Below are positions 1 through 64,000 of a stretch of 64,000 bases of DNA, in pieces; positions within the stretch are counted from its first letter, which is position 1; each line of letters opens with the position of its first letter. This DNA is from Salinicoccus sp. Bachu38. GTDB taxonomy: Bacteria > Bacillota > Bacilli > Staphylococcales > Salinicoccaceae. The position numbers and the translations under genes were made by a program. The stretch spans positions 62,001 to 126,000 of the forward strand of contig NZ_CP138333.2 in assembly GCF_038561955.2 (NCBI RefSeq). The letters are read 5' to 3'. The notes beneath the pieces were generated by a model. It worked only from the letters and a program-made list of their open reading frames with translations. It searched no databases and was not told where the DNA came from.

Positions 1-76
1 CTGCACCGAGTGCAATGCCAACTCCTACGTAGGATGCATTCTTCTCCTTCTTTTGGCCATTCTGCTTATTATCCAT
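1..76 (-). CDS. Partial glycine-rich small protein (N-terminus only)
   Basis: The first 25 codons of a minus-strand gene are visible and the rest lies beyond the left edge. The start ATG (76..74) follows an AAAGGGG ribosome binding site. The protein opens with a short polar, lysine-rich stretch (MDNKQNGQKKEKN) and then enters a Gly/Ala/Val run that looks like the start of a membrane segment or glycine zipper. Too little is present to assign a family. It is divergent from the heme oxygenase gene to its right. Confidence 0.55.
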   Translation of the reverse strand, partial: MDNKQNGQKKEKNASYVGVGIALGA

Positions 77-227
77 GGAAACCATCCCCTTTGATTTCAG
101 ATATAAAGCCCACCATTCACTCAAATCATACCATATTTCACTGAAGGCTTATCCTGTAAGGCATCCGGTCATACATGATATATTTAGGTGGAAGAAATGG
201 TTTATATTCAAGGAGGTATTCGGTCAT

Positions 228-554
228 ATGATCAAAGCAGTGAATCAGATACGTGTAGAAAAAGGCAGAGTGGAGGAAGTGGCCCAACGGTTCTCGAAGG
301 CAAAAGCGGTCCATACGTTTGATGGCTTCATCCTCATGGAAGTGCTGGTCAAGGAGAATACGGAGGAATATGATGTCATCGAAGTATGTACGACATGGGA
401 GGACCATGCAAGCTTCGATGCCTGGAGGGAAAGCCGTGCGACGAAGAAGGCGCATGCTTCGGGCGGTTCTGAAGCGAAATCGGAAGATAACCCGATTCTT
501 GGAGCTGAACTCTCCACCTATGAAGTGTTCGTTCAGCATCACCCGGAACAGTAA
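228..554 (+). CDS. IsdG/HmoA-type heme-degrading monooxygenase
   Basis: This 108-residue protein belongs to the antibiotic-biosynthesis-monooxygenase fold used by IsdG/IsdI, cytosolic enzymes that open the heme ring and release iron. The catalytic triad of the family is visible at the expected places: Asn6 (AVNQIR), Trp66 (FDAWRES) and His76 (KKAHA), matching the N-W-H of IsdI almost residue for residue. The ATG at 228 was chosen because an AAGGAGG site sits just upstream; the longer reading frame from 75 has no ribosome binding site and exceeds the family length. No convincing Fur box was seen upstream. It stands alone, followed by a strong terminator. Confidence 0.88.
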   Translation: MIKAVNQIRVEKGRVEEVAQRFSKAKAVHTFDGFILMEVLVKENTEEYDVIEVCTTWEDHASFDAWRESRATKKAHASGGSEAKSEDNPILGAELSTYEVFVQHHPEQ

Positions 555-579
555 GTCGGGATTCAAATATGGTCATGAG

Positions 580-612
580 AGCCATTCCACGATATAATGG
601 AATGGCTTTTTT
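580..612 (+). terminator. Intrinsic terminator after the heme oxygenase gene
   Basis: Ten-base arms AGCCATTCCA and TGGAATGGCT enclose a short AT loop and are followed by a run of six T. Confidence 0.9.
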
Positions 613-655
613 CCATTTCCCGGCCAATAATAATTAGAACTGAAGGAGAATGAAT

Positions 656-1270
656 ATGACTGCAGCACTGTTCCATGGCATTATTCTGGCATTCGGACTA
701 ATCCTCCCCCTCGGGGCACAAAACGTCTTCGTGTTCAATCAGGGTGCGTCACAGCCACGACTGCGGGGGGCAATTCCCGTCATCATTACCGCAGGGTTTT
801 GTGACACGCTTCTGATCCTCCTTGCTGTACTTGGGGTCTCGGTCATCGTCCTGACCATGCCGGTCCTGCAGACGGTCATCTTCTCCCTTGGCATCATCTT
901 TCTGCTGTATATGGGATGGTCGATCTGGAAGAGCGATCCAGCCACCCTCAGTCAGGAGGCGGCGGCGATGTCCATGCAGAAGCAGATTCTGTTCGCCATG
1001 TCCGTCTCATTGCTGAATCCCCATGCCATCATCGATACGATCGGTGTCATCGGTACAAGCTCACTCAGCTACGAAGGGCTGGAGAAAGTGGTTTTCACTG
1101 CAGCGTGCATCGTCATTTCCTGGCTGTGGTTCATCGGTCTTGCGATAGTCGGAAGGACAGTGGGGAACTTCGATACAAAAGGCGTATTTCTGAATGCCCT
1201 CAACAAGATTTCTGCAGTCATCATATGGGGTGTGGCGTTATATCTTGCCATGCAGTTGTTTGGAGGATAG
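656..1270 (+). CDS. LysE/ArgO family amino acid exporter
   Basis: A 204-residue polytopic membrane protein of the LysE superfamily, which exports basic or other amino acids out of the cytoplasm. The N-terminal helix contains the family signature GLILPLGAQNVFVFNQG, and about six hydrophobic segments follow, with NPHAIIDTIG near residue 122 corresponding to the conserved NP motif. The ATG at 656 is preferred over the one at 650 because it lies seven bases after an AAGGAG site. The length is typical for the family. Substrate cannot be told from sequence. Confidence 0.88.
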   Translation: MTAALFHGIILAFGLILPLGAQNVFVFNQGASQPRLRGAIPVIITAGFCDTLLILLAVLGVSVIVLTMPVLQTVIFSLGIIFLLYMGWSIWKSDPATLSQEAAAMSMQKQILFAMSVSLLNPHAIIDTIGVIGTSSLSYEGLEKVVFTAACIVISWLWFIGLAIVGRTVGNFDTKGVFLNALNKISAVIIWGVALYLAMQLFGG

Positions 1271-1278
1271 ATTCATTC

Positions 1279-1992
1279 CTATGCCTCCTCCTCGTGTGAT
1301 GCCCGATATTTTAACCGGATTGAACCTTTCACTATGAGATAGACGAACAGAAATCCGAAAAATGTTCCTGCAAGATTAACAAGGATATAGGCGGATGCTC
1401 CCAATTCATGAAAAAAAGGACGCTGTTCTATGAAGAAATAGTTGCCGTCAAAATGGGGATTTAAGGAGTAGACCAGAAAGAAGTAGATGAGAAATACGAT
1501 ATAGGCCTGAAGCAGGCCTTTGAAAGTTGGAATGAAGCCGACTGCAAAATGCATAGCGAACGGAAACACTGTATTGATGCCGTGGAGCAGAAAGAATGCC
1601 CAACCTGCCATATGCCAAGGTGGGTAGATACCAATTGGGTAGAAGAAAGCACCATAGGAAAAAAGTCCCATATAGAATATTATCTGGTTCAGAAAGTCAC
1701 GTCGGATGAAGAACTGGAGGATTACAAGCCATACGACCACCCGACAGATCTGCAAAGGGAGTGAATAGGCAGGATCATATTCTTCTGTGAGCAGATACCA
1801 GCCTATAATCAGTATCCTTTGCAGTATGGCAAGCAACAGAAATACGAAAAAGACAAAACCTGCTCGTCCGGGAAGCGTTTTTCTCACCATGAATACAAAA
1901 AGAAAGACTAGAGCAATCAGCATGACATAGATGAAATAGTTTACGTCACCGGGAGAAACTGCAGGGACCTGCGGATTTATGAAAAGTTTCAT
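1279..1992 (-). CDS. YwaF-like integral membrane protein (TIGR02206 family)
   Basis: A 237-residue protein with about seven hydrophobic segments that resembles the YwaF/TIGR02206 membrane proteins of Firmicutes. The YSLPLQICRV motif near residue 90 is the conserved Pro-Leu-x-x-Cys feature of that family; function is unknown. The ATG at 1992 follows GGGG at good spacing, whereas two ATGs further upstream have no site. It converges on the lysE-type gene with an eight-base gap and no obvious terminator between them. Confidence 0.75.
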   Translation of the reverse strand: MKLFINPQVPAVSPGDVNYFIYVMLIALVFLFVFMVRKTLPGRAGFVFFVFLLLAILQRILIIGWYLLTEEYDPAYSLPLQICRVVVWLVILQFFIRRDFLNQIIFYMGLFSYGAFFYPIGIYPPWHMAGWAFFLLHGINTVFPFAMHFAVGFIPTFKGLLQAYIVFLIYFFLVYSLNPHFDGNYFFIEQRPFFHELGASAYILVNLAGTFFGFLFVYLIVKGSIRLKYRASHEEEA

Positions 1993-2129
1993 ATGCATCC
2001 CCCATCTCATGAATGATAGGTACAAGGGTTACATCTTCAAGGTGATATTGCCTGCCCTCTTGACTTTAAATTATATAATAGATGATGAATTTGGCAACTT
2101 CTTGAAAAAATAATTTGGTAGGTGTAGAT

Positions 2130-3476
2130 ATGTCTCAGAATCAGCAGGACTTCACCCAGGGGTCCATCTTGAAATCCCTCATACTGTTTTCCGGACCAAT
2201 CATGCTGACGAATCTGCTCCAGACGTCATTCCAGATTGTGGACAGCCTTTGGGTCGGGAATATACTCGGTGCATCGGCACTCGGTGCCGTCGCTGTTGCA
2301 ACGACGATACTGATCACGGTCCTGTCATTCATACTGGGGCTCAACAACGCTGCACTCACCATACTGTCCCAGCAGTATGGCAAACGTGATGAGAAAGGGT
2401 TCAAATCCTATCTGAATGCATTCATCGTTACGATGACAAGCATGGCTCTGGTGTTCGGAATCATCGGCTTCGTCTTCGCGGAGCAGCTGCTGCTGTTGAT
2501 CGGCACACCGGAAGACCTGCTCGGGCAAGCAAGAATCTATCTGCAGATCAGCTTCCTGAGCATGTTCTTCCTTTTTGCATACAACTTCATGAATACGGTC
2601 CTCAGGGCGGTCGGCGACAGCAAGACGCCGCTTCGGGTCGTATTTGTCGCCGTCATATTGAATGCGGCGCTGGCTCCGGTATTCCTGATAGGATTCGGGA
2701 TGGGTATCGAGGGGGCCGCATTGTCGACGGTCGCGTCCCAGGGCATCGCGTTCCTCTACAGCGTCTACTACTCGGTGAAGCACGATCTGATCCCTTTCAC
2801 AAAACCTTCCCTGCCTTCTGGCAAGGAAGTCAGGCTGATCTTCAACCTCGGCATTCCTGCCGGGCTGCAGATGGCCGTCATCCATGCTGGTGTCGCAGCC
2901 ATTCTCAGTGTGGTCACACAGTTCGGCGGCCAGACCGTTGCAGGCTTCAGTGCCGCACAGCGGCTCGACAGCCTGATCATGCTGCCTGCAATGGCGCTCG
3001 GGACCGCAGTGAACAGCATGGCCGGGCAGAATATCGGAATCAACGACTGGGAACGCGTCAGGCAGATTGCGAAAAATGCCGCCCTCTACAACTTCGGCCT
3101 CATGGTGGCCGTCGCAATCTTCGTCATCACCTTCGCCGAATTCGGCATGCGCCTCTTTATAGAGGATGAGGAAGCGGTGCAGTTCGGTGCCCGGTACCTG
3201 CGTATCGTCGCCCTCTGCTACCCATTCCTTGGGCTGAACTTCGTGCTCAATGGCATCGTCCGAGCCTCCGGTGCGATGTACCAAGTACTTGGCCTGAACA
3301 TCATTTCCTTCTGGATATTGCGGTATCCATTGACTGCCCTCTTCGCCTCCCAGTTTGGAGAAGTGGGCATCGGTATCGGCATGGGCATGAGTTTTATACT
3401 CAGCAGCGTATTTGCATTCACCTATTATAACTTCGGTGGCTGGAGGCGTAAGCAGCTGTTTGGAGAAAGTGGATAG
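2130..3476 (+). CDS. MATE family multidrug/Na+ efflux protein
   Basis: A 448-residue inner-membrane protein with twelve predicted helices in two homologous halves, the architecture of MatE (NorM/DinF-like) antiporters that expel drugs or cationic compounds using Na+ or H+ gradients. The N-terminus carries the family signature PIMLTNLLQTSFQIVDSLWVG, and the second half restarts near residue 235 with NLGIPAGLQMAV. ATG 2130 is preferred over the upstream TTG (2115) because a TAGGTG site lies seven bases before it. It is a single-gene unit closed by a terminator. Confidence 0.9.
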   Translation: MSQNQQDFTQGSILKSLILFSGPIMLTNLLQTSFQIVDSLWVGNILGASALGAVAVATTILITVLSFILGLNNAALTILSQQYGKRDEKGFKSYLNAFIVTMTSMALVFGIIGFVFAEQLLLLIGTPEDLLGQARIYLQISFLSMFFLFAYNFMNTVLRAVGDSKTPLRVVFVAVILNAALAPVFLIGFGMGIEGAALSTVASQGIAFLYSVYYSVKHDLIPFTKPSLPSGKEVRLIFNLGIPAGLQMAVIHAGVAAILSVVTQFGGQTVAGFSAAQRLDSLIMLPAMALGTAVNSMAGQNIGINDWERVRQIAKNAALYNFGLMVAVAIFVITFAEFGMRLFIEDEEAVQFGARYLRIVALCYPFLGLNFVLNGIVRASGAMYQVLGLNIISFWILRYPLTALFASQFGEVGIGIGMGMSFILSSVFAFTYYNFGGWRRKQLFGESG

Positions 3477-3505
3477 AAGGATGGATAGTGTTTAATGATA
3501 CATTG

Positions 3506-3531
3506 AAAGCTGCCTTGCGGGCAGCTTTTTT
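3506..3531 (+). terminator. Intrinsic terminator after the MATE gene
   Basis: AAAGCTGCC and GGCAGCTTT form a compact stem followed by a T run. Confidence 0.9.
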
Positions 3532-3544
3532 AGTTTCCTTAAAG

Positions 3545-3853
3545 TTATACCTTCCAGAAATCCCCATCGTCGTTGTCAGTGAGTTCAAAGGTGTGTACCT
3601 GGAATAATATACCAGCACTCAATGTTGGAATGAGGACAGATACATGGACTTGCCAGGGTGCATTGAAAAAGCTGGGCAGGAAGAACAGCAGGAGCATCAG
3701 AAAAGTGGTCAGACTGCTTTTCTTCCTATAACGCCAGGTCAGGTACTGCGCTTCTCCGCAATGTGGGCATGACATGCCCCTATCAAATGAAAAAGACTTC
3801 CTCAGTTTATCCTTGAACGTCCATCGTGTGCCGCAATTTGTGCATCGTGTCAT
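3545..3853 (-). CDS. Small CxxC-20-CxxC membrane protein (TIGR04104-like)
   Basis: A 102-residue protein beginning MTRCTNCG, with a second pair CPHC about 21 residues later, so it can form a four-cysteine zinc site on its cytoplasmic N-terminus. Two hydrophobic segments follow (roughly residues 45-62 and 68-85). The arrangement matches the TIGR04104 family of putative zinc-finger membrane proteins of unknown function. ATG 3853 was chosen because AGGAGG lies eight bases upstream; a longer frame has no such site. Confidence 0.7.
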   Translation of the reverse strand: MTRCTNCGTRWTFKDKLRKSFSFDRGMSCPHCGEAQYLTWRYRKKSSLTTFLMLLLFFLPSFFNAPWQVHVSVLIPTLSAGILFQVHTFELTDNDDGDFWKV

Positions 3854-3961
3854 GGCAAGGGCCTCCTGTGCATTTGGGTTCATTGTCTCATATTTCCAAA
3901 AAAATCTGCAAATGGATAAAGTCTCATCGATGCAGAATTGACACATCTTTCTTAATTTTAT

Positions 3962-3979
3962 ATGTGAATTAATTCACGA
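3962..3979. promoter_or_regulatory. Rex operator upstream of pflB
   Basis: The 18-bp palindrome ATGTGAATTAATTCACGA agrees with the Rex box TTGTGAANNNNTTCACAA at all but the outermost positions. Rex is the NADH/NAD+-sensing repressor of fermentation genes, and pflBA is a known Rex target in staphylococci. A second, looser element, TTGTGATATATTGAACAA, lies at 3996-4013 between this box and the gene and may be a weaker site. Confidence 0.8.
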
Positions 3980-4031
3980 TAATGATATACTTTACTTGTG
4001 ATATATTGAACAATCATTTGGAGGGATGTTC

Positions 4032-6281
4032 ATGTTGAAGGAAAGAGTTCAAAGAACAGATGCGTGGGAAGGCTTCAGAGCAGGACGTTGGAATAGGAAA
4101 GTGGATGTCAGGGAATTCATCCAGTTGAACTACACATTGTATGAAGGGACGGATGAATTCCTGGCCGGCCCGACGGAGGCGACGGAACGGCTGTGGAAGC
4201 AGGTGCTGGAACTGTCCAAGGAGGAACGTGAGCGTGGCGGCATGTGGGATATGGACACGAAGACCGTATCGACGATCACTTCCCACAAGGCGGGCTATCT
4301 GGACGAGAAACTGGAAACAATCGTAGGGGTGCAGACCGATGCGCCGTTCAAACGCTCCATGCAGCCATTCGGTGGCACCCGCATGGCAAAGGCGGCATGT
4401 GAGGCCTATGGATATGAGCTCGACAAGGAGACGGAAAGCATATTCACCGACTACCGCAAGACGCATAACCAGGGTGTATTCGATGCCTATTCGAAGGAGA
4501 TGCTGGCATGCCGCAAGGCGGGCATCATCACCGGCCTGCCTGATGCATACGGCCGTGGCCGCATCATCGGGGACTACCGGAGAGTGGCGCTTTACGGCAT
4601 AGATTTCCTCATGAATGAGAAGAAGGATGAGTTCGACAGCATGACGACCGTCATGTCGGAGGATGTGATCCGTCTGCGTGGGGAGATGTCGGAACAGTAT
4701 CGTGCACTCGGTGAACTGAAAAAGCTTGGGGAAATATATGGATTCGACCTCAGCCGTCCGGCGCGAGATTTCAGGGAAGCGGTGCAATGGACATACCTTG
4801 CATACCTGGCGGCTGTGAAGGAGCAGAACGGGGCTGCAATGAGTCTCGGTCGCACATCCACCTTCCTCGACATCTATGCAGAACGCGACCTCGCAGCGGG
4901 GGTTGCAACCGAAGCGGAAGTGCAGGAAGTCATCGACCACTTCATCATGAAGCTTCGTCTTGTGAAGTTCGCCCGCACCCCGGACTACAATGAGCTGTTC
5001 TCAGGAGATCCGACATGGGTGACGGAATCCATCGGTGGCGTCGGCATCGACGGCCGGCCGCTTGTAACGAAAAACGCGTTCCGCTTTCTGCATTCACTCG
5101 ACAACCTCGGACCGGCACCGGAGCCGAATCTTACAGTACTGTGGTCTGAGCGGCTGCCGGCGAACTTCAAGGCCTATTGTGCAAGGATGAGCATCAAGAC
5201 AAGCTCCATCCAGTACGAGAATGATGATCTGATGCGGGAAAGCTATGGTGATGATTACGGCATCGCATGCTGTGTATCCGCAATGAGGATCGGAAAGCAG
5301 ATGCAGTTCTTCGGTGCCCGGGCAAACCTGGCCAAGACACTGCTCTATGCCATCAACGGTGGAAGGGATGAAAAGTCCGGCGTACAAGTTGGTCCTGAAT
5401 TTTCCTCTGTTACTTCCGAAGTGCTTGATTATGATGAGGTGGACAGGAAATTCGACGAAATGATGGAGTGGCTCGCCGGTGTCTACATCAATTCACTGAA
5501 TGTCATCCACTATATGCATGACAAGTACAGCTACGAAAGAATCGAGATGGCACTGCACGACACGGATGTCCATCGCACGATGGCGACAGGCATCGCCGGA
5601 CTGTCGGTCGTCGCCGATTCACTGTCCGCCATCAAGCACGCCACAGTGAAACCGGTGCGCAATGCAGAGGGTATCGCGGTCGACTTTGAAGTCGAAGGGG
5701 ACTATCCGAAATACGGCAACAACGATGCGCGTGTCGACGATATCGCAATCGAACTGGTCGAACGCTTCATGGCGAAACTCAGAAAGCATAGGACATACCG
5801 CGATGCAGAGCACACCATGAGTGTATTGACGATCACTTCAAACGTCGTGTACGGCAAGAAGACCGGCAACACACCGGATGGACGCAAAGCCGGCGAACCG
5901 TTTGCGCCGGGGGCGAACCCGATGCATGGACGCGACCAGAAAGGGGCACTCGCTTCCCTCTCATCCGTCGCCAAGCTGCCGTATGACAGCTGTAAGGATG
6001 GCATTTCAAACACATTCAGTATCGTACCGAAATCCCTCGGCAAGGAAGAGCGAATACAGGAGATGAACCTGGTCGGCATACTCGATGGCTACGCCATGCA
6101 GCACGGACACCACCTGAATATCAACGTGTTCAACAGGGAGACGCTGATCGACGCGATGAATCATCCGGAAGAATATCCACAGCTGACCATCCGGGTATCC
6201 GGGTATGCCGTCAACTTCATCAAACTGACACGCGAACAGCAGCTCGATGTCATCGCACGCACATTCCATGAGAGAATGTAG
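4032..6281 (+). CDS. pflB: Formate C-acetyltransferase (pyruvate formate-lyase)
   Basis: A 749-residue glycyl radical enzyme that converts pyruvate and CoA to acetyl-CoA and formate in anaerobic cytoplasm. The active-site cysteine pair is at Cys413-Cys414 (IACCVSAM) and the radical-bearing glycine at Gly724 in RVSGYAVNF near the C-terminus. Sequence similarity to staphylococcal PflB runs end to end. ATG 4032 is preferred over 4026 because a GGAGG site is correctly spaced to it. The activase gene follows 28 bases downstream, so the two form an operon, and a Rex box lies upstream, consistent with induction when NADH accumulates. Confidence 0.98.
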
Positions 6282-6309
6282 AAACTATTAAAAGAGGCAG
6301 GGGTTTATC

Positions 6310-7065
6310 ATGATCAAAGGGAATCTTCATTCTGTAGAAAGTCTCGGAACACTGGACGGACCAGGTCTGCGCTATGTATTGTTCACTCAGGGCTGCGTCC
6401 TCAGGTGCCTGTTCTGTCACAACCCGGATACATGGAAGATGCGTGGCGCCGCAAGAGTGGTGACAGCAGAAGAGATGGTCGAGGAGATCAGACCCTATAT
6501 TCCCTACTTCAAAGCTTCAGGCGGGGGTGTCACTGTCAGCGGCGGGGAACCGCTTCTGCAGATGCCCTTCCTGACTGAACTGTTCAAGGCGCTGAAAGCC
6601 GAAGGCATCCATACGTGCATCGATACATCCGCCGGATGTGCAAATGATTCGGAAACTTTCACGAACGGGATGGAGGAGCTGCTCAAATATACGGATCTAG
6701 TACTCCTCGACCTGAAGCACATCGATAATGAAAAGCATATCCATCTGACCAAACGGCCGAATACCCATATACTCAAGTTTGCAGAAATGCTGTCGGAGCG
6801 TCATCAGCCGATATGGGTCAGACATGTACTTGTCCCGGGACTGACCGATGATGCGGAGGACCTCATCAAACTCGGCAGATTCATCAATTCCCTGAATAAT
6901 GTCGAGAAGTTCGAAATACTCCCCTATAATCAGCTTGGTGTCCATAAATGGGAAGCGCTCGGTGTGCCCTACGAATTGAATGATGTAGAACCTCCAAGTG
7001 ATACAGACGTCGAAGCAGCCTACCAGCTTGTGGATTTCAGGGGAATGGCCCCTGTGACAGCATAA
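6310..7065 (+). CDS. pflA: Pyruvate formate-lyase activating enzyme
   Basis: A 251-residue radical SAM protein that installs the glycyl radical on PflB. The 4Fe-4S cluster motif CxxxCxxC is Cys29, Cys33 and Cys36 ([13 protein letters not shown]), and the SAM-binding GGE motif appears as VSGGEPLLQ. It follows pflB directly with an AAAGAGGCAGGGG-rich ribosome binding region and ends in a terminator, so it is cotranscribed with its substrate enzyme under Rex. Confidence 0.97.
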
Positions 7066-7078
7066 TATGATTCGGAAA

Positions 7079-7105
7079 GCCGGGACCATGTGTTCCGGTT
7101 TTTTG
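7079..7105 (+). terminator. Intrinsic terminator of pflBA
   Basis: GCCGGGA and TTCCGGT pair around a short loop and run into six T. Confidence 0.75.
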
Positions 7106-7178
7106 AGCACTTGGTTTGAATAAAACATACTTGATGACTATGATTGTAATGAAACCTTAGAAAAAGGAGTTTTTGAAT

Positions 7179-8111
7179 ATGACAGAGCATGTTGAACTTG
7201 GCAAGTCCGGAATCAAAGTACACCCGATTGCACTTGGTGCCAACGCAGTTGGTGGCCACAATCTGTATAAGAACCTCGATGAAGAGGCGGGGCGCCAGGT
7301 GGTCAGGGATGCCATCGATGCCGGTGTCAATCTGATTGATACAGCCTATATGTATGGACCGAAACGTTCCGAGGAACTGATTGGTGAAGTATTGAAGGAA
7401 TACAGGCGCGAGGACGTCGTCGTTGCGACAAAGGCCGCCCAGCGGGTGGACGAAGATGGCAATACGACTCTCGACAATTCTCCCGAGTTTCTCAAGCAGG
7501 CGGTGGATGAAGCACTCGAGAGACTGCAGACGGACTACATCGATCTCTTCTATATCCATTATCCGGACGAGGAGACGCCAAAAGACGAGGCGATCCGGGC
7601 ACTTGCCGAGCTGAAGGAAGCGGGCAAAATCCGTGCCATCGGTGTATCCAACTTCTCCTTCGATCAGCTGAAGGAAGCGGATAAGGATGGTCATGTGGAC
7701 GTCTACCAGGGCCAGTACAACCTGCTCGACCGGTCCGCTGAGGAAGACCTGCTGAAATATACGGCAGAGCACCAGATCACTTTCATTCCATACTTCCCGT
7801 TGGCTGCAGGACTGCTTGCAGGAAAATATGACGAGAATACGAAGTTCGAAGACCTCCGGGCGAACCTGCCCTTCTATAAGGAAGACCAGTTCAAGGAGAA
7901 TCTGGAGAAAGTCGATCAGCTCAAGGAGCTTGCCGCTGAAAAAGGTGAAGAAGTCGCCCATATCGTCCTGGCCTTCTACCTGACCCGTCCTTCTGTCGAT
8001 GTCCTCATTCCAGGGGCCAAGAATGGCGAACAGATCAGATCAAACGTCAAAGCGGCGGAAGTTGAATTGACACAGGCGGAGATTGAGAAGATAGACAGAA
8101 TATTTTCCTGA
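7179..8111 (+). CDS. Aldo/keto reductase
   Basis: A 310-residue NAD(P)H-dependent oxidoreductase of the aldo/keto reductase TIM-barrel family. The catalytic tetrad is visible as Asp54 and Tyr59 (LIDTAYMYG), Lys85 (VATKAA) and His127 (FYIHYPD). Cofactor-binding features [14 protein letters not shown] lie near the C-terminus. ATG 7179 follows AAAAAGGAG at nine bases; a TTG six bases upstream is too close to that site. Substrate is unknown. It sits alone between two terminators. Confidence 0.92.
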
Positions 8112-8119
8112 TGCGAATT

Positions 8120-8152
8120 GCGTCTTCCCTCATTGGGAAGGCGTATTTTTTA
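8120..8152 (+). terminator. Intrinsic terminator after the aldo/keto reductase
   Basis: GCGTCTTCCC and GGGAAGGCGT enclose a five-base loop, with six T after it; one mismatch in the stem. Confidence 0.85.
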
Positions 8153-8215
8153 TATTTCAATAATCGTTCATATCTTTTTGTCAGAAATTAGACGAACCAT
8201 TTCAAATAAATAAAG

Positions 8216-8263
8216 TAACAATATATTGTGTTAGTTTTCTAGTTGAAGCACAATATATAGGAT
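8216..8263. promoter_or_regulatory. Tandem NrdR boxes upstream of nrdDG
   Basis: Two 16-bp elements, TAACAATATATTGTGT (8216-8231) and GCACAATATATAGGAT (8248-8263), match the NrdR consensus ACACWATATATWGTGT, with a perfect central ATATAT in each. Their starts are 32 bp apart, about three helical turns, which is the usual spacing for cooperative NrdR binding. The second box ends 13 bases before the nrdD start codon, so it overlaps the leader and the ribosome binding region. Confidence 0.85.
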
Positions 8264-8276
8264 TTGGAGTGGTCTT

Positions 8277-10121
8277 ATGAATACATTGGATAAAGATATT
8301 GCACAACTGCTGGATTTCAATCCATCGATTGTGCATGAGAACGCAAACAAGGACAGCAGGACATTCAACACTTTCCGGGATTTGACCGCCGGAGTTGTGG
8401 CCAAGTCGTTTGCACTGGAGCGGATGCTGCCGGAATATGTCGCAAAAGCACATGCTGAAGGGGACATTCATTTCCATGATCTCGACTACCACCCTTTCCA
8501 GCCGATGACGAACTGTTGCCTGATCGATATCCGTGGAATGCTCGCGAAGGGATTTCAGATGGGCAACGCGAAAGTGGTTTCCCCGAAATCGATACAGACG
8601 GCAACGGCCCAGATTGTACAGATCATCGCAAATGTTTCCAGCAGCCAGTATGGGGGATGCACGGTCGATCGCATAGACGAAGTGTTGAGTGAATATGCAC
8701 AGAAAAATGAAGACCATCATCGTGCCGTGGTTGTGGAATACGTGCATGGGGACAAGACTGAAGCATATGTCGAAGCACGTGTGAAGAAGGATATCAGAGA
8801 TGCCATACAGAGTCTGGAGTATGAGATCAATACCCTCTATACATCAAATGGCCAGACGCCTTTTGTTACGATCGGTTTTGGTCTCGGGACCGACAAATAC
8901 AGCAGGCATATCCAGCGTGCGATACTGAATACGCGACTCGACGGCATCGGGGACCAGAAATTTACGGCCATATTCCCAAAGCTGGTATTCTCCATCAGAA
9001 AAGGAGTCAACTTCTTTCCGGCCGACCCGAATTACGACATCAAGCAGCTGGCTTTGAAATGCTCGGCGAAGCGGATGTACCCGGATATCCTGAATTACGA
9101 CAGGACGGTGGAGCTGCTTGGTGATTTCAAGGCACCGATGGGCTGCCGTTCATTCCTCCCGAGCTGGCAGGATGAGGCCGGGGCGTTCATAAACAGCGGC
9201 CGGGCCAACCTGGGCGTCGTTACTCTGAATGTACCGCGGATTGCAATCGAATCAGGGGGAGACAAAGCAGCTTTCTGGGAGCTCTTCCATGAGAAGATGC
9301 GGCTGATGCACGATGCCCTCATGTGCAGGGTCGAGCGGCTGAAGTCGGTAGTCAGTGACAACGCCCCAATCCTCTATAAAAGCGGTGCCTTCGGCATCCG
9401 ACTCGAACCGGGTGAGGATGTGATGGATGTATTCACCAGGGAGCGCTGCACATTATCCATGGGCTACATCGGACTTTATGAAGCGGCGACGGTATTCTAT
9501 GGCCCGGAGTGGGAAGAGGACTCTAGGGCCAAGGCGTTCACGATGGATATTCTGAAGGAGATGAAGCAGTACCAGTTCGATTGGACTGATGACTATGATA
9601 TATTCTTCAGTGTGTATGGCACACCGAGCGAGTCGTTGACTGACCGTTTCTGCCGTCTGGACCAGAAGCGGTTCGGTGATATTGAACATATAACGGATAA
9701 GGGATACTATCAGAATTCATTCCACTATGACGTCCGCAAGGACATCACACCGTTTGAAAAGATCGATTTTGAAAAGGATTACCCTGAAATTGCGAGTGGC
9801 GGCTTCATCCACTACTGCGAGTATCCAAAGATGACACATAACCTTAAAGCTTTGGAAGCGGTATGGGACTATTCCTATGACAGAGTGGGTTATCTCGGGA
9901 CCAATACGCCAATCGACCACTGTTATGAATGCCACTATGATGGCGACTTCGAAACGACAGAAAATGGATTCAGATGTCCGAACTGCGGCAACCAGGATCC
10001 TGATACCGTGGATGTCGTCAAACGGACATGCGGCTATCTCGGCAATCCGGTGAATCGCCCGACGATCGAAGGGCGGCATAAGGAAATCAAAGCCCGCGTC
10101 AAGCATATGAGTGATGTGTGA
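8277..10121 (+). CDS. nrdD: Anaerobic ribonucleoside-triphosphate reductase
   Basis: A 614-residue class III ribonucleotide reductase that makes dNTPs without oxygen. The C-terminus carries a zinc site made by CYEC and CPNCG (about residues 553-575) and the radical site in RTCGYLG, with the radical glycine at Gly586. The protein is shorter than NrdD forms with an ATP-cone and no ATP-cone is seen at its N-terminus. The ATG has GGAG eight bases upstream. The activase gene overlaps the stop codon, and NrdR boxes precede the gene. Confidence 0.97.
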   Translation: MNTLDKDIAQLLDFNPSIVHENANKDSRTFNTFRDLTAGVVAKSFALERMLPEYVAKAHAEGDIHFHDLDYHPFQPMTNCCLIDIRGMLAKGFQMGNAKVVSPKSIQTATAQIVQIIANVSSSQYGGCTVDRIDEVLSEYAQKNEDHHRAVVVEYVHGDKTEAYVEARVKKDIRDAIQSLEYEINTLYTSNGQTPFVTIGFGLGTDKYSRHIQRAILNTRLDGIGDQKFTAIFPKLVFSIRKGVNFFPADPNYDIKQLALKCSAKRMYPDILNYDRTVELLGDFKAPMGCRSFLPSWQDEAGAFINSGRANLGVVTLNVPRIAIESGGDKAAFWELFHEKMRLMHDALMCRVERLKSVVSDNAPILYKSGAFGIRLEPGEDVMDVFTRERCTLSMGYIGLYEAATVFYGPEWEEDSRAKAFTMDILKEMKQYQFDWTDDYDIFFSVYGTPSESLTDRFCRLDQKRFGDIEHITDKGYYQNSFHYDVRKDITPFEKIDFEKDYPEIASGGFIHYCEYPKMTHNLKALEAVWDYSYDRVGYLGTNTPIDHCYECHYDGDFETTENGFRCPNCGNQDPDTVDVVKRTCGYLGNPVNRPTIEGRHKEIKARVKHMSDV

Positions 10122-10648
10122 TGCAGGCACTGCAGATCTATGATGGGCAGTATCATATTGCAAAGATAGAGCCGCACAGCTTCGTCGATGGCGAGGGGGT
10201 ACGGTGCAGCATCTACCTCTCGGGGTGCCCCTTCTCATGCCCCGGGTGCTATAATCTGCATGCACAGAAGTTCACCTACGGGGAGAGATGCTCGGATGCC
10301 GTCATTGAAGAGATTATTTCGTACTGTGAAGCGGACTATATCGAAGGGCTCAGCATACTGGGTGGTGAGCCCTTCTGCAATATGGCGCTTGCGACTGAAA
10401 TAATCAGCCGATTCCGTGCCCGTTTCGGCAAGGCGAAATCCATATGGGTATGGACCGGCTTCATGTTCGAATACCTGGCCAATGATCAAAGAAGGTACGG
10501 AATGCTCAAAGAGATCGATGTGCTGGTCGATGGTCCTTTTGTAGACTGGCTCTATAGGCCCGGCATCCCTTTCCGGGGATCGCTCAACCAAAGGGTCATC
10601 GATGTCCAGTACTCTTTGAGGATCGGCACAGTGATGGATTATATGTAA
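10121..10648 (+). CDS. nrdG: Anaerobic ribonucleotide reductase activating protein
   Basis: A 175-residue radical SAM activase for NrdD. The cluster motif is Cys36, Cys40 and Cys43 (GCPFSCPGCYN), and ILGGEPF supplies the GGE motif. The start codon overlaps the nrdD stop by one base (TGATG), indicating translational coupling. A strong bidirectional terminator follows. Confidence 0.96.
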   Translation: MQALQIYDGQYHIAKIEPHSFVDGEGVRCSIYLSGCPFSCPGCYNLHAQKFTYGERCSDAVIEEIISYCEADYIEGLSILGGEPFCNMALATEIISRFRARFGKAKSIWVWTGFMFEYLANDQRRYGMLKEIDVLVDGPFVDWLYRPGIPFRGSLNQRVIDVQYSLRIGTVMDYM

Positions 10649-10653
10649 AATAA

Positions 10654-10684
10654 AGAAGACGCATCCGACCCGGATGCGTCTTCT
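10654..10684. terminator. Bidirectional terminator between nrdG and the oxidoreductase gene
   Basis: A near-perfect hairpin with arms AGAAGACGCATCCG and CGGATGCGTCTTCT serves both converging genes. Confidence 0.9.
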
Positions 10685-10688
10685 GCTT

Positions 10689-11690
10689 CTATTCACCGAT
10701 CTTTACAACCTGTTTGCCCAGGTTCTTGCCTTCGAAGAGGTTTCTGAATGCACTTGGAAGATTTTCGAATCCGTCTTCAACGGTCACTTCTGTATGGATT
10801 CTGCCTTCCTGTACCCATTCCGCCAGCTGCTTGCCCGCAGCTTCGAAATCATCCGCATAATTGCCTACGATGAACCCCTGCATCAGTGCCTGCGTCTTGA
10901 CGAGTATCCACTGTATGCGGGGACCGATATCATCCTCCCTATTGTTGTAACTGGAGATGGTGCCACATACCGGTACACGTGCGAACGTGTTCAGATGGGG
11001 CAGTACGACATCCGAAACTTCTCCACCCACGTTCTCGAAATAGACATCCACGCCATCGGGTACTGCAGCCTCGAATGCATCAGCAAAGTCGTCTGCCTTA
11101 TAGTCCACACCGGCATCGAAACCGAGTGTTTCAACAAGGTAGTTTACCTTCTCTTCTCCCCCGGCAATGCCGACGACTCTTGCCCCTTTTATTTTAGCAA
11201 TCTGTCCAACGGCCGAACCCACAGCACCGGAAGCGGCGGAAACGACGACCGTCTCCCCTTCTTTCGGCTGGCCGATCTTGAGCAGGCCATGGTAGGCTGT
11301 CTGGCCGGTCATGCCGAGTGTGCTCAAGTAGAGGTGGATTGGCACATCGGAATTCTGGATTTTCGATATATTGTCCGTTGTAACGGTGATATAACGTTGC
11401 CATGGCAGTACTCCGACTACTTTATCCCCTTTTTCGAATGCATCATTCTTCGATTCCATTATTTCGCCGACGACATGCCCATGAAGGGGCTGATCCAGTT
11501 CGAACGGAGCGACATAGGATTTGGCATCGGACATGCGTCCCCTCATATATGGATCGACGGATATATATAATGGCCTGATCAGTACTTCTCCATCGGATGG
11601 CTGCCTCACATCAATATCTTCAAATCTGAATACATCATCACCGGGTACACCTTCCGGCCGTTTTGCGAGAACAATCTGTTCATTCTTCAT
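10689..11690 (-). CDS. Zinc-independent MDR-family NADP-dependent oxidoreductase
   Basis: A 333-residue medium-chain dehydrogenase/reductase of the prostaglandin reductase / YfmJ / leukotriene B4 dehydrogenase type, which reduces activated double bonds with NADPH. The Rossmann dinucleotide motif ASGAVGSAVGQIAKIKGARV is centred near residue 155, and the N-terminal segment RPEGVPGDDVFRFEDIDV is typical of this group. The zinc ligands of alcohol dehydrogenases are absent. ATG 11690 was chosen because GGAGGAATATC lies just upstream; a longer open frame reaches 11774 without a site. Confidence 0.88.
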   Translation of the reverse strand: MKNEQIVLAKRPEGVPGDDVFRFEDIDVRQPSDGEVLIRPLYISVDPYMRGRMSDAKSYVAPFELDQPLHGHVVGEIMESKNDAFEKGDKVVGVLPWQRYITVTTDNISKIQNSDVPIHLYLSTLGMTGQTAYHGLLKIGQPKEGETVVVSAASGAVGSAVGQIAKIKGARVVGIAGGEEKVNYLVETLGFDAGVDYKADDFADAFEAAVPDGVDVYFENVGGEVSDVVLPHLNTFARVPVCGTISSYNNREDDIGPRIQWILVKTQALMQGFIVGNYADDFEAAGKQLAEWVQEGRIHTEVTVEDGFENLPSAFRNLFEGKNLGKQVVKIGE

Positions 11691-11773
11691 ATGATATTCC
11701 TCCATTTGAAATACTTTCACGGTTAATATTCTAGAGGTCTCGAGTAACGTATTCAAAGATATTGATCGACACA

Positions 11774-11803
11774 AAGAACCTCCCCTAGCCCGGGAAGGTT
11801 CTG
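11774..11803 (-). terminator. Probable terminator of the copper-chaperone-like gene
   Basis: AGAACCTCCC and GGGAAGGTTCT pair with one bulged base; on the minus strand the stem runs into a short T-rich stretch. Confidence 0.5.
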
Positions 11804-11807
11804 GTGA

Positions 11808-12026
11808 TCAGCTGGATTTGACACTATGCACTTCGTAGCCGAGCTTTTCTATGATGTCTTTGATCTCTTCAGGATCAATCCTGTTTTCATCATGTTCGAC
11901 TTTCACTTTGCTGGAGTTGAACAATACTTTTACGGCATCGACGCCTTCTGCCCTATTCAGATTGCCTTCAATCTTTTTGATGCAGCTCGGACAAGTGAAT
12001 GTTTCCGTCTTCAAATCTATTCTCAT
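11808..12026 (-). CDS. Heavy-metal-associated (CopZ-like) protein
   Basis: A 72-residue single HMA domain with the ferredoxin-like pattern of copper chaperones. The metal-binding CxxC is Cys12-Cys15 in TFTCPSCIKKIEG, and the C-terminal IIEKLGYEV is the usual closing strand. ATG 12026 follows AGGAAGAGG; a TTG upstream at 12065 gives an extra charged tail and is less likely. No copper ATPase is adjacent, so partner and role are inferred only from the fold. It is divergent from the methyltransferase gene. Confidence 0.82.
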   Translation of the reverse strand: MRIDLKTETFTCPSCIKKIEGNLNRAEGVDAVKVLFNSSKVKVEHDENRIDPEEIKDIIEKLGYEVHSVKSS

Positions 12027-12140
12027 TTTCCTCTTCCTTTCTTTTTGTCCTGTTCCTTCTTTCAACTATTATTATATTGTGGTTGGGGTAAATGAAAATT
12101 GACGGACATCAATTATCTGAAAAAAGTGGAAGGATGGGAC

Positions 12141-12746
12141 ATGATGAACCATTGGGATGAGAAGTTTGACGAAGATGAATATATCTATGGGACGGAACCA
12201 AATGAATGGATAAAGTCCATATTCCATGGAAAGGGGCGTGCAAAAGTGGCACTGCTTGCTGAAGGGGAAGGACGCAATGCGGTATACATGGCGAAACTTG
12301 GCCATGATGTCACGGCCTATGACTACTCCCGGGTGGGCCTCGACAAGACCAGGAAACTGGCACAGGCAGCGGGAGTGACTGTTGGCACAAGCCTTGTGGA
12401 TATCACGGAACCTGATGCACTTCCACACGGTGTATACGATGTGAGCATTAATGTTTTCGGACATGTAGCACCTGAAGGGAAAGAGGAAATGATTAAAAAT
12501 ATGGTACAGATCGTGAAGCCTGGCGGACATATCGCTTTTGAACTGTATTCGAAGAGGCAGATAGAATTCCAGACAGGCGGCCCCAAAGATATCCATATGC
12601 TTTATGATGTAGGGGATATGAGACGGGAACTTGAAAAGTATGATGTGGAAATTATGGAACTTAAGGAAGTGATTGTCCGGCGCAAGGAAGGGAGGATGCA
12701 CCGGGGGAAGAGTGCAGTGATACAGGGATATGTTAAAAAAGAATAG
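12141..12746 (+). CDS. Class I SAM-dependent methyltransferase (TehB-like)
   Basis: A 201-residue cytosolic methyltransferase. After the characteristic opening HWDEKFDEDEYIYGTEPN come the SAM-binding segments ALLAEGEGRNAVYMAKLG (motif I) and VTAYDYS, as in TehB/thiopurine-type small-molecule methyltransferases. ATG 12141 has GGAAGG seven bases upstream; an upstream TTG at 12099 has none. Substrate is unknown; tellurite or thiol detoxification is possible from the family but not shown. Confidence 0.82.
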   Translation: MMNHWDEKFDEDEYIYGTEPNEWIKSIFHGKGRAKVALLAEGEGRNAVYMAKLGHDVTAYDYSRVGLDKTRKLAQAAGVTVGTSLVDITEPDALPHGVYDVSINVFGHVAPEGKEEMIKNMVQIVKPGGHIAFELYSKRQIEFQTGGPKDIHMLYDVGDMRRELEKYDVEIMELKEVIVRRKEGRMHRGKSAVIQGYVKKE

Positions 12747-12775
12747 AAGATGGCACGGGGACCATCTTCTATTCT
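12743..12775. terminator. Bidirectional terminator
   Basis: Arms ATAGAAGATGG and CCATCTTCTAT separate the converging methyltransferase and recombinase-like genes; the T run is stronger on the minus strand. Confidence 0.8.
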
Positions 12776-12779
12776 TCAT

Positions 12780-13319
12780 CTATAGATCGAGGTGACGATA
12801 GAGTGTCGCCCGGCTGATATTCGTCTCTTTTTTGATTTCATCGAGTGTATACTTTTTCGACATGTACATCTCTATGGCTTTTTTGATGTTTTCATCGCTG
12901 CGTTTCGGACGGCCGATCTGCTTGCCTTTGGAAGAGGCTTCAGTCATGCCGAGGCGCGTTCTGAACTTGACGATGTCACTCTGGAAATCGGAAATGAGGT
13001 TGAGTGACTGGTGGAAAGTGAATGACGTTTCCGAATCTATGGTGAGGGCCTTGTTCAGTATAATGATGGTGGCCTGTTTATCCACCGCTGCATTGACCAG
13101 ATCGACAAGCTGTTTTGTGGAATCGGCCAATATGAAAAGGTCTGTCACGTAAAGGACGTCACCAGTCTCCATCACCGACAGCAGTGCATCGAGCTGTGTC
13201 CGTCTTTTATTATTATTATGATTTTCCAAATATAGCTGGTCGGCATGCTTTGCCAGCTTCTGTTCCTGCTCCTCCATGGAATCACTGAGTTCCACTGGCC
13301 GTGCGTATCCATACTTCAT
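12780..13319 (-). CDS. Degenerate serine-recombinase-like DNA-binding protein
   Basis: A 179-residue protein with the two-domain layout of small resolvases/invertases: an N-terminal resolvase fold (KYGYAR at residue 2, then LDALLSVMETGDVLYV near 45-60), a long connecting helix, the linker KGKQIGRPKR, and a C-terminal Hin-type helix-turn-helix YTLDEIKKETNISRATLYRHL. However, the catalytic serine position of the YARVS motif reads YARPVE, and the arginines of the usual LDRLGRS segment are replaced in TDLFILADS. It therefore should bind DNA but not recombine. ATG 13319 follows AGGAG. No inverted repeats or mobile element flank it. Confidence 0.75.
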   Translation of the reverse strand: MKYGYARPVELSDSMEEQEQKLAKHADQLYLENHNNNKRRTQLDALLSVMETGDVLYVTDLFILADSTKQLVDLVNAAVDKQATIIILNKALTIDSETSFTFHQSLNLISDFQSDIVKFRTRLGMTEASSKGKQIGRPKRSDENIKKAIEMYMSKKYTLDEIKKETNISRATLYRHLDL

Positions 13320-13431
13320 ATCCAACACTCCTAGATTTCAACTATATCACGTATAATTTCAAAAAGGGGTATACATTTGAAACTTCAGTGATTATAATAG
13401 GCTCTATGATTATAAAATAGGAGCGTAAAAA

Positions 13432-14883
13432 ATGATAGAGACTTTAAAGAAAGAATGGCTCACTGATCCAAAAACGAATATTCTTGCCGGTATTGTAGTA
13501 GCCCTGGCACTCATCCCGGAAGCGATCGCCTTCTCGATTATTGCAGGTGTGGACCCGATGGTCGGTCTGTATGCCTCGTTCATCATAGCGGTATCCATCT
13601 CGATTCTCGGTGGCCGTCCCGCAATGATATCTGCTGCGACAGGTGCAATTGCCCTGCTTGTCACACCCTTGGTGAGAGAGTATGGTGTGGAGTATCTGCT
13701 GGCGGCGACTCTCCTCATGGGTCTGATCCAACTGATGCTCGGAATACTTAAAATTGGCAAACTGATGAAATTCATTCCGAAATCAGTGATGCTCGGTTTC
13801 GTCAATGCACTGGCCATCATGATATTCATGTCGCAGATCGAGCACATATTCGGCATTTCAATTTCAACATACCTCTATGTAGGGGTGACACTGCTTATCG
13901 TCTATGTGGTCCCGCGTTTCTTCAAGGCGGTACCGGCACCGCTTATAGCGATTGTCGTACTGACTGCAATCTATCTGTTCATGGGAGCGGATGTCAGGAC
14001 AGTCGGAGACCTCGGTGCCATCGAGAGGTCGCTTCCAAGCTTCATCATTCCGGATGTACCATATACATTGGAAACACTCCGGATCATCCTGCCGTTTTCA
14101 ATTTCGATGGCGATTGTCGGACTGGTGGAAAGCTTGCTTACAGCGAAGATTGTTGATGATGCAACGGATTCCTACAGCAGCAAGAACAGGGAGTCCCGTG
14201 GACAGGGTGTATCCAATATCATCGCCGGTTTCTTCGGTGGCATGGGTGGCTGTGCAATGATTGGCCAGTCCATCATCAATGTGAAATCTGGTGCGACGAC
14301 ACGGTTGTCCACTTTTACAGCAGGAATTGTACTGATCTTCCTGATCATCGTACTTGGCGATCTCGTCGTCCAGGTGCCGATGCCGATTCTGGCAGGAATC
14401 ATGGTCATGGTATCAATCGGGACATTCGACTGGGGTTCATTCAAGTATATGACCAGAGCACCAAGGACCGATGTAGTTGTCATGGTGGTGACGGTCACAA
14501 TCGTTCTGATGACACACAACCTGGCCATTGGCGTCGTCGCGGGTGTCATACTCAGTGCCCTCTTCTTTGCAACGAAGATCTCCAATGTCGAAGTGGACAA
14601 GACTGAATCAGGCAATGAAGTGAAGTACCGCATCGATGGTCAGGTCTTCTTTGCCTCTGTAGACACGATGATGAACCAGATTGATCTCGATGATGAAAAC
14701 AGGATGATTGAACTTGATTTTACCAATGCTCATATATGGGATGATTCAGGTGTCGATGCGATTGATACGATGATCACCAAAATGAGGCGGAAGAATAATC
14801 AGGTCTACATCAGGAATCTGAATAAGGATAGCCGTAAAATCATCAACGAACTCAGCATGATCAATAAAGAAGAACTGGTATAG
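13432..14883 (+). CDS. SulP family anion transporter with STAS domain
   Basis: A 483-residue membrane protein of the SulP/SLC26 family, which carries sulfate, bicarbonate or other anions. The first roughly 385 residues hold about eleven hydrophobic segments including the family opening [34 protein letters not shown]; the C-terminal part (about 395-483) is a cytoplasmic STAS domain with [18 protein letters not shown]. The gene begins after a TAGGAG site and is followed twelve bases later by a universal stress protein gene, suggesting an operon. Bicarbonate or sulfate transport cannot be separated by sequence. Confidence 0.9.
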
Positions 14884-14895
14884 GGAGGATCAACG

Positions 14896-15309
14896 ATGTA
14901 CAATTCAATATTGCTCGCTGCGGATGGTTCCGAGAACAGCTACAGGGCAGCGCAGGAAATCAGGAAGTTCTATAATGAAGGTGCAACAGTCACCATTCTG
15001 AATGTAATCGGATATTCGGATTCCAAAGCAGATGTGCTGCATGGATCCAACAGCAAGAGCCTGGAACGTGAACGGATGGAAAAAATCTCGGACATCACCG
15101 GATTTTTCGAAGAATCCGGCGTCACTTACGAAATGGCATTTGAACATGGAGAACCGAAGGAGACCGTAGTGAAGGTTGCGAACTCCGGAAAATATGATGT
15201 TGTCGTACTTGGTACAAGAGGACTGAACAGTCTGCAGGAAATGGTGCTTGGAAGCGTCAGCCACAAAGTGGCAAAACGCGCGAATATTCCTGTAATGATT
15301 GTAAAATAG
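14896..15309 (+). CDS. Universal stress protein (UspA family)
   Basis: A 137-residue UspA-fold protein. It retains the ATP-binding pattern G-x2-G-x9-G-S as GTRGLNSLQEMVLGS near residue 110, so it is of the nucleotide-binding type. It lies directly behind the SulP transporter gene, with a GGGAGG ribosome binding site, so it may respond to or regulate that transporter. A terminator follows. Confidence 0.93.
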   Translation: MYNSILLAADGSENSYRAAQEIRKFYNEGATVTILNVIGYSDSKADVLHGSNSKSLERERMEKISDITGFFEESGVTYEMAFEHGEPKETVVKVANSGKYDVVVLGTRGLNSLQEMVLGSVSHKVAKRANIPVMIVK

Positions 15310-15326
15310 AAATAATAGGGTAAAGA

Positions 15327-15369
15327 ACAGATACGAAATCCATCACAGGATTTGTATCTGTCTTTTTTT
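15327..15369 (+). terminator. Intrinsic terminator of the SulP-usp unit
   Basis: ACAGATACGAAATCC pairs with GGATTTGTATCTGT and is followed by seven T. Confidence 0.9.
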
Positions 15370-15432
15370 ATCATAGTGCTGTATTTTTACAGTAGATTAT
15401 ATATCTGATTTTCGGAAGAAAGGGTGAGTATA

Positions 15433-17247
15433 ATGAATATAGAAGTGCCATTGATGCTGATGATCGTGTTATTCATCGGCCTCGGCATACTGAGCCAATG
15501 GCTGGCGACGATGATCAGATGGCCGGCGATTGTAGTGATGTCCATCGCAGGACTGCTCGTCGGGCCCATATTCCAATTGGTCAATCCGGAACAGTTGATG
15601 GGCAGCGAACTCTTCAGTACGATTGTATCGCTTGCCGTTGCAATCATTCTGTTTGAAGGCAGCAGCAACCTGGATTACCGGGAGCTTCCCGGCGTTTCCA
15701 AGGCGATTGCCAGAATCGTCAGCATTGGCGCTGTTCTGGCTTGGCTTATGGGTGCTCTGGCCTTGTATCTCATACTGGATCTGCCGCTGTCCATATCATT
15801 TGTACTTGGCGGCCTGTTCATAGTGACGGGGCCCACTGTCATACAACCTTTGCTTAAGCAGGCGAAGGTGAAGAACTCTGTAAACTCCATATTGAAATGG
15901 GAAAGCATCATACTCGACCCTGTTGGTCCGTTATTCGCCCTTTTCGCATTCTATATTTTCCAGATGATGGAGCGGGGCTTCGGTATCGACTTTTTCATGA
16001 ACTATATTACCGGCTTTGCCGTAGCTTTCGGCCTTGGCATCGGTGCTTCGTACCTCTTCAAGTGGCTCATCCAGTGGGACTTCATTCCCCAGAATCTCAT
16101 GGCGCCCATCCAGTTCGTCTTCATACTGCTCATTTTCAGCCTCAGTGATGCAGTGCTTCATGAATCCGGACTGCTCGCGGTCACCATATTCGGGCTTGTA
16201 ATGGCACGGCTTAAAAATCACAGTCTGATCTATAAGGAGTCCGATCATTTCATTGATGAGATGACACTGATTCTGGTCTCCACAGTCTTCATATTGATCA
16301 CCTCTTCATTGACGCGGGAAGTGCTCAGTGAAGTCATCAGCTGGCAGCTTGTGCTGTTCTGTATTGTCATGATACTCATTGTCCGTCCCGCATATATCCT
16401 TCTCTCTACAATAAACACCGGGATAGCCTTCAAAGAGCGTGCATTCGTCTCCTTTGTAGCGCCAAGGGGCATCGTGGCACTGGCAGTGGCGGAGTTCTTT
16501 GCCGGCCTGTTCATCTCCCAGGAGGTCGAGATGGCAAATCATATCGTTCCGGTGACATTCGGGTTCGTCTTTGTGACGGTGGTTATCTATGGCTTCAGCT
16601 TCAAGCCGCTGAGCAGGATCCTGAAACTTTCGAGTACGGCACCTCCAGGAGTCATCATCATCGGTGAGAACAGATTCTCCCTGGAACTTGCTGAACGCCT
16701 CCAGTCCCATGAGATTCCTGTACTCATATCTGATCTGCTCAACTCCGATCCGAGACGGGCAAAGGAGCGCGGGTTGGAAACCTTCGATGGCAACCTGCTC
16801 TCTGAAGGGGAAAGGGTACAGACAGATCTCACTCCTTATGAGCAGTGTCTGCTGACGACCCGGTCATACACTTTCAACCATCTGGCTTTCAATGAAATGT
16901 CACAGGAGTTTGGACTGAAGAATGTTAAAATGTTCCCCTATCCCATTGACAGCGAAAAGAAAAGGCGTCGTGTCGAACCCGAGATCCGGCATCATATACT
17001 GTTTGATGAAGACTACACATATTATTGGTTCAACCAGTTCATTGATGATAATGAAATCACTGAAATCGACGTTTCTGAATCGGATGAGATTACAGATGAT
17101 GATGTCATCCTTTATCATATAGATGGAAACAAGAATGTTACATTCAAGACGATTACTGAGGATCTGAGCTATAGCACGAATGGTATTATCGGAATTCTCA
17201 AAGGGGCACAGAGCTTTAAGGAGAATAAGAAAAATGGAGGGTCCTAG
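15433..17247 (+). CDS. CPA1/NhaP-type cation:proton antiporter with cytoplasmic nucleotide-binding-like domain
   Basis: A 604-residue protein. Residues 1-385 form about twelve membrane segments of a Na+(K+)/H+ exchanger, with the ion-path region GGLFIVTGPTVIQPLLKQ and WESIILDPVGPL characteristic of NhaP-like CPA1 antiporters. The C-terminal 200 residues begin GVIIIGENRFSLELAERL, a Rossmann-like TrkA-N/RCK-type domain, and continue into an acidic tail. Such a domain would gate transport in response to nucleotide or ion. ATG 15433 has GAAAGGG nine bases upstream. The gene suits an organism facing salt stress. Confidence 0.9.
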   Translation: MNIEVPLMLMIVLFIGLGILSQWLATMIRWPAIVVMSIAGLLVGPIFQLVNPEQLMGSELFSTIVSLAVAIILFEGSSNLDYRELPGVSKAIARIVSIGAVLAWLMGALALYLILDLPLSISFVLGGLFIVTGPTVIQPLLKQAKVKNSVNSILKWESIILDPVGPLFALFAFYIFQMMERGFGIDFFMNYITGFAVAFGLGIGASYLFKWLIQWDFIPQNLMAPIQFVFILLIFSLSDAVLHESGLLAVTIFGLVMARLKNHSLIYKESDHFIDEMTLILVSTVFILITSSLTREVLSEVISWQLVLFCIVMILIVRPAYILLSTINTGIAFKERAFVSFVAPRGIVALAVAEFFAGLFISQEVEMANHIVPVTFGFVFVTVVIYGFSFKPLSRILKLSSTAPPGVIIIGENRFSLELAERLQSHEIPVLISDLLNSDPRRAKERGLETFDGNLLSEGERVQTDLTPYEQCLLTTRSYTFNHLAFNEMSQEFGLKNVKMFPYPIDSEKKRRRVEPEIRHHILFDEDYTYYWFNQFIDDNEITEIDVSESDEITDDDVILYHIDGNKNVTFKTITEDLSYSTNGIIGILKGAQSFKENKKNGGS

Positions 17248-17264
17248 GACCCTCCATTATTTAT
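17233..17264. terminator. Bidirectional terminator between the antiporter and crtQ
   Basis: The perfect palindrome AATGGAGGGTCCTAGGACCC continues to CTCCATT and includes the antiporter stop codon; T-rich bases follow on both sides. Confidence 0.9.
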
Positions 17265-17277
17265 TTCCCGGGCAATA

Positions 17278-18387
17278 TCACTTACGCTTTTTCAAATCGA
17301 CTTTCCGGCCCTTCCATTCGACCTTTTTAATTATATGCGTCTGGATGAAGGACAGTCCATATACATGGAAAAAGAAGAGCGAATACAGGGGATACAGAAA
17401 GAAGTTATACCATGGGAGGAGAATCAGCCGTCTGCTCATCCACCTGAACTGCAGTGCATACAGGATATAGAATACGACAGGCCAGAGGATACTCTCAAAG
17501 TGCCATATGGCCGTAGAGACCAGGTAGGCAGGTGCGATAAGTGTGCCGCTGAGCCACAGCATGATCAATGCCATCACCCAACCCTCCGTATTCTCGGCGC
17601 CTGAGGCAATATGCTTCGTCCATCCCTTGACTACGGAAGGCAGCCCTTCCGGGTACATTCTGAACTGCAATACATCGTATCCCATATAGAGGGTCGTCGG
17701 CAGCCCTTTTTCATGGTAGCCCCTGTATATGCCCATGCCTTCTATAATCGTCTCCTTTGCATTCATATGACCGCCTGTAGCGGCATAGTCCCGCCGTCCT
17801 GTCATGAGAAACGGCCCGAACACCGTGCTGGTATGGGTCCGGTCCCCAAAAGCTGAGAATATATTCATTCCTGTGACAGTGACAATGTTGAAGATGGCCG
17901 AGAATGTTTCGTGGAATCTTTCTGTCTGATGAAATGGCTGGATGGAAAGGACACCCCTCCCGCCCTGCTTGCGATACTGTGCACTGATGCGGGAAAGCGA
18001 ATCGTCACCGGTAAATGAAGTGTCCGCATCCATGAAGACAAGGGTGCCGTATCGGGCATGCTGTGCGCCATGATGGCACGCATGGCTCTTGCCCTGCCAC
18101 TCCCCCTCCGGCACCTCAATGACTGTCGCACCGGATGCCTCGGCTATTTTGCGTGTGTCGTCAGTCGAGCCATCGTCTGCAACGATGACCTCCAGGGAAG
18201 TGAGTCTTTGCCTGCCGATGCTATCCAGCAATTTTGGAAGGTTATGGCCTTCATTCCGGGCAGGAACGATGATGCTGATACTGGCGTCAGATCGGCTTCT
18301 CCCGATGAAGCTGGGATTCTTATAAACGATATGGCCTGAGATAAGACAAAGTATGAGGATCGAAATCCAGATGAAATGCCAAGCCAT
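17278..18387 (-). CDS. crtQ: 4,4'-diaponeurosporenoate glycosyltransferase
   Basis: A 369-residue family 2 glycosyltransferase with an N-terminal membrane helix and two or three C-terminal ones. It resembles staphylococcal CrtQ throughout, including SIIVPARNEGHNLPKLL, VIVADDGSTDDT, EWQGKSHAC, the DAD metal site (FMDADTSF), SIQPFH and the C-terminal VEWKGRK. CrtQ adds glucose to the carotenoid acid at the inner membrane. ATG 18387 lies one base after the crtP stop, so translation is probably coupled. It is the last gene of the crt operon and ends at a bidirectional terminator. Confidence 0.93.
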   Translation of the reverse strand: MAWHFIWISILILCLISGHIVYKNPSFIGRSRSDASISIIVPARNEGHNLPKLLDSIGRQRLTSLEVIVADDGSTDDTRKIAEASGATVIEVPEGEWQGKSHACHHGAQHARYGTLVFMDADTSFTGDDSLSRISAQYRKQGGRGVLSIQPFHQTERFHETFSAIFNIVTVTGMNIFSAFGDRTHTSTVFGPFLMTGRRDYAATGGHMNAKETIIEGMGIYRGYHEKGLPTTLYMGYDVLQFRMYPEGLPSVVKGWTKHIASGAENTEGWVMALIMLWLSGTLIAPAYLVSTAIWHFESILWPVVFYILYALQFRWMSRRLILLPWYNFFLYPLYSLFFFHVYGLSFIQTHIIKKVEWKGRKVDLKKRK

Positions 18388-18388
18388 G

Positions 18389-19888
18389 CTATTTCCCGCT
18401 TCTTTCTCTGTCTGCAATCATTGCCCCAACCTGCTGGCCGCTTAACGTGACCATCGGCATGCCGCCCCCGGGGTTGACTGTGCCGCCCACGAAGTAGAGG
18501 TTATCAATATGCTTTGCTTTTTTGGGATGTTTGAAGCCCTTGTTCTTTTTACGGTCGGAGACGGTGCCATAAATCGCCCCGTGGTCTGAAAAATAAAGGG
18601 ATTCGATATCGTGGGGAGTGAGCATATATTCAGAGACGATATGCTCACGCAAACCGACAAGTCCCATATTCTCAAGCTTATCAAGTACAGTCTCCCTGAA
18701 GGCCAGGTAGTCCGTCTTGGTATATTCCTTACCCTGCAAAGGCGGGATATGGGGAAGTATCTTCAGGTTTTCGTGCCCGGGCGGGGCCTGGCTGGAATCT
18801 GTCTTGTTCGTATTGACCAGATAGATGGTCGGATCTGATGGCAGCACCTTCTCATCAAATACTTCCCTGTAGTTCTGCTTCGAATCTTTCGAAAAGAAGA
18901 AGCTATGATGACCAAGCTGGGGATAGGTGCGGTCGACACCAATGTGCAGTACGAGGCCGGAACTTGCCGGCTCGAACCTGTCTTCGAGTTTCTTCAAATT
19001 CTGAGGAGGATAATCCAGCACATGGCGATAGAACGGCAATACTTCCATGTTGGAGACGATATAGTCGGCACTTCTCCTACTGCCGTCTGCTAAAACGATA
19101 TGCTGGATGCGCCCGGTACCCTCCGTCACTACAGTCTTAATCGATTGGCTGATATGTACATCGACGCCGATATCGCATGCCAGTTGCGCAATCCCTGCGG
19201 CGAGTTTATGCAGGCCGCCTTTGACATACCATACGCCCGTTTCATGCTGCATGTGGGCCATCATATTCAGGACAGCCGGTGCCCGATAGGCACTTGAGCC
19301 GACGTATTTGATGAAATAGCCCAACATATCCCGCATGTGCGGATGGCTGACACGTCTATTGATCCCCTGCTGCATGGTGGAGAAATAGTCGAAGCCACGC
19401 AGGGCGGTGAGCGGTCCATGGAACCCTATGATGGAGCGGACATCATCAAAGCCTTTTTCAAAGTAGCCAGGTAGGGTCAGATGGTCAATCTTTCCGGCGT
19501 AGGATAGAAACTTGCGGTATTCTGCCATATCCCTCCCGGACAATTGGGGGTTCTCCCGGGCCATCCTGTCAAGGTCGCCATAGAGGTCTATGTGGGTGCC
19601 GTCAGTGAAGAAGGCACGCCATTGAAGCGGCACCTCCCCGATTTCGACATAGTCATCCATATTCTTTCCGCTTCTTGAAAAAAGGCGTTCGAAAATATAC
19701 GGCATGGTCAGGAGGGATGGCCCCAGATCGAACCCGAATCCATCCTGTTCATGGCGATTCAACTTGCCACCAAGGTGGTCGTTCTTCTCGTATAGGCTGA
19801 CATCGAAACCTTCCTGTTTCAATGTGATTGCTGCAGATAGACCGCCCAGTCCACCCCCGATGACCAGAACTGTCCTTTTTTTGGACAT
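18389..19888 (-). CDS. crtP: 4,4'-diaponeurosporene oxygenase
   Basis: A 499-residue flavoprotein of the carotenoid desaturase/oxygenase family that oxidises a terminal methyl of 4,4'-diaponeurosporene. The N-terminal FAD dinucleotide motif VLVIGGGLGGLSAAI, the FDLGPSLLTMPYIFE segment and the C-terminal GGTVNPGGGMPMVTLSGQQV all match S. aureus CrtP rather than CrtN. The ribosome binding site is AGGGGGCAGGGG. It lies between crtM (15-base gap) and crtQ (one base) on the minus strand. Confidence 0.95.
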   Translation of the reverse strand: MSKKRTVLVIGGGLGGLSAAITLKQEGFDVSLYEKNDHLGGKLNRHEQDGFGFDLGPSLLTMPYIFERLFSRSGKNMDDYVEIGEVPLQWRAFFTDGTHIDLYGDLDRMARENPQLSGRDMAEYRKFLSYAGKIDHLTLPGYFEKGFDDVRSIIGFHGPLTALRGFDYFSTMQQGINRRVSHPHMRDMLGYFIKYVGSSAYRAPAVLNMMAHMQHETGVWYVKGGLHKLAAGIAQLACDIGVDVHISQSIKTVVTEGTGRIQHIVLADGSRRSADYIVSNMEVLPFYRHVLDYPPQNLKKLEDRFEPASSGLVLHIGVDRTYPQLGHHSFFFSKDSKQNYREVFDEKVLPSDPTIYLVNTNKTDSSQAPPGHENLKILPHIPPLQGKEYTKTDYLAFRETVLDKLENMGLVGLREHIVSEYMLTPHDIESLYFSDHGAIYGTVSDRKKNKGFKHPKKAKHIDNLYFVGGTVNPGGGMPMVTLSGQQVGAMIADRERSGK

Positions 19889-19903
19889 GCCCCTGCCCCC
19901 TTC

Positions 19904-20791
19904 TTATGCATCTTTGATATTTTTGAGAAACTGGCTTTCTTCATTCCTGATTTTCATTTTGCGTGTCATGGAAACAGCGTTGCGTTTTGAGAAACAGTCG
20001 TAGTTGCTGCTTCTCACTTCATTCAGAATTTCACGATAGACGGAGAGTGAGACCAGAAGTGGAAGCTGCGCCTCCTCCTTGTAATGGAGGATCTCTTTTC
20101 TGAAATCCTCATAGAGCACCTCCGCCTCTCTCGCCAGATGCTCCCAGGCGTCCATGAATGCCTGGTCGACTTTCCGTTCTTCAAGCTGCGCCACGGAACA
20201 GCCGTAATCATTGAGGATGGATGCGGGGATATAGACACGTCCATGTTCTCTCATATCCTCGCCGATATCCCGCAGGATATTGGTGATCTGCATGGCGATG
20301 CCGAGCTTTTCTGCATTCGCTTTCCGTTCCTGTGACAAATCATCGCTCAGGATTGGCAGAAGGAGCTTTCCTACCGACCCTGCAACATGGCTGCTGTAAT
20401 GGATCAGGTCGTCCATATCTTTCGGCTGTTCGAAATGGACATCCATTTCCTGCCCCCTGATTTGGGCATAGAGCATGGATTCATCGATATCATAACGGTC
20501 CACGACATCCCCGAGGGCACGCCACATTGGAGCTTGGGGCATATTCCCTGCAACGAATGCATCAAGTCCGTCTTCAAGCTGTCTGAGGTTGGCGATTCCA
20601 GTCTCCGCATCTTCTGCCTGGTCTATGGCATCATCTGCCATACGACAGAAGGCATAGACGGCATAAACTGCATTCGCATCCGTCTCAGGCAGAGTGGAAA
20701 AAGCATAATAGAAACTTTTGGAGTGCTGTCTGATTAAGGATTGGCATTGTCTATAATCACTTTCCAGCGAGGGGGTGTAATTTTTGGTCAT
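19904..20791 (-). CDS. crtM: Dehydrosqualene (4,4'-diapophytoene) synthase
   Basis: A 295-residue head-to-head prenyl synthase that condenses two farnesyl diphosphates to the C30 carotenoid precursor. Both aspartate-rich Mg2+-diphosphate sites are visible: DDAID at residues 53-57 and DIGED at 175-179, followed by GRVYIP. ATG 20791 follows AGGAGATACGAAT and is 14 bases after the crtN stop; a longer frame running back into crtN is an artefact. Confidence 0.96.
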   Translation of the reverse strand: MTKNYTPSLESDYRQCQSLIRQHSKSFYYAFSTLPETDANAVYAVYAFCRMADDAIDQAEDAETGIANLRQLEDGLDAFVAGNMPQAPMWRALGDVVDRYDIDESMLYAQIRGQEMDVHFEQPKDMDDLIHYSSHVAGSVGKLLLPILSDDLSQERKANAEKLGIAMQITNILRDIGEDMREHGRVYIPASILNDYGCSVAQLEERKVDQAFMDAWEHLAREAEVLYEDFRKEILHYKEEAQLPLLVSLSVYREILNEVRSSNYDCFSKRNAVSMTRKMKIRNEESQFLKNIKDA

Positions 20792-20805
20792 ATTCGTATC
20801 TCCTA

Positions 20806-22305
20806 TTAGTGATTTTCGTCCTTCAACAGCTCTCCAACGGCAATTTTGGAAGACAGAAGCACAATAGGCACACCAGCCCCGGGATGGGTGCTGCTGCCTG
20901 TAAAATAAAGGTTTTCGCAATGCGTCGCCTTGCTTTGCGGTCTCAAGTGGTTGCTCTGCACGAGCGTCGGACGGAGTCCAAATGTTGCGCCGTTATATGC
21001 ATTGAAGCGTCCTTCGAATTCCTGGGGCGTCATCATCGTTTCCGAAACGATCTCCTGTTCAAAGTTTTCCATGCCCGGCAGCATTCTGATCTTATGGATG
21101 ATCCTATCCCGATACATTCCAGACAATTCATCGGTCCATTCATATTTCATCGTGGCCGTGTCGGATACAGGCATCAGAATATATAGGCCATCCTTGCCTT
21201 CAGGCGCAAGGGATGCATCAATCTTGGAAGCGATATACATATAGAGGGAAGGATCTTCTAGCATCTCACCGTCAAAAATCTGGTTGATATTCGTGTCCAG
21301 GTCTTCCGAAAACACGAAATTGTGGACATTATCGATTTCAGGATACTTTCTGTCCATCCCGAGATAGAGGACGAAACATGAGCAGGAATAGTCCATCCGG
21401 TCGACTTTCTCATCCTGGTACCTTCCCTTATGCTCCGGTTCCCTGACCAGGCTTTTCATTGCATATGGGAAATCTGCATTGCACATGACATAGTCTGACG
21501 GAATGAAAGTGCCTTCCGATGATACGCCAACGGCCTTTTTATTTTCTATGACGATGTGATCTACACTGGTCTCATATTCGATGCTGCCACCCATTTCCAT
21601 GAACATGCGTTCCATGCCGGAAGCCATCGTACGCATGCCGCCTTTGATGAACCAGACACCATAGAGGAATTCTATCATTGGAATGATCGTGTAGAGCGAA
21701 GGTCCCTTGAAGGGGGAGATGCCGATGTAAAGGGTCTGGAAACTGATCATCTGTCTCATGCGCTTGTCTTTAATATATTTCTTCATCAGATTCTCAGCGT
21801 TGTTCAATGTTCTAAGCTTTATGCCCTGTCCAATCATGAAAGGATTGTAGAAGTCCTTTTTGTTTCTGAATGGACGTTGCAGAAAATGCTTTTTGGCGAT
21901 ATTGAACCGATGATAGAGGTCGCTCAGATATCTCATGAACCCTTCGGCATCCTCATCACTGATCTCCTCGAACATTTCTATGTTCTTCACAAGATCATTG
22001 GTCACCTGGTACTGCTTCCGGCCATTATCAAAATACCCGCTGTACATGGGATCGAGCCGCTGCATGGGAATGTAGTCTTCCGGATTCCGTCCGGCAAGCT
22101 CGAAGACTTCTCTGTACAGTTCCGGCATCATGACGATGGTCGGCCCGAGGTCGAATTTATAGCCGTCGACATCGATGCGGTTCATCTTGCCCCCGGGTGT
22201 GGATTCCTTTTCCAATATTTTGACTTCAAAGCCCTCATGCTGAAGCCGGATTGCACTTGCCAGGCCGGCAACCCCCGCCCCGATGATCGTAATCTTTTTT
22301 GTCAT
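20806..22305 (-). CDS. crtN: 4,4'-diapophytoene desaturase
   Basis: A 499-residue FAD-dependent desaturase that turns 4,4'-diapophytoene into the yellow diaponeurosporene. The N-terminal motif ITIIGAGVAGLASAIRL binds FAD; FDLGPTIVMMPELYREVF and the C-terminal TGSSTHPGAGVPIVLLSSKI are family hallmarks and match CrtN, not CrtP. ATG 22305 has GAGGAA upstream, eleven bases after the fni stop. The tight spacing puts it in the same transcript as fni and crtM. Confidence 0.96.
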   Translation of the reverse strand: MTKKITIIGAGVAGLASAIRLQHEGFEVKILEKESTPGGKMNRIDVDGYKFDLGPTIVMMPELYREVFELAGRNPEDYIPMQRLDPMYSGYFDNGRKQYQVTNDLVKNIEMFEEISDEDAEGFMRYLSDLYHRFNIAKKHFLQRPFRNKKDFYNPFMIGQGIKLRTLNNAENLMKKYIKDKRMRQMISFQTLYIGISPFKGPSLYTIIPMIEFLYGVWFIKGGMRTMASGMERMFMEMGGSIEYETSVDHIVIENKKAVGVSSEGTFIPSDYVMCNADFPYAMKSLVREPEHKGRYQDEKVDRMDYSCSCFVLYLGMDRKYPEIDNVHNFVFSEDLDTNINQIFDGEMLEDPSLYMYIASKIDASLAPEGKDGLYILMPVSDTATMKYEWTDELSGMYRDRIIHKIRMLPGMENFEQEIVSETMMTPQEFEGRFNAYNGATFGLRPTLVQSNHLRPQSKATHCENLYFTGSSTHPGAGVPIVLLSSKIAVGELLKDENH

Positions 22306-22316
22306 TTTCTGATTCC

Positions 22317-23366
22317 TCACTTATCCAGCGCGCGCTGTCTCTGCCATGAAATGACTTCAGGGCTCAGGACGAGGGGGCGGCTGGTAATTTCTTCGATATC
22401 TTTTGCATCGATCAAGATGGAAATCTTGCGCATCTGATGGTGGAACTGTTCCACATGGTCGATGGCGGCTTCGACGCCATGGTGCTCCACCTGCTCCAGC
22501 ATCAGTCTGGACATGCCCACGGCTTTCGCCCCGAGAGCCAGGCACTTCATGGCATCGAGTGGTGTTTTGATGCCGCCACTTGCCAATATATGCATATCCC
22601 CGCCGAAGGGTTGGGCTTCAAGGAGGGAGATGGCTGTGGAGAGTCCCCAGCTGCTCAGGTAGGCCATATCCTTGTTTTCACGACGGAGATTTTCTATGGA
22701 AGCGAAATTGGTGCCGCCCTTGCCGCTGACATCTGCATATTGGACACCGATATCTTTCAGAGTCTGCAATGTTTCCCTGCTCATGCCGAACCCCACTTCC
22801 TTGATGATCACCGGAACATCCACATGTCTGACGATGTTCTCTATATTGCCACGCCATGATTTGAAATTGCGGTCCCCCTCGGGCATGATGAGCTCCTGCG
22901 GGGCATTGATATGTATCTGGAGCGCATCTGCACGGAGCATGTCCACGGCCCGTTTCGCACCGTCGAGGGAAATGTCTGCCCCCACATTCGCAAAAATGAT
23001 GCCGTCCGGATACCTGGTGCGGACGATTGTAAATGAATCCGACAGCTCAGGATGCTTCAGTGCTGCATGCATGGAACCGACCGCCATGGGTACGCCTGTC
23101 GCCTGGGCCACTTCGGCCAGCTTCCCGTTGATTTCCCGTGTCCATTCACTCCCCCCGGTCATTGCATTGATGTACAAAGGCCGCGGAAGCGCAAAAGGAC
23201 CGAAACGGGTGGAAAGGTCCACATCCTCCATATTGACAGAAGGGATGGACTGATGTACGAAATGGACATTATCGAAGTCGGAAAAGGCTGTTTGTGAAGC
23301 CTGTTCAAGGGCATGTCTGACGTGCTCATTTTTCCGTCGGCTTCTTGGATCTGTTTCCCTGTTCAT
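22317..23366 (-). CDS. fni: Type 2 isopentenyl-diphosphate delta-isomerase
   Basis: A 349-residue FMN-dependent enzyme that interconverts IPP and DMAPP, supplying the allylic starter for farnesyl diphosphate. Visible family segments are RRKNEHVRHAL, INAMTGG, HINAPQELIMPEGDRNF, VIIKEVGFG, VSGKGGTNF and ASGGIKTPLDAMKCLALGA. ATG 23366 follows AGAGGAGACAGGG and overlaps the crtO stop codon by four bases (ATGA). In S. aureus this gene is not part of the crt operon, so its insertion between crtO and crtN is a distinctive feature here. Confidence 0.95.
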   Translation of the reverse strand: MNRETDPRSRRKNEHVRHALEQASQTAFSDFDNVHFVHQSIPSVNMEDVDLSTRFGPFALPRPLYINAMTGGSEWTREINGKLAEVAQATGVPMAVGSMHAALKHPELSDSFTIVRTRYPDGIIFANVGADISLDGAKRAVDMLRADALQIHINAPQELIMPEGDRNFKSWRGNIENIVRHVDVPVIIKEVGFGMSRETLQTLKDIGVQYADVSGKGGTNFASIENLRRENKDMAYLSSWGLSTAISLLEAQPFGGDMHILASGGIKTPLDAMKCLALGAKAVGMSRLMLEQVEHHGVEAAIDHVEQFHHQMRKISILIDAKDIEEITSRPLVLSPEVISWQRQRALDK

Positions 23367-23872
23367 TCCCTGTCTCCTCTCTTTTTGGCTCTTTCTGATT
23401 TTAACTGATGCAGCCGGGGACGATTGTAGCGTTGGGCAATAATGAAGGGGACATTGCTGGAAAGGGCATAAAGAATGTGGATTACCCTTGCGGATTTCGG
23501 ATTCCACAGGAAGAACATGGGGACGGGCAGCATGGACACTCAATGGGTCAGTTCCGCCCGGTTTGTTTCGTCAATATAGGTGAGGATGGTTTCCGGGTCG
23601 GTGCGGCCCATCGCGGACTGGTCGAAACTCTCCGGCACGATGATTGTACTTTCAGGCAGTCGGCCCTTCCATTTCTTAATATTGAAAAGCCGGTCCCAAA
23701 GCGCCCCCTCCTGTTCGAAAGGATAGCTTCTGTAGAGGGAAGCAAAACGGTTTATTCTTTGAGTATCCAGTTTCAGCATGTAATTTGAAATGATCAGATG
23801 TACAGCCAGCCATACAAGGGCATTGATCACAAAAAGTGCAAAAAGGGATGGTACTTTCAATTTTTTAGCCAT
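23363..23872 (-). pseudogene. crtO: crtO, glycosyl-4,4'-diaponeurosporenoate acyltransferase, interrupted by in-frame TGA
   Basis: CrtO attaches the fatty acid in the last step of staphyloxanthin synthesis. Codons 1-110 encode an N-terminal membrane helix, then FEQEGALWDRLFNIKKWK and DETNRAELTH, all aligning with S. aureus CrtO. Codon 111 is TGA (23542..23540), where the S. aureus protein has Trp (AELIHW). Beyond the TGA the same frame stays open for 58 codons and still matches CrtO, with a second hydrophobic segment, NVPFIIAQRYNRPRL and a basic C-terminus, ending in a TGA that overlaps the fni start (ATGA). A single TGG-to-TGA change explains this. It may be a true nonsense mutation, a sequencing error, or a read-through stop. 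The gene heads the operon. Confidence 0.88.
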
Positions 23873-23949
23873 GGCACCTCATTGCTGGACACTAATATTC
23901 ATTCCAATGCAGTGGAAAGGAATGTTACATAAGGTCATTTGGTTGTATA

Positions 23950-23983
23950 CCATTATCAGTGATAATGGTGTGATTTGTAAAAT
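23950..23983 (-). promoter_or_regulatory. Promoter of the crt operon with overlapping 19-bp palindrome
   Basis: On the minus strand TTTACA, an 18-base spacer and GATAAT make a plausible sigma-A promoter about 80 bases before crtO. The -10 box lies inside the perfect palindrome CCATTATCAGTGATAATGG (23950-23968). Its core TATCAGTGATA is the same as that of the classical tetracycline operator, so a TetR-family repressor is a reasonable guess. No sigma-B type promoter, the form that drives crt in S. aureus, was recognised. Confidence 0.6.
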
Positions 23984-24009
23984 GATAAGGGGCCAAATGA
24001 ATGGTATAT

Positions 24010-24040
24010 AAAAAGCACCGGACGGCTGTCCGGTGCTTTT
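24010..24040. terminator. Terminator after the BCCT transporter gene
   Basis: AAAAGCACCGGAC and GTCCGGTGCTTTT form a perfect hairpin with T runs on both sides; it ends the BCCT transcript and isolates the crt promoter. Confidence 0.9.
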
Positions 24041-24048
24041 TGAGGAAA

Positions 24049-25668
24049 CTATTGATTCTGATTGTCTGCTTCCTGTTCGGCTTTTATTTCTTCTGCACGT
24101 TCACGCTTGGATTTCTCTATATAGTCCTTCATGCGCTGCCTGTTCGGTGTAATGGAAAGTCCGAGGTACTTGCGTTCTTCATTTGCATCCTTATAGAAGG
24201 ACACCATCATCGAAATGATGATGAAGCTGAACGGGAAGGCTGAGATGATGGCTGCCGACTGCAATGCTGCAAGCCCTGTATCTCCACCTGATAGCAATAG
24301 TACGAAGGCGATGGAAGACAATGCGATACCCCAGACAACCTTGATTTTGTTGGAAGGCTGCAGGGATCCGAATGCGGTCTGCATGCCGAGTACATACGTA
24401 GCCGAATCGGCGGAGGTTACAAAGAATGACGAAACGAGCAGCAATGCGATGACTGACAGAATCATGCTCATCGGCAGTTCATTGAATATGCCGAACAGCA
24501 TCGTTTCAGCATTCATATCAAAGATGGCTGGTACAGTCTTTCCGATTTCAATACCTGTAACACCAAACACACTGAACCACACGATGCTGACAAGTGTCGG
24601 GACGAGGAGTACTGCCAGGACGAATTCACGTACTGAACGCCCACGGGATACTCTCGCTATGAATATGCCGACGAACGGGCTCCAGCTCATCCACCAGCCC
24701 CAGTAGTAGATGGTCCAGACCTCGAGCCACTCGCTTTTCTGCTGATTCAGAGGTGCAACGTCAAGGCTGTTGTAAAGAAACGTATCGAGCATGGCACCTG
24801 TGGATGTATTCATCATATTGAGAATCATCATTGTTGGACCGAGAATGAGTACAGCAATCAGAAGAATGCCTGCAAGTCCCATATTCAGGTTACTCAAGTA
24901 CTGGATTCCCTTGCTTAGCCCGCTCCACGCACTGATCAGGAACAGGAATGTAACGACTGCTATGATGATTCCTTGGACTACGATGTTGATTGGTACACCA
25001 AACAGGTAGTTTAGCCCACCGTTAATCTGCAGTGTGCCGACACCAAGGGATACGGCGACACCGATGATGGTCGCAAACACGGAAAGTACATCGACTGCGA
25101 TGCCGATCGGACCGTCGACACGATCACCGAGTATCGGTCTCAGTGTTTTGGACAGAAGCCCGACTTCACCCTTCCTGAACTGTGAATAGGCGAGAGCCAG
25201 CGCCACGACGCCGTACATTGCCCATGCATGGAAGCCGTAGTGGAAGAAAGTCGAGCGCAACGCTTCCACCATGGCAGCGTCCGTTTCAGGGTCAGCCGTC
25301 GGTGGCCCCATATAGTGCTGGATCGGTTCAGCTGCACCGTAGAATACGAGGCCGATACCCATCCCGGCACTGAACAGCATGGCAAGCCATGATATGGTCC
25401 GGAATTCCGGCTTGTGGTAGGGTTTGCCGAGTTTCAACTTGCCGATTGGGCTGAAAACAAGGAAGATACAGAAGAACACCATCAATGTGGTGATAATCAG
25501 GTAGTACCAGCCGAAGTATTCAATGACCCATGACCCGACGTTGCCAGTGACCTGGCCAAACCGATCCGGGAAAATGGCACCCAGTATCACCATGATGCCC
25601 ACGATTATGGAGGCATAGATGAAGACTTTGGATAGTTTTCTACCGCTAGGTTGTGTAGAGTTTTCCAT
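24049..25668 (-). CDS. BCCT family glycine betaine/choline transporter (OpuD-like)
   Basis: A 539-residue sodium-coupled osmolyte importer with twelve membrane segments. The glycine-rich ion site SAGMGIGLVFYGAAEP and the aromatic betaine-binding segment YYWGWWMSWSPFVGIFIARVSRGR identify the BCCT family. A charged cytoplasmic C-terminus (about 60 residues, ending EEIKAEQEADNQNQ) is where osmotic sensing is placed in related carriers. ATG 25668 has AAAGGAGG upstream; an extension to 25836 has no site and would add an unlikely hydrophobic leader. Confidence 0.93.
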   Translation of the reverse strand: MENSTQPSGRKLSKVFIYASIIVGIMVILGAIFPDRFGQVTGNVGSWVIEYFGWYYLIITTLMVFFCIFLVFSPIGKLKLGKPYHKPEFRTISWLAMLFSAGMGIGLVFYGAAEPIQHYMGPPTADPETDAAMVEALRSTFFHYGFHAWAMYGVVALALAYSQFRKGEVGLLSKTLRPILGDRVDGPIGIAVDVLSVFATIIGVAVSLGVGTLQINGGLNYLFGVPINIVVQGIIIAVVTFLFLISAWSGLSKGIQYLSNLNMGLAGILLIAVLILGPTMMILNMMNTSTGAMLDTFLYNSLDVAPLNQQKSEWLEVWTIYYWGWWMSWSPFVGIFIARVSRGRSVREFVLAVLLVPTLVSIVWFSVFGVTGIEIGKTVPAIFDMNAETMLFGIFNELPMSMILSVIALLLVSSFFVTSADSATYVLGMQTAFGSLQPSNKIKVVWGIALSSIAFVLLLSGGDTGLAALQSAAIISAFPFSFIIISMMVSFYKDANEERKYLGLSITPNRQRMKDYIEKSKRERAEEIKAEQEADNQNQ

Positions 25669-25916
25669 TGGACAAAAGTCCTCCTTTGATCTGCATATTT
25701 GTATAATAAGTATCAGTAACAATCCCAGTGTAAAAAGTGATTTTAAGCACAACGCTATATATAATAACAAATTAATAAGGTGATTACAACTTCGTTTATG
25801 ATTAGTCCGTCTGTCCGACCTTCCATGAGTCGACATCGTTTACATGGATTGAGGGCCGTGGTAACATCTTTTGGCATAAATGTACGTGGAATCTTGAAGC
25901 CAGAGGAGAGGATGAT
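25669..25916. other. Divergent intergenic region between BCCT and MFS genes
   Basis: About 250 bases carrying two outward promoters by position. On the minus side ATTATACAAATATG precedes the BCCT ribosome site. No clear operator, riboswitch or small gene was recognised. Confidence 0.4.
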
Positions 25917-27152
25917 ATGAAACAGCCAAAAATAGGCATACAAAGCAATCTACCACAATTCATACTCCTCGTGGTGACAAATCTTTTTGTCGGCTCCATG
26001 GTGGGGATAGAAAGGACAGTGATGCCCCTGCTTGGCGAAGAGCAGTTCGGGCTCGCTTCCACGAGTGCTGCGCTGAGCTTCATTATCAGCTTTGGTTTTT
26101 CCAAAGCAATCATCAATTATTTTGCCGGGGGTATTGCAGATAGATATGGACGGAAAAAAGTGCTGCTGGCAGGATGGGCCATCGGCCTATTTGTCCCTGT
26201 ACTGATCATATTTGCACATGCCTGGTGGGTGATCGTTGTGGCCAATGTCCTGCTCGGCATCAACCAGGGCCTTGCCTGGTCGATGACGGTGAATATGAAA
26301 ATCGATCTGTCCAAGGCTGACCAGAGGGGCACAGCAGTAGGACTGAATGAATTTGCAGGATATTCCGGGGTGGCCATTCTGGCGGCTGTATCAGGATACG
26401 TGGCCTCCACCTACTCATTACGGCCGGAGCCTTTCTATATCGGTATTGCGGTTGGCCTCATCGGTCTTTTCATGGCTTTGATCATAAAAGATACAGAAGG
26501 GCATCTGAAAGTGCAGATGGAGCAGTCGAGTGGAGAGAAGAATGACCTGTCGGCAAAAACGGTCTTCCAGAAGACCACGTGGCAGGACCGGAACCTCTCA
26601 ACTGCAAGCTTTGCAGGCATGTCCACCAACCTGAAGGACGGTATGGCATGGGGGCTCTTCCCCCTCTACTTCACGACTGTCGGCTTGAGTGTCAGCCAGA
26701 TCGGTACGATTGTAGCTGTATACCCTGCTGCGTGGGGTGTTTTCCAGCTCTTTACCGGGGTGTTGAGCGATAGACTGGGGCGGAAAAAGCTCATCACTTA
26801 CGGCATGTGGACGCAGGCTGCCGCGTTGTGGTTTATTCTGGCTGTAGAGAGCTATCCCCTTTGGATGACAGGCGCCATACTGCTTGGTATCGGGACGGCG
26901 ATGGTCTACCCGACACTGCAGGCGGCCATCAGTGATGTTGCCGCTCCGGGGTGGCGGGCTTCCTCCATGGGGGTATACCGGTTCTGGAGGGACAGCGGGT
27001 ATGCTTTTGGTGCACTGCTGGCAGGCATCATTGCAGACTTCATGGGTGTCACATGGGCAATCGGACTGGTGGCGATGATGCCATTCATCGCAGGTCTGAT
27101 GGCCCAGTTCCGCCTCGGGGAAACCCTGAAACTGAGTAATAGAAAACAGTAG
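25917..27152 (+). CDS. MFS transporter
   Basis: A 411-residue major facilitator protein with twelve membrane segments. The two inter-helix signature loops are GGIADRYGRKKV (between helices 2 and 3) and GVLSDRLGRKKL (helices 8 and 9). It lacks features tying it to a known substrate. The gene starts at ATG 25917 behind AGGAGAGG. The iron alcohol dehydrogenase gene follows after 89 bases on the same strand. Confidence 0.85.
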   Translation: MKQPKIGIQSNLPQFILLVVTNLFVGSMVGIERTVMPLLGEEQFGLASTSAALSFIISFGFSKAIINYFAGGIADRYGRKKVLLAGWAIGLFVPVLIIFAHAWWVIVVANVLLGINQGLAWSMTVNMKIDLSKADQRGTAVGLNEFAGYSGVAILAAVSGYVASTYSLRPEPFYIGIAVGLIGLFMALIIKDTEGHLKVQMEQSSGEKNDLSAKTVFQKTTWQDRNLSTASFAGMSTNLKDGMAWGLFPLYFTTVGLSVSQIGTIVAVYPAAWGVFQLFTGVLSDRLGRKKLITYGMWTQAAALWFILAVESYPLWMTGAILLGIGTAMVYPTLQAAISDVAAPGWRASSMGVYRFWRDSGYAFGALLAGIIADFMGVTWAIGLVAMMPFIAGLMAQFRLGETLKLSNRKQ

Positions 27153-27241
27153 CCAATCCTTGGATGGACTGGATGTTGAATGATATAACATATGAAATAT
27201 AGGGAAATGAAATGGCAATAAGCAACAGGAGGCGGAGGAAC

Positions 27242-28441
27242 ATGCGGCATCTATACTACCGGACATATCAGAAGGTCATGAAGCCCATCATAAAACATAT
27301 GCCCTGGAGAACCCCATTGGTCTTTGAAGGCGCACATAGTCTGGACCGTCTGCCGGGACTCGTCAGTGCTGCCGGCATAAGAAGGCTGTTCATCGTCACC
27401 GATAAGGGAATACTGGAAGCGGGTCTCATGGATTTGATGCTGGAGCAGCTTGAAATGAGGGGCATCCATTGTACCGTCTATAGTGATACTGTGCCCGACC
27501 CTGATATTCAGAATGTAGAAGCGGCCCTGCATCATTATCATAACCAGCAATGTGAAGGGATTGTCGCTTTCGGTGGCGGTTCGGCGATGGATTGTGCGAA
27601 GTGTGTCGGTGCCAGGGCTGCAAGGCCTGGCAAAACCCTTTCCGATATGCGTGGTGTATTTAAGGTGAGGAGGAACATGCCGCCTTTTTTTGCGGTGCCG
27701 ACCACTTCCGGTACAGGAAGTGAAGGTACTTTGGCGGCTGTCATTTCGAATAGGGACACTCAGGACAAATATGCCCTGATGGATACTTCGCTTATTCCTC
27801 ATGTGGCCATAATCGATCCGTTTCTCACATTGGAACTCCCCCAAGATGTTACCGCAATGACAGGGATGGATGCATTGACCCATGCAGTGGAATCATATAT
27901 TGGCAGAAGCAGCACCCGGGAAACGGAAGCATATGCCAAAGAAGCGGTTGCGCTCATCTTTGACAATCTTGAGGCAGCATATGACAATGGACATGATCTG
28001 AAGGCGAGGGAAGGCATGCAGCAGGCCGCCTTCAAGGCAGGGCTGGCATTCACTCGTGCCTATGTCGGCAATATTCATGCCATTGCGCATACGCTGGGCG
28101 GATTTTATAATATCCCCCACGGTCTGGCTAACGCCGTTATAATGCCGCATGTACTCGAATACTACGGGAACGTGGTGCACAAGCCGCTTTCAGAACTGGC
28201 AGATATTGCAGGGGTCGGACGACGGACGGATACGGAACAGATGAAAGCGGCGACGTTCATTGAAGCAATCAGAAGGATGAATGAAAAGACGGGCGTACCG
28301 GAGAGGATAGAAGGAATAAAGGAGAGGGATATTCCTGACATGGTGGAAAATGCCTATCATGAAGCGAATCCTCTCTATCCAGTACCGGTGATTTTTGACA
28401 GGTCTGACTTCGAAAATATCTATCATGAAATCAGAAAATGA
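27242..28441 (+). CDS. Iron-containing alcohol dehydrogenase
   Basis: A 399-residue group III alcohol dehydrogenase. NAD(P) binding is marked by FGGGSAMDCAK (about residues 105-115) and PTTSGTGSE; metal ligands lie in MDALTHAVES and in the two histidines of HAIAHTLGGFYNIPHG. ATG 27242 has AGGAGGCGGAGG immediately upstream, better than ATG 27212. It converges on dhaKLM; the pair could link a short-chain alcohol or glycerol-type substrate to dihydroxyacetone, but this is inference from neighbourhood only. Confidence 0.9.
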   Translation: MRHLYYRTYQKVMKPIIKHMPWRTPLVFEGAHSLDRLPGLVSAAGIRRLFIVTDKGILEAGLMDLMLEQLEMRGIHCTVYSDTVPDPDIQNVEAALHHYHNQQCEGIVAFGGGSAMDCAKCVGARAARPGKTLSDMRGVFKVRRNMPPFFAVPTTSGTGSEGTLAAVISNRDTQDKYALMDTSLIPHVAIIDPFLTLELPQDVTAMTGMDALTHAVESYIGRSSTRETEAYAKEAVALIFDNLEAAYDNGHDLKAREGMQQAAFKAGLAFTRAYVGNIHAIAHTLGGFYNIPHGLANAVIMPHVLEYYGNVVHKPLSELADIAGVGRRTDTEQMKAATFIEAIRRMNEKTGVPERIEGIKERDIPDMVENAYHEANPLYPVPVIFDRSDFENIYHEIRK

Positions 28442-28475
28442 AAAACTCCCGCAATTCCAACGGCGATTGCGGGAG
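28441..28475 (-). terminator. Terminator of the dhaKLM operon
   Basis: CTCCCGCAAT and ATTGCGGGAG form the stem; five T follow on the minus strand. Confidence 0.85.
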
Positions 28476-28487
28476 AAGCATTGATCT

Positions 28488-28850
28488 TTACTTTTTCATG
28501 GTCTTGAGCTTTTCGAGCATATCTTCTGTCGAGGAACCCACGCTGTTTTCAACTGCGGCGAGAAAGCTGCCTTCAACTATTGGCGCTTCTGAAATATGAA
28601 GCTGGTGGGGGCCATCATACATTTCCACAGCCATTTCAAGATTCATCCGGCTCGAGCCGATATCATAGAAACAGATGGTATCATCCTCTATTTTTTCAAG
28701 CATATCGTTGATCTGGTCGATATTTGTACCGATACCACCCTCCACGCCCCCCGAGGCATGGATTACGGTATCGCCTGCCATCTGGGAAACGAGGGAACGG
28801 GTACCTTCTGCGATTTCGCTGCTGTGGCTGATGATGAGGATCTCAGTCAT
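28488..28850 (-). CDS. dhaM: Dihydroxyacetone kinase phosphotransferase subunit DhaM
   Basis: A 120-residue EIIA-Man-like protein that takes phosphate from HPr and passes it to the ADP on DhaL. It starts MTEILIISHSSEIAEG, where His9 is the expected phosphorylated residue, and contains the conserved ASGGVEGGIGTN and YDIGSSRMNLE. It is the single-domain form found in Firmicutes, without fused HPr or EI modules. Its ATG at 28850 overlaps the end of dhaL by eight bases. Confidence 0.93.
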   Translation of the reverse strand: MTEILIISHSSEIAEGTRSLVSQMAGDTVIHASGGVEGGIGTNIDQINDMLEKIEDDTICFYDIGSSRMNLEMAVEMYDGPHQLHISEAPIVEGSFLAAVENSVGSSTEDMLEKLKTMKK

Positions 28851-29427
28851 TTTCAACACCCTCTCCCAGTGCATGAATGATATAGACGGCGCTTTGTGCT
28901 CCGGGATCGATCGTCCCTTTGGATTGCTCCTTGAAGTAGGCAGCACGCCCTTTTGTCGCAATCATATCCTTCGTCTCCTCAGCCAGCTGCTGAAGATCTT
29001 CCAGACTGAGTGATCCTTTATCCCGAAGCAGATCGGCGGATTTCGAAATGACATCATACATCGTCTTTTCGCCGCCCTCCACCTTGCCCTTTTCAGCAAC
29101 TGTCCTATCAAACACTTCCAGCATTTCCAACAGATTTTCGCCATCTATTTCCTCTTTGGCCACCTCGCTCATCTTGACGAAGCTGAAACCATAGAGCGGT
29201 CCACTCGCACCACCGATGGAGCTCATCAGCGTCATGCCTGTCTGCTTGAGGATATCTTGTGTCGAACCGGCAGAAACCTTATCATTCACCGCTGAAAACC
29301 CACGCTTCATGTTGACGCCATGGTCCCCATCGCCGATTTCACGATCGAGACCCGTCAGTTCGCTTTCCTTTTCGTCAAAGATGGATTTTAATCCATGCAT
29401 CTTTTCAAGTAATTTTTCGGCATTCAT
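28843..29427 (-). CDS. dhaL: Dihydroxyacetone kinase ADP-binding subunit DhaL
   Basis: A 194-residue helical-barrel protein that holds ADP as a permanent cofactor phosphorylated by DhaM. The metal-nucleotide motif is LDREIGDGDHGVNMKRG near residue 27, with GGASGPLYG near 73 and DPGAQSA near the C-terminus. An AGGAGG site precedes it, twelve bases after the dhaK stop. Confidence 0.95.
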   Translation of the reverse strand: MNAEKLLEKMHGLKSIFDEKESELTGLDREIGDGDHGVNMKRGFSAVNDKVSAGSTQDILKQTGMTLMSSIGGASGPLYGFSFVKMSEVAKEEIDGENLLEMLEVFDRTVAEKGKVEGGEKTMYDVISKSADLLRDKGSLSLEDLQQLAEETKDMIATKGRAAYFKEQSKGTIDPGAQSAVYIIHALGEGVEND

Positions 29428-29439
29428 TTCCGTTGCCTC

Positions 29440-30405
29440 CTATTTGAAATACTTGGATCCTGTATCTGCATCGAGCGCTTCAAGGACTTCATCGTCTTCA
29501 TCAAGTATAGTCAGTGAGAACCCTTGCATGTCGAGTGCTGTCATATAGTCTCCGACAAGCAGCTTTGAAACTGTAATGCCACGATCGTCCAGCGCCTCCA
29601 TCACATACTTTGTTACGATGCTGAGTTCGCTTTCCGGTGTTGCACCCATGCCATTGACCATAACAATCAGGCGGGAGCTATCCGTATGCTTGAAGAGTTC
29701 ATCAAGAAGTCGATTGACGATCTTGTCGACGCTCGCCGATTTTTCCCGGGAAATACCTTTTTCCCCATGGATGCCGATACCGATTTCCATTTCATCTTCT
29801 GCGAGATCGAAGCCGTACTCTCCGGTCGTCGGTACAAGGCATGGGTGGATGGCCATGCCAATGGAATAGAGTGTGGACATCATTTCTTTCACTTTCTTCA
29901 CAATGTCATCGAGGGAAGCGCCCTGTTCCGCAAGGTAGCCTGCGTATTTATGGACGACTACAGTGCCGGCGACACCGCGTCTCTGCTCCTCATTATCAAT
30001 CGCAACATCATCCCTGACAACCACTGAAGCGACATGGTGCCCTTCCGCTTCCGCCATTTCCTGCGCCATTTCGAAATTCATGACATCCCCGCTGTAGTTT
30101 TTGATGATCAGCAGGACACCGTCCCCATTATCCACCGCTTTTATCGCAGCAAGTACCTTATCCGGTGTCGGAGAGGTGAATACTTCGCCACAGACTGCGC
30201 CATCGAGCATGCCTTGGGAAACATATCCGGCATGGGCAGGCTCATGCCCGCTGCCTCCTCCTGAAACAAGTGCTACACCGCTGCTTTTTTTCTCTTTTCT
30301 CACGACTACGGTATCTTCGATGATCTCAATGTGCGGATCACGCTGCTTCAAACCGTCGAGCATGTCGGATAGAAAGCGTTCTTTGTCATTGATCAGTTTT
30401 TTCAC
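29440..30405 (-). CDS. dhaK: Dihydroxyacetone kinase substrate-binding subunit DhaK
   Basis: A 321-residue subunit that binds dihydroxyacetone covalently. The substrate loop GGGSGHEPAHAGYV is at residues 49-62, IKNYSGDVMNFEMA near 104, and GIHGEKG near 222, all conserved in DhaK. Translation starts at GTG 30405 behind AAGGGGG; no ATG is available in a suitable place. It is first in a PTS-dependent dhaKLM operon, so flux is tied to phosphoenolpyruvate. Confidence 0.95.
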   Translation of the reverse strand: MKKLINDKERFLSDMLDGLKQRDPHIEIIEDTVVVRKEKKSSGVALVSGGGSGHEPAHAGYVSQGMLDGAVCGEVFTSPTPDKVLAAIKAVDNGDGVLLIIKNYSGDVMNFEMAQEMAEAEGHHVASVVVRDDVAIDNEEQRRGVAGTVVVHKYAGYLAEQGASLDDIVKKVKEMMSTLYSIGMAIHPCLVPTTGEYGFDLAEDEMEIGIGIHGEKGISREKSASVDKIVNRLLDELFKHTDSSRLIVMVNGMGATPESELSIVTKYVMEALDDRGITVSKLLVGDYMTALDMQGFSLTILDEDDEVLEALDADTGSKYFK

Positions 30406-30424
30406 GGTTCAATCCCCCTTTTCC

Positions 30425-30469
30425 TATACATATGTATACCCCAATCCGGAGAGGATTGGGGTATTTTTG
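30425..30469. repeat. Palindrome and hairpin between aldehyde dehydrogenase and dhaK
   Basis: TATACATATGTATA (30425-30438) is a perfect 14-bp palindrome next to the dhaK start. It abuts a 12-bp perfect stem, ATACCCCAATCC with GGATTGGGGTAT (30436-30464). The T run lies on the plus-strand side, although both flanking genes are minus, so the hairpin is only a doubtful terminator for the upstream gene. The palindrome could be an operator for dhaKLM. Confidence 0.5.
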
Positions 30470-30474
30470 GAAAA

Positions 30475-31902
30475 TTATTTGAAATAACCTTTGATCGCTT
30501 TGACTTCGAGAAACTCCTCGATGCCATAATCCCCCCACTCGCGGCCGATGCCGGACTGTTTATAGCCGCCGAATGGAAGATCCTTGCGTCCACCTGCACC
30601 ATTGATTTCCACTGTGCCCGCTTCAATGCGGCGGGCGACGTCTTTGAGGGTCTCCATGTCTTCGCCATATACATAGCCTGCAAGTCCATATTTGGTATCG
30701 TTCGCAATATCGATTGCTTCATCAAGACCTTTATAGGTGATGACGGACATCACCGGACCGAAAATCTCTTCCTGGGCGATGACCATGTCATTTTCAACAT
30801 CGGAGAAGATGGTTGGTTTTACGAAGAATCCCTTGTCGAGACCCTCAGGCTGTCCGGTGCCCCCATGGAAGAGTGTTGCGCCTTCCTCTGCACCCTTTTC
30901 AATATAGGACTGTACAGTATCAAACTGTTTGCGGCTGACAAGAGGGCCGACAGCAGTCCCCTCTTTGCGCGGGTCGCCGACTTTCACCTGCTCCATTTCC
31001 TTTTTCGCCGCCTCAAGGAATGCCTCCTTCATGGATTCCGGAACCAGCGTCCGGGTACCTGCCGTGCATACTTGTCCAGTATTATGGACAACCTTTTTGA
31101 CGGCGATTTTGGCAGCTTCTTCGACATCCGCATCATCGAGGATGATGAGCGGCGATTTTCCTCCGAGTTCAAGGGAGACGTTCTTGAAGTCCCTGCTTGC
31201 CTTCTCCATGATTTTGGAACCTGTGGAGCCGGAGCCGGTGAATGACATCATACGGACTTTCGGATGCTCACTGAGCGGGTTCCCTACACCTTCACCGTCT
31301 CCATTGACGAGGTTGAATACGCCTTTCGGCACACCGGCAGCCTCGAAGATTTCAGCGAGGATGATGGCTGCGAAAGGTGTCTCCTCTGAAGGTTTCATGA
31401 CTACAGGGCTGCCCGCTGCAAAGGCGGCCGCCAGTTTCAGAGATGTCTGGTTGGTCGGGAAGTTCCAAGGGGTGATGAGTCCTGAGACACCGATGCCTTC
31501 CTTCACTACAAGGTGGTCACCACGCTGCTCCTCAAATTCGAATGTATCAAGCGCATCCCGTGCGGCCGTGAAGTGGTTGATGCCCGCCTGGTAATGTGTC
31601 TTTTCGGACATCTCAAGCGGGGAACCAAGCTCATCTGTAATCGCCTCGATCAAATCTTCTTTGCGATTTTCGTATTCCTTCACAATCCTGTCCAGCATTT
31701 CACGTCTTTCCTCTACAGGTGTATGACGGAATTCAAGGTAGACGGAGTGGGCGGCTTCGACAGCCTTGTCGACATCTTCAGCATTGCCTTTGGCAATCCT
31801 GCCGAAGGCTTCACCGTTTGCCGGATTGATGACCTCGATTGTTTCTCCGCTTGCACTTTCTACCCATTCTCCATTTATATACTGTTTCGTATGATTTCTC
31901 AT
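30475..31902 (-). CDS. NAD(P)-dependent aldehyde dehydrogenase
   Basis: A 475-residue aldehyde dehydrogenase. The general base lies in [10 protein letters not shown] (Glu) and the catalytic cysteine in [22 protein letters not shown] and [11 protein letters not shown] form the cofactor site. It is closely similar to a generic S. aureus aldehyde dehydrogenase and not to the AldH used in staphyloxanthin synthesis, which has a different length and termini. The start follows AAGGGG. Substrate unknown. Confidence 0.93.
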
Positions 31903-31985
31903 TATGACATTCCCCTTTATTATTTTTATTCCATATACTTTATCCTATATGCGCTGCTTCTAATCATCGGGAGGACATTGAATGT

Positions 31986-32026
31986 AACAAAAAGCAGGGT
32001 GCATCTTTTCAGAGGCACCCTGCTTT
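31986..32026 (-). terminator. Terminator of the YeeE/YedE gene
   Basis: AAAGCAGGGTGC and GCACCCTGCTTT form the stem, with TTTTTGTT following on the minus strand. Confidence 0.85.
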
Positions 32027-32030
32027 CATA

Positions 32031-33284
32031 TCAGCATACGGAATCATTGGATTTTGGCACGGAAAGTCCGAAAAGAGGACGGAGATAGAGTGCCAGGAAT
32101 GTACCGGCAAGTGCCAGTATGCCCCAGATATACCCATGCATGCTGAAAGAGGCAATGCCTCCGAAATAGGCACCGATGTTGCATCCGAATGCAAGACGGG
32201 CACCATAGCCCATCAGCAGTCCGCCAATGACGGACGCGGAAAAGTTGCCCAGATTGATTTTAGTGAATTTGAACAGTCCGCCTGCTGCAGATGCAATGAA
32301 TGCACCCAGAATGACACCGAAGTTGAGGACGGTCGTCGTATCGGCGAATATCGAGGATTCGAGAGCAGCGGCATTGGCCCCCTGCCAATATCCCCATTCA
32401 GCGACATCAACGCCGAAGAAACTGGCCACTTTGGACCCCCATAGCGCAAATGCGGATGTGATGCCCCAAGGGGCGCCCCGTGTCATCAGGGTCAGTGCGT
32501 TAAGTACCGCAAGCGCAATGGCCGCGGCAAACAGCGGCCATGAGCCTCTGAATAGGCGTTTCCATCCGCGTGCAGTCGGCAGTGGTGCCATTTTTGGTGC
32601 GTTCTTCTTCTTTTCGATGATGATTGTAGCCAACGCAATCAGGCCGAACAGCACGAGGGATACGATCCATGCACCGCCATAGCCGAGCCCGGTGGAAGTG
32701 GCGAGTGAAATGGGTTCGAATGACGGCATCTCCTCCGTCCAGAATGGCAGATGATATGCGCCGACTGTTGCACCTACAATGAAGAATATCAGTGTGATGA
32801 ACATGACGGTACGGCCGCCCCCGATGGCATAGAGCGTGCCGGATGCACAGCCGCCGCCAAGCTGCATGCCGATGCCGAACATGAATGCACCGACAATCAG
32901 GCTCACACCGACTGGTGAAACATAACCGGCTACATCCTGGCCGAAGAAAGATGTGCCGAAGGCAAGGATGGGTGCAAACAATGTCACTGCCACAGCCAGC
33001 ATCAGCATATGGGCACGCATCGCCTGTCCGTTGCCCACGGACATCATGCGCCTGAAGGCCGAAGTGAAGCCGAAGCGGGCGTGGAACAGTGTGAAGCCAA
33101 GCAGCAGACCAATGATCATCAGCATGGGCTGCATCATCGACTGTGTGGCCGCCAAGTATAGAAATAGTACAAAACTGACTGCAATACCGCCGCCAACCAG
33201 CGCTTTCTGTGGCGGACTCAAAGCAAGTGAATCACGTCTTACCGGATCTCTCGCTTCATTAACAGGTTGAACTCTCGTGGTCAT
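32031..33284 (-). CDS. YeeE/YedE family thiosulfate/sulfur transporter
   Basis: A 417-residue protein with about ten membrane segments in two repeats. Each repeat carries a conserved cysteine loop, GGGCASGTLYAIGGG near residue 145 and FGCNIGAYFGGIASFS near 370, as in YeeE/TsuA, where cysteines relay thiosulfate through the pore. It is the full-length fused form. No TsuB/SirA-like partner or rhodanese is adjacent. Thiosulfate uptake is inferred from the family. Confidence 0.85.
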   Translation of the reverse strand: MTTRVQPVNEARDPVRRDSLALSPPQKALVGGGIAVSFVLFLYLAATQSMMQPMLMIIGLLLGFTLFHARFGFTSAFRRMMSVGNGQAMRAHMLMLAVAVTLFAPILAFGTSFFGQDVAGYVSPVGVSLIVGAFMFGIGMQLGGGCASGTLYAIGGGRTVMFITLIFFIVGATVGAYHLPFWTEEMPSFEPISLATSTGLGYGGAWIVSLVLFGLIALATIIIEKKKNAPKMAPLPTARGWKRLFRGSWPLFAAAIALAVLNALTLMTRGAPWGITSAFALWGSKVASFFGVDVAEWGYWQGANAAALESSIFADTTTVLNFGVILGAFIASAAGGLFKFTKINLGNFSASVIGGLLMGYGARLAFGCNIGAYFGGIASFSMHGYIWGILALAGTFLALYLRPLFGLSVPKSNDSVC

Positions 33285-33351
33285 CTATAAGACTCCTTTT
33301 CTTATTGAATTGCTAGGATTAGAACATTATAGAATATCATAGTCCTTTAGT

Positions 33352-33383
33352 CAAAAATAAAAGACGGCCGATAGCGGCCGTCT
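33352..33383 (-). terminator. Terminator of the luciferase-like oxidoreductase gene
   Basis: AGACGGCCG and CGGCCGTCT pair around a short loop; a T-rich run follows on the minus strand. Confidence 0.8.
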
Positions 33384-33396
33384 GCTCATGAAAGTC

Positions 33397-34401
33397 TTAC
33401 AGTGTATTGGTTTTTTGTGCAGCATGTATCGTATGTACAGGTGCCAGTGCTTCAATCGTCTGGTGCCGCAGGCCGGCATCATGCGTCGGCAGGTGGAACA
33501 TCAGTTCATCGACCCCCGTTTTGGACGCTATTTCATCGAGTTTCGAGAGGACTTCCGATGCCGTTCCGGCGATGATATGCGGTTCGATGATCTCTACATC
33601 CACCTGCCCCGAAGTCGTTGAAAGCAGTTCATTCGCTTTGTCCTTACTCCCCACACGGAGCACCTTGCCATCCTGGAAAGTCAATTTGAAGATCCTATTC
33701 CGGCCGATGATTTCATCCTGTATGGAAGTGTCGTCTGTAACGATGACGGAAAGCGCCACGATGAACCTCCCTGTACCATTGTATGTCCGGAAGGCTCCGA
33801 TGCTTTCTTCGAGCAGCCGTTCATTATTGGTGATGAAATGTGCGTAGATGAAATGTGCCCCCTCCTCTGCTGCGAACGTCGCTGAAGAAGGACTCGAACC
33901 GAGCAGAAAAAGGTCCGGCGGATGGGATGTGTCCGGGGAAGTCTTCAACCCTTGCCATTCCTCCGTGGGCTCCTGGGACAGGAACCGCTTGAGATCTTTG
34001 AACTTCCTGTTGAAGGAGACAGCATCTTCACGCAGCTCATGCTGCAATGCCTGTGTCGATAACGGCAGTCCGCCGGGTGCTTTTCCGACTCCCAGATCTA
34101 CACGCCCTGAACCCAGGTGCTGCATAAGTTGGAATTGTTCTGCGACTTTAAAGGGGTTATAATGTTGGAGCATCACTCCGCCGGAACCGATATGCATCTG
34201 TTCTGTATGGGCAAGCAGGTGTGATATCATAATTTCCGGTGCTGTCCCTGCAAGCTTCTCATCATTGTGGTGTTCGGCGACAAAATAGCGGCGGTATCCG
34301 AGCTGGTCCGCCCGGATGGCAAGGTCTACGGTATCCTGCAGGGAGGCCGCAACCGTATGGTCATCCAGTACAGGACTCTGATTTAGAATACTGAAATCCA
34401 T
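33397..34401 (-). CDS. LLM class flavin-dependent oxidoreductase
   Basis: A 334-residue bacterial luciferase-like TIM-barrel protein of the MsnO8/YwcH group. The N-terminal LGYRRYFVAEHHN and the IGSGGVMLQHYNPFKVAEQF segment are the usual FMN-binding features, and RVDLGVGKAPGG follows. It probably acts as an FMNH2- or F420-independent monooxygenase or reductase; no flavin reductase is next to it. The start follows TAGGAG. Confidence 0.85.
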   Translation of the reverse strand: MDFSILNQSPVLDDHTVAASLQDTVDLAIRADQLGYRRYFVAEHHNDEKLAGTAPEIMISHLLAHTEQMHIGSGGVMLQHYNPFKVAEQFQLMQHLGSGRVDLGVGKAPGGLPLSTQALQHELREDAVSFNRKFKDLKRFLSQEPTEEWQGLKTSPDTSHPPDLFLLGSSPSSATFAAEEGAHFIYAHFITNNERLLEESIGAFRTYNGTGRFIVALSVIVTDDTSIQDEIIGRNRIFKLTFQDGKVLRVGSKDKANELLSTTSGQVDVEIIEPHIIAGTASEVLSKLDEIASKTGVDELMFHLPTHDAGLRHQTIEALAPVHTIHAAQKTNTL

Positions 34402-34519
34402 CTCATCACTCCTAGGGGTTAATTATCAGAATATAATTAGTAATACTATAGAGGAAAAGATTTAAAGTCAACCATTCATACTCGAATGGTAGGAATACAT
34501 AGAGGAAGTTGGAATCCAA

Positions 34520-35092
34520 GTGGCGAAACTATATTATCGATACGGAACGATGCAGAGCAACAAAAGCAACCAGATCATCACAACACACCACCAATACACG
34601 ACCCAGGGCAAGCAGTGTCTGGCCTACTCCACTCCGATAGACACCCGGAGCGGGCATAAGAGGATCAAATCGAGGATTGGCCTTGAACTGGTATGCGAGT
34701 ACATTACAGATAATATTTACGAAGAGGTGGAAGCAATCCATGAAAAGGATAAGGTGCATGCGGTTGTGGTGGATGAGGCACAGTTCCTCTCAAGGGCGGA
34801 TGTCCATCGCCTGAGCGACATCGCCGACGTGCTCGATATTCCGGTCATATGCTTCGGGCTGAAGACGGACTTCCGCAATCATCTGTTCGAAGGCAGCCGG
34901 GTGCTGCTGGAACTTTCCGATGCCATCGATGAACTGAAGACCATCTGCCAGTTCTGCAACAAGAAGGCGACGCTGAATATGCGTATTTTGGATGGGAAAC
35001 CGACGAATGTCGGAGAGGTCATCTATATGGGAGACGAGGAGTATGTCCCAGTCTGCAGGAAGTGCTACAAGGAAAGGCTGGAGCTTGTGTGA
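34520..35092 (+). CDS. tdk: Thymidine kinase with atypical P-loop
   Basis: A 190-residue type II thymidine kinase resembling the E. coli-type enzyme more than the S. aureus one. The zinc-binding lid is CQFC...CRKC (about residues 152-182), and the catalytic acid and Mg site are in VVDEAQFLSRADV. The phosphate-binding loop reads GTMQSNKS at residues 9-16, so the glycine normally before the lysine (GK[ST]) is Asn14. Lys15 and Ser16 are kept. Translation begins at GTG 34520, with GAGGAA at a rather long distance. It salvages thymidine if active. Confidence 0.82.
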   Translation: MAKLYYRYGTMQSNKSNQIITTHHQYTTQGKQCLAYSTPIDTRSGHKRIKSRIGLELVCEYITDNIYEEVEAIHEKDKVHAVVVDEAQFLSRADVHRLSDIADVLDIPVICFGLKTDFRNHLFEGSRVLLELSDAIDELKTICQFCNKKATLNMRILDGKPTNVGEVIYMGDEEYVPVCRKCYKERLELV

Positions 35093-35144
35093 ACGGCCGG
35101 TGGATTGTTTCATTAAAAGAAACCCAGTAATGCTCTAATCATCT

Positions 35145-35188
35145 TTTAACTTTTCGTTAACCGTCCTCTATTGATGCCCTCCTATAAT
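35145..35188 (+). promoter_or_regulatory. Promoter of the PepSY lipoprotein gene with direct-repeat operator
   Basis: A direct repeat TTTAAC-TTTTC-GTTAAC with 11-bp period (35145-35161) is followed after exactly 21 bases by a consensus -10 box TATAAT (35183-35188). There is no good -35 box, so the repeat probably recruits an OmpR-type activator. The same element with the same 21-base gap precedes the response regulator gene. Confidence 0.65.
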
Positions 35189-35218
35189 GAAGTTACAAAC
35201 ATTAAGGAGGCGTTATGA

Positions 35219-35887
35219 ATGATGATCAAAAAAAATCATCTGCTGACTGGAAGTATCGCATCAGCGTTGATATTGGGTGCGTGTTCAAGTGCGAGTGCAG
35301 AGACGGATATGGATTGGGAAGATGACCGTACGGAAGGTACGACTGTTGTGATGAGCGCTGAGGCTGAGAATAATGTGAAGAAAAGTGCCCAGGAAGCGGT
35401 CGACGCGGCGAAGAAGAATTTTGACGGCAAAGTGAAGGAAGTGGAACTTGAAGCGGATGACGGTATCTACTACTACGAAATCGAGCTGGAAAATGCCAAG
35501 GAGGAATATGATGTCGATATCGACGCCAACGACCTGACAATTCTTGAGGAATCATTCGACAGGGACGATGATGATAGGAACGACGGCCGGGATGATGACA
35601 GAGACGACGATGATAGAGACGACAATGGTCGGGATGATGACGATGACAGAGACGAAAGAACATCATCAGAATCCGGCAAGGATCAACCGAAGCAGTCTGA
35701 CGGCAACGGGCTCATTTCTTCCACAGAAGCACTGAAAATCGCCCAGAATGAAGTCGGTGGTGAAGTGAAAGAATGGGATTTCGATGAGGACGATGAGGAA
35801 TACGAAGTTGAAATTGATGCAGATGGCAAAGAACACGAAGTTGAAATTGACGCGAAGACAGGTAAAGTGACTGAAATCGACGACTGA
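35219..35887 (+). CDS. PepSY-domain lipoprotein with Asp/Arg-rich linker
   Basis: A 222-residue exported lipoprotein. The signal peptide ends in the lipobox LGAC, with Cys22 as the lipidation site. Two PepSY domains follow (about 45-105 and 165-222), each with the pattern of an AxxxA helix, a YEVEI-type strand and a final DAxTGxV strand. They are joined by about 40 residues made almost wholly of Asp and Arg with a few Asn and Gly, encoded by imperfect GAT/GAC/AGA repeats. PepSY proteins inhibit proteases or sense the cell surface. The start at 35219 is eight bases after AAGGAGG. It lies directly upstream of a two-component system. Confidence 0.85.
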   Translation: MMIKKNHLLTGSIASALILGACSSASAETDMDWEDDRTEGTTVVMSAEAENNVKKSAQEAVDAAKKNFDGKVKEVELEADDGIYYYEIELENAKEEYDVDIDANDLTILEESFDRDDDDRNDGRDDDRDDDDRDDNGRDDDDDRDERTSSESGKDQPKQSDGNGLISSTEALKIAQNEVGGEVKEWDFDEDDEEYEVEIDADGKEHEVEIDAKTGKVTEIDD

Positions 35888-35902
35888 GTGAGAGACGGGT
35901 GG

Positions 35903-35929
35903 CCCGGGAGAACTTCTCCCGGGTTTTTT
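35903..35929 (+). terminator. Intrinsic terminator after the PepSY lipoprotein gene
   Basis: CCCGGGAG and CTCCCGGG enclose a short loop followed by six T. Confidence 0.92.
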
Positions 35930-35937
35930 AATTGAAT

Positions 35938-35981
35938 TTTAATGTTTCTATAACGAAAACCGCGGCATTTTGCTTTATACT
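35938..35981 (+). promoter_or_regulatory. Promoter of the two-component operon with direct-repeat operator
   Basis: TTTAAT-GTTTC-TATAAC (35938-35954) repeats the 11-bp-period element found before the lipoprotein gene, matching it at most positions including the spacer TTTC. A -10 box TATACT begins at 35976, again 21 bases after the repeat. This suggests autoregulation by the encoded response regulator. Confidence 0.6.
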
Positions 35982-36028
35982 TGGTGTAATAGTAATCATC
36001 GTGCATCAAAATAGTGGGGAGTGCTGTT

Positions 36029-36706
36029 ATGGAAAAGATTCTGATTGTCGAAGACGATGACAAGATAGCCCGTGTCATCCAGCTGGAATTGGAATATGAA
36101 GGATATGAAGTGGCAATCGCCTACACAGGAAAAGAAGCGATGGAAAAATACGGATCCGAATCTTTTGATCTGGTTCTTCTGGATGTCATGATTCCTGAAC
36201 TGAATGGCCTTGAAGTGCTCCGCCGCATCCGTCAGAAAGATGATGAAATACGTATCATCATGCTTACGGCAAGGGATGCAGTGATGGATAAAGTGAGCGG
36301 CCTCGACTCCGGAGCAAATGACTATGTCACCAAACCTTTTGAAATCGAGGAATTGCTGGCACGCATCCGGGCACAGCTGAAGCAAAGAAGCCTGTCGCAC
36401 AATGCCGACTTCCAGGAAGTAAAGTGCAGACATCTCAAGATTCTTCCGATGGCCCGGGAAGTATATATAGATGACGAACTGATCTATCTGACCCAGAAGG
36501 AATACGACCTGCTTCATTTCCTGGTCGAACACAAAAACCAGGCATTGTCACGGGAGCAGATCATCGAGACGGTGTGGGGCTATGACTATTATGGTGATAC
36601 GAACACCGTCGATGTCTATGTCAGATACTTGCGCAAGAAACTTGATCGCGAATCCTCCTCCATCATCTCAAGTGTCAGGGGCATCGGCTATATAGTGAAG
36701 GACTGA
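36029..36706 (+). CDS. OmpR-family response regulator (YkoG/ArlR-like)
   Basis: A 225-residue two-domain regulator. The receiver domain (1-120) has the acidic pocket EDDD at residues 8-11, phospho-acceptor Asp52 (LLDVMIP), Thr in LTAR and Lys in TKPF. The C-terminal winged helix (about 128-223) ends RYLRKKLDRESSSIISSVRGIGY. ATG 36029 follows GGGGAG; an upstream GTG would add five residues. The kinase gene begins five bases after the stop. Linked PepSY genes on both sides recall the ykoGHI arrangement of Bacillus. Confidence 0.93.
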   Translation: MEKILIVEDDDKIARVIQLELEYEGYEVAIAYTGKEAMEKYGSESFDLVLLDVMIPELNGLEVLRRIRQKDDEIRIIMLTARDAVMDKVSGLDSGANDYVTKPFEIEELLARIRAQLKQRSLSHNADFQEVKCRHLKILPMAREVYIDDELIYLTQKEYDLLHFLVEHKNQALSREQIIETVWGYDYYGDTNTVDVYVRYLRKKLDRESSSIISSVRGIGYIVKD

Positions 36707-36710
36707 AGTG

Positions 36711-38084
36711 ATGAAACTCGGAACTAAAATCCAGTTGTATACAACCGTCATGACCCTGCTTGTGGTCATCATCATCAACCTGTTCGTCTATTATTCATAT
36801 AAGCAGTTTTCGCTGAATGCAGAGATGGGCCAGCTTGAAAACCGCGGTTTCAATATCATGCAGGAAATCCAGAATGCCAATGACAATGATATCAATGCCG
36901 AAGCCGTACTCCAGGCACATCTGCTTTCAGACGGCTATATGACTGTCATCGATAGCGAAAACAACCCGGTGGTCCGAATTGCGACAGAAGCGGAGTATGC
37001 CAATATATCCATGCCATACAGTACTTCCCAATATGCAGAGGCGATGACCCACGGCCCCAATCATTTCGTAATGGTCTCCCTGCCGATCATCTGGGAGAAT
37101 GGCGAGGTATACGATCTGCAGATCTACGAAAATGTCCAGTTTCTGCATGAAACTTTCGAAATCCTGCGCTGGATCCTGCTGCTGTCGACCGCCATCATCT
37201 TCATCGTCATATTCCTGTTGAACAGGATCATCACCAACTTCATCACACAGCCGATCAACAAGCTGATCGACAGGATGAACAGGACGGATACCACATCGAA
37301 ATATTCCATGCTGGAAGTCGATCGGAAGGATACGAAGGAACTTCAGGAACTGTCTGCAGCCTTCAACAATATGATGGAGGAGCTGAAGGTCCATGATGAG
37401 AACCAGCAGGCCTTCATCATGAATGCCTCCCATGAGCTGAAGACGCCGATCACTGTCATCAGCTCCTACAGCGAAATGCTCAAACGTTTCGGCAAGACCA
37501 GGGAGGATGTGCTGGACGAGAGCATCCATGCCATCAGCGATGAAGCGAGAAGGATGAAATATCTGACGGAACAGCTGTTGAGCTTTGCCAAGGTGAATAC
37601 AGGCAGGGAGGAAGTTTCCCGGCAGCCGACGCGCATCGTCAAGCTGATACGGGATATTGCAGTACGGCTGGAGACGGTCTATCAGCGGGAGGTTGATGTA
37701 TGTACAAATAATGAAGCGGTGCTCGCCCATGTTGATGTGAATACATTCGATCAGCTGATGAAGATATTCATGGACAATGCCTATAAATACAGTTCGGATG
37801 CAATTGCAGTCGAGGTGCATGACCATGGGCATTCGGTCGAAGTGGCGATAAAAGACAGGGGCATCGGAATCCCCAAGGAGGATATCGACCACATATTCAC
37901 CCGCTTCTACCGTGTGGATAAGGCACGTGCAAGAAAGACCGGCGGCTCGGGCCTCGGCCTGTCGATAGCCCGTGAACTCGCAAAATTGAATGGCATTGAA
38001 ATTTCCGTCGACAGCCAGGTGGACGTTGGCACGACCTTCAGACTGACTATGGAAAGCGGGAGAAATGATGAGGAAGACAACTAA
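36711..38084 (+). CDS. Sensor histidine kinase (YkoH/ArlS-like)
   Basis: A 457-residue membrane kinase. Two membrane helices (about 10-30 and 158-180) bracket an extracytoplasmic sensor of about 125 residues; a HAMP domain follows, then the dimerisation helix with phospho-acceptor His241 (NASHELKTPIT) and an HATPase domain with N (MDNAYKY), G1 (DRGIGI), F (FTRFYR) and G2 (GSGLGLSIA) boxes. It overlaps the following PepSY gene, so the three genes are one operon. Confidence 0.94.
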   Translation: MKLGTKIQLYTTVMTLLVVIIINLFVYYSYKQFSLNAEMGQLENRGFNIMQEIQNANDNDINAEAVLQAHLLSDGYMTVIDSENNPVVRIATEAEYANISMPYSTSQYAEAMTHGPNHFVMVSLPIIWENGEVYDLQIYENVQFLHETFEILRWILLLSTAIIFIVIFLLNRIITNFITQPINKLIDRMNRTDTTSKYSMLEVDRKDTKELQELSAAFNNMMEELKVHDENQQAFIMNASHELKTPITVISSYSEMLKRFGKTREDVLDESIHAISDEARRMKYLTEQLLSFAKVNTGREEVSRQPTRIVKLIRDIAVRLETVYQREVDVCTNNEAVLAHVDVNTFDQLMKIFMDNAYKYSSDAIAVEVHDHGHSVEVAIKDRGIGIPKEDIDHIFTRFYRVDKARARKTGGSGLGLSIARELAKLNGIEISVDSQVDVGTTFRLTMESGRNDEEDN

Positions 38085-38706
38085 ACTTCTAATTGCTGTG
38101 GGAGCGGTCGTACTGGGCATACTGATTGGTGTGGTGGCAGTGATGCAGTCCCAGTCCGATGACATTGGAGAAGATGAAGTCAGAGCGATGATCATGGAAC
38201 GGTATGGTGGGGAGATTGAAGCGGTCGAGACCAGGGGGCAGCACTATATTGTCCGGGTATCAGATGAAAATTTCGAGTATGAGATTACGATGGAACAAGA
38301 AGACGGCAGTATTACTGATATGAAATCAAGGGAATTGCCTGCGGAGGAAGTCGCTGAGGAACCGGCTGCAGAAAATCATGAAGGCACCGGGGAAAAGGAG
38401 CTGATGACAGAAGAGGAGGCAAAAGCCCTGGCTTCAGAAGAAGTCGGCGGACAGTTCATACACGTCACATTGGATGATGGGGCCCACCCAGCTGAGTACC
38501 AGGTCATTCAACTGGTGGAGGATGATGACGAAGGTGCGCTTGTCACCATCGATGCCCAGTCGGCAGAAGTCGATAAAGTGCTGTGGTTCTCCATCGATTT
38601 TGAAGATATTACAGATATAGAAGCTTTCGCCCAGGAGCTGCAGGAATACAACAGACAGTACCAGAACGACTATTATATAGAATTTGATGATTATGATGAT
38701 GATTAA
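38068..38706 (+). CDS. Membrane-anchored double PepSY protein
   Basis: A 212-residue protein with one N-terminal membrane helix (about 6-28) and no lipobox, followed by two PepSY-like units (about 35-95 and 115-165) separated by a Glu/Ala-rich linker and ending in an acidic tail. It starts inside the kinase gene (ATG 38065 or 38068; GGGAG favours the latter), so translation is coupled. It may modulate the kinase sensor domain from outside the membrane, as has been proposed for YkoI-type partners; that role is inference. Confidence 0.78.
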   Translation: MRKTTKLLIAVGAVVLGILIGVVAVMQSQSDDIGEDEVRAMIMERYGGEIEAVETRGQHYIVRVSDENFEYEITMEQEDGSITDMKSRELPAEEVAEEPAAENHEGTGEKELMTEEEAKALASEEVGGQFIHVTLDDGAHPAEYQVIQLVEDDDEGALVTIDAQSAEVDKVLWFSIDFEDITDIEAFAQELQEYNRQYQNDYYIEFDDYDDD

Positions 38707-38741
38707 CCCCTTTGGACATGTTATTCTAAAGGGGTATTTTC
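38706..38741 (+). terminator. Terminator of the two-component operon
   Basis: ACCCCTTT and AAAGGGGT form an eight-base stem with a long loop, followed by ATTTTC. Confidence 0.7.
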
Positions 38742-38842
38742 AATATACTGGCACTTTGGATGCAGAGGTATGATATCATTGACTTTTGAGAATTTTGGGC
38801 AGATATGATACCCGAGCTGACTGTATTATGGAGGTCCTTAAG

Positions 38843-39580
38843 TTGATAGAAATGACAAAGGTATCAAAATCATTTACAGGTAAAGATGGTCCTTTCAAAG
38901 CCGTGGATAATGTGACGCTTGCGATCAAAGAGAGGGAGATATTCGGAATCATCGGGGAGAGCGGCGCCGGGAAATCGACTTTGATGCGTTTTATCAATGC
39001 ATTGGAAACGCCGGATTCGGGAGATGTACGAGTCGATGGTGTAGAAGTCAAAAAACTGGCGGGGAAGAGACTGAGAAGCCATCAGAAGGATATCGGCATG
39101 ATCTTCCAGCACTTCAATCTATTGGGTAATAGGACCGTCGAAGAAAATATAAGGCTGCCTTTGACATTACATAAATATAAAAATCCATTATCCATAGACG
39201 AAGTGCTGGATTTCACCGGGCTTGCCGATAAGCGTTCCAGTTATCCTGCGGAACTGTCCGGTGGCCAGAAGCAGCGTGTGGGCATTGCCAGAGCGCTCAT
39301 TACCCGCCCGAAGATCCTTCTGTGTGACGAGCCGACATCCGCTCTGGATGAGAACACGACTTATGAAATCGTCGATGTACTGCATAAGGCACAGAATGAA
39401 TACGGCATGACCGTCGTCATCGTGACGCATGAACTCAATGTCATCAAGACCCTGTGTCATCGTGCAGCTGTACTGGACCAGGGGAGGCTGATCGATACGA
39501 TCGATGTGGTCCATGAGGCTGACGGACGGTCGGGAAAATCCTATCATGAACGTGTATTGGAAGTGTTGAAAGGTGATTAG
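38843..39580 (+). CDS. metN: Methionine ABC transporter ATP-binding protein, short form
   Basis: A 245-residue ATPase with Walker [10 protein letters not shown], signature LSGGQKQRV and Walker B ILLCDEP, plus the D-loop SALDE. It drives MetNIQ methionine uptake. Typical MetN is about 340 residues with a C-terminal NIL domain that binds methionine and shuts the transporter down; this one ends right after the nucleotide-binding domain. Translation probably starts at TTG 38843, eight bases after GGAGG; the in-frame ATG at 38828 overlaps that site. It overlaps the permease gene by eight bases. Confidence 0.88.
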
Positions 39581-40256
39581 TCTGAGCCTCTATATGGAAC
39601 GTGTCATTGAATATGCACCGCGACTTTTTGAGAGCCTCTATGAGACAGGAATCATGATGGCATTCGCCATGGTGGCAGCGATTCTGCTGGGTCTTCCTCT
39701 CGGTACCCTCCTATTTCTGACTTCCAGGAACAAGCCCATGGAGAATAAGTTCCTATACCAGGTGGCAAGCATCTTTGTCAATATTGTCCGATCATTCCCC
39801 TTCCTGCTTCTCGTTGTAGTCATGCAGCCGCTGATCCGTTTCTTCTATGGACGTGCAACAGGAGATCCTGTAGCAGCATCATTTCCAATGATGCTGATCG
39901 CTATTGCCCTCTATGCACGCTTTGTCGAGCAATCGCTCCATGACGTGCCCAAAGGTGTGATGGAGACGGCGGAATCCATGGGGGCAACGACGACTCAACT
40001 GGTGTGGAAGTTTCTTTATGTTGAAGCGCGAAGTTCCCTGATCATCGGTTTCACCACCGCTTTCGTCAGCTTCATATCCTATTCCACCATAATGGGTGTC
40101 GTCGGTGGCGGTGGTATAGGAGACTTCGCCATCCGCTATGGATATCAGCGTTATGAGACGGATATCATGTATACCGCAATTGTAGTGATTATCATATTTG
40201 TAATTCTGGCCCAATGGTTCGGACTTAGAATCGCCAGAAAACTTGACAAAAGATGA
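39573..40256 (+). CDS. metI: Methionine ABC transporter permease
   Basis: A 227-residue inner-membrane permease with five or six helices. The coupling loop VEQSLHDVPKGVMETAESMGATTTQLVWKF contains the EAA-type motif of MetI permeases. The GTG at 39573 lies inside metN; ATG 39594 is an alternative but has no ribosome site. It is the middle gene of metNIQ. The symbol follows the transporter nomenclature and differs from the staphylococcal metI biosynthetic gene found later in the window. Confidence 0.9.
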   Translation: MISLSLYMERVIEYAPRLFESLYETGIMMAFAMVAAILLGLPLGTLLFLTSRNKPMENKFLYQVASIFVNIVRSFPFLLLVVVMQPLIRFFYGRATGDPVAASFPMMLIAIALYARFVEQSLHDVPKGVMETAESMGATTTQLVWKFLYVEARSSLIIGFTTAFVSFISYSTIMGVVGGGGIGDFAIRYGYQRYETDIMYTAIVVIIIFVILAQWFGLRIARKLDKR

Positions 40257-40279
40257 ATATTTCAAAGGAGATGAAAAGC

Positions 40280-41128
40280 ATGTTTAAAAAAGGATTATTG
40301 TTAAGTGGTCTCGCCCTCATCCTTGCTGGATGCGGAGGGGAAGAAAGTGGCACAGAGGAATCGCAGGATAGTGGCTCCAATGGTTCAGAGGAGACGACTG
40401 TCGTACAGGTGGCTTCCCATCTGCCCCCAATGACGGATGTTGTGGAAATTGCAGGAGACGTCATTGAAGACCCGTATGAAATAGAACTGGTGGAAGTATC
40501 GGACAACATCCAGTATAACGAAGCATTGCTGAACGAAGAAGTCGATGCGAATTTTGCCCAGCACGAACCGTTTATGGAGATCTTCAATGAAGAACGCGAC
40601 GGCAATCTGGTTGCTCTGCAGCCAATCTACAATGCAATCGTCGGTTTCTATTCACCTGTTTATGATTCCATGGATGAACTTGAGGAGGGGGCCGAAGTGG
40701 CGATACCCTCTGATGCAACAAATGAAGCACGGGCACTCATGATACTCGACCAGCATGGCATCATCACCCTGGCTTCTGATGTTGAACATACGGCGACAGT
40801 GGAAGATATCGAAGAGAATCCGCATAACCTCAAATTCACCCATATTGATCTGCTCAACCTGACCGGTGCATATGAAGATGGTGTGGAGCTTGTATTCAAC
40901 TATCCGACGTATATTTCCAGCATCGATCTGACACCGGAAGATGCTGTACTGCTTGAAGAGGATGAGGACAACACATTTGCCATCCAGCTTGTAGCACGTG
41001 AGGACAACCAGGATTCGGAGGAAATCCAGGCTGTAGAAGAGGCGTTCACTTCCCAGGAAGTGCATGATTTCCTTATGGAACTGAGTGAAGAAGGGCATTT
41101 GGAACCCGCTTTTGAAGTGAACGAGTAA
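40280..41128 (+). CDS. metQ: MetQ/NlpA family substrate-binding lipoprotein
   Basis: A 282-residue lipoprotein of the NlpA family that captures D- or L-methionine outside the membrane and delivers it to the permease. The signal peptide ends at LAGC with the lipidated cysteine near residue 18, followed by an acidic Ser/Glu-rich tether. The fold signature runs from VASHLPPMTDVVEIAGD to the FAQHEPFMEIFN motif. ATG 40280 lies nine bases after AAAGGAG; two upstream ATGs are badly spaced. Confidence 0.92.
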   Translation: MFKKGLLLSGLALILAGCGGEESGTEESQDSGSNGSEETTVVQVASHLPPMTDVVEIAGDVIEDPYEIELVEVSDNIQYNEALLNEEVDANFAQHEPFMEIFNEERDGNLVALQPIYNAIVGFYSPVYDSMDELEEGAEVAIPSDATNEARALMILDQHGIITLASDVEHTATVEDIEENPHNLKFTHIDLLNLTGAYEDGVELVFNYPTYISSIDLTPEDAVLLEEDEDNTFAIQLVAREDNQDSEEIQAVEEAFTSQEVHDFLMELSEEGHLEPAFEVNE

Positions 41129-41135
41129 TCCTGAA

Positions 41136-41165
41136 AGAACCGGAATCCTATTCCGGTTCTATTTT
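41136..41165 (+). terminator. Terminator of metNIQ
   Basis: AGAACCGGAA and TTCCGGTTCT form the stem, with ATTTTG after it. Confidence 0.85.
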
Positions 41166-41174
41166 GTAAATTTA

Positions 41175-41188
41175 TGAAAGCGTTAACA
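41175..41188. promoter_or_regulatory. cre site (CcpA) upstream of the M20 hydrolase
   Basis: TGAAAGCGTTAACA fits the catabolite-responsive element consensus TGWAANCGNTNWCA at every position. It lies 124 bases before the M20 gene, in the promoter region, so carbon catabolite control of the M20/PTS unit is likely. Confidence 0.7.
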
Positions 41189-41206
41189 TTCATGCAACTA
41201 TTCTGC

Positions 41207-41223
41207 TTTAATTTTTCGATAAC
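41207..41223 (+). promoter_or_regulatory. Third copy of the TTTAAY-N5-NWTAAC direct repeat
   Basis: TTTAATTTTTCGATAAC matches the repeat elements before the PepSY lipoprotein and response regulator genes, including the TTTC spacer. A -10 candidate TAAAGT lies at 41259-41264, further away than the 21 bases seen in the other two, so membership in the regulon is less certain. Confidence 0.4.
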
Positions 41224-41311
41224 TGAAGATTTATTTGAATGAAGGGGATTTTTAGGTGTAAAGTAGAAGCATACTCCAGTTGAAAATAAAAAATGTTAAA
41301 AGAGGTGCGGT

Positions 41312-42490
41312 ATGGTGAATGAAAAACTGATTGAGCGTCTGGAAGAGAAATATGAGCGTATGGTGGAAATTCGCAGGTATCTCCACCAGAATCCCGAGCT
41401 CTCTTTTCAGGAGACGGAAACAGCCGCGTATATTGCCAGGTTTTATGAAGATAAGAGTGTTGAAGTAAAGACAGGAGTCGGGGGCAATGGCATCAGAGTG
41501 ACCATTGATTCCGGCAGGCCGGGCAGGACCCTCGCACTGAGGGCTGATTTTGACGCACTGCCGATCCAGGAGACAACAGGTCTGCCATTCGCTTCGAAAA
41601 ACGAAGGTGTCATGCATGCGTGTGGCCATGATGCCCATACTGCATACATGATGCTCCTGGCCGAGACCCTGATTGAACTTAAAGACGAATGGAAAGGCCG
41701 GGTGGTCATCATCCACCAGCATGCCGAAGAAACACCACCGGGCGGTGCTATCCAGATGATTGAAGACGGGGTGCTGGATGGAGTGGACAACGTTCTTGGT
41801 GCGCATGTAATGAGCAATATGGAAACGGGAAAAGTCCTTTACCGTGAAGAGGAAGCCCAGACTGGACGTGCCTACTTCAAATTGAGGATCAAAGGTTCCG
41901 GAGGTCACGGCTCTTCACCCCATCTGGCAAATGACCCGATTGTGGCCGGGGCGCACTTCGTCTCAGAGGTCCAGACCATCATCTCGAGGCGGCTGAACCC
42001 CTTTGAAGCCGGTGTGGTGACGATCGGTTCATTTGATGGGAAGGGCCAGTTCAACATCATCAAGGATGAAGTGACGCTTGAAGGTGACGTGCGTGCAATG
42101 GGTGATGATACGAAACAGGTAATAGAAAAAGAGATCAGACGCATATCAGGTGGTCTGGAAGAAACATTCGGGGTGGTCAATGAACTCGAATACAAAGATG
42201 ACTATCCGGTACTGTACAATGATCCGGAATTGACCGCAAAGATTGCAGCATCAATCAGGGAAGCGGGTATGCCGGAAATCGCGTCAGTAGAGCGCTGCGG
42301 CCCCCAGCCACCATCGGAGGATTTCGCCTATTATACGAAGGAACTGCCTTCCTGCTTCATCTATATCGGTGCAGCTCCGGAGGGGGAGGTCTATCCCCAC
42401 CATCATCCAAAATTCAATATTGATGAACGGTCCATGCTGATTGCGGCACAGGCAATCGGCAGCGCCGCATTGTCCTACCTGATGGAATGA
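41312..42490 (+). CDS. M20 family amidohydrolase (HipO/YxeP-like)
   Basis: A 392-residue zinc peptidase-like hydrolase that removes acyl groups from amino acids or similar amides. Metal-binding segments HACGHDAHTAYM and HQHAEETPPGGA are intact, and the dimerisation domain GSGGHGSSPHLANDPI follows near residue 200. Members of this subfamily act on hippurate, N-acetyl-cysteine conjugates or N-acetyl-diaminopimelate; which applies here is unknown. It starts behind AGAGGTG and is followed after 71 bases by a PTS IIC-like gene. A cre site precedes it. Confidence 0.88.
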   Translation: MVNEKLIERLEEKYERMVEIRRYLHQNPELSFQETETAAYIARFYEDKSVEVKTGVGGNGIRVTIDSGRPGRTLALRADFDALPIQETTGLPFASKNEGVMHACGHDAHTAYMMLLAETLIELKDEWKGRVVIIHQHAEETPPGGAIQMIEDGVLDGVDNVLGAHVMSNMETGKVLYREEEAQTGRAYFKLRIKGSGGHGSSPHLANDPIVAGAHFVSEVQTIISRRLNPFEAGVVTIGSFDGKGQFNIIKDEVTLEGDVRAMGDDTKQVIEKEIRRISGGLEETFGVVNELEYKDDYPVLYNDPELTAKIAASIREAGMPEIASVERCGPQPPSEDFAYYTKELPSCFIYIGAAPEGEVYPHHHPKFNIDERSMLIAAQAIGSAALSYLME

Positions 42491-42561
42491 GGAAGCCAAC
42501 ATACGAATACGAAAAGCATTTATTCAACCATGGGCGTCGAATGAATCAGAGGAGATAAAAA

Positions 42562-43626
42562 ATGGAACAGTTGATTGGTATCGGATTACTCATACTTTTA
42601 CTCGCGTTTTTCACCCTATTCACCTACTACGCTCCCCACGGCGACAAAGCCATGGGTGCACTCGCTGCAGCGGCCATTGCAACCTTTCTGGTAGAAGCAC
42701 TGCAGTCATTTGTCATAGGAGACATATTCAGCCTGGGGTTCTTCCAGGAGGCGGGCACTGAAGCCGGACTCCTGAGCGGGGTCATCGTTGCATTCCTCGT
42801 GGCTTTGACAATGGGTGTGAACCCGCTCAATTCTGCAATTATCGCCGTCTCATGTGGAGGCATCGGTCTGATACCGAGCTTCTTTGCGGCCTACCTCATA
42901 TCGTTCGGGGTCAAGTATCTTGAAAAGAAGATTCCGAATGGATTGGACTTCATCATTGTCGTTATCGCAGTTGTGCCCCTCACCCGTCTGATCGGTGCAG
43001 TGCTGACTCCGATGGTGGATGCATCACTGCTTAAAATCGGGAGCATCATTGAAGTGGCTACAGAGACCAGCCCGATCATCATGGGACTGATGCTCGGCGG
43101 CATCATCACCGTGGTAGGTACATCACCTCTGAGTTCGATGGCACTGACAGCATTGCTGGGTCTTACGGGCATACCGATGGCCGTAGGCAGTCTCGCAGCA
43201 TTCGGTTCAGCATTCATAAACGGCACGCTCTTCCATAAGCTGAAGATAGGAAACGCGAAATCTGTATTGTCAGTAGCAATTGAACCGCTGTCCAAAGCGG
43301 ATGTCATTTCAGCAAACCCGCTTCCCATATACATAACCAACTTTATCGGAGGCGGGTTGAGTGGCGTGATCATTGCCTATTCGGGGCTCGTCAATGATGC
43401 CCCGGGGACTGCAACGCCGACAGCCGGACTGCTTGTATTGTTCGGTTATAATCCGGCGATACAGGTACTGCTTTATGCAGTCATTGTCGCAATCGTCTCC
43501 GGGCTGGTCGGCCTTGCAGGTGCCTACTTCTTCAGAAACTTCCCTATCCATAGCAGTGACTTTGCCAAGGTGGCGGATGAAATGGAAGAAGAATCGGACA
43601 AATTCAAAAAGACGGCAGATATATGA
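42562..43626 (+). CDS. PTS IIC-like membrane protein (PTS_EIIC_2 family)
   Basis: A 354-residue protein with about nine or ten membrane segments matching the PTS_EIIC_2 family of Firmicutes, with conserved stretches GVNPLNSAIIAVSCGGIG, GTSPLSSMALTALLG and ANPLPIYITNFIGGG. No EIIA or EIIB domain is fused or adjacent, so it may be a non-PTS permease or a regulatory homologue. It follows the M20 hydrolase and ends in a terminator, suggesting a shared unit in which it imports or exports the hydrolase substrate. Confidence 0.82.
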   Translation: MEQLIGIGLLILLLAFFTLFTYYAPHGDKAMGALAAAAIATFLVEALQSFVIGDIFSLGFFQEAGTEAGLLSGVIVAFLVALTMGVNPLNSAIIAVSCGGIGLIPSFFAAYLISFGVKYLEKKIPNGLDFIIVVIAVVPLTRLIGAVLTPMVDASLLKIGSIIEVATETSPIIMGLMLGGIITVVGTSPLSSMALTALLGLTGIPMAVGSLAAFGSAFINGTLFHKLKIGNAKSVLSVAIEPLSKADVISANPLPIYITNFIGGGLSGVIIAYSGLVNDAPGTATPTAGLLVLFGYNPAIQVLLYAVIVAIVSGLVGLAGAYFFRNFPIHSSDFAKVADEMEEESDKFKKTADI

Positions 43627-43636
43627 TTATACAGCA

Positions 43637-43660
43637 GCCACCTGGTAAGGTGGCTTTTTT
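43637..43660 (+). terminator. Terminator after the PTS IIC-like gene
   Basis: GCCACCT and AGGTGGC with a four-base loop, followed by six T. Confidence 0.9.
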
Positions 43661-43675
43661 AGCGGGAATATGCCA

Positions 43676-43704
43676 TTGACATTATCTGAAAATTCTTATA
43701 GATT
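43676..43704 (+). promoter_or_regulatory. Sigma-A promoter of the AGCS symporter gene
   Basis: TTGACA, a 17-base spacer and TAGATT precede the gene by about 34 bases. Confidence 0.6.
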
Positions 43705-43737
43705 GTAGGTGATAGCTATTAAGGGGGAGGAATCATT

Positions 43738-45087
43738 ATGGGAGAAAGGTTTGAAAATTTCACAGCAGATGTCAGCGGCTTTGTATGGGGGTTGCCTCTG
43801 ATCATCTTTCTGGTCGGTACAGGTCTCTATCTGACGATCAGACTTGCTTTTTTCTCTTTTCGGATGCTGCCTTATTCACTGAAACTTGTCTTCAGTAAGG
43901 CGGATACGAAAAGCGAAGGGGATATCACCCATTTTCAGGCTCTGATGACGGCGCTTGCTGCAACAGTCGGCACAGGTAATGTAGTTGGCGTGGCGACCGC
44001 TGTCGTCATCGGGGGACCGGGAGCGGTCTTTTGGATGTGGATCACTGCGCTTGTCGGTATGGCGACGAAGTATTCCGAAGGGGTGCTCGGGGTCAAATAC
44101 CGTCAGAAGAATGCCAAAGGAGAAATGTCAGGTGGCCCGATGTATTATCTCGAGCATGGGCTCGGACAGAAATGGCTCGGCGTACTCTTTGCATTCTTTG
44201 CAGTATTTGCGGCGATATTCGGAATCGGCAATATGATACAGGCGAATGCTGCTTCGGGCGTCGCTTTGGATGTGTTCAATATACCGGTATGGGTCACAGG
44301 GATAGTGTTTGCCGTCCTCATCGGGCTGGTACTCATCGGTGGCGTGAGGAGCATCGGAAAGACGGCGAGTATACTCGTCCCATTCATGGTTGCGCTCTAT
44401 CTGATTGCAGGGGTCCTTATACTTGTGCTACATATCGATCAAGTACCTGCTGCCTTCGGTCTGATCTTTTCGGATGCGTTCACTGGAAACGCCGTCGCAG
44501 GCGGCGCTCTGGGCACGGTCATAAGAATGGGTGTAGCGCGCGGTCTCTTCTCAAACGAGGCCGGGCTTGGTACCGGTGGCATCGCTGCCGCTGCAGCACG
44601 CACAGATGTGCCGCCCCGTCAGGCATTGGTATCCATGACACAGGTGTTCATCGACACCATCATCGTATGTACGATTACAGGTGTGTCTCTGACGATGGCA
44701 GGTCTCTACACAAGCGGAACAGAAGGAGCTGCATTGACGGCACAGTCCTTCGATCAGCTGCTTCCCGGGTTCGGGGATATTATTGTTGCTGTTACACTGC
44801 TCACTTTCATCTTCTCAACGATACTCGGTTGGGGATACTTTGGTGAAAAATGCTTCACTTATCTTGTCGGGGACAATTTCACTTTGCTTTATAGGATCAT
44901 ATTCGTATTGGCAATCATCCCAGGAGCTACGATGTCACTCGGCACCGTATGGAACCTCGGAGATATTTTCAATGGTCTGATGGCGGTGCCGAACCTGATT
45001 GGTCTGCTGCTGCTCTCTGGTGTGGTCGTCACTGAAACAAAGCAGTTCAATGAGCTCAGGAAGAGAGAAAAGCAGGAAGTGGGCTGA
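43738..45087 (+). CDS. Alanine/glycine:cation symporter (AGCS family)
   Basis: A 449-residue transporter with about ten or eleven membrane segments that imports alanine or glycine with Na+ or H+. Family hallmarks are ALAATVGTGNVVGVATAVVIGGPGAVFWMW, GGPMYYLEHGLGQKW and GVARGLFSNEAGLGTGGIAAAAA. It is preceded by a clear promoter and a GGGGGAGG site and stands alone. Confidence 0.93.
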   Translation: MGERFENFTADVSGFVWGLPLIIFLVGTGLYLTIRLAFFSFRMLPYSLKLVFSKADTKSEGDITHFQALMTALAATVGTGNVVGVATAVVIGGPGAVFWMWITALVGMATKYSEGVLGVKYRQKNAKGEMSGGPMYYLEHGLGQKWLGVLFAFFAVFAAIFGIGNMIQANAASGVALDVFNIPVWVTGIVFAVLIGLVLIGGVRSIGKTASILVPFMVALYLIAGVLILVLHIDQVPAAFGLIFSDAFTGNAVAGGALGTVIRMGVARGLFSNEAGLGTGGIAAAAARTDVPPRQALVSMTQVFIDTIIVCTITGVSLTMAGLYTSGTEGAALTAQSFDQLLPGFGDIIVAVTLLTFIFSTILGWGYFGEKCFTYLVGDNFTLLYRIIFVLAIIPGATMSLGTVWNLGDIFNGLMAVPNLIGLLLLSGVVVTETKQFNELRKREKQEVG

Positions 45088-45091
45088 CAAT

Positions 45092-45133
45092 AAAAAATGC
45101 ACATCGGCTGGCTCAGCTGATGTGCATTTTTTT
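45092..45133. terminator. Bidirectional terminator between AGCS and MFS genes
   Basis: AAAAAATGCACATCGGCTG pairs with CAGCTGATGTGCATTTTTTT. Confidence 0.9.
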
Positions 45134-45145
45134 AGTCCAATATGG

Positions 45146-46507
45146 CTATACACTTGTTCCGGGGATATTGGTGACCGCTTTTTTCCGTCTTTGCTGTACA
45201 TGGTTGGCATGCCTCTCCTGGACGAGCAGGAGCGCGACGCCTCCAACCAGGCTCGGAATGGCAAATGCAATGAAGGCAGTCTGGGGGGCAATGTTCGTCA
45301 TCAGTACAAATCCGATCAGAAGGGGGGCGGAAATAGAGCCCAGACGTCCAATGCCTACGGCCATGCTCAGCCCGGTCCCCCTGATATCAGCCGGATAGAA
45401 CGAACTGATATACGGATTGACGAGATTCTGTGTGCCACCGGTGCAGGCTCCGCCAATTGCGATGAGTATATACAGCACTATAGGTTCATGTGTAACACTT
45501 AATACGATGAAAGTCAGAGCACCGATGAGATACATCGATAGAAGCACGTTGCGATGCCCAACACGGTCCACCAGATAGCCACCAGCCAATGAACCGGCAA
45601 TCTGACCCACCGCCAAAATCATGACGAAGGAGAGACTTGAAGCAATGCCGAAACCGGATTCCTGCATGATTGCCGGGAGCCATGTGTTCAAACCATAGAT
45701 CATCATCAGGCAGCTGAATACCATAATCCAGAATGCGACTGTAGTGCGGCCACGGCTGTCCTTGAACAGTCTGCTCACAGGCACTCCCTTGGCAGCTTTG
45801 GCCGCCTTTGTATATTCGAACCGCTCTTCAGGGCTATAGTTTCCTTCAGGATCAGCCCGGTTCAATATATGTGCCACCTGGTCCCCCCGGCCCCTCGCTA
45901 TGTAATATGACAGGGATTCCGGAAACTGTTTCAGAAAGAAAGGAAGGGTGAGAAGAGGGAGCACGCCGAGCCAGTACATGAATCGCCATCCAAGTGATTC
46001 CAGAAGCCCCATGGCAATCAAGGAGGCTAAAATGGCTCCAATGGAGTAACCGCAGTACATTACGGCGACGGTCATCGCCCTGTTCTTCTTTGGCGAATAC
46101 TCGGTCATTAGGGAAATAACGACTGGCATCAGTCCGCCCATTCCCATGGAGGCAATGAATCGCATGATGACGAAGAAGGTGGCATTCGGTGCGAAGCCGG
46201 CAAGCATATTGAAAATGCTGATGAGTGCCAGGCAGAGTGCAAGTACCCTTTTTCGGCCAAGGATATCGGAAAAAGAGCCGAGTATGAATGTTCCCAGCAT
46301 CATTCCAATGAGTGCATAGCTGCCGATTGCCCCACCTTCTGCAGAGCTGAGGCCAAAATCCTCCATCATTAACGGCAATCCAATGCCATAAAGTGCAATG
46401 TCGAAACCATCGAACGAAATTGCAAAAAAGCACCACAGGAAAACGAGCAGATGAAATTTATTGAATCTGCTCTGATCGATGACCTGTTCTACCTGTACTG
46501 TACGCAT
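45146..46507 (-). CDS. MFS transporter of the aromatic acid:H+ symporter type
   Basis: A 453-residue twelve-helix permease. FFAISFDGFDIALYGIGLPLMMEDFGLS in helix 1 carries the DGFD motif of BenK/PcaK-type carriers, and GSFSDILGRKRVL and GYLVDRVGHRNVL are the MFS loop signatures. Relatives move aromatic or other small organic acids. It lies 21 bases downstream of the MetE-like gene with AAGGGAGG before its start, so the two are an operon; the real substrate may therefore be a sulfur or methyl compound. Confidence 0.85.
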   Translation of the reverse strand: MRTVQVEQVIDQSRFNKFHLLVFLWCFFAISFDGFDIALYGIGLPLMMEDFGLSSAEGGAIGSYALIGMMLGTFILGSFSDILGRKRVLALCLALISIFNMLAGFAPNATFFVIMRFIASMGMGGLMPVVISLMTEYSPKKNRAMTVAVMYCGYSIGAILASLIAMGLLESLGWRFMYWLGVLPLLTLPFFLKQFPESLSYYIARGRGDQVAHILNRADPEGNYSPEERFEYTKAAKAAKGVPVSRLFKDSRGRTTVAFWIMVFSCLMMIYGLNTWLPAIMQESGFGIASSLSFVMILAVGQIAGSLAGGYLVDRVGHRNVLLSMYLIGALTFIVLSVTHEPIVLYILIAIGGACTGGTQNLVNPYISSFYPADIRGTGLSMAVGIGRLGSISAPLLIGFVLMTNIAPQTAFIAFAIPSLVGGVALLLVQERHANHVQQRRKKAVTNIPGTSV

Positions 46508-46528
46508 AGGCTTCCTCCCTTTCTTTTA

Positions 46529-47632
46529 TTAGGACCAGATTTCCTGGGAAATCTCCACTACATGCTTCAACTTGTTCCATTGTTCTTCTTCGGTCAGCAG
46601 GTTGCCTTCTTCAGTGGAGGCAAAACCACACTGTGGACTCAGGGCGAGCTGTTCAAGTGGGACATACTCCGTTGCTTCCTCGATTCTTTTCCTGATTTCA
46701 TTCTTGTTCTCGAGTGCGCCGTGCTTGGAAGTGATCAATCCAAGGACGATGAAGAGATCCTCACGATTCACATGACGGAGCGGCCTGAAATCACCGGCAC
46801 GGTCACTATCGTATTCGAGGAAGAATCCGTCGATGTCGAGCTTGCCAAAGATCTCTTTTGCGACTGGCTCATATCCACCGGAAGAAATCCATGTGGAGCG
46901 GAAGTTCCCGCGGCAGATGTGCATTGTAATCTTGAAGTCATCCGGACGGTCGGCTACCGCCTTATTAAGGGTTTCAAGATACTTGCCGACCAGATGATCC
47001 GGGTCGAGCCCCTTGTTTTTCAACTCTTCTTTCTGCTCTTCGGAACATAGGTATGCCCATGCTGTGTCATCGAGCTGGAGGTATCGACAGCCCGCTTTAT
47101 AGAAGGCATCCAGTGCCTTTTTATAGGCTTTTGCCAGATCATCGAAGAAGACATCTTCATCGGGATAGACAGATGGATCAATTTCTCCCCGGAAATGCAG
47201 CATGCTTGGACTCGGAATTGTGAACTTGGCAGTGTGGTCCCCGGCCTGTTCATTAAGATATTTGAAATCCTGAAGCATCGGATGATCATTGAAGTCCAGT
47301 TTGCCGGTCACTTTGATGGCCCTTGATTTAGTCGTCTTCTCTTTGAATGCAATCCCATCACCAGACCAGTAGCCCTCCACACCTGTAAGGTTTTCAAGGA
47401 AGTCGAAATGCCACCATGAACGGCGGAGCTCTCCATCCGTGACAGCCTCGAGGCCGAGTTCCTTCTGCTTCTTGACAATCCGGGCAATTTCTTCATTTTC
47501 AATGCGTTTCAGTTCTTCCGCGTCCATTGCACCTTCCGAGAACTGCTTCCTTGCCTCTTTAATTCTTTCAGGTCTCAGCAGACTTCCTACGTGATCTGCC
47601 CTATATATTTTTTTTGTCTTCAGTGTACTCAT
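46529..47632 (-). CDS. MetE C-terminal-like methyltransferase (YxjG/YxjH family)
   Basis: A 367-residue protein covering only the catalytic half of cobalamin-independent methionine synthase. It starts IYRADHVGSLLRPERIKEAR, and zinc-site segments HICRGNFRS and LSPQCGFAST are present, so a thiol-binding zinc is likely. Proteins of this size (YxjG/YxjH, Mes-like) transfer methyl groups to homocysteine from donors other than the polyglutamated folate. No S-box or T-box was found upstream. It is transcribed with an MFS permease and divergently from a LysR regulator. Confidence 0.85.
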   Translation of the reverse strand: MSTLKTKKIYRADHVGSLLRPERIKEARKQFSEGAMDAEELKRIENEEIARIVKKQKELGLEAVTDGELRRSWWHFDFLENLTGVEGYWSGDGIAFKEKTTKSRAIKVTGKLDFNDHPMLQDFKYLNEQAGDHTAKFTIPSPSMLHFRGEIDPSVYPDEDVFFDDLAKAYKKALDAFYKAGCRYLQLDDTAWAYLCSEEQKEELKNKGLDPDHLVGKYLETLNKAVADRPDDFKITMHICRGNFRSTWISSGGYEPVAKEIFGKLDIDGFFLEYDSDRAGDFRPLRHVNREDLFIVLGLITSKHGALENKNEIRKRIEEATEYVPLEQLALSPQCGFASTEEGNLLTEEEQWNKLKHVVEISQEIWS

Positions 47633-47746
47633 CTAATCCCTCTTTCAACTTGATATTGTTTAAATACTATCATGCATATAAGATATAGAGTAACGGTTTA
47701 TTTTTATAATTTGTTATAACCATAGGCTATATCGAAGGAGGATTAT
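47633..47746. promoter_or_regulatory. Divergent control region between MetE-like gene and LysR regulator
   Basis: The 114-base gap holds both promoters. ATAACCATAGGCTAT near 47716-47730 is an imperfect T-N11-A style palindrome of the kind LysR proteins bind, and GGTTTA/TATAACC half sites flank an AT-rich centre. Binding by the adjacent regulator is inferred from position. Confidence 0.4.
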
Positions 47747-48655
47747 ATGAAGCTACACCAATTGAAATACTTCATTGAAGTTGTGTTGAGCGGATCCATC
47801 AATGAGGCGGCCAGAAGACTGTATATATCACAGCCCACTCTGTCCAAAGCGATCAAGGAGCTGGAAATGGACCTCGGTATTGTTCTGTTTACAAGAACCT
47901 CCACAGGCATATCACTCTCTCCGGACGGGGCTGAATTTCTGGGCTATGCCCGACAGATCAATGAGCAGGTTGAACTGCTTGAAAGGCGGTATTTCGATAC
48001 GGAACCTTCGCAGCAGCTGTTCTCGGTTTCCTCCCAACACTATTCATTCGTCGTGGATGCTTTTGTTGAGATGATCCGCAAATATGGCGGAGACAAGTAC
48101 CAGTTTACAATCAGGGAAACACGGACATATGAGATAATAGAGGATGTGAAAAATTTGACCAGCGAAATCGGCGTGCTCTACATTAGTGCTTTCAATGAAA
48201 AGGTGCTGCTGCAGCTGATCAAGGAAAAAGGTCTGGAGTTCACTCAGCTGTTTGAAGCTCATCCCCATATATTCATCAGCAACAATAATCCTCTGGCGAC
48301 GAGGGATTCTGTAACCCTGGATGACCTGGACCCATACCCGCGCCTTGCTTTTGAGCAGGGTGAGTTCAATTCCTTCTACTATTCCGAAGAGGTTTTCAGC
48401 ACGATACCAAGTCCCAAAAGCATACAGGTGAGCGACCGGGCGACTTTGTTCAATCTGCTCATCGGACTGAATGGCTATACCATATCTACAGGAATATTGA
48501 GCAAAGACCTGGACAGTTCTGAAATTGTACAGGTACCCTTGGAAGTTGAAGACACGATCAAGGTTGGCTGGGTCGTCAATAAGAAGATTAAGCTCAGCCG
48601 TATGGCAAGGCTGTATCTTGAAGAATTGAGTGCGACAACCCGACATATGCTATAA
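47747..48655 (+). CDS. LysR family transcriptional regulator
   Basis: A 302-residue LysR protein: N-terminal winged helix-turn-helix (LKYFIEVVLSGSINEAARRLYISQPTLSKAIKELE, residues 6-40) and a C-terminal effector-binding domain from about 90. An AAGGAGG site precedes the start. It is divergent from the MetE-like/MFS pair and probably controls it. A near-consensus parS site begins at the base right after its stop codon. Confidence 0.9.
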   Translation: MKLHQLKYFIEVVLSGSINEAARRLYISQPTLSKAIKELEMDLGIVLFTRTSTGISLSPDGAEFLGYARQINEQVELLERRYFDTEPSQQLFSVSSQHYSFVVDAFVEMIRKYGGDKYQFTIRETRTYEIIEDVKNLTSEIGVLYISAFNEKVLLQLIKEKGLEFTQLFEAHPHIFISNNNPLATRDSVTLDDLDPYPRLAFEQGEFNSFYYSEEVFSTIPSPKSIQVSDRATLFNLLIGLNGYTISTGILSKDLDSSEIVQVPLEVEDTIKVGWVVNKKIKLSRMARLYLEELSATTRHML

Positions 48656-48671
48656 TGTTTCCCGTGAAACA
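48656..48671. promoter_or_regulatory. parS-like ParB/Spo0J binding site
   Basis: TGTTTCCCGTGAAACA differs from the bacterial parS consensus TGTTTCACGTGAAACA at one central position and keeps both outer half sites TGTTTC and GTGAAACA. parS sites load ParB and SMC and cluster around the replication origin. It sits immediately downstream of the LysR stop codon and upstream of the HAD gene promoter. Confidence 0.75.
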
Positions 48672-48757
48672 ACCAGTAACCAATCACCCTGGAAATATGT
48701 TAGAATATAATACAAAGAACTATAAAAGAACCATCCCAGTAAGGAAGGATAAGTAAT

Positions 48758-49423
48758 ATGAAAGTGGCCTTGTTTGATTTTGACGGGACCCTGTATCCGT
48801 ATGAAACATTCAATATTCTGATGGAACGCCTGAAACGCCATCCCAAATATAAAAAGAACTATAAACGGTTTGTAAGGAATTTTGCGCCTATATATTTCTT
48901 CTACAAGCTCAAACTGATTAATAAAGCGACGATGCAGAGCAAAGCGATGGAATACTATATCCTCTCCTTCAAGAAGAACTCCAGGAGAGAGATAGAATCA
49001 TTCTTCAAAGAGGTTGCCGGTGACATGATAGATGATCTGAGGGCGCCATTAATACGAAAGATCAAACAGCTGAAACAGGACAACTACTATATAATGCTGA
49101 TATCGGGTGCCTTCATCCCGCTACTTGAAGCGATATTCCAAGGGTATGACATAGACTGTATAGTAGGATCGAAAATAAACTATGACGGAGAAAGACTGGA
49201 TAATAAATCCCGCTTTGAGCGTGTCTATGCAGATCGTAAGATAGATATCATCAGACAGCATTTTGCAGGGAAAGAAGTGGATTGGAAGAACAGTGAAGCA
49301 TACAGTGACAGCTATGCAGACCTTAAGATGCTTGAACTTGTAGGGAGGCCGGTAGCAGTGAAGCCGGATGAGCGGCTCATGGCGATTGCTTCCAGAAAGC
49401 AGTGGCATATTCATACCGACTAG
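48758..49423 (+). CDS. HAD-IB family phosphatase-like protein
   Basis: A 221-residue haloacid dehalogenase-fold hydrolase. Motif I is FDFDGTLYP with nucleophile Asp8 and acid Asp10, motif II is LISGAF, and motif IV is YSDSYADLKML. A helical cap lies between residues 15 and 95. This is the HAD-IB layout of SerB-like phosphoserine/phosphocholine phosphatases; the substrate is not evident. AAGGAAGG precedes the start. Confidence 0.85.
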   Translation: MKVALFDFDGTLYPYETFNILMERLKRHPKYKKNYKRFVRNFAPIYFFYKLKLINKATMQSKAMEYYILSFKKNSRREIESFFKEVAGDMIDDLRAPLIRKIKQLKQDNYYIMLISGAFIPLLEAIFQGYDIDCIVGSKINYDGERLDNKSRFERVYADRKIDIIRQHFAGKEVDWKNSEAYSDSYADLKMLELVGRPVAVKPDERLMAIASRKQWHIHTD

Positions 49424-49498
49424 TACTCAATATTGGCAAGCAGGGATTACGGAGTGTTATGATGAATGATGGAGAATCAGATAGTGGAGTGTGATAAA

Positions 49499-49828
49499 GT
49501 GAGTTTGACAAAGATAGATAAGGATGAACTGTATCCAACAGAAAAGCTGGGCCCAGCTGTAGAAGGCACAATCATTTATAAGGTTGGGGAACAGACGCAT
49601 TTCAAAGGTGCCTATATTACGACAAGCGAGCGTATGATCATGAATGTCGATATGAACGGCGAATCGTATAAGCGTGTATTCAGCTATCAGGATATCGTTC
49701 GTGCCATAATCGAGAATAATACCCTTTTCATAGAATTTCCCCAAGGAATGGGAAAAGTAGCGATGATCGATGTGACCGAAGGTGACGTCGACACATTTGT
49801 CGAATATGTAAATGATAAAGTGGACTAG
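49499..49828 (+). CDS. Small PH-domain-like protein
   Basis: A protein of about 109 residues (GTG start at 49499 with GGAG nine bases upstream; an ATG at 49466 would give 120). It has alternating beta strands, including the pattern GTIIYKVGEQTHFKGAYITTSERMIMNV and a closing helix VDTFVEYVNDKV, which resembles bacterial YokE-like PH domains. It has no membrane segment. Function is unknown and the family call is tentative. Confidence 0.6.
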   Translation: MSLTKIDKDELYPTEKLGPAVEGTIIYKVGEQTHFKGAYITTSERMIMNVDMNGESYKRVFSYQDIVRAIIENNTLFIEFPQGMGKVAMIDVTEGDVDTFVEYVNDKVD

Positions 49829-49832
49829 TTGC

Positions 49833-49867
49833 AAAAGGCTCTGGAACGTCAGTTTCCAGAGCCTTTA
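49833..49867. terminator. Bidirectional terminator
   Basis: AAAGGCTCTGGAA and TTCCAGAGCCTTT form a long stem between the converging small genes. Confidence 0.9.
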
Positions 49868-50031
49868 TTGTGATTCTCCTTCCTCCGTTTGAGCCTGTCG
49901 AACAGGAAGCGTGCGAGCATGACAAGCAGATAGATGAACACGCCACCGATGGCATTCCCAAAATCGGTGATCAGGATCAGGAATAGGAAAAGCACCATTG
50001 GTGTGATGATGAAAACGGGGATATTTTTCAT
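49849..50031 (-). CDS. Small membrane protein, 60 residues
   Basis: MKNIPVFIITPMVLFLFLIL opens the first of two hydrophobic helices (about 5-22 and 27-45), followed by a strongly basic tail RLKRRKENHNKGSGN. An AAGGAGAATCT site lies just before the ATG, and a terminator overlaps its end, so it is likely expressed. No family was recognised. Confidence 0.65.
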   Translation of the reverse strand: MKNIPVFIITPMVLFLFLILITDFGNAIGGVFIYLLVMLARFLFDRLKRRKENHNKGSGN

Positions 50032-50053
50032 AGATTCTCCTTCTGTTAATTAG

Positions 50054-50083
50054 TATGACATATTTATTTTTCTGTATGTCATA
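50054..50083. repeat. Inverted repeat upstream of the small membrane protein
   Basis: Perfect nine-base arms TATGACATA (50054-50062) and TATGTCATA (50075-50083), 12 bases apart, lie between the divergent small membrane protein and mqo. Their position suits an operator; the binding protein is unknown. Confidence 0.45.
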
Positions 50084-50286
50084 TTAGTACATAACCCTTT
50101 TACATCTGTAGAAAAAGGAGTATAATTAACAAATAATAACTAATATTTTTACAACTGAATAACCATTATACCATCTCATGCAAAGATGGCTGCATTAAAG
50201 AATCAAGGTGCACCTGGCGTATTGATAGACTACTTGGCCTGGAGCATCCCTATACTTGAATTTTGATAAGGAGCTTTGGAGTTATT

Positions 50287-51795
50287 ATGAACAGTGTAAT
50301 GAACAAAACTGATGTCATTCTTATTGGTGGCGGAATCATGAGTGCAACATTAGGCACACTTCTAAAAGAAGTGAAGCCAGAATGGGACATTGAGGTATTT
50401 GAAAAGCTGGATTCAACAGCCCAGGAAAGCTCTGATGCCTGGAATAATGCTGGAACCGGACACTCGGCCCTGTGCGAATTGAACTACACACCTGAAAAGG
50501 CTGACGGTTCCCTGGATGTGACAAAGGCGATCCACATCAATGAACAGTTTCAGCTATCCAAGCAATTCTGGTCTCACCTTGTTGAAAAAGGCATGATGGA
50601 GAAGCCTCAGGACTTTATCATGCCGGTCCCCCATCTCAGTTTTGTAGAAGGAGAAAAGAATGTTCAATTTCTACAAAAACGTGTAGAAGCGTTATCCAAA
50701 AGTCCATTGTTTGAAGGGATGGAGTACGCAGATGATGCGGAGACATTGAATAAATGGATTCCATTGATGATGCAGGGGCGGACCTCAAAGGAGCCGATTG
50801 CAGCAACGCGTATCGAAACCGGTACGGACATCAACTTCGGCAATTTGACGCGCAAGCTATTTGAACTTCTCGAAGAAAAGGGCGCAGCGCTCAATCTCGG
50901 ACACGAAGTGGAAGATATCAGACGGACAAAAGGTGGAGAGTGGCAGGTAAAAGTCAAAGACCTGGTAACAGGAAAAGTTGAATATCATACTTCGAAGTTC
51001 ATCTTCATCGGCGCAGGCGGAGGCAGCCTGCCATTGCTTCAGAAGACCGGCATACCGGAATCCAAAAACATAGGTGGCTTCCCGGTCAGTGGAATCTTCA
51101 TGGTCTGCCAGAATCCTGAAGTTGTGGAGAAGCACAATGCGAAAGTATACGGCAAAGCTAAAGTTGGGGCCCCTCCGATGTCGGTGCCCCACCTGGATAC
51201 ACGCTATATCGAAGGTAAGAAATCACTGCTCTTCGGGCCATTTGCAGGATTCTCTCCCAAGTTCCTGAAGACCGGTTCCTACTTTGACCTTATCGGCTCT
51301 GTAAAGCCGAACAATGTCTTTACTATGCTTTCAGCAGGTGCCAAAGAGATGGGTCTGACAAAATATCTGATTCAGCAGGTTCTGCAGTCGAATGAAGACA
51401 GGATGGAGGATCTGAGAGAATTCATCCCGTCAGCAAGAAGTGAAGACTGGGATATCGTAGTGGCCGGGCAGCGTGTACAGGTCATCAAGGATACTGAAAA
51501 AGGTGGAAAGGGGACACTCCAGTTTGGTACAGAGGTCATTACTGCTGAGGATGGTTCCGTTGCAGCACTGCTCGGCGCTTCACCTGGCGCTTCCGTTTCT
51601 GTAGATGTCATGCTGGATGTCATGCAGCGTTGCTTCCCGCGGGAGTACCCGGAATGGGAAGATAAAATAAAAGAAATGGTACCTTCCTACGGCATCAATC
51701 TATCTGAGCAGCCTGAGAAATTCAAGGAAATACATGAAATTGTTTCCGATAAACTGAATTTGAAGTCCCAAGAAGAAGGCGCACTGCTAAGTTAG
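50287..51795 (+). CDS. mqo: Malate:quinone oxidoreductase
   Basis: A 502-residue FAD-dependent peripheral membrane enzyme that oxidises malate to oxaloacetate and reduces menaquinone. The FAD motif is [18 protein letters not shown], followed by [16 protein letters not shown] and, near the C-terminus, [24 protein letters not shown], all closely like S. aureus Mqo. ATG 50287 has TGGAG upstream; a TTG at 50263 is less likely. A long AT-rich leader of about 200 bases precedes it. Confidence 0.96.
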
Positions 51796-51796
51796 A

Positions 51797-51830
51797 AGAA
51801 AGCCCTGCAATGATCATTGCAGGGCTTTCT
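51797..51830 (+). terminator. Terminator of mqo
   Basis: AGAAAGCCCTGCAATG and CATTGCAGGGCTTTCT form a long perfect hairpin. Confidence 0.92.
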
Positions 51831-51996
51831 TGATGGAGGAGAGAATTCTTCAAACTTTTTTATATGAATGTATCGTTCACTGTGAAACACGAATCTTGTC
51901 CATTCTTGATCGCCATGGCATTCCTTGGAATGAGGAGAGCGGGCAGTGGAACAACACTGCCGAAAACACGTTGAATCAGGAAGTTCTCCCATTTAT

Positions 51997-52040
51997 AACG
52001 CTACCCATTATAGATTCACATAACGGGTGGCGTTACTTTT
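51997..52040 (+). terminator. Hairpin with plus-strand T run
   Basis: AACGCTACCCATTA and TAACGGGTGGCGTT pair with one wobble and are followed by ACTTTTTATT on the plus strand. No plus-strand gene clearly ends here, so it may end a small RNA or read-through from mqo, or cap the converging minus-strand gene. Confidence 0.55.
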
Positions 52041-52704
52041 TATTGAAAATCCCCATAAAGCCGAGGATTGTTAGGATAATGCCAAGCAATACTATTAAAA
52101 ACATGTTCATCTCGAATGAAGGGCCACTATCGATGGAAGCAAGGAATCTATCGATGAGCAGGTAGACAAGAAAGAAGCCTGCACCGATCAGGAAATACAA
52201 CCCATATTCCTTCCAGGCGGGCCAATCCTTGAATGCAACTTGGCTAAAGGCATAAAACAAAGTGTATATAAAGCCGATGCCAAGAGATGCAGTAATGACA
52301 ATTTCCAGGATGAATGGGATGGACACCACGGTAGTGGTCAACGCCGCACTGTCGATCAGTCTGAAGAGTATCTGGATCATATAATCGAAAATAAGATTCA
52401 ATCCCACCAGGATGAGGGCGAGAAAGGCTGCTAGTCTCCACAAGTTCCTCCTGGGGAGTTCTTTAACCAGACTGTCGGCATAAGCTTTATAGTCTTCTCC
52501 AGTAACAGACTCTATACTTTTCCCCTCTCTTTGGGTTTGTATAATCTGCTTCAACAATGTATTGAGCACTGCCTCTGTTTCATGACTCCGTGTGCTGGTA
52601 TTCACCCGGATGTACACGAGGATATCTTCATAAACCTTTTTATATCTCGGGTCCAACTTTTCACGCAATCTGTTATTTTCTTTAATCAGATCCTTTTCCG
52701 CCAT
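52033..52704 (-). CDS. DUF1129-like membrane protein
   Basis: A 223-residue protein with an N-terminal coiled or helical cytoplasmic part (about 1-85: ENNRLREKLDPRYKKVYEDILVYI, then TGEDYKAYADSLVKELPRRN) and four membrane helices (about 90-220). The layout resembles DUF1129/DUF1048-type Firmicute membrane proteins of unknown function. CAGGAGGGACACC precedes the start. It is a single gene divergent from proC. Confidence 0.65.
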   Translation of the reverse strand: MAEKDLIKENNRLREKLDPRYKKVYEDILVYIRVNTSTRSHETEAVLNTLLKQIIQTQREGKSIESVTGEDYKAYADSLVKELPRRNLWRLAAFLALILVGLNLIFDYMIQILFRLIDSAALTTTVVSIPFILEIVITASLGIGFIYTLFYAFSQVAFKDWPAWKEYGLYFLIGAGFFLVYLLIDRFLASIDSGPSFEMNMFLIVLLGIILTILGFMGIFNKK

Positions 52705-52838
52705 ATTGGTGTCCCTCCTGTTGGATGCGTACTCATTTGGGGATAATTATATCACCTGCCACTTTTTATACAAATTATAAGCCATCGGCCGGCAGGCGTG
52801 TTAAAATGTTCAATAAAGCTTAAGGGGATGAAGTACAT

Positions 52839-53627
52839 ATGAGTTATAGACTGGGATTCATCGGTGCTGGGAAGATGGTCAATCACATCGTCAAAGGGCT
52901 TCTGAAGGATCCTGATATGCAAGACGATATCATCGTCACAGGCAGAAACCAGCAGAAGCTTGAGAAATTTAATGATGGAAAAGGGATAAAGGTAAGTACC
53001 GATTATCGCCTGCTGTCCGAATGCGATATTATAATCAATGGTGTGAGCTCGGACCAGACACTGCATGTATTCAACGAGGTGAAGTCTCACACGAGAGAAG
53101 ATGCAATCCATATTTCGATTGCGGCAGGTGTATCAATAGATGAGATGGAAACGATCTTATCACAGCACAAGGTTGTGAGGAATATGCCGAATATCGCAGT
53201 ATCTGTCCAGGAAGGCGTGATGGTGATGGCGGCCAACGCCCATATTTCGGAGGAAGATAAGAGGATCCTTGATGAAATATTCACCCGAATCGCTGCGGTG
53301 GCATGGGTGGAGGAGTCCTTGATGAAATATGTGCCTTCCCTTACGGGATCTTCCCCTACCTATACGTTCCTGATGATAGAAGCAATGGCGGACAAGGCAG
53401 TGAGCGCCGGATTTCCACGCCAGCAGGCCTATATGCTGGCAGCCCAGGCCGTGGTGGGGGCAGGGAAACTTGTCCTGGAAACGGAATCCCATCCAGCCGT
53501 TCTGAAGGATCAGATAACTACTTCAGGAGGGTCCACCATACAGGGTGTGATGGAACTTGAAAATAATGGCTTCAGAAAAAGTGTTATCCAGGCAATGGAA
53601 GCGATAAATAATGCAAATAAAAAATAG
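52839..53627 (+). CDS. proC: Pyrroline-5-carboxylate reductase
   Basis: A 262-residue NAD(P)H enzyme for the last step of proline synthesis. The Rossmann motif GFIGAGKM is at residues 6-13, and the C-terminal catalytic and dimer helices SLTGSSPTYTFLMIEAMADKAV, then DQITTSGGSTIQGVMELE, are intact. A TAAGGGG site precedes the ATG. Proline is also an osmolyte, fitting a salt-tolerant host. A strong terminator follows. Confidence 0.95.
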   Translation: MSYRLGFIGAGKMVNHIVKGLLKDPDMQDDIIVTGRNQQKLEKFNDGKGIKVSTDYRLLSECDIIINGVSSDQTLHVFNEVKSHTREDAIHISIAAGVSIDEMETILSQHKVVRNMPNIAVSVQEGVMVMAANAHISEEDKRILDEIFTRIAAVAWVEESLMKYVPSLTGSSPTYTFLMIEAMADKAVSAGFPRQQAYMLAAQAVVGAGKLVLETESHPAVLKDQITTSGGSTIQGVMELENNGFRKSVIQAMEAINNANKK

Positions 53628-53653
53628 CAGAACTTCGGTTCTGCTATTTTTTT
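53621..53653 (+). terminator. Terminator of proC
   Basis: AAAATAGCAGAAC, a TTCG tetraloop and GTTCTGCTATTTTTTT. Confidence 0.93.
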
Positions 53654-53762
53654 GTCTATATAAAGATAACCGGCTGTACTATTTACTTTTTTAAATCATA
53701 TCTATATAATAGGATATTAAATATTAAACAATTGTGATTTTTTATGAAAAGAGTGGATGCAT

Positions 53763-54671
53763 ATGAATATCGATAATATAGAAGCGTTTGTTTTCGTCAA
53801 TCATTTTGGAAGTATAAACAAGGCATCCAAAGCATTATTCCTGTCCCAGCCTTCTGTCACATCAAGAATCAAATCTCTCGAGCGGGAACTGGATGCAGAA
53901 CTGTTCAGACGTGTCGGGAGACAACTGATCATTACAGACAAGGGGATAGAGTTTCTGCCATTTGCGGAAAATATCATTCGTACCATGAAAAAAGGCAAGG
54001 AACATCTTCAGAATATGGAAGAGAAGAACCAGATAACCATCGCATGTTCCGGCCTTGTCTCTTTCTATCTGATTCCCAGACTGATGCCGATGTTCAAAGA
54101 ACGTTTTCCAGACCAGACGTTTAGAATAATGACTGAGACGAGTGAAACGGTTGCACGGATGGTGGCGAATGGAGATGCTGATTACGGCTTTGCCAGCAAT
54201 GTTTCCCAGACGAAACTGAATGCAGAAAGGGTGATTGAAAGCCCCATACGTCTCATTGTCCCTTCGGACCATCCCTTTGCAGACGGAGAGACGATTGATA
54301 TTGAGCGGTTGGTCGAAACCCCCATCGTGTTTTTTGAATGCGGCTCCCTGGACTGGACAATGGTCCATAATCTATTTCTGAGTCTGAGGGAACAGCCGGA
54401 TATACAGTACGAAGTGGATAGTATGGAATCTGCGAAAGGCATCATTCTGAACAGGGCAGCCATCGGTTTTCTCCCGGAACTCAGTGTACATAGGGAACTG
54501 GAAGAAGGGTCGCTTGTAGCAGTCGATGTTCCGACTCTGGCAAATGTTTCATTAAAGACCGACCTGATTCATCATAATGGCATGGATATTGACGGTTTTG
54601 ATGAAATGACTGCCATCATCAGGAAGGTGTCATCCGAAAGGCCTGAAGTGTATTCTCGCTCATTCATATAG
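53763..54671 (+). CDS. LysR family regulator of the organosulfur cluster (YtlI/CysL-like)
   Basis: A 302-residue LysR protein with the DNA-binding domain at residues 3-60 (HFGSINKASKALFLSQPSVTSRIKSLE) and an effector domain from about 90 to 290 containing the usual DADYGF hinge segment (GDADYGFASN). ATG 53763 has GAGTGG upstream; ATG 53757 is too close. It is the first gene of a same-strand set for sulfur compound uptake and oxidation, as YtlI is for the ytm operon of B. subtilis, so control of that set is likely. Confidence 0.88.
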   Translation: MNIDNIEAFVFVNHFGSINKASKALFLSQPSVTSRIKSLERELDAELFRRVGRQLIITDKGIEFLPFAENIIRTMKKGKEHLQNMEEKNQITIACSGLVSFYLIPRLMPMFKERFPDQTFRIMTETSETVARMVANGDADYGFASNVSQTKLNAERVIESPIRLIVPSDHPFADGETIDIERLVETPIVFFECGSLDWTMVHNLFLSLREQPDIQYEVDSMESAKGIILNRAAIGFLPELSVHRELEEGSLVAVDVPTLANVSLKTDLIHHNGMDIDGFDEMTAIIRKVSSERPEVYSRSFI

Positions 54672-54678
54672 AAAGCAT

Positions 54679-54738
54679 CTATAAGTAGAGGGATGAATAC
54701 CTATAAGCATCATCTTGAAGCACCCGGAACAGGGTGCT
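54679..54738 (+). promoter_or_regulatory. Control region of the organosulfur importer genes
   Basis: The heptamer CTATAAG occurs twice (54679-54685 and 54701-54707), 22 bases apart, i.e. two helical turns on the same face, as expected for LysR-type contacts. It is followed by a seven-base stem AGCACCC/GGGTGCT (54719-54738) without a T run. The region separates the regulator from the ATPase gene. Confidence 0.4.
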
Positions 54739-54790
54739 ATACTTAAAAACATTAATCAGAGCAACGAAGTATGGATTGGGAGGGTTGTAT

Positions 54791-55573
54791 ATGATCAGAG
54801 TTTCCGGATTGAAGAAATCATTCAATAACAACGAGGTATTGAAAGATATAAGTTTTCAAGTAAGTGAAGGGGAAACGGTGGCCATCATCGGTCCTTCCGG
54901 ATCAGGCAAATCGACATTGCTCAGGTGCCTGAATTATCTTGAGAGGCCGGATGCCGGAAATATTGAAGTGGGAGAAGTATCCATCGATGCAGACAAGCCG
55001 AAAAAGGCCGTGATAAACCAGTTGAGGATGCAGACCTCCATGGTTTTTCAGCATTATAATCTGTTCAAAAACAAAACAGTGCTGGAGAATATCACGTATC
55101 CTCTGACAGCCACGAAAAAGTATCGCAGAAGTGAAGCGGATACAGTCGGGCGAAAGCTTCTGGAACAAGTGGGAATACTTGATAAGCAGGAGGCATATCC
55201 GATATCCCTGTCAGGGGGGCAGCAGCAACGGGTCGGTATTGCCCGGGCATTGGCTGTGGATCCACATGCCATCCTCTTCGATGAACCGACTTCCTCACTC
55301 GATCCGGAATGGGTCGGAGAGGTGCTCAATGTCATATCCGATATTGCCCAAAAGGATAAGACGATGCTGATCGTTACGCACGAAATGAATTTTGCGAGAG
55401 ATATCGCAGATCGAGTCATTTTCATGGCAGACGGCTATATTGTCGAAGAAGGCAAACCGGAAGATATATTCGACAACCCGCAGCATGAAAGGACTAGAAG
55501 ATTCCTCAGCAAGTATGGCAGGCAGGCTCCTGCAGAGAATGATAAAGAAGAACCCGCACTGGTAATGGCTTAG
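54791..55573 (+). CDS. Polar amino acid/cystine ABC transporter ATP-binding protein (TcyN-like)
   Basis: A 260-residue ATPase with Walker A GPSGSGKST, signature [15 protein letters not shown] and Walker B ILFDEPTSSLD, of the polar amino acid (GlnQ/TcyN/YxeO) subgroup. ATG 54791 follows GGGAGGG. A short C-terminal tail beyond the usual end (ENDKEEPALVMA) is specific to this protein. The permease follows after 23 bases. No substrate-binding protein gene is found in the cluster. Confidence 0.9.
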   Translation: MIRVSGLKKSFNNNEVLKDISFQVSEGETVAIIGPSGSGKSTLLRCLNYLERPDAGNIEVGEVSIDADKPKKAVINQLRMQTSMVFQHYNLFKNKTVLENITYPLTATKKYRRSEADTVGRKLLEQVGILDKQEAYPISLSGGQQQRVGIARALAVDPHAILFDEPTSSLDPEWVGEVLNVISDIAQKDKTMLIVTHEMNFARDIADRVIFMADGYIVEEGKPEDIFDNPQHERTRRFLSKYGRQAPAENDKEEPALVMA

Positions 55574-55596
55574 TTGGATGGAAAGGAGGAAGCATA

Positions 55597-56268
55597 ATGA
55601 ATTTTGATTTAGCCTATATGCTCGAAATTATCCCGGAACTGCTGGTATATATACCAATCACACTATACCTAGCAATTGTATCGATGATCATTGCAGTGGC
55701 CATAGGTGTGGTGCTTTCATTGCTTCTCGTCAATAAAGTGCCGGTGCTCCTGCAGCTTTCGAAACTCTATATATCTTTCTTCAGAGGGACCCCCGTACTC
55801 GTGCAGCTGTTGATGATCTATTTCGGTCTGCCCCAGCTGTTCCCCTGGTTGAATTCGTTATCCGCTGTGAATGCAGCCATCATTGCCTTCAGCCTGAATA
55901 CTTCAGCATATCTGGCGGAAATATTTAGGGCAGCATTGATATCCGTGGACAAGGGGCAGACGGAAGCGGCGATATCAACTGGCCTTACATATCGACAGGC
56001 AGTATGGGGCATTGTTCTGCCTCAGGCAGTAAGAAACGCAGTGCCGGCCACAGGAAACATGTTCATTGGGTTGATAAAGAACTCCTCCCTGGCCTTCACG
56101 ATAGGTGTAACCGAGCTGCTTGCACAAGGTAAACTGCTCGCTACAGCGACACTGCAGTTTTTTGAAGCCTATCTGGCAGTTGGCATCATCTACTGGGGCA
56201 TGACGATTGTATACAGCTGGGTGCAGCGATGGTATGAAGCAAGGATCAATAGACCTTATGAAGTATAG
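55597..56268 (+). CDS. Polar amino acid/cystine ABC transporter permease (TcyL/TcyM-like)
   Basis: A 223-residue permease with five or six helices of the HisMQ type. RGTPVLVQLLMIYFGLPQLFPW and the coupling loop GQTEAAISTGLTYRQAVWGIVLPQAVRNAVPA are family hallmarks. A single permease gene implies a homodimer. It shares the transcript with the ATPase; a 160-base gap separates it from the monooxygenase gene. Confidence 0.9.
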   Translation: MNFDLAYMLEIIPELLVYIPITLYLAIVSMIIAVAIGVVLSLLLVNKVPVLLQLSKLYISFFRGTPVLVQLLMIYFGLPQLFPWLNSLSAVNAAIIAFSLNTSAYLAEIFRAALISVDKGQTEAAISTGLTYRQAVWGIVLPQAVRNAVPATGNMFIGLIKNSSLAFTIGVTELLAQGKLLATATLQFFEAYLAVGIIYWGMTIVYSWVQRWYEARINRPYEV

Positions 56269-56428
56269 GACATGGCAGTACTGGCATCCTTAGCCTTATA
56301 TGGCATCAAGGGCCAATAGTGGGAATGGCGTTATAACGATATGTAAAATGCTTGATGACCCCCCTCCTCGTATGGACGATTGTCTGTATCTGTAGAAACG
56401 GATATAAAACTAAGAAAGTGGTGATCGC

Positions 56429-57775
56429 ATGATAAGGAAAAAAATAAAATTGGGCGTGCTCATACAGGGACCGGGATCACATCCCACCTCCTGGAGATCG
56501 GAGGATGCTGTAATAGATGGAAGTATTAATTTCAATCATTATTTGAATGTAACACAGAAAGCGGAAGATGCAGGGTTTGCCTTCATGTTCATCGCAGATG
56601 GTCTGCATATCAACAGACAGTCCATCCCTCATTTTCTCAATCGTTTTGAACCACTGACCCTGCTCTCGGCACTGGCGCCTGTCACTTCGAAGATAGGACT
56701 TGCCGGTACGGTCTCCACCACATACAGTGAACCGTATAACGTTGCGCGACAGCTTGCCAGTATTGATAATATAAGTGGTGGCAGGGCCGGATGGAACGTC
56801 GTTACATCGCCATTGGAAGGCAGTGCGGACAATTTCAACAAAGGAAATCATCCCGAGCATTCCCTTAGATACCGGATGGCCAGCGAGTATGTGGAAGCGG
56901 TGCAGGGACTTTGGGATTCCTATGAAGATGATGCTTTTGTCAGGAATCGGAAAACAGGCGAGTTTCTGGATGAAAAGAAACTTCATACCCTCGGGCATGA
57001 AGGGGAATTTTTCAAAGTGAAGGGACCATTGAATATCCAGCGGTCGCCTCAGGGACAGCCTGTAATTTTCCAGGCCGGAGCATCCAAGACGGGCCAGGAT
57101 TTTGCAGCGAAGTATGGAGAAGCGATTTTCACCCACGCCAACAGTATTGAAAAAAATCAGGAATACTACAGCACGTTAAAAAATAAGGCGATAGAATCAG
57201 GAAGGAAAGCAGAAGATATCCTCATCTTCCCTTCACTTTCCCCAATCATTGCTCCGACAGAACAGGAAGCTGCACAAAGATATGAACAGATTAAGAATCT
57301 GATATCCATCGATAAGGCACTGGAAGTTCTCGGAAGGTTCTTTGATCATTATGATTTTTCTGTCCATCCTCTCGATGGACCTTTCCCGGATGTTGGAGAG
57401 GTTGGAAAGAACAGTTTTAGGTCAACGACTGATAATATTAAAGAGAAAGCAGAAAAAGAAGCATTGACGCTTCGGGAAGTCGCCTTGCAGGTCGCTTCTC
57501 CAAAGGATCCATTCTATGGCAGCTATGAAGATGTCGCTTCCCGGATGATTGAATGGATAGAAGAAGGTGCCGCCGACGGTTTCATGCTGAATCCTCAGAT
57601 ATTCGATGGTCAATTCGATGAATTCATTGAAAATGTGATTCCCATATTGGAGGATAGAGGATATTATGACCGCCAATATATCGGCGATACGCTGAGAGAC
57701 AACCTTGGACTCGGATTCAAGGAGAACCGTTACACAAACAAGGCCCAAGAAAAGGATAAGGAGGAAGTCAAATGA
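56429..57775 (+). CDS. NtaA/SnaA/DszA-type flavin monooxygenase (YtnJ/YxeK-like)
   Basis: A 448-residue luciferase-fold monooxygenase that uses reduced FMN supplied by a partner reductase. Characteristic segments are GPGSHPTSWRS, LASIDNISGGRAGWNVVTS and RSPQGQPVIFQAGASKTGQDFAAKY. Relatives cleave C-S or C-N bonds, for example S-(2-succino)cysteine (YxeK), sulfone intermediates and chelators. Its stop overlaps the glutaredoxin-like gene start (ATGA), and a flavin reductase gene is next, matching ytnJ-ytnI neighbourhoods. Confidence 0.9.
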   Translation: MIRKKIKLGVLIQGPGSHPTSWRSEDAVIDGSINFNHYLNVTQKAEDAGFAFMFIADGLHINRQSIPHFLNRFEPLTLLSALAPVTSKIGLAGTVSTTYSEPYNVARQLASIDNISGGRAGWNVVTSPLEGSADNFNKGNHPEHSLRYRMASEYVEAVQGLWDSYEDDAFVRNRKTGEFLDEKKLHTLGHEGEFFKVKGPLNIQRSPQGQPVIFQAGASKTGQDFAAKYGEAIFTHANSIEKNQEYYSTLKNKAIESGRKAEDILIFPSLSPIIAPTEQEAAQRYEQIKNLISIDKALEVLGRFFDHYDFSVHPLDGPFPDVGEVGKNSFRSTTDNIKEKAEKEALTLREVALQVASPKDPFYGSYEDVASRMIEWIEEGAADGFMLNPQIFDGQFDEFIENVIPILEDRGYYDRQYIGDTLRDNLGLGFKENRYTNKAQEKDKEEVK

Positions 57776-58041
57776 GCAAAAAAGTGAATGTACTGGTGTG
57801 GTCCAAGCGGGGCTGCTCCTACTGTGAAGAAGTGAAGCAGTATCTGGAAGAGAACGGGTTCGATTATCAGACTATAGATGTAACAGAAAATGACCATCTG
57901 AGGGATATCCTTGATGTGAAATACGGGGTACGCCATGTGCCTGTGGTGGAAGTGGGATTCGGCAACAGGTATGACGCCGTTACAGAAGTGGGTATTACCC
58001 ATCTTGAAGATACGCTCAAACATTACAGACTGTCAGTCTAG
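57772..58041 (+). CDS. Glutaredoxin-like protein (YtnI-like)
   Basis: An 89-residue thioredoxin-fold protein with the redox pair Cys-Ser-Tyr-Cys (GCSYCEEVKQYL) and the cis-proline segment VRHVPVVEV. It overlaps the monooxygenase stop by four bases, so the two are made together. In ytm-type clusters such a protein accompanies the YtnJ monooxygenase and probably reduces mixed disulfides formed during organosulfur breakdown. Confidence 0.88.
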   Translation: MSKKVNVLVWSKRGCSYCEEVKQYLEENGFDYQTIDVTENDHLRDILDVKYGVRHVPVVEVGFGNRYDAVTEVGITHLEDTLKHYRLSV

Positions 58042-58054
58042 AAAAGGTGATCAT

Positions 58055-58594
58055 ATGTATGATGTTGTAATTGTCTCAGGCAGCCCCTCCGAGTTCTCAA
58101 GATCTGAAAGTGTCTTGAAATATATCGGCGTTATACTGACGCAGCGCGGTCTGTCTGTCCGTCATGTATCCGTCCGGGAAGTGCCGGCCAAGGATCTGAT
58201 GTTTGGCAACTTCAATAGTCCAACAGTCACGGATATTGCGGAAGATATTCATAATGCCAGAGGTGTCATCGTAGGTTCCCCAGTATATAAAGCAGCCTAT
58301 TCAGGTGTGCTCAAGAGCCTTTTCGATATACTTCCACAGGATGTATTGAGAGATACTCCGGTGTTGCCTATAATGTCAGGAGGAAGCATCTCCCACTTGC
58401 TGGCGATGGAATATACATTGAAGCCGCTACTCTCGACCCTGAAGGGGGTTCCGCTCAAAGGCGTCTATTATCTGGATAATCAGATTGATAAGGAAAGCAC
58501 CGAACCCATTCTGGATAGTGCACTCATATCAAGGACCGAAAAACAGATAGATTATCTGATCGACAAAATGGAACTCAAACAGAGTTACACATAA
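58055..58594 (+). CDS. NADPH-dependent FMN reductase (SsuE-like)
   Basis: A 179-residue flavodoxin-fold reductase. SGSPSEFSRSESVL binds the FMN phosphate, GVIVGSPVYKAAYSGVLKSLFD is the SsuE hallmark, and MSGGSISHLLAMEY follows. It most likely provides reduced FMN to the monooxygenase two genes upstream. ATG 58055 has AAAAGGTG in front and lies 13 bases after the glutaredoxin gene. Confidence 0.92.
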   Translation: MYDVVIVSGSPSEFSRSESVLKYIGVILTQRGLSVRHVSVREVPAKDLMFGNFNSPTVTDIAEDIHNARGVIVGSPVYKAAYSGVLKSLFDILPQDVLRDTPVLPIMSGGSISHLLAMEYTLKPLLSTLKGVPLKGVYYLDNQIDKESTEPILDSALISRTEKQIDYLIDKMELKQSYT

Positions 58595-58622
58595 AAAAGC
58601 ACGCTCGGCCGAGCGTGCTTTT
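58595..58622. terminator. Bidirectional terminator closing the organosulfur cluster
   Basis: The perfect palindrome AAAAGCACGCTCGG with CCGAGCGTGCTTTT. Confidence 0.92.
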
Positions 58623-58626
58623 CTGC

Positions 58627-58888
58627 TGCCTACATAATTTCCAATTGGAGTTTTTCGAGACTTGCTTTCGGCTTCTCATTATTGACGAATAAAGCTTCGG
58701 CAAACAGGTCATTGTTAAACCGTATTTTTCATGCTCGCGCTTGGCGGGTTTCTTTTTGGACGCTGTTCAATCTGGGTCACCTGACAGACATATAGGTAGT
58801 CATCTCCAGAATCCGGGATGAACCGGGAAATGATGGGGATGATACATGGGCAGTGACAGTCTGATAAGTTGTCCTCTATCGGACTCAT
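58627..58888 (-). pseudogene. Possible frameshifted gene remnant or 57-residue cysteine-containing protein
   Basis: Between the cluster terminator and metI the minus strand has an ATG at 58888 behind AAAAGAGG. It opens a 57-codon frame to 58715 with CHCPC near residue 11 and FIPDSGDDYLYVCQVTQIEQ. Just beyond, a different frame gives another protein-like stretch (FNNDLFAEALFVNNEKPKAS, then LEKLQLEIM and a stop near 58627). The composition of both looks coding, which suggests one gene broken by frameshifts. I do not recognise the family. The alternative is a genuine 57-residue protein or chance. Confidence 0.35.
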
Positions 58889-58913
58889 GTCTGCCTCTTT
58901 TGAGCAGCTCGTA

Positions 58914-60008
58914 TCATGCTCCTCTTTTTGCTTTGGAAAGTGCCTGTGTCAAATCTGCCCGAATATCTTCTATATCCTCTATACCTACGGAAAGTCTGAT
59001 CAGCTGTTCATCAATGCCCCGACTTATCCGTTCCTCATCCGGCATATCTGCATGAGTCTGTGTAAACGGGAAGGTGATGAAGGTTTCGGTACCTCCCAGG
59101 CTTTCTGCGAAGGTACAGACCTTTATATTTTCAAGGAGGGCACCGACATCATATTCCTTATTCAACCTTAGACTCAGCATGCCGGTACGTCCGGAATAAA
59201 GGACTTCATCGATTGCATGGTGTCCAGTGAAATATTCGGAGAGGTGCCGTGCATTTTCCGTCGAACGATCCATTCTAAGATGCAGAGTTTTCAATCCTCT
59301 TAACAGGAGGTAGCCATCAAAGGGGGAAAGTGTCGCCCCAATCATATTATGATGCATGGAAAGAATATCTCCGAGTGCTTCATCCTTTACTGTAACGACT
59401 CCAGCCAGAACATCATTATGTCCGCCGATGTACTTGGTGGCTGAATGCAGTACGATATCCGCCCCATCTGATAAAGGAGTATAATAATATGGCGTGAGGA
59501 AAGTATTGTCTATGATGGTCATTATTTCATGCTCACGGGCCAGGTCGTAGATCGGTCCGAGTGATACTTCAATCATTGAGGGGTTTGTGATCGGTTCAAT
59601 GAAGAATGCCTTTGTCGAACTGTTGACATGATTTTTTACATCCTTCATGTCATCGAAATCGACATATTTGAACTTTATATTGTACTGTGTTTCGTAGAAA
59701 TCGAATATTCTGAAGGTCCCTCCATAAAGATCGAAGCTTACAAGTACCTCATCCCCAGGTTTGAACAGATTACAGACAAGCTGGATGGCTGACATGCCGC
59801 TGGAAGTTGCAAAAGCGGAGGTCCCCCCTTCCAGTTCGGCAAATGCTTCTTCAAAATGTGACCGTGTTGGATTGGCCGTCCTTGTATAATCATAGCCGGT
59901 AGACATGCCCAACCTCTCATGCTTATAGGCAGTAGCCGTATAGATTGGGCTTGTTGTAGCTCCAGTGATATCTGTATTCATCCCTATCTGTGCGAGTTTG
60001 GTATCCAT
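58914..60008 (-). CDS. metI: Cystathionine gamma-synthase / trans-sulfuration PLP enzyme
   Basis: A 364-residue PLP enzyme of the Cys/Met metabolism family, closest in pattern to staphylococcal MetI, which makes cystathionine from an activated homoserine and cysteine. The PLP lysine lies in HSATKYIGGHNDVLAG, with YDYTRTANPTRS and DNTFLTPYYY around the cofactor and SLGGTETFITFPFTQTHADM near the C-terminus. ATG 60008 follows AGGAGGAATACC. A methionine-type T-box leader precedes it. No metC, metF or metE follows, unlike the S. aureus metICFE operon. Confidence 0.92.
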   Translation of the reverse strand: MDTKLAQIGMNTDITGATTSPIYTATAYKHERLGMSTGYDYTRTANPTRSHFEEAFAELEGGTSAFATSSGMSAIQLVCNLFKPGDEVLVSFDLYGGTFRIFDFYETQYNIKFKYVDFDDMKDVKNHVNSSTKAFFIEPITNPSMIEVSLGPIYDLAREHEIMTIIDNTFLTPYYYTPLSDGADIVLHSATKYIGGHNDVLAGVVTVKDEALGDILSMHHNMIGATLSPFDGYLLLRGLKTLHLRMDRSTENARHLSEYFTGHHAIDEVLYSGRTGMLSLRLNKEYDVGALLENIKVCTFAESLGGTETFITFPFTQTHADMPDEERISRGIDEQLIRLSVGIEDIEDIRADLTQALSKAKRGA

Positions 60009-60029
60009 GGTATTCCTCCTAATATTATA

Positions 60030-60297
60030 ATATAAAAAGCTTTCCCCCATCTGCAGAACTGATCTGTCAGAAGGACGAAAGCTCAAGCTTACGTGGTACC
60101 ACCTTTTTTATAGAAATATCGCTATCCCTACCTCATCCAGTATTTGAATACTGGGCTTCTATAACGGGAAGCCGCCACTGACACTCCGAGCTCATGTTCA
60201 ATCCTATCCATTATCCCCTTCCACCTCCCGGAGACTCTCTATAAATGCATCAGAACCTACTCTTCTCTTCATCGTATCATCCTATAAAAATTCAGTT
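60030..60297 (-). promoter_or_regulatory. T-box riboswitch, methionine specifier
   Basis: The leader contains the T-box sequence GGTGGTACCACG (complement of 60092-60103) preceded by an A run. A terminator stem follows, pairing AGCTTTC with GAAAGCT and ending in five T (60034-60083). Stem I elements AGAGTAGG and GGAGGTGGAAG are near the 5' end. The specifier context TGAACATGAG places ATG (60195..60193) as the codon read, i.e. methionyl-tRNA. This agrees with the methionine T-box known upstream of met genes in staphylococci. Confidence 0.88.
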
Positions 60298-60303
60298 TAA
60301 ACA

Positions 60304-60332
60304 AATATACAGATTTATACCGGCAAAGTCAA
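60304..60332 (-). promoter_or_regulatory. Promoter of the T-box-metI transcript
   Basis: On the minus strand TTGACT, a 17-base spacer and TATATT lie just upstream of the T-box leader. Confidence 0.75.
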
Positions 60333-60389
60333 TCTCATTATCTGACATTTATAAATAATTTAAGCGGCAGCAATTTCTTGTATATTACA

Positions 60390-60656
60390 GTTTTTTATCG
60401 TTATAATAGCATAGTAAGTAAAAGTATAAAGTTGGTTTATACTTTTAAAATGAGCGATGCAAAAGAAATCGATTAATATCGCTTTTATAACGTACATAAA
60501 TCCATTTTATAAGCGTTTATGTAAATTTATAATGCAATTCGCACCACCGATGTTATAGCGATACGAATTGATGTATAAGTACTTTGTTATGTATTGTGGA
60601 CAGTTGCATAAATAATGTTATAATTACGGTAACTATTTTATGGGAGAAGGTAAATT
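60390..60656. repeat. AT-rich intergenic region dense in inverted repeats
   Basis: This gene-free stretch carries several overlapping palindromes: AAAAGTATAAA/TTTATACTTTT (60420-60446), TACATAAA/TTTATGTA (60493-60522), CGCTTTTATAA/TTTTATAAGCG (about 60480-60515) and CAATTCG/CGAATTG (about 60535-60570). The octamer CGTTATAA or close variants recurs in both orientations (60399-60406, 60485-60492, 60507-60515, 60552-60560, 60616-60623). The last part holds the promoter of the MerR-type gene. No open frame of note was seen. Confidence 0.6.
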
Positions 60657-61421
60657 ATGAAAGAACTCAATCAGGCAGTATACTATACCACTGCTCAAGT
60701 AAAAGATAAGGTGGAGTTGTCAGATCAGAATGTTCGAAAATACGTCCGGCTGCTTGAGGACAGAAAGTATGAAGTTGCTAAGGATGAGCATAACAGAAGG
60801 TTATTTTCACAAGGGGATGTAGAGGTCCTGAAAGCATTCATCAAGCTCGCGAAGCAACCTGGATATACGCTGGAAACGGCTGCAGATGAAATCATTGAAC
60901 AAGTACCGAACATTGTCACGGAGAATTCCCAGCATATGCCTGCCAACGTTACCAATAGCGATATTAACCAGATGCTGGGCGTTGTCATGGATAAATTGGA
61001 AACAATGCAACAGGAAAATAGAGAACTTAAGAACAATGTACATAGACTGGTTGAAAAGCTGGATGAATATGGCAAGTATTCCCAAACGCTATCACTTCAA
61101 TATAGTGAAGAAGATAGAAATGAAGAATGGCACCAGGGGGGCGACTCCGATAACCGTGAAGTATATGAAGAAGTACAACCTCAGGAGCCGCCTCAAGTAG
61201 ATGAGGCCGAAACGGAAGAGCCGGAAGGAAGAACGATTTACACAAGTGATATTGAAGAGGCAGAGGATGGTAATGCCTCCAATGTAGATATGAGCAACTA
61301 TGCTGCTTCCGAAGAAGAAGGAGAAAAAGAGGATACAGTTAGAACATCTCAATCAGATAAACAGCATGAAGAAGAAAAAGGTGGCTACTTCAGCAAACTG
61401 TTCAGCATGTTCAAAAAATAG
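60657..61421 (+). CDS. MerR-type DNA-binding coiled-coil protein (RacA-like layout)
   Basis: A 254-residue protein in four parts. Residues 1-75 are a MerR-like winged helix (VYYTTAQVKDKVELSDQNVRKYVRLLE). About 100-145 form a predicted coiled coil (LETMQQENRELKNNVHRLVEKL). About 150-235 is a long acidic, Glu-rich linker. The last residues GGYFSKLFSMFKK form a basic amphipathic helix that could bind the membrane. The order HTH, coiled coil, acidic linker resembles Bacillus RacA-type and plasmid DUF3967 proteins, but it is not a clear orthologue. GGGAGAAGG precedes the start. Repeats upstream may be its binding sites. Confidence 0.7.
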   Translation: MKELNQAVYYTTAQVKDKVELSDQNVRKYVRLLEDRKYEVAKDEHNRRLFSQGDVEVLKAFIKLAKQPGYTLETAADEIIEQVPNIVTENSQHMPANVTNSDINQMLGVVMDKLETMQQENRELKNNVHRLVEKLDEYGKYSQTLSLQYSEEDRNEEWHQGGDSDNREVYEEVQPQEPPQVDEAETEEPEGRTIYTSDIEEAEDGNASNVDMSNYAASEEEGEKEDTVRTSQSDKQHEEEKGGYFSKLFSMFKK

Positions 61422-61451
61422 AATCCAACCGGATATGAGTGAGGTTGAATT

Positions 61452-62276
61452 ATGACGAAAGTGATATGGATTACCGGGGCTTCAAGCGGGTTTGGCATGG
61501 CCGTAGCAATGAAACTGTTGAAAGATACGGACCATGTCATATGTGTAAGTGCGAGGAGAGCGCACCTTCTGGAAGTGCTTGTCAGACAAGGTGCCAAGGC
61601 CTATCCGTTTGATATTACAAAGACTGCTGAAATAGAAAGAGTCCAGAGGACGATTGAAAAGGAACTCGGACCGGTTGATGCAGTACTGGTGAATGCTGGT
61701 TTTGGTGTCTACGGGCCTATTGAAGAAGTTCCGGAAGAAGCGATCAGGCGACAGTTTGAAGTCAACGTCTTCGGTGCCGTTGAAACGATACGTGCGGTGC
61801 TGCCATCGATGCGTAGCCAAAAGGCGGGACGCATCGTACTGACGAGCTCTTCAGCTGCGCACGTTTCGAGTGCAGGGATGGGATACTATGCTGCGACAAA
61901 ACATAGTATTAAAGCAATTGGAACGGCATTGAGACAGGAAGTAGGAAACTTGGGAATTGATGTAGTGATGGTGGAACCGGGGGTTGTAAAAACAGCCTTT
62001 GGGCAAATAGCAATGGACGAAAACTATATGGCGCCGAAAACTCCGGATTATCAAGCTCAGATGCGCGACCTGAAGACTTTCATGCTGAAGGCGTTCGAGC
62101 GCGCACCGGATGTGGACCATACGAGGGATATTATGGTCAAAGCCTTGCTTAAAGAGCATGTAAGCCCCGTCTATCGAACTACCCGGGGTTCTTTTGCCTT
62201 GGGGTTCCTAAGCAGGATGTTTCCTGCAAAGATCTATGATGCAATTGTGAAACAGGCGATTGGAAGGCTGTACTAG
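61452..62276 (+). CDS. Short-chain dehydrogenase/reductase
   Basis: A 274-residue classical SDR. The cofactor motif is TGASSGFG (residues 8-15), NAGFG follows near 83, and the catalytic Ser (LTSSSAAH), Tyr and Lys (YYAATKHS) are intact. The sequence SARRAHLL after the second strand, with Arg residues, favours NADPH. Substrate is unknown. It lies 30 bases after the coiled-coil gene on the same strand, with GAGTGAGG before its start. Confidence 0.9.
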   Translation: MTKVIWITGASSGFGMAVAMKLLKDTDHVICVSARRAHLLEVLVRQGAKAYPFDITKTAEIERVQRTIEKELGPVDAVLVNAGFGVYGPIEEVPEEAIRRQFEVNVFGAVETIRAVLPSMRSQKAGRIVLTSSSAAHVSSAGMGYYAATKHSIKAIGTALRQEVGNLGIDVVMVEPGVVKTAFGQIAMDENYMAPKTPDYQAQMRDLKTFMLKAFERAPDVDHTRDIMVKALLKEHVSPVYRTTRGSFALGFLSRMFPAKIYDAIVKQAIGRLY

Positions 62277-62385
62277 ATCATACACAGGCTTTCAGAGGCT
62301 TATAGGATGCAATAAGCTTTTATTGTACTGGAATTCGTGGCATCATTATAAACGTCTTTAAATCTATTTGAATTGGATTGATAGC

Positions 62386-63009
62386 ATGTTTGAAACGTTT
62401 GATATCGGCAACATCTCCATACCTTCGGTCTATATGGCCATCCTGCTGTCTTTTATCGTCACCTACCTGATGTTATGGGAATCTGAGGATAAGAAAAGAC
62501 TCTTCAACGAATGGACGAATGCTATCATCATTTTATTTTTGGTCTATAAGCTTACATACATTCCGTTCAACTGGCCGGAATTTATAGATAATCCAATGAG
62601 CGCCCTATACTTTGATGGAGGAGCTGTAGGCCTTCTGATTGCTCTGGTAGTGACCTTCGTCTACCTCTTCTACCAGTCGAGGGGTCTGTTCTATGTAGAG
62701 GCCTATTGTATTTTCTCGGTCTCCCTGCTCGCCTTCTATGGTGTGCTGGAGCTGAGGGCACTTCTGCAATGGCATTATATTGCTCTTGCTGTCATAACGC
62801 TTGCCGCACTGGTTCTGATATACTTTATGTGGAGGCGTTTCAGAGCAATACTGTTCGTTACTGTAACGATATTCATAGTGCAGTTATTAGGGAGATTCTT
62901 CATATACAGCGGTCCGGAAGTTTCAGGCATAAGCATCATCCAGTGGTGGATCATCATCAGTCTGATATATGTACTGCTCTCAATGAACAAGGAAACGGAA
63001 GGTGAATAG
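62386..63009 (+). CDS. Polytopic membrane protein paired with a TlpA-like thioredoxin
   Basis: A protein of about 207 residues with six hydrophobic segments and few charged residues; a Trp-Glu-Ser-Glu-Asp loop follows helix 1. It has no recognisable CcdA or DsbD cysteine pattern. The start is uncertain: ATG 62386 or TTG 62368, neither with a strong ribosome site. It overlaps the TlpA-like gene by eight bases, so it may be a membrane partner for that redox protein, but the family was not recognised. Confidence 0.6.
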   Translation: MFETFDIGNISIPSVYMAILLSFIVTYLMLWESEDKKRLFNEWTNAIIILFLVYKLTYIPFNWPEFIDNPMSALYFDGGAVGLLIALVVTFVYLFYQSRGLFYVEAYCIFSVSLLAFYGVLELRALLQWHYIALAVITLAALVLIYFMWRRFRAILFVTVTIFIVQLLGRFFIYSGPEVSGISIIQWWIIISLIYVLLSMNKETEGE

Positions 63010-63547
63010 GGCCAGGCATGTCCTCCTCATTACCATATTATCTGCAGCAATCGGATTTACCCTGTATCAGGCGCTGTTAAATAATATGGGGATAAGTGAC
63101 AGCCTGGATTCAAATCCGGAGACTGGTATCGAAATTGGGGCTAAAGCACCTGACTTCACCCTCGAAACGCTTGAGGGCGAAAAAATGACTCTCAGTGAGT
63201 TGGAAAAACCGGTGATGCTGAATTTCTGGGCTTCATGGTGCCCACCCTGCAAAGCTGAAATACCCCACATGGTCAATTTTTATGACTCCCAGGAGGGGGA
63301 TGTGGAAATTATTGCAGTAAATATGCTGCACCAAGAGAACAGCGAAGAAGACATGAAGGGATTCCATGAGGAATATGCATTGAATTTCCCTGTGCCACTT
63401 GATGAAAATGGAAGGGTTACAGACATGTACCAGGTCAAATCAATTCCCACTTCATATTTCATCGATTCGAATGGGTACATCGCGTATAAATATACCGGAC
63501 CTATGACAGAACAGTCCATAAGTTCAACTTTCGGCAATATAGACTAA
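63002..63547 (+). CDS. TlpA/ResA-like thiol-disulfide oxidoreductase
   Basis: A 181-residue membrane-anchored thioredoxin. An N-terminal signal-anchor (about 7-25) is followed by KAPDFTLETLEG, the active site WASWCPPCK and the cis-proline segment SIPTSYFID. It acts outside the membrane, reducing disulfides, for example on cytochrome c or other exported proteins. Translation starts at GTG 63002 inside the preceding gene, so expression is coupled. Confidence 0.9.
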   Translation: MNRARHVLLITILSAAIGFTLYQALLNNMGISDSLDSNPETGIEIGAKAPDFTLETLEGEKMTLSELEKPVMLNFWASWCPPCKAEIPHMVNFYDSQEGDVEIIAVNMLHQENSEEDMKGFHEEYALNFPVPLDENGRVTDMYQVKSIPTSYFIDSNGYIAYKYTGPMTEQSISSTFGNID

Positions 63548-63580
63548 AAGGCACAGTGCGACTGCACTGTGCCTTTTATT
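63546..63580. terminator. Bidirectional terminator
   Basis: AAAAGGCACAGTGC and GCACTGTGCCTTTT form a perfect stem between converging genes. Confidence 0.93.
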
Positions 63581-63596
63581 TATGTGATCTCTTCCT

Positions 63597-64000
63597 CTAC
63601 ATGAGCACTTCCGTCCATATTTTCACCGCCGTACCCAAAATAAGCAATGCCAATATCCATTGGAGAATCCTGGTGTCCATGTTCTGCCCTGCTTTGGCAC
63701 CCAGAGGTGCGGCGATGAGGCTCGCAACAATCATGATAGCTGCTGGCCCATAGAGCACCTGGTCTGTGGCAACTTTACCGATGGTGGTGCCGATGGATGA
63801 GATGAAGGTGACGGCAAGGCTGGTGGCAATCGTTACCCTGGTGGGTATCTTAAGGAGGACAAGCATGATTGGTACGAGAATGAATGCTCCTGCTGCACCA
63901 ACAATACCTGCTGCTGCACCGGTGATAAAAGCAAGTGCAGCTGCCAAAGGACCATTGAAATCAAGGTCATCACCAGGATGGAAGGGGAGTTCCTTCTTTG
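63597..64000 (-). CDS. TauE/SafE family sulfite/organosulfonate exporter, C-terminal part
   Basis: The last 134 codons of a membrane protein continue past the right edge. It shows the TauE/SafE half-repeat: [27 protein letters not shown], then [17 protein letters not shown] and [21 protein letters not shown]. These proteins export sulfite, sulfoacetate or related anions. The visible N-terminal part ([24 protein letters not shown]) is the loop joining the two repeats. It adds to the sulfur theme of this end of the window. Confidence 0.85.

Follow-up and report, generated by a model that had tools for sequence, protein, structure and literature searches.

A probably recent nonsense codon in the crtO gene of the older of two carotenoid clusters of Salinicoccus sp. 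Bachu38

The crtO gene at the head of a carotenoid (crt) operon of Salinicoccus sp. Bachu38 is interrupted by a single in-frame TGA. We consider it very probable that this is a genuine and recent nonsense mutation in the older of two crt clusters, and that it is tolerated because the second cluster carries an intact crtO. CrtO is glycosyl-4,4'-diaponeurosporenoate acyltransferase, which carries out the last step of staphyloxanthin synthesis. The window analysed here, a stretch of 64,000 nucleotides with a G+C content of 48.1%, contains the first operon in the order crtO-fni-crtN-crtM-crtP-crtQ on the reverse strand (23872 to 17278), with a betaine-type BCCT transporter upstream of it. The features concerned are as follows.

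24049..25665, reverse strand: betaine-type BCCT transporter, which precedes the operon in all 7 of the 7 genus members that have it and serves as syntenic anchor
23952..23981, reverse strand: promoter-like TTTACA-N18-GATAAT upstream of crtO
23363..23872, reverse strand: crtO of the first (main) crt operon with one nonsense codon, from translation, Pfam and alignment
23540..23872, reverse strand: remaining 110-codon truncated ORF, from which the final predicted helix, with the QRYNR motif, is missing
23540..23542, reverse strand: in-frame TGA, codon 111 of crtO, a position with Trp in 30 of the 31 closest rows and 46 of 69 overall
22317..23363, reverse strand: fni, type 2 isopentenyl-diphosphate isomerase, intact (TIGR02151, 403 bits, cut-off 281), with its own GGAG before the ATG
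20806..22320, reverse strand: crtN-like desaturase, intact
19904..20791, reverse strand: crtM-like C30 synthase, intact, the only match found in the genome
18389..19888, reverse strand: crtP-like oxidase, intact, second-cluster counterpart 59% identical
17278..18417, reverse strand: crtQ-like glycosyltransferase, intact, second-cluster counterpart 40% identical

Translation of the reverse strand gave 110 codons from position 23872, the TGA at 23542..23540, a further 58 codons and a terminal TGA at 23365..23363 that overlaps the ATG of fni; apart from codon 111 there is no stop in the frame. The Pfam CrtO profile (PF18927, curated cut-off 27.3 bits) matched the read-through protein with 93.4 bits (E 1.7e-26), and it also matched each half alone above the cut-off, the part before the stop with 39.2 bits (E 1e-09, profile positions 3-70 of 123) and the part after it with 39.1 bits (E 1.1e-09, positions 73-120 of 123, adjoining the stretch covered by the first part), which identifies the gene as a member of the CrtO family. 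A first-pass annotation of this DNA had described the gene as intact except for one in-frame TGA, with a natural stop overlapping the fni start; both points were borne out, and the mismatch to CrtO that it had considered for the downstream 58 codons was not seen. The codon 111 TGA removes these 58 codons and probably makes the first crtO a pseudogene. It can be seen in an AlphaFold model of CrtO (25 sequences, mean pLDDT 84.2) that codon 111 lies near the end of helix 93-114, and that the QRYNR motif, missing from the truncated product, falls within helix 126-168; going by this model, the 110-residue product should be inactive. A Foldseek search of the model against the PDB returned no matches at E <= 0.001 (best E 1.0). 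A TTG that overlaps the crtO TGA also opens a frame into fni (22317-23543, reverse strand, 408 aa), which automatic annotation may call as a falsely long Fni.

With a GGAG in front of fni itself and open frames in the genes that follow, the remainder of the first operon is probably still used. The promoter-like element, as TTT(A/G)CA-N18-GATAAT, was present in all seven genus members with the operon, whether crtO was present or not, and a search of the 600 bases before fni did not reveal it in the three genomes of genus g4. A plasmid search with positions 1-25000 of the window gave no match.

To place codon 111 in the family we used 69 homologue rows (68 other crtO matches and that of Macrococcus lamae) and a separate alignment of the 31 closest rows, in which two pairs are identical. 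One row, from genome G014, runs on into crtP and was kept in the 31-row alignment but cut for the CrtO tree and the 69-row set. At the codon 111 column the 69 rows have W (46 rows), L (17), G (2), A (2), V (1) and I (1), and the 31 closest rows have W (30) and G (1). The position had been called a conserved tryptophan; this stands for the close relatives and not for the wider family, and on these alignments Trp at codon 111 is the usual residue in near relatives, rather than a fixed one. The 17 rows with Leu all come from more distant genomes of the order; this residue, which follows the conserved His of CrtO, varies by subgroup.

A stop was found at this column in none of the 69 rows. Several candidates were examined and rejected. 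The TGAs flagged as in-frame stops in the crtO matches of G003 and G024 proved to be natural terminal stops. Six of the 38 weaker matches were flagged with TAG or TAA (G096, G099, G101, G104, G110 and G128), but in the DNA none of the 38 has a stop between 10 residues before the column and the QRYNR motif; stops elsewhere in their frames were counted by profile envelope, which often overruns the natural end.

The 31 closest rows share 17 further invariant columns, and the window crtO has all 17 intact, 8 of them after the stop; this was also the case on a 25-row alignment, and a few of these columns vary among the 38 more distant rows. Identity to homologues was higher after the stop than before it in all eight comparisons made. 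However, the same difference was seen in 28 of 28 homologue pairs that did not include the window copy, and the higher identity is therefore a trait of the family and no sign of special constraint. In the CrtO tree the window crtO forms a lone long branch with weak placement.

The absence of decay after the stop is what would be expected if the codon were read through, with a near-cognate tRNA-Trp decoding UGA to give a low level of working CrtO. Leaky reading of UGA inserts Trp in E. coli and Salmonella, as described in PMC7918605, and Trp is the usual residue at this position (46 of 69 rows), in a column that also tolerates other residues. Nevertheless, TGA is an ordinary stop here, ending 15 of the 54 long ORFs of the window, and we found no sign of a suppressor: none of the 60 tRNAs read has a UCA anticodon, selA was not found in the genome, and the stem of tRNA-Trp is not shortened, a shortened stem being a feature discussed in PMC13092985. 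Neither dedicated machinery nor a stop in any of the 69 homologue rows was thus found for recoding of the stop codon to Sec or Trp and, because no row has a stop at the column, the UGA does not appear to be a kept feature. We therefore regard functional read-through as decidedly unlikely. A variant, in which the UGA is kept on purpose, so that leaky Trp decoding keeps the first CrtO at a low dose as a step towards loss while the second cluster took over the late pigment steps, we hold to be very unlikely indeed. The commonest stop among the 54 long ORFs is TAG (24), with TAA ending 15.

Stop and restart would give a two-piece CrtO, as a GTG and an ATG lie 0 and 6 bases past the stop (TGA GTG TCC ATG). 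Against this, the break would fall inside predicted helix 93-114, the second piece has no clear ribosome site by eye, and again no homologue row has a stop here. We give this reading hardly any credence, and a nonsense mutation that ended the function of the first crtO remains the preferred interpretation.

The genome (2.62 Mb in one contig, 99.98% complete, 1.54% contaminated) has a second crtO, CrtO2, at G000:C1:1922943-1923395, which is intact and 43% identical to the first. It is part of a second cluster, crtP-crtO-crtN-crtQ, at about 1.921-1.926 Mb. Neither crtM nor fni was found in the 18 kb surrounding this cluster, and in searches across the genus this genome gave a single crtM and a single fni, both in the window operon. 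The dN/dS of CrtO2 was 0.08-0.13 in five species pairs, a range that points to purifying selection on this gene. CrtO2 presumably does the same chemistry as CrtO, so the strain may still form an acylated C30 glycosyl carotenoid. It had been predicted from the TGA that the strain should make an unacylated glycosyl ester; as a second intact crtO is present elsewhere in the genome, with the dN/dS values given above, this does not follow and we find it unsupported. We propose that an ordinary nonsense mutation would have struck the first crtO after this copy had become dispensable, with CrtO2 of the crtP-crtO-crtN-crtQ cluster supplying the acyltransferase; the truncated CrtO would be dead, and fni and the later operon genes would still be expressed from fni's own ribosome site and their open frames.

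We then considered the first-cluster crtO across relatives. Seven of 12 genus members have crtM, crtP and fni of the first cluster, and the same seven own the second cluster; no crtO and no crtM were found in the other five. Genus g4 adds three genomes with both clusters; one of these, G022, has a first cluster without crtP. Both clusters are therefore present in ten genomes of the family, window genome included, and in none of the ten is the first-cluster crtO intact: one has the nonsense codon described here, three have relics with large deletions and six are without a convincing remnant. The stretch between the transporter and fni is 685 bases long here as against 154-376 in the six siblings within the genus. 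Remnants of crtO were detected in this interval in G006, G007 and G009 (z 7.8, 8.4 and 5.8), at scores that 0 of 300 dinucleotide shuffles reached. In the six genomes without a convincing remnant, the score was reached by 18 of 300 shuffles for G003, 41 for G005, 8 for G010, 252 for G022, 213 for G023 and 20 for G024, the G010 value being borderline; in these genomes the gene may have been lost in few events, or it may never have been present.

G007 and G009 share one deletion junction, at an ATGC which the window copy carries at both ends, and the break points in G006 differ from it. Together with the window TGA this makes three different lesions of the first crtO; we count lesions and not branches of a tree because the operons may recombine. 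In the operon tree (Fni, CrtN and CrtM combined) the window genome pairs with G006, and G007 with G009. The dS between G007 and G009 was 0.03-0.07 for crtN, crtM, crtP and crtQ and 0.15-0.31 for fni, the transporter and four second-cluster genes, and the first crt operon of these two genomes (L087 and L088) appears to be the product of a recent exchange between species.

These remnants also bear on whether the TGA is a sequencing or assembly error, with the gene intact in the organism. One nonsense codon in a frame that is open elsewhere, with all 17 of the other residues invariant among close relatives kept, is what such an error would look like. On the other hand, the genome is a single contig of high completeness, single-base substitution errors that happen to create a stop are rare, and three relatives have this gene damaged too, by two other lesions, so that a true loss becomes more expected. 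We judge an error to be improbable. The first-pass annotation had left open a recent event, a sequencing error or read-through; because remnants with deletions of two other kinds occur in three related species, the recent event is the likely one and the other two are less likely. Its proposal of a single nonsense codon, probably recent, is accordingly supported.

For the five operon genes, dS between the window genome and G006 was 0.36-0.61; an even division would put roughly 0.2-0.3 on the window-genome branch. Neutral decay was simulated with substitutions only, in 2000 runs for each level of divergence, and runs were scored as survivors when no further stop had arisen and all 17 residues were kept. 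Survivors made up 6% of the runs at 0.05 changes per site and 0.5% at 0.1, and there were none at 0.2. On the assumption of free drift after the stop, the TGA would be much younger than the split from G006, and an event independent of the G006 deletion.

All ten two-cluster genomes retain fni, crtN and crtM of the first operon. It can be seen that fni and crtM, for which the second cluster has no counterpart, are kept in 10 of 10, and that the genes that are broken or missing all have such a counterpart: crtO is intact in none, crtQ is absent from G003 and G010, and crtP is absent from G022. An apparent loss of crtQ in genus g4 was left out of the losses because a crtQ (47-49% identity) lies on the opposite strand outside the cluster, at a distance of about 6.5-8 kb. 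A weak second crtO match in G022, near the displaced crtQ, was also rejected, having a bad alignment and no match to the CrtO profile. As crtN is kept in all ten despite its counterpart, the two clusters are not simple duplicates. One observation that stands against simple redundancy is that the window crtO keeps 17 of 17 invariant residues and has no further stop, a state that few runs of the neutral simulation preserved, although its relatives have lost the gene; its good shape despite the presence of CrtO2 implies that it was selected until lately, and argues that the two crtO genes are not fully redundant.

In four of four one-operon genomes fetched with their flanks (G015, G019, G060 and M. 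lamae), crtO is open at the head of the cluster; their one-cluster status is based on a crtP search that found no second cluster for G015 and G019, on a single crtO match for G060 and on the locus alone for M. lamae. G060 and M. lamae have the order crtO-fni-crtN-crtM-crtP-crtQ, as in the window, and the place of crtO as the first gene of the operon is for this reason probably ancestral. In G014 an open crtO lies directly before a cut crtP matched only over residues 222-495, and fni, crtN and crtM were not found within the 18 kb read around crtO; this locus (L116) is a collapsed crt cluster.

The window gene thus resembles other CrtO (PF18927) systems in the profile match of both halves and in standing first in its crt operon, as crtO does in M. 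lamae and G060, and differs from them in being interrupted at codon 111 and in having a second family member elsewhere in the genome. A comparable situation is described for Planococcus faecalis, where the crtP copy in the C30 carotenoid cluster is inactive and a remote paralogue is active, as shown in E. coli (PMC7764019). The present case is of the same kind, here for crtO and with lesions across species; activity was demonstrated for P. faecalis whereas here that of the paralogue is presumed, and the lesion is visible in the sequence here while no nonsense codon is described for crtP in the abstract and section 2.1 of that paper. In S. capitis D2T, a strain without pigment, crtN carries a frameshift (PMC10570620); this is likewise a single lesion in a crt operon gene, but it affects an early step, whereas the lesion here affects a late step and an intact second copy is present in the genome. 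Among the open-access matches listed, no title or abstract start concerned crt clusters of Salinicoccus.

Taken alone, the TGA adds one more broken gene by ordinary pseudogenisation. Across the family it forms part of a small natural experiment, in which ten genomes have a second crt cluster, without crtM and fni, beside the older operon, and in which the genes affected in the latter (crtO in every genome, crtQ in two and crtP in one) are among those with a second-cluster counterpart, crtM and fni never being lost. As the ten genomes are related, these losses are not ten independent events. The case also serves as a warning against inferring a pigment phenotype from one operon.

A further gene near the operon encodes an aldehyde dehydrogenase (30475-31902, reverse strand), 4.8 kb from the BCCT gene. 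In G005 and G003 a counterpart is found on this side as well, with about 89% identity over the portion covered. Its best model is betaine-aldehyde dehydrogenase, below the cut-off, and it could be either a carotenoid AldH or a betaine enzyme.
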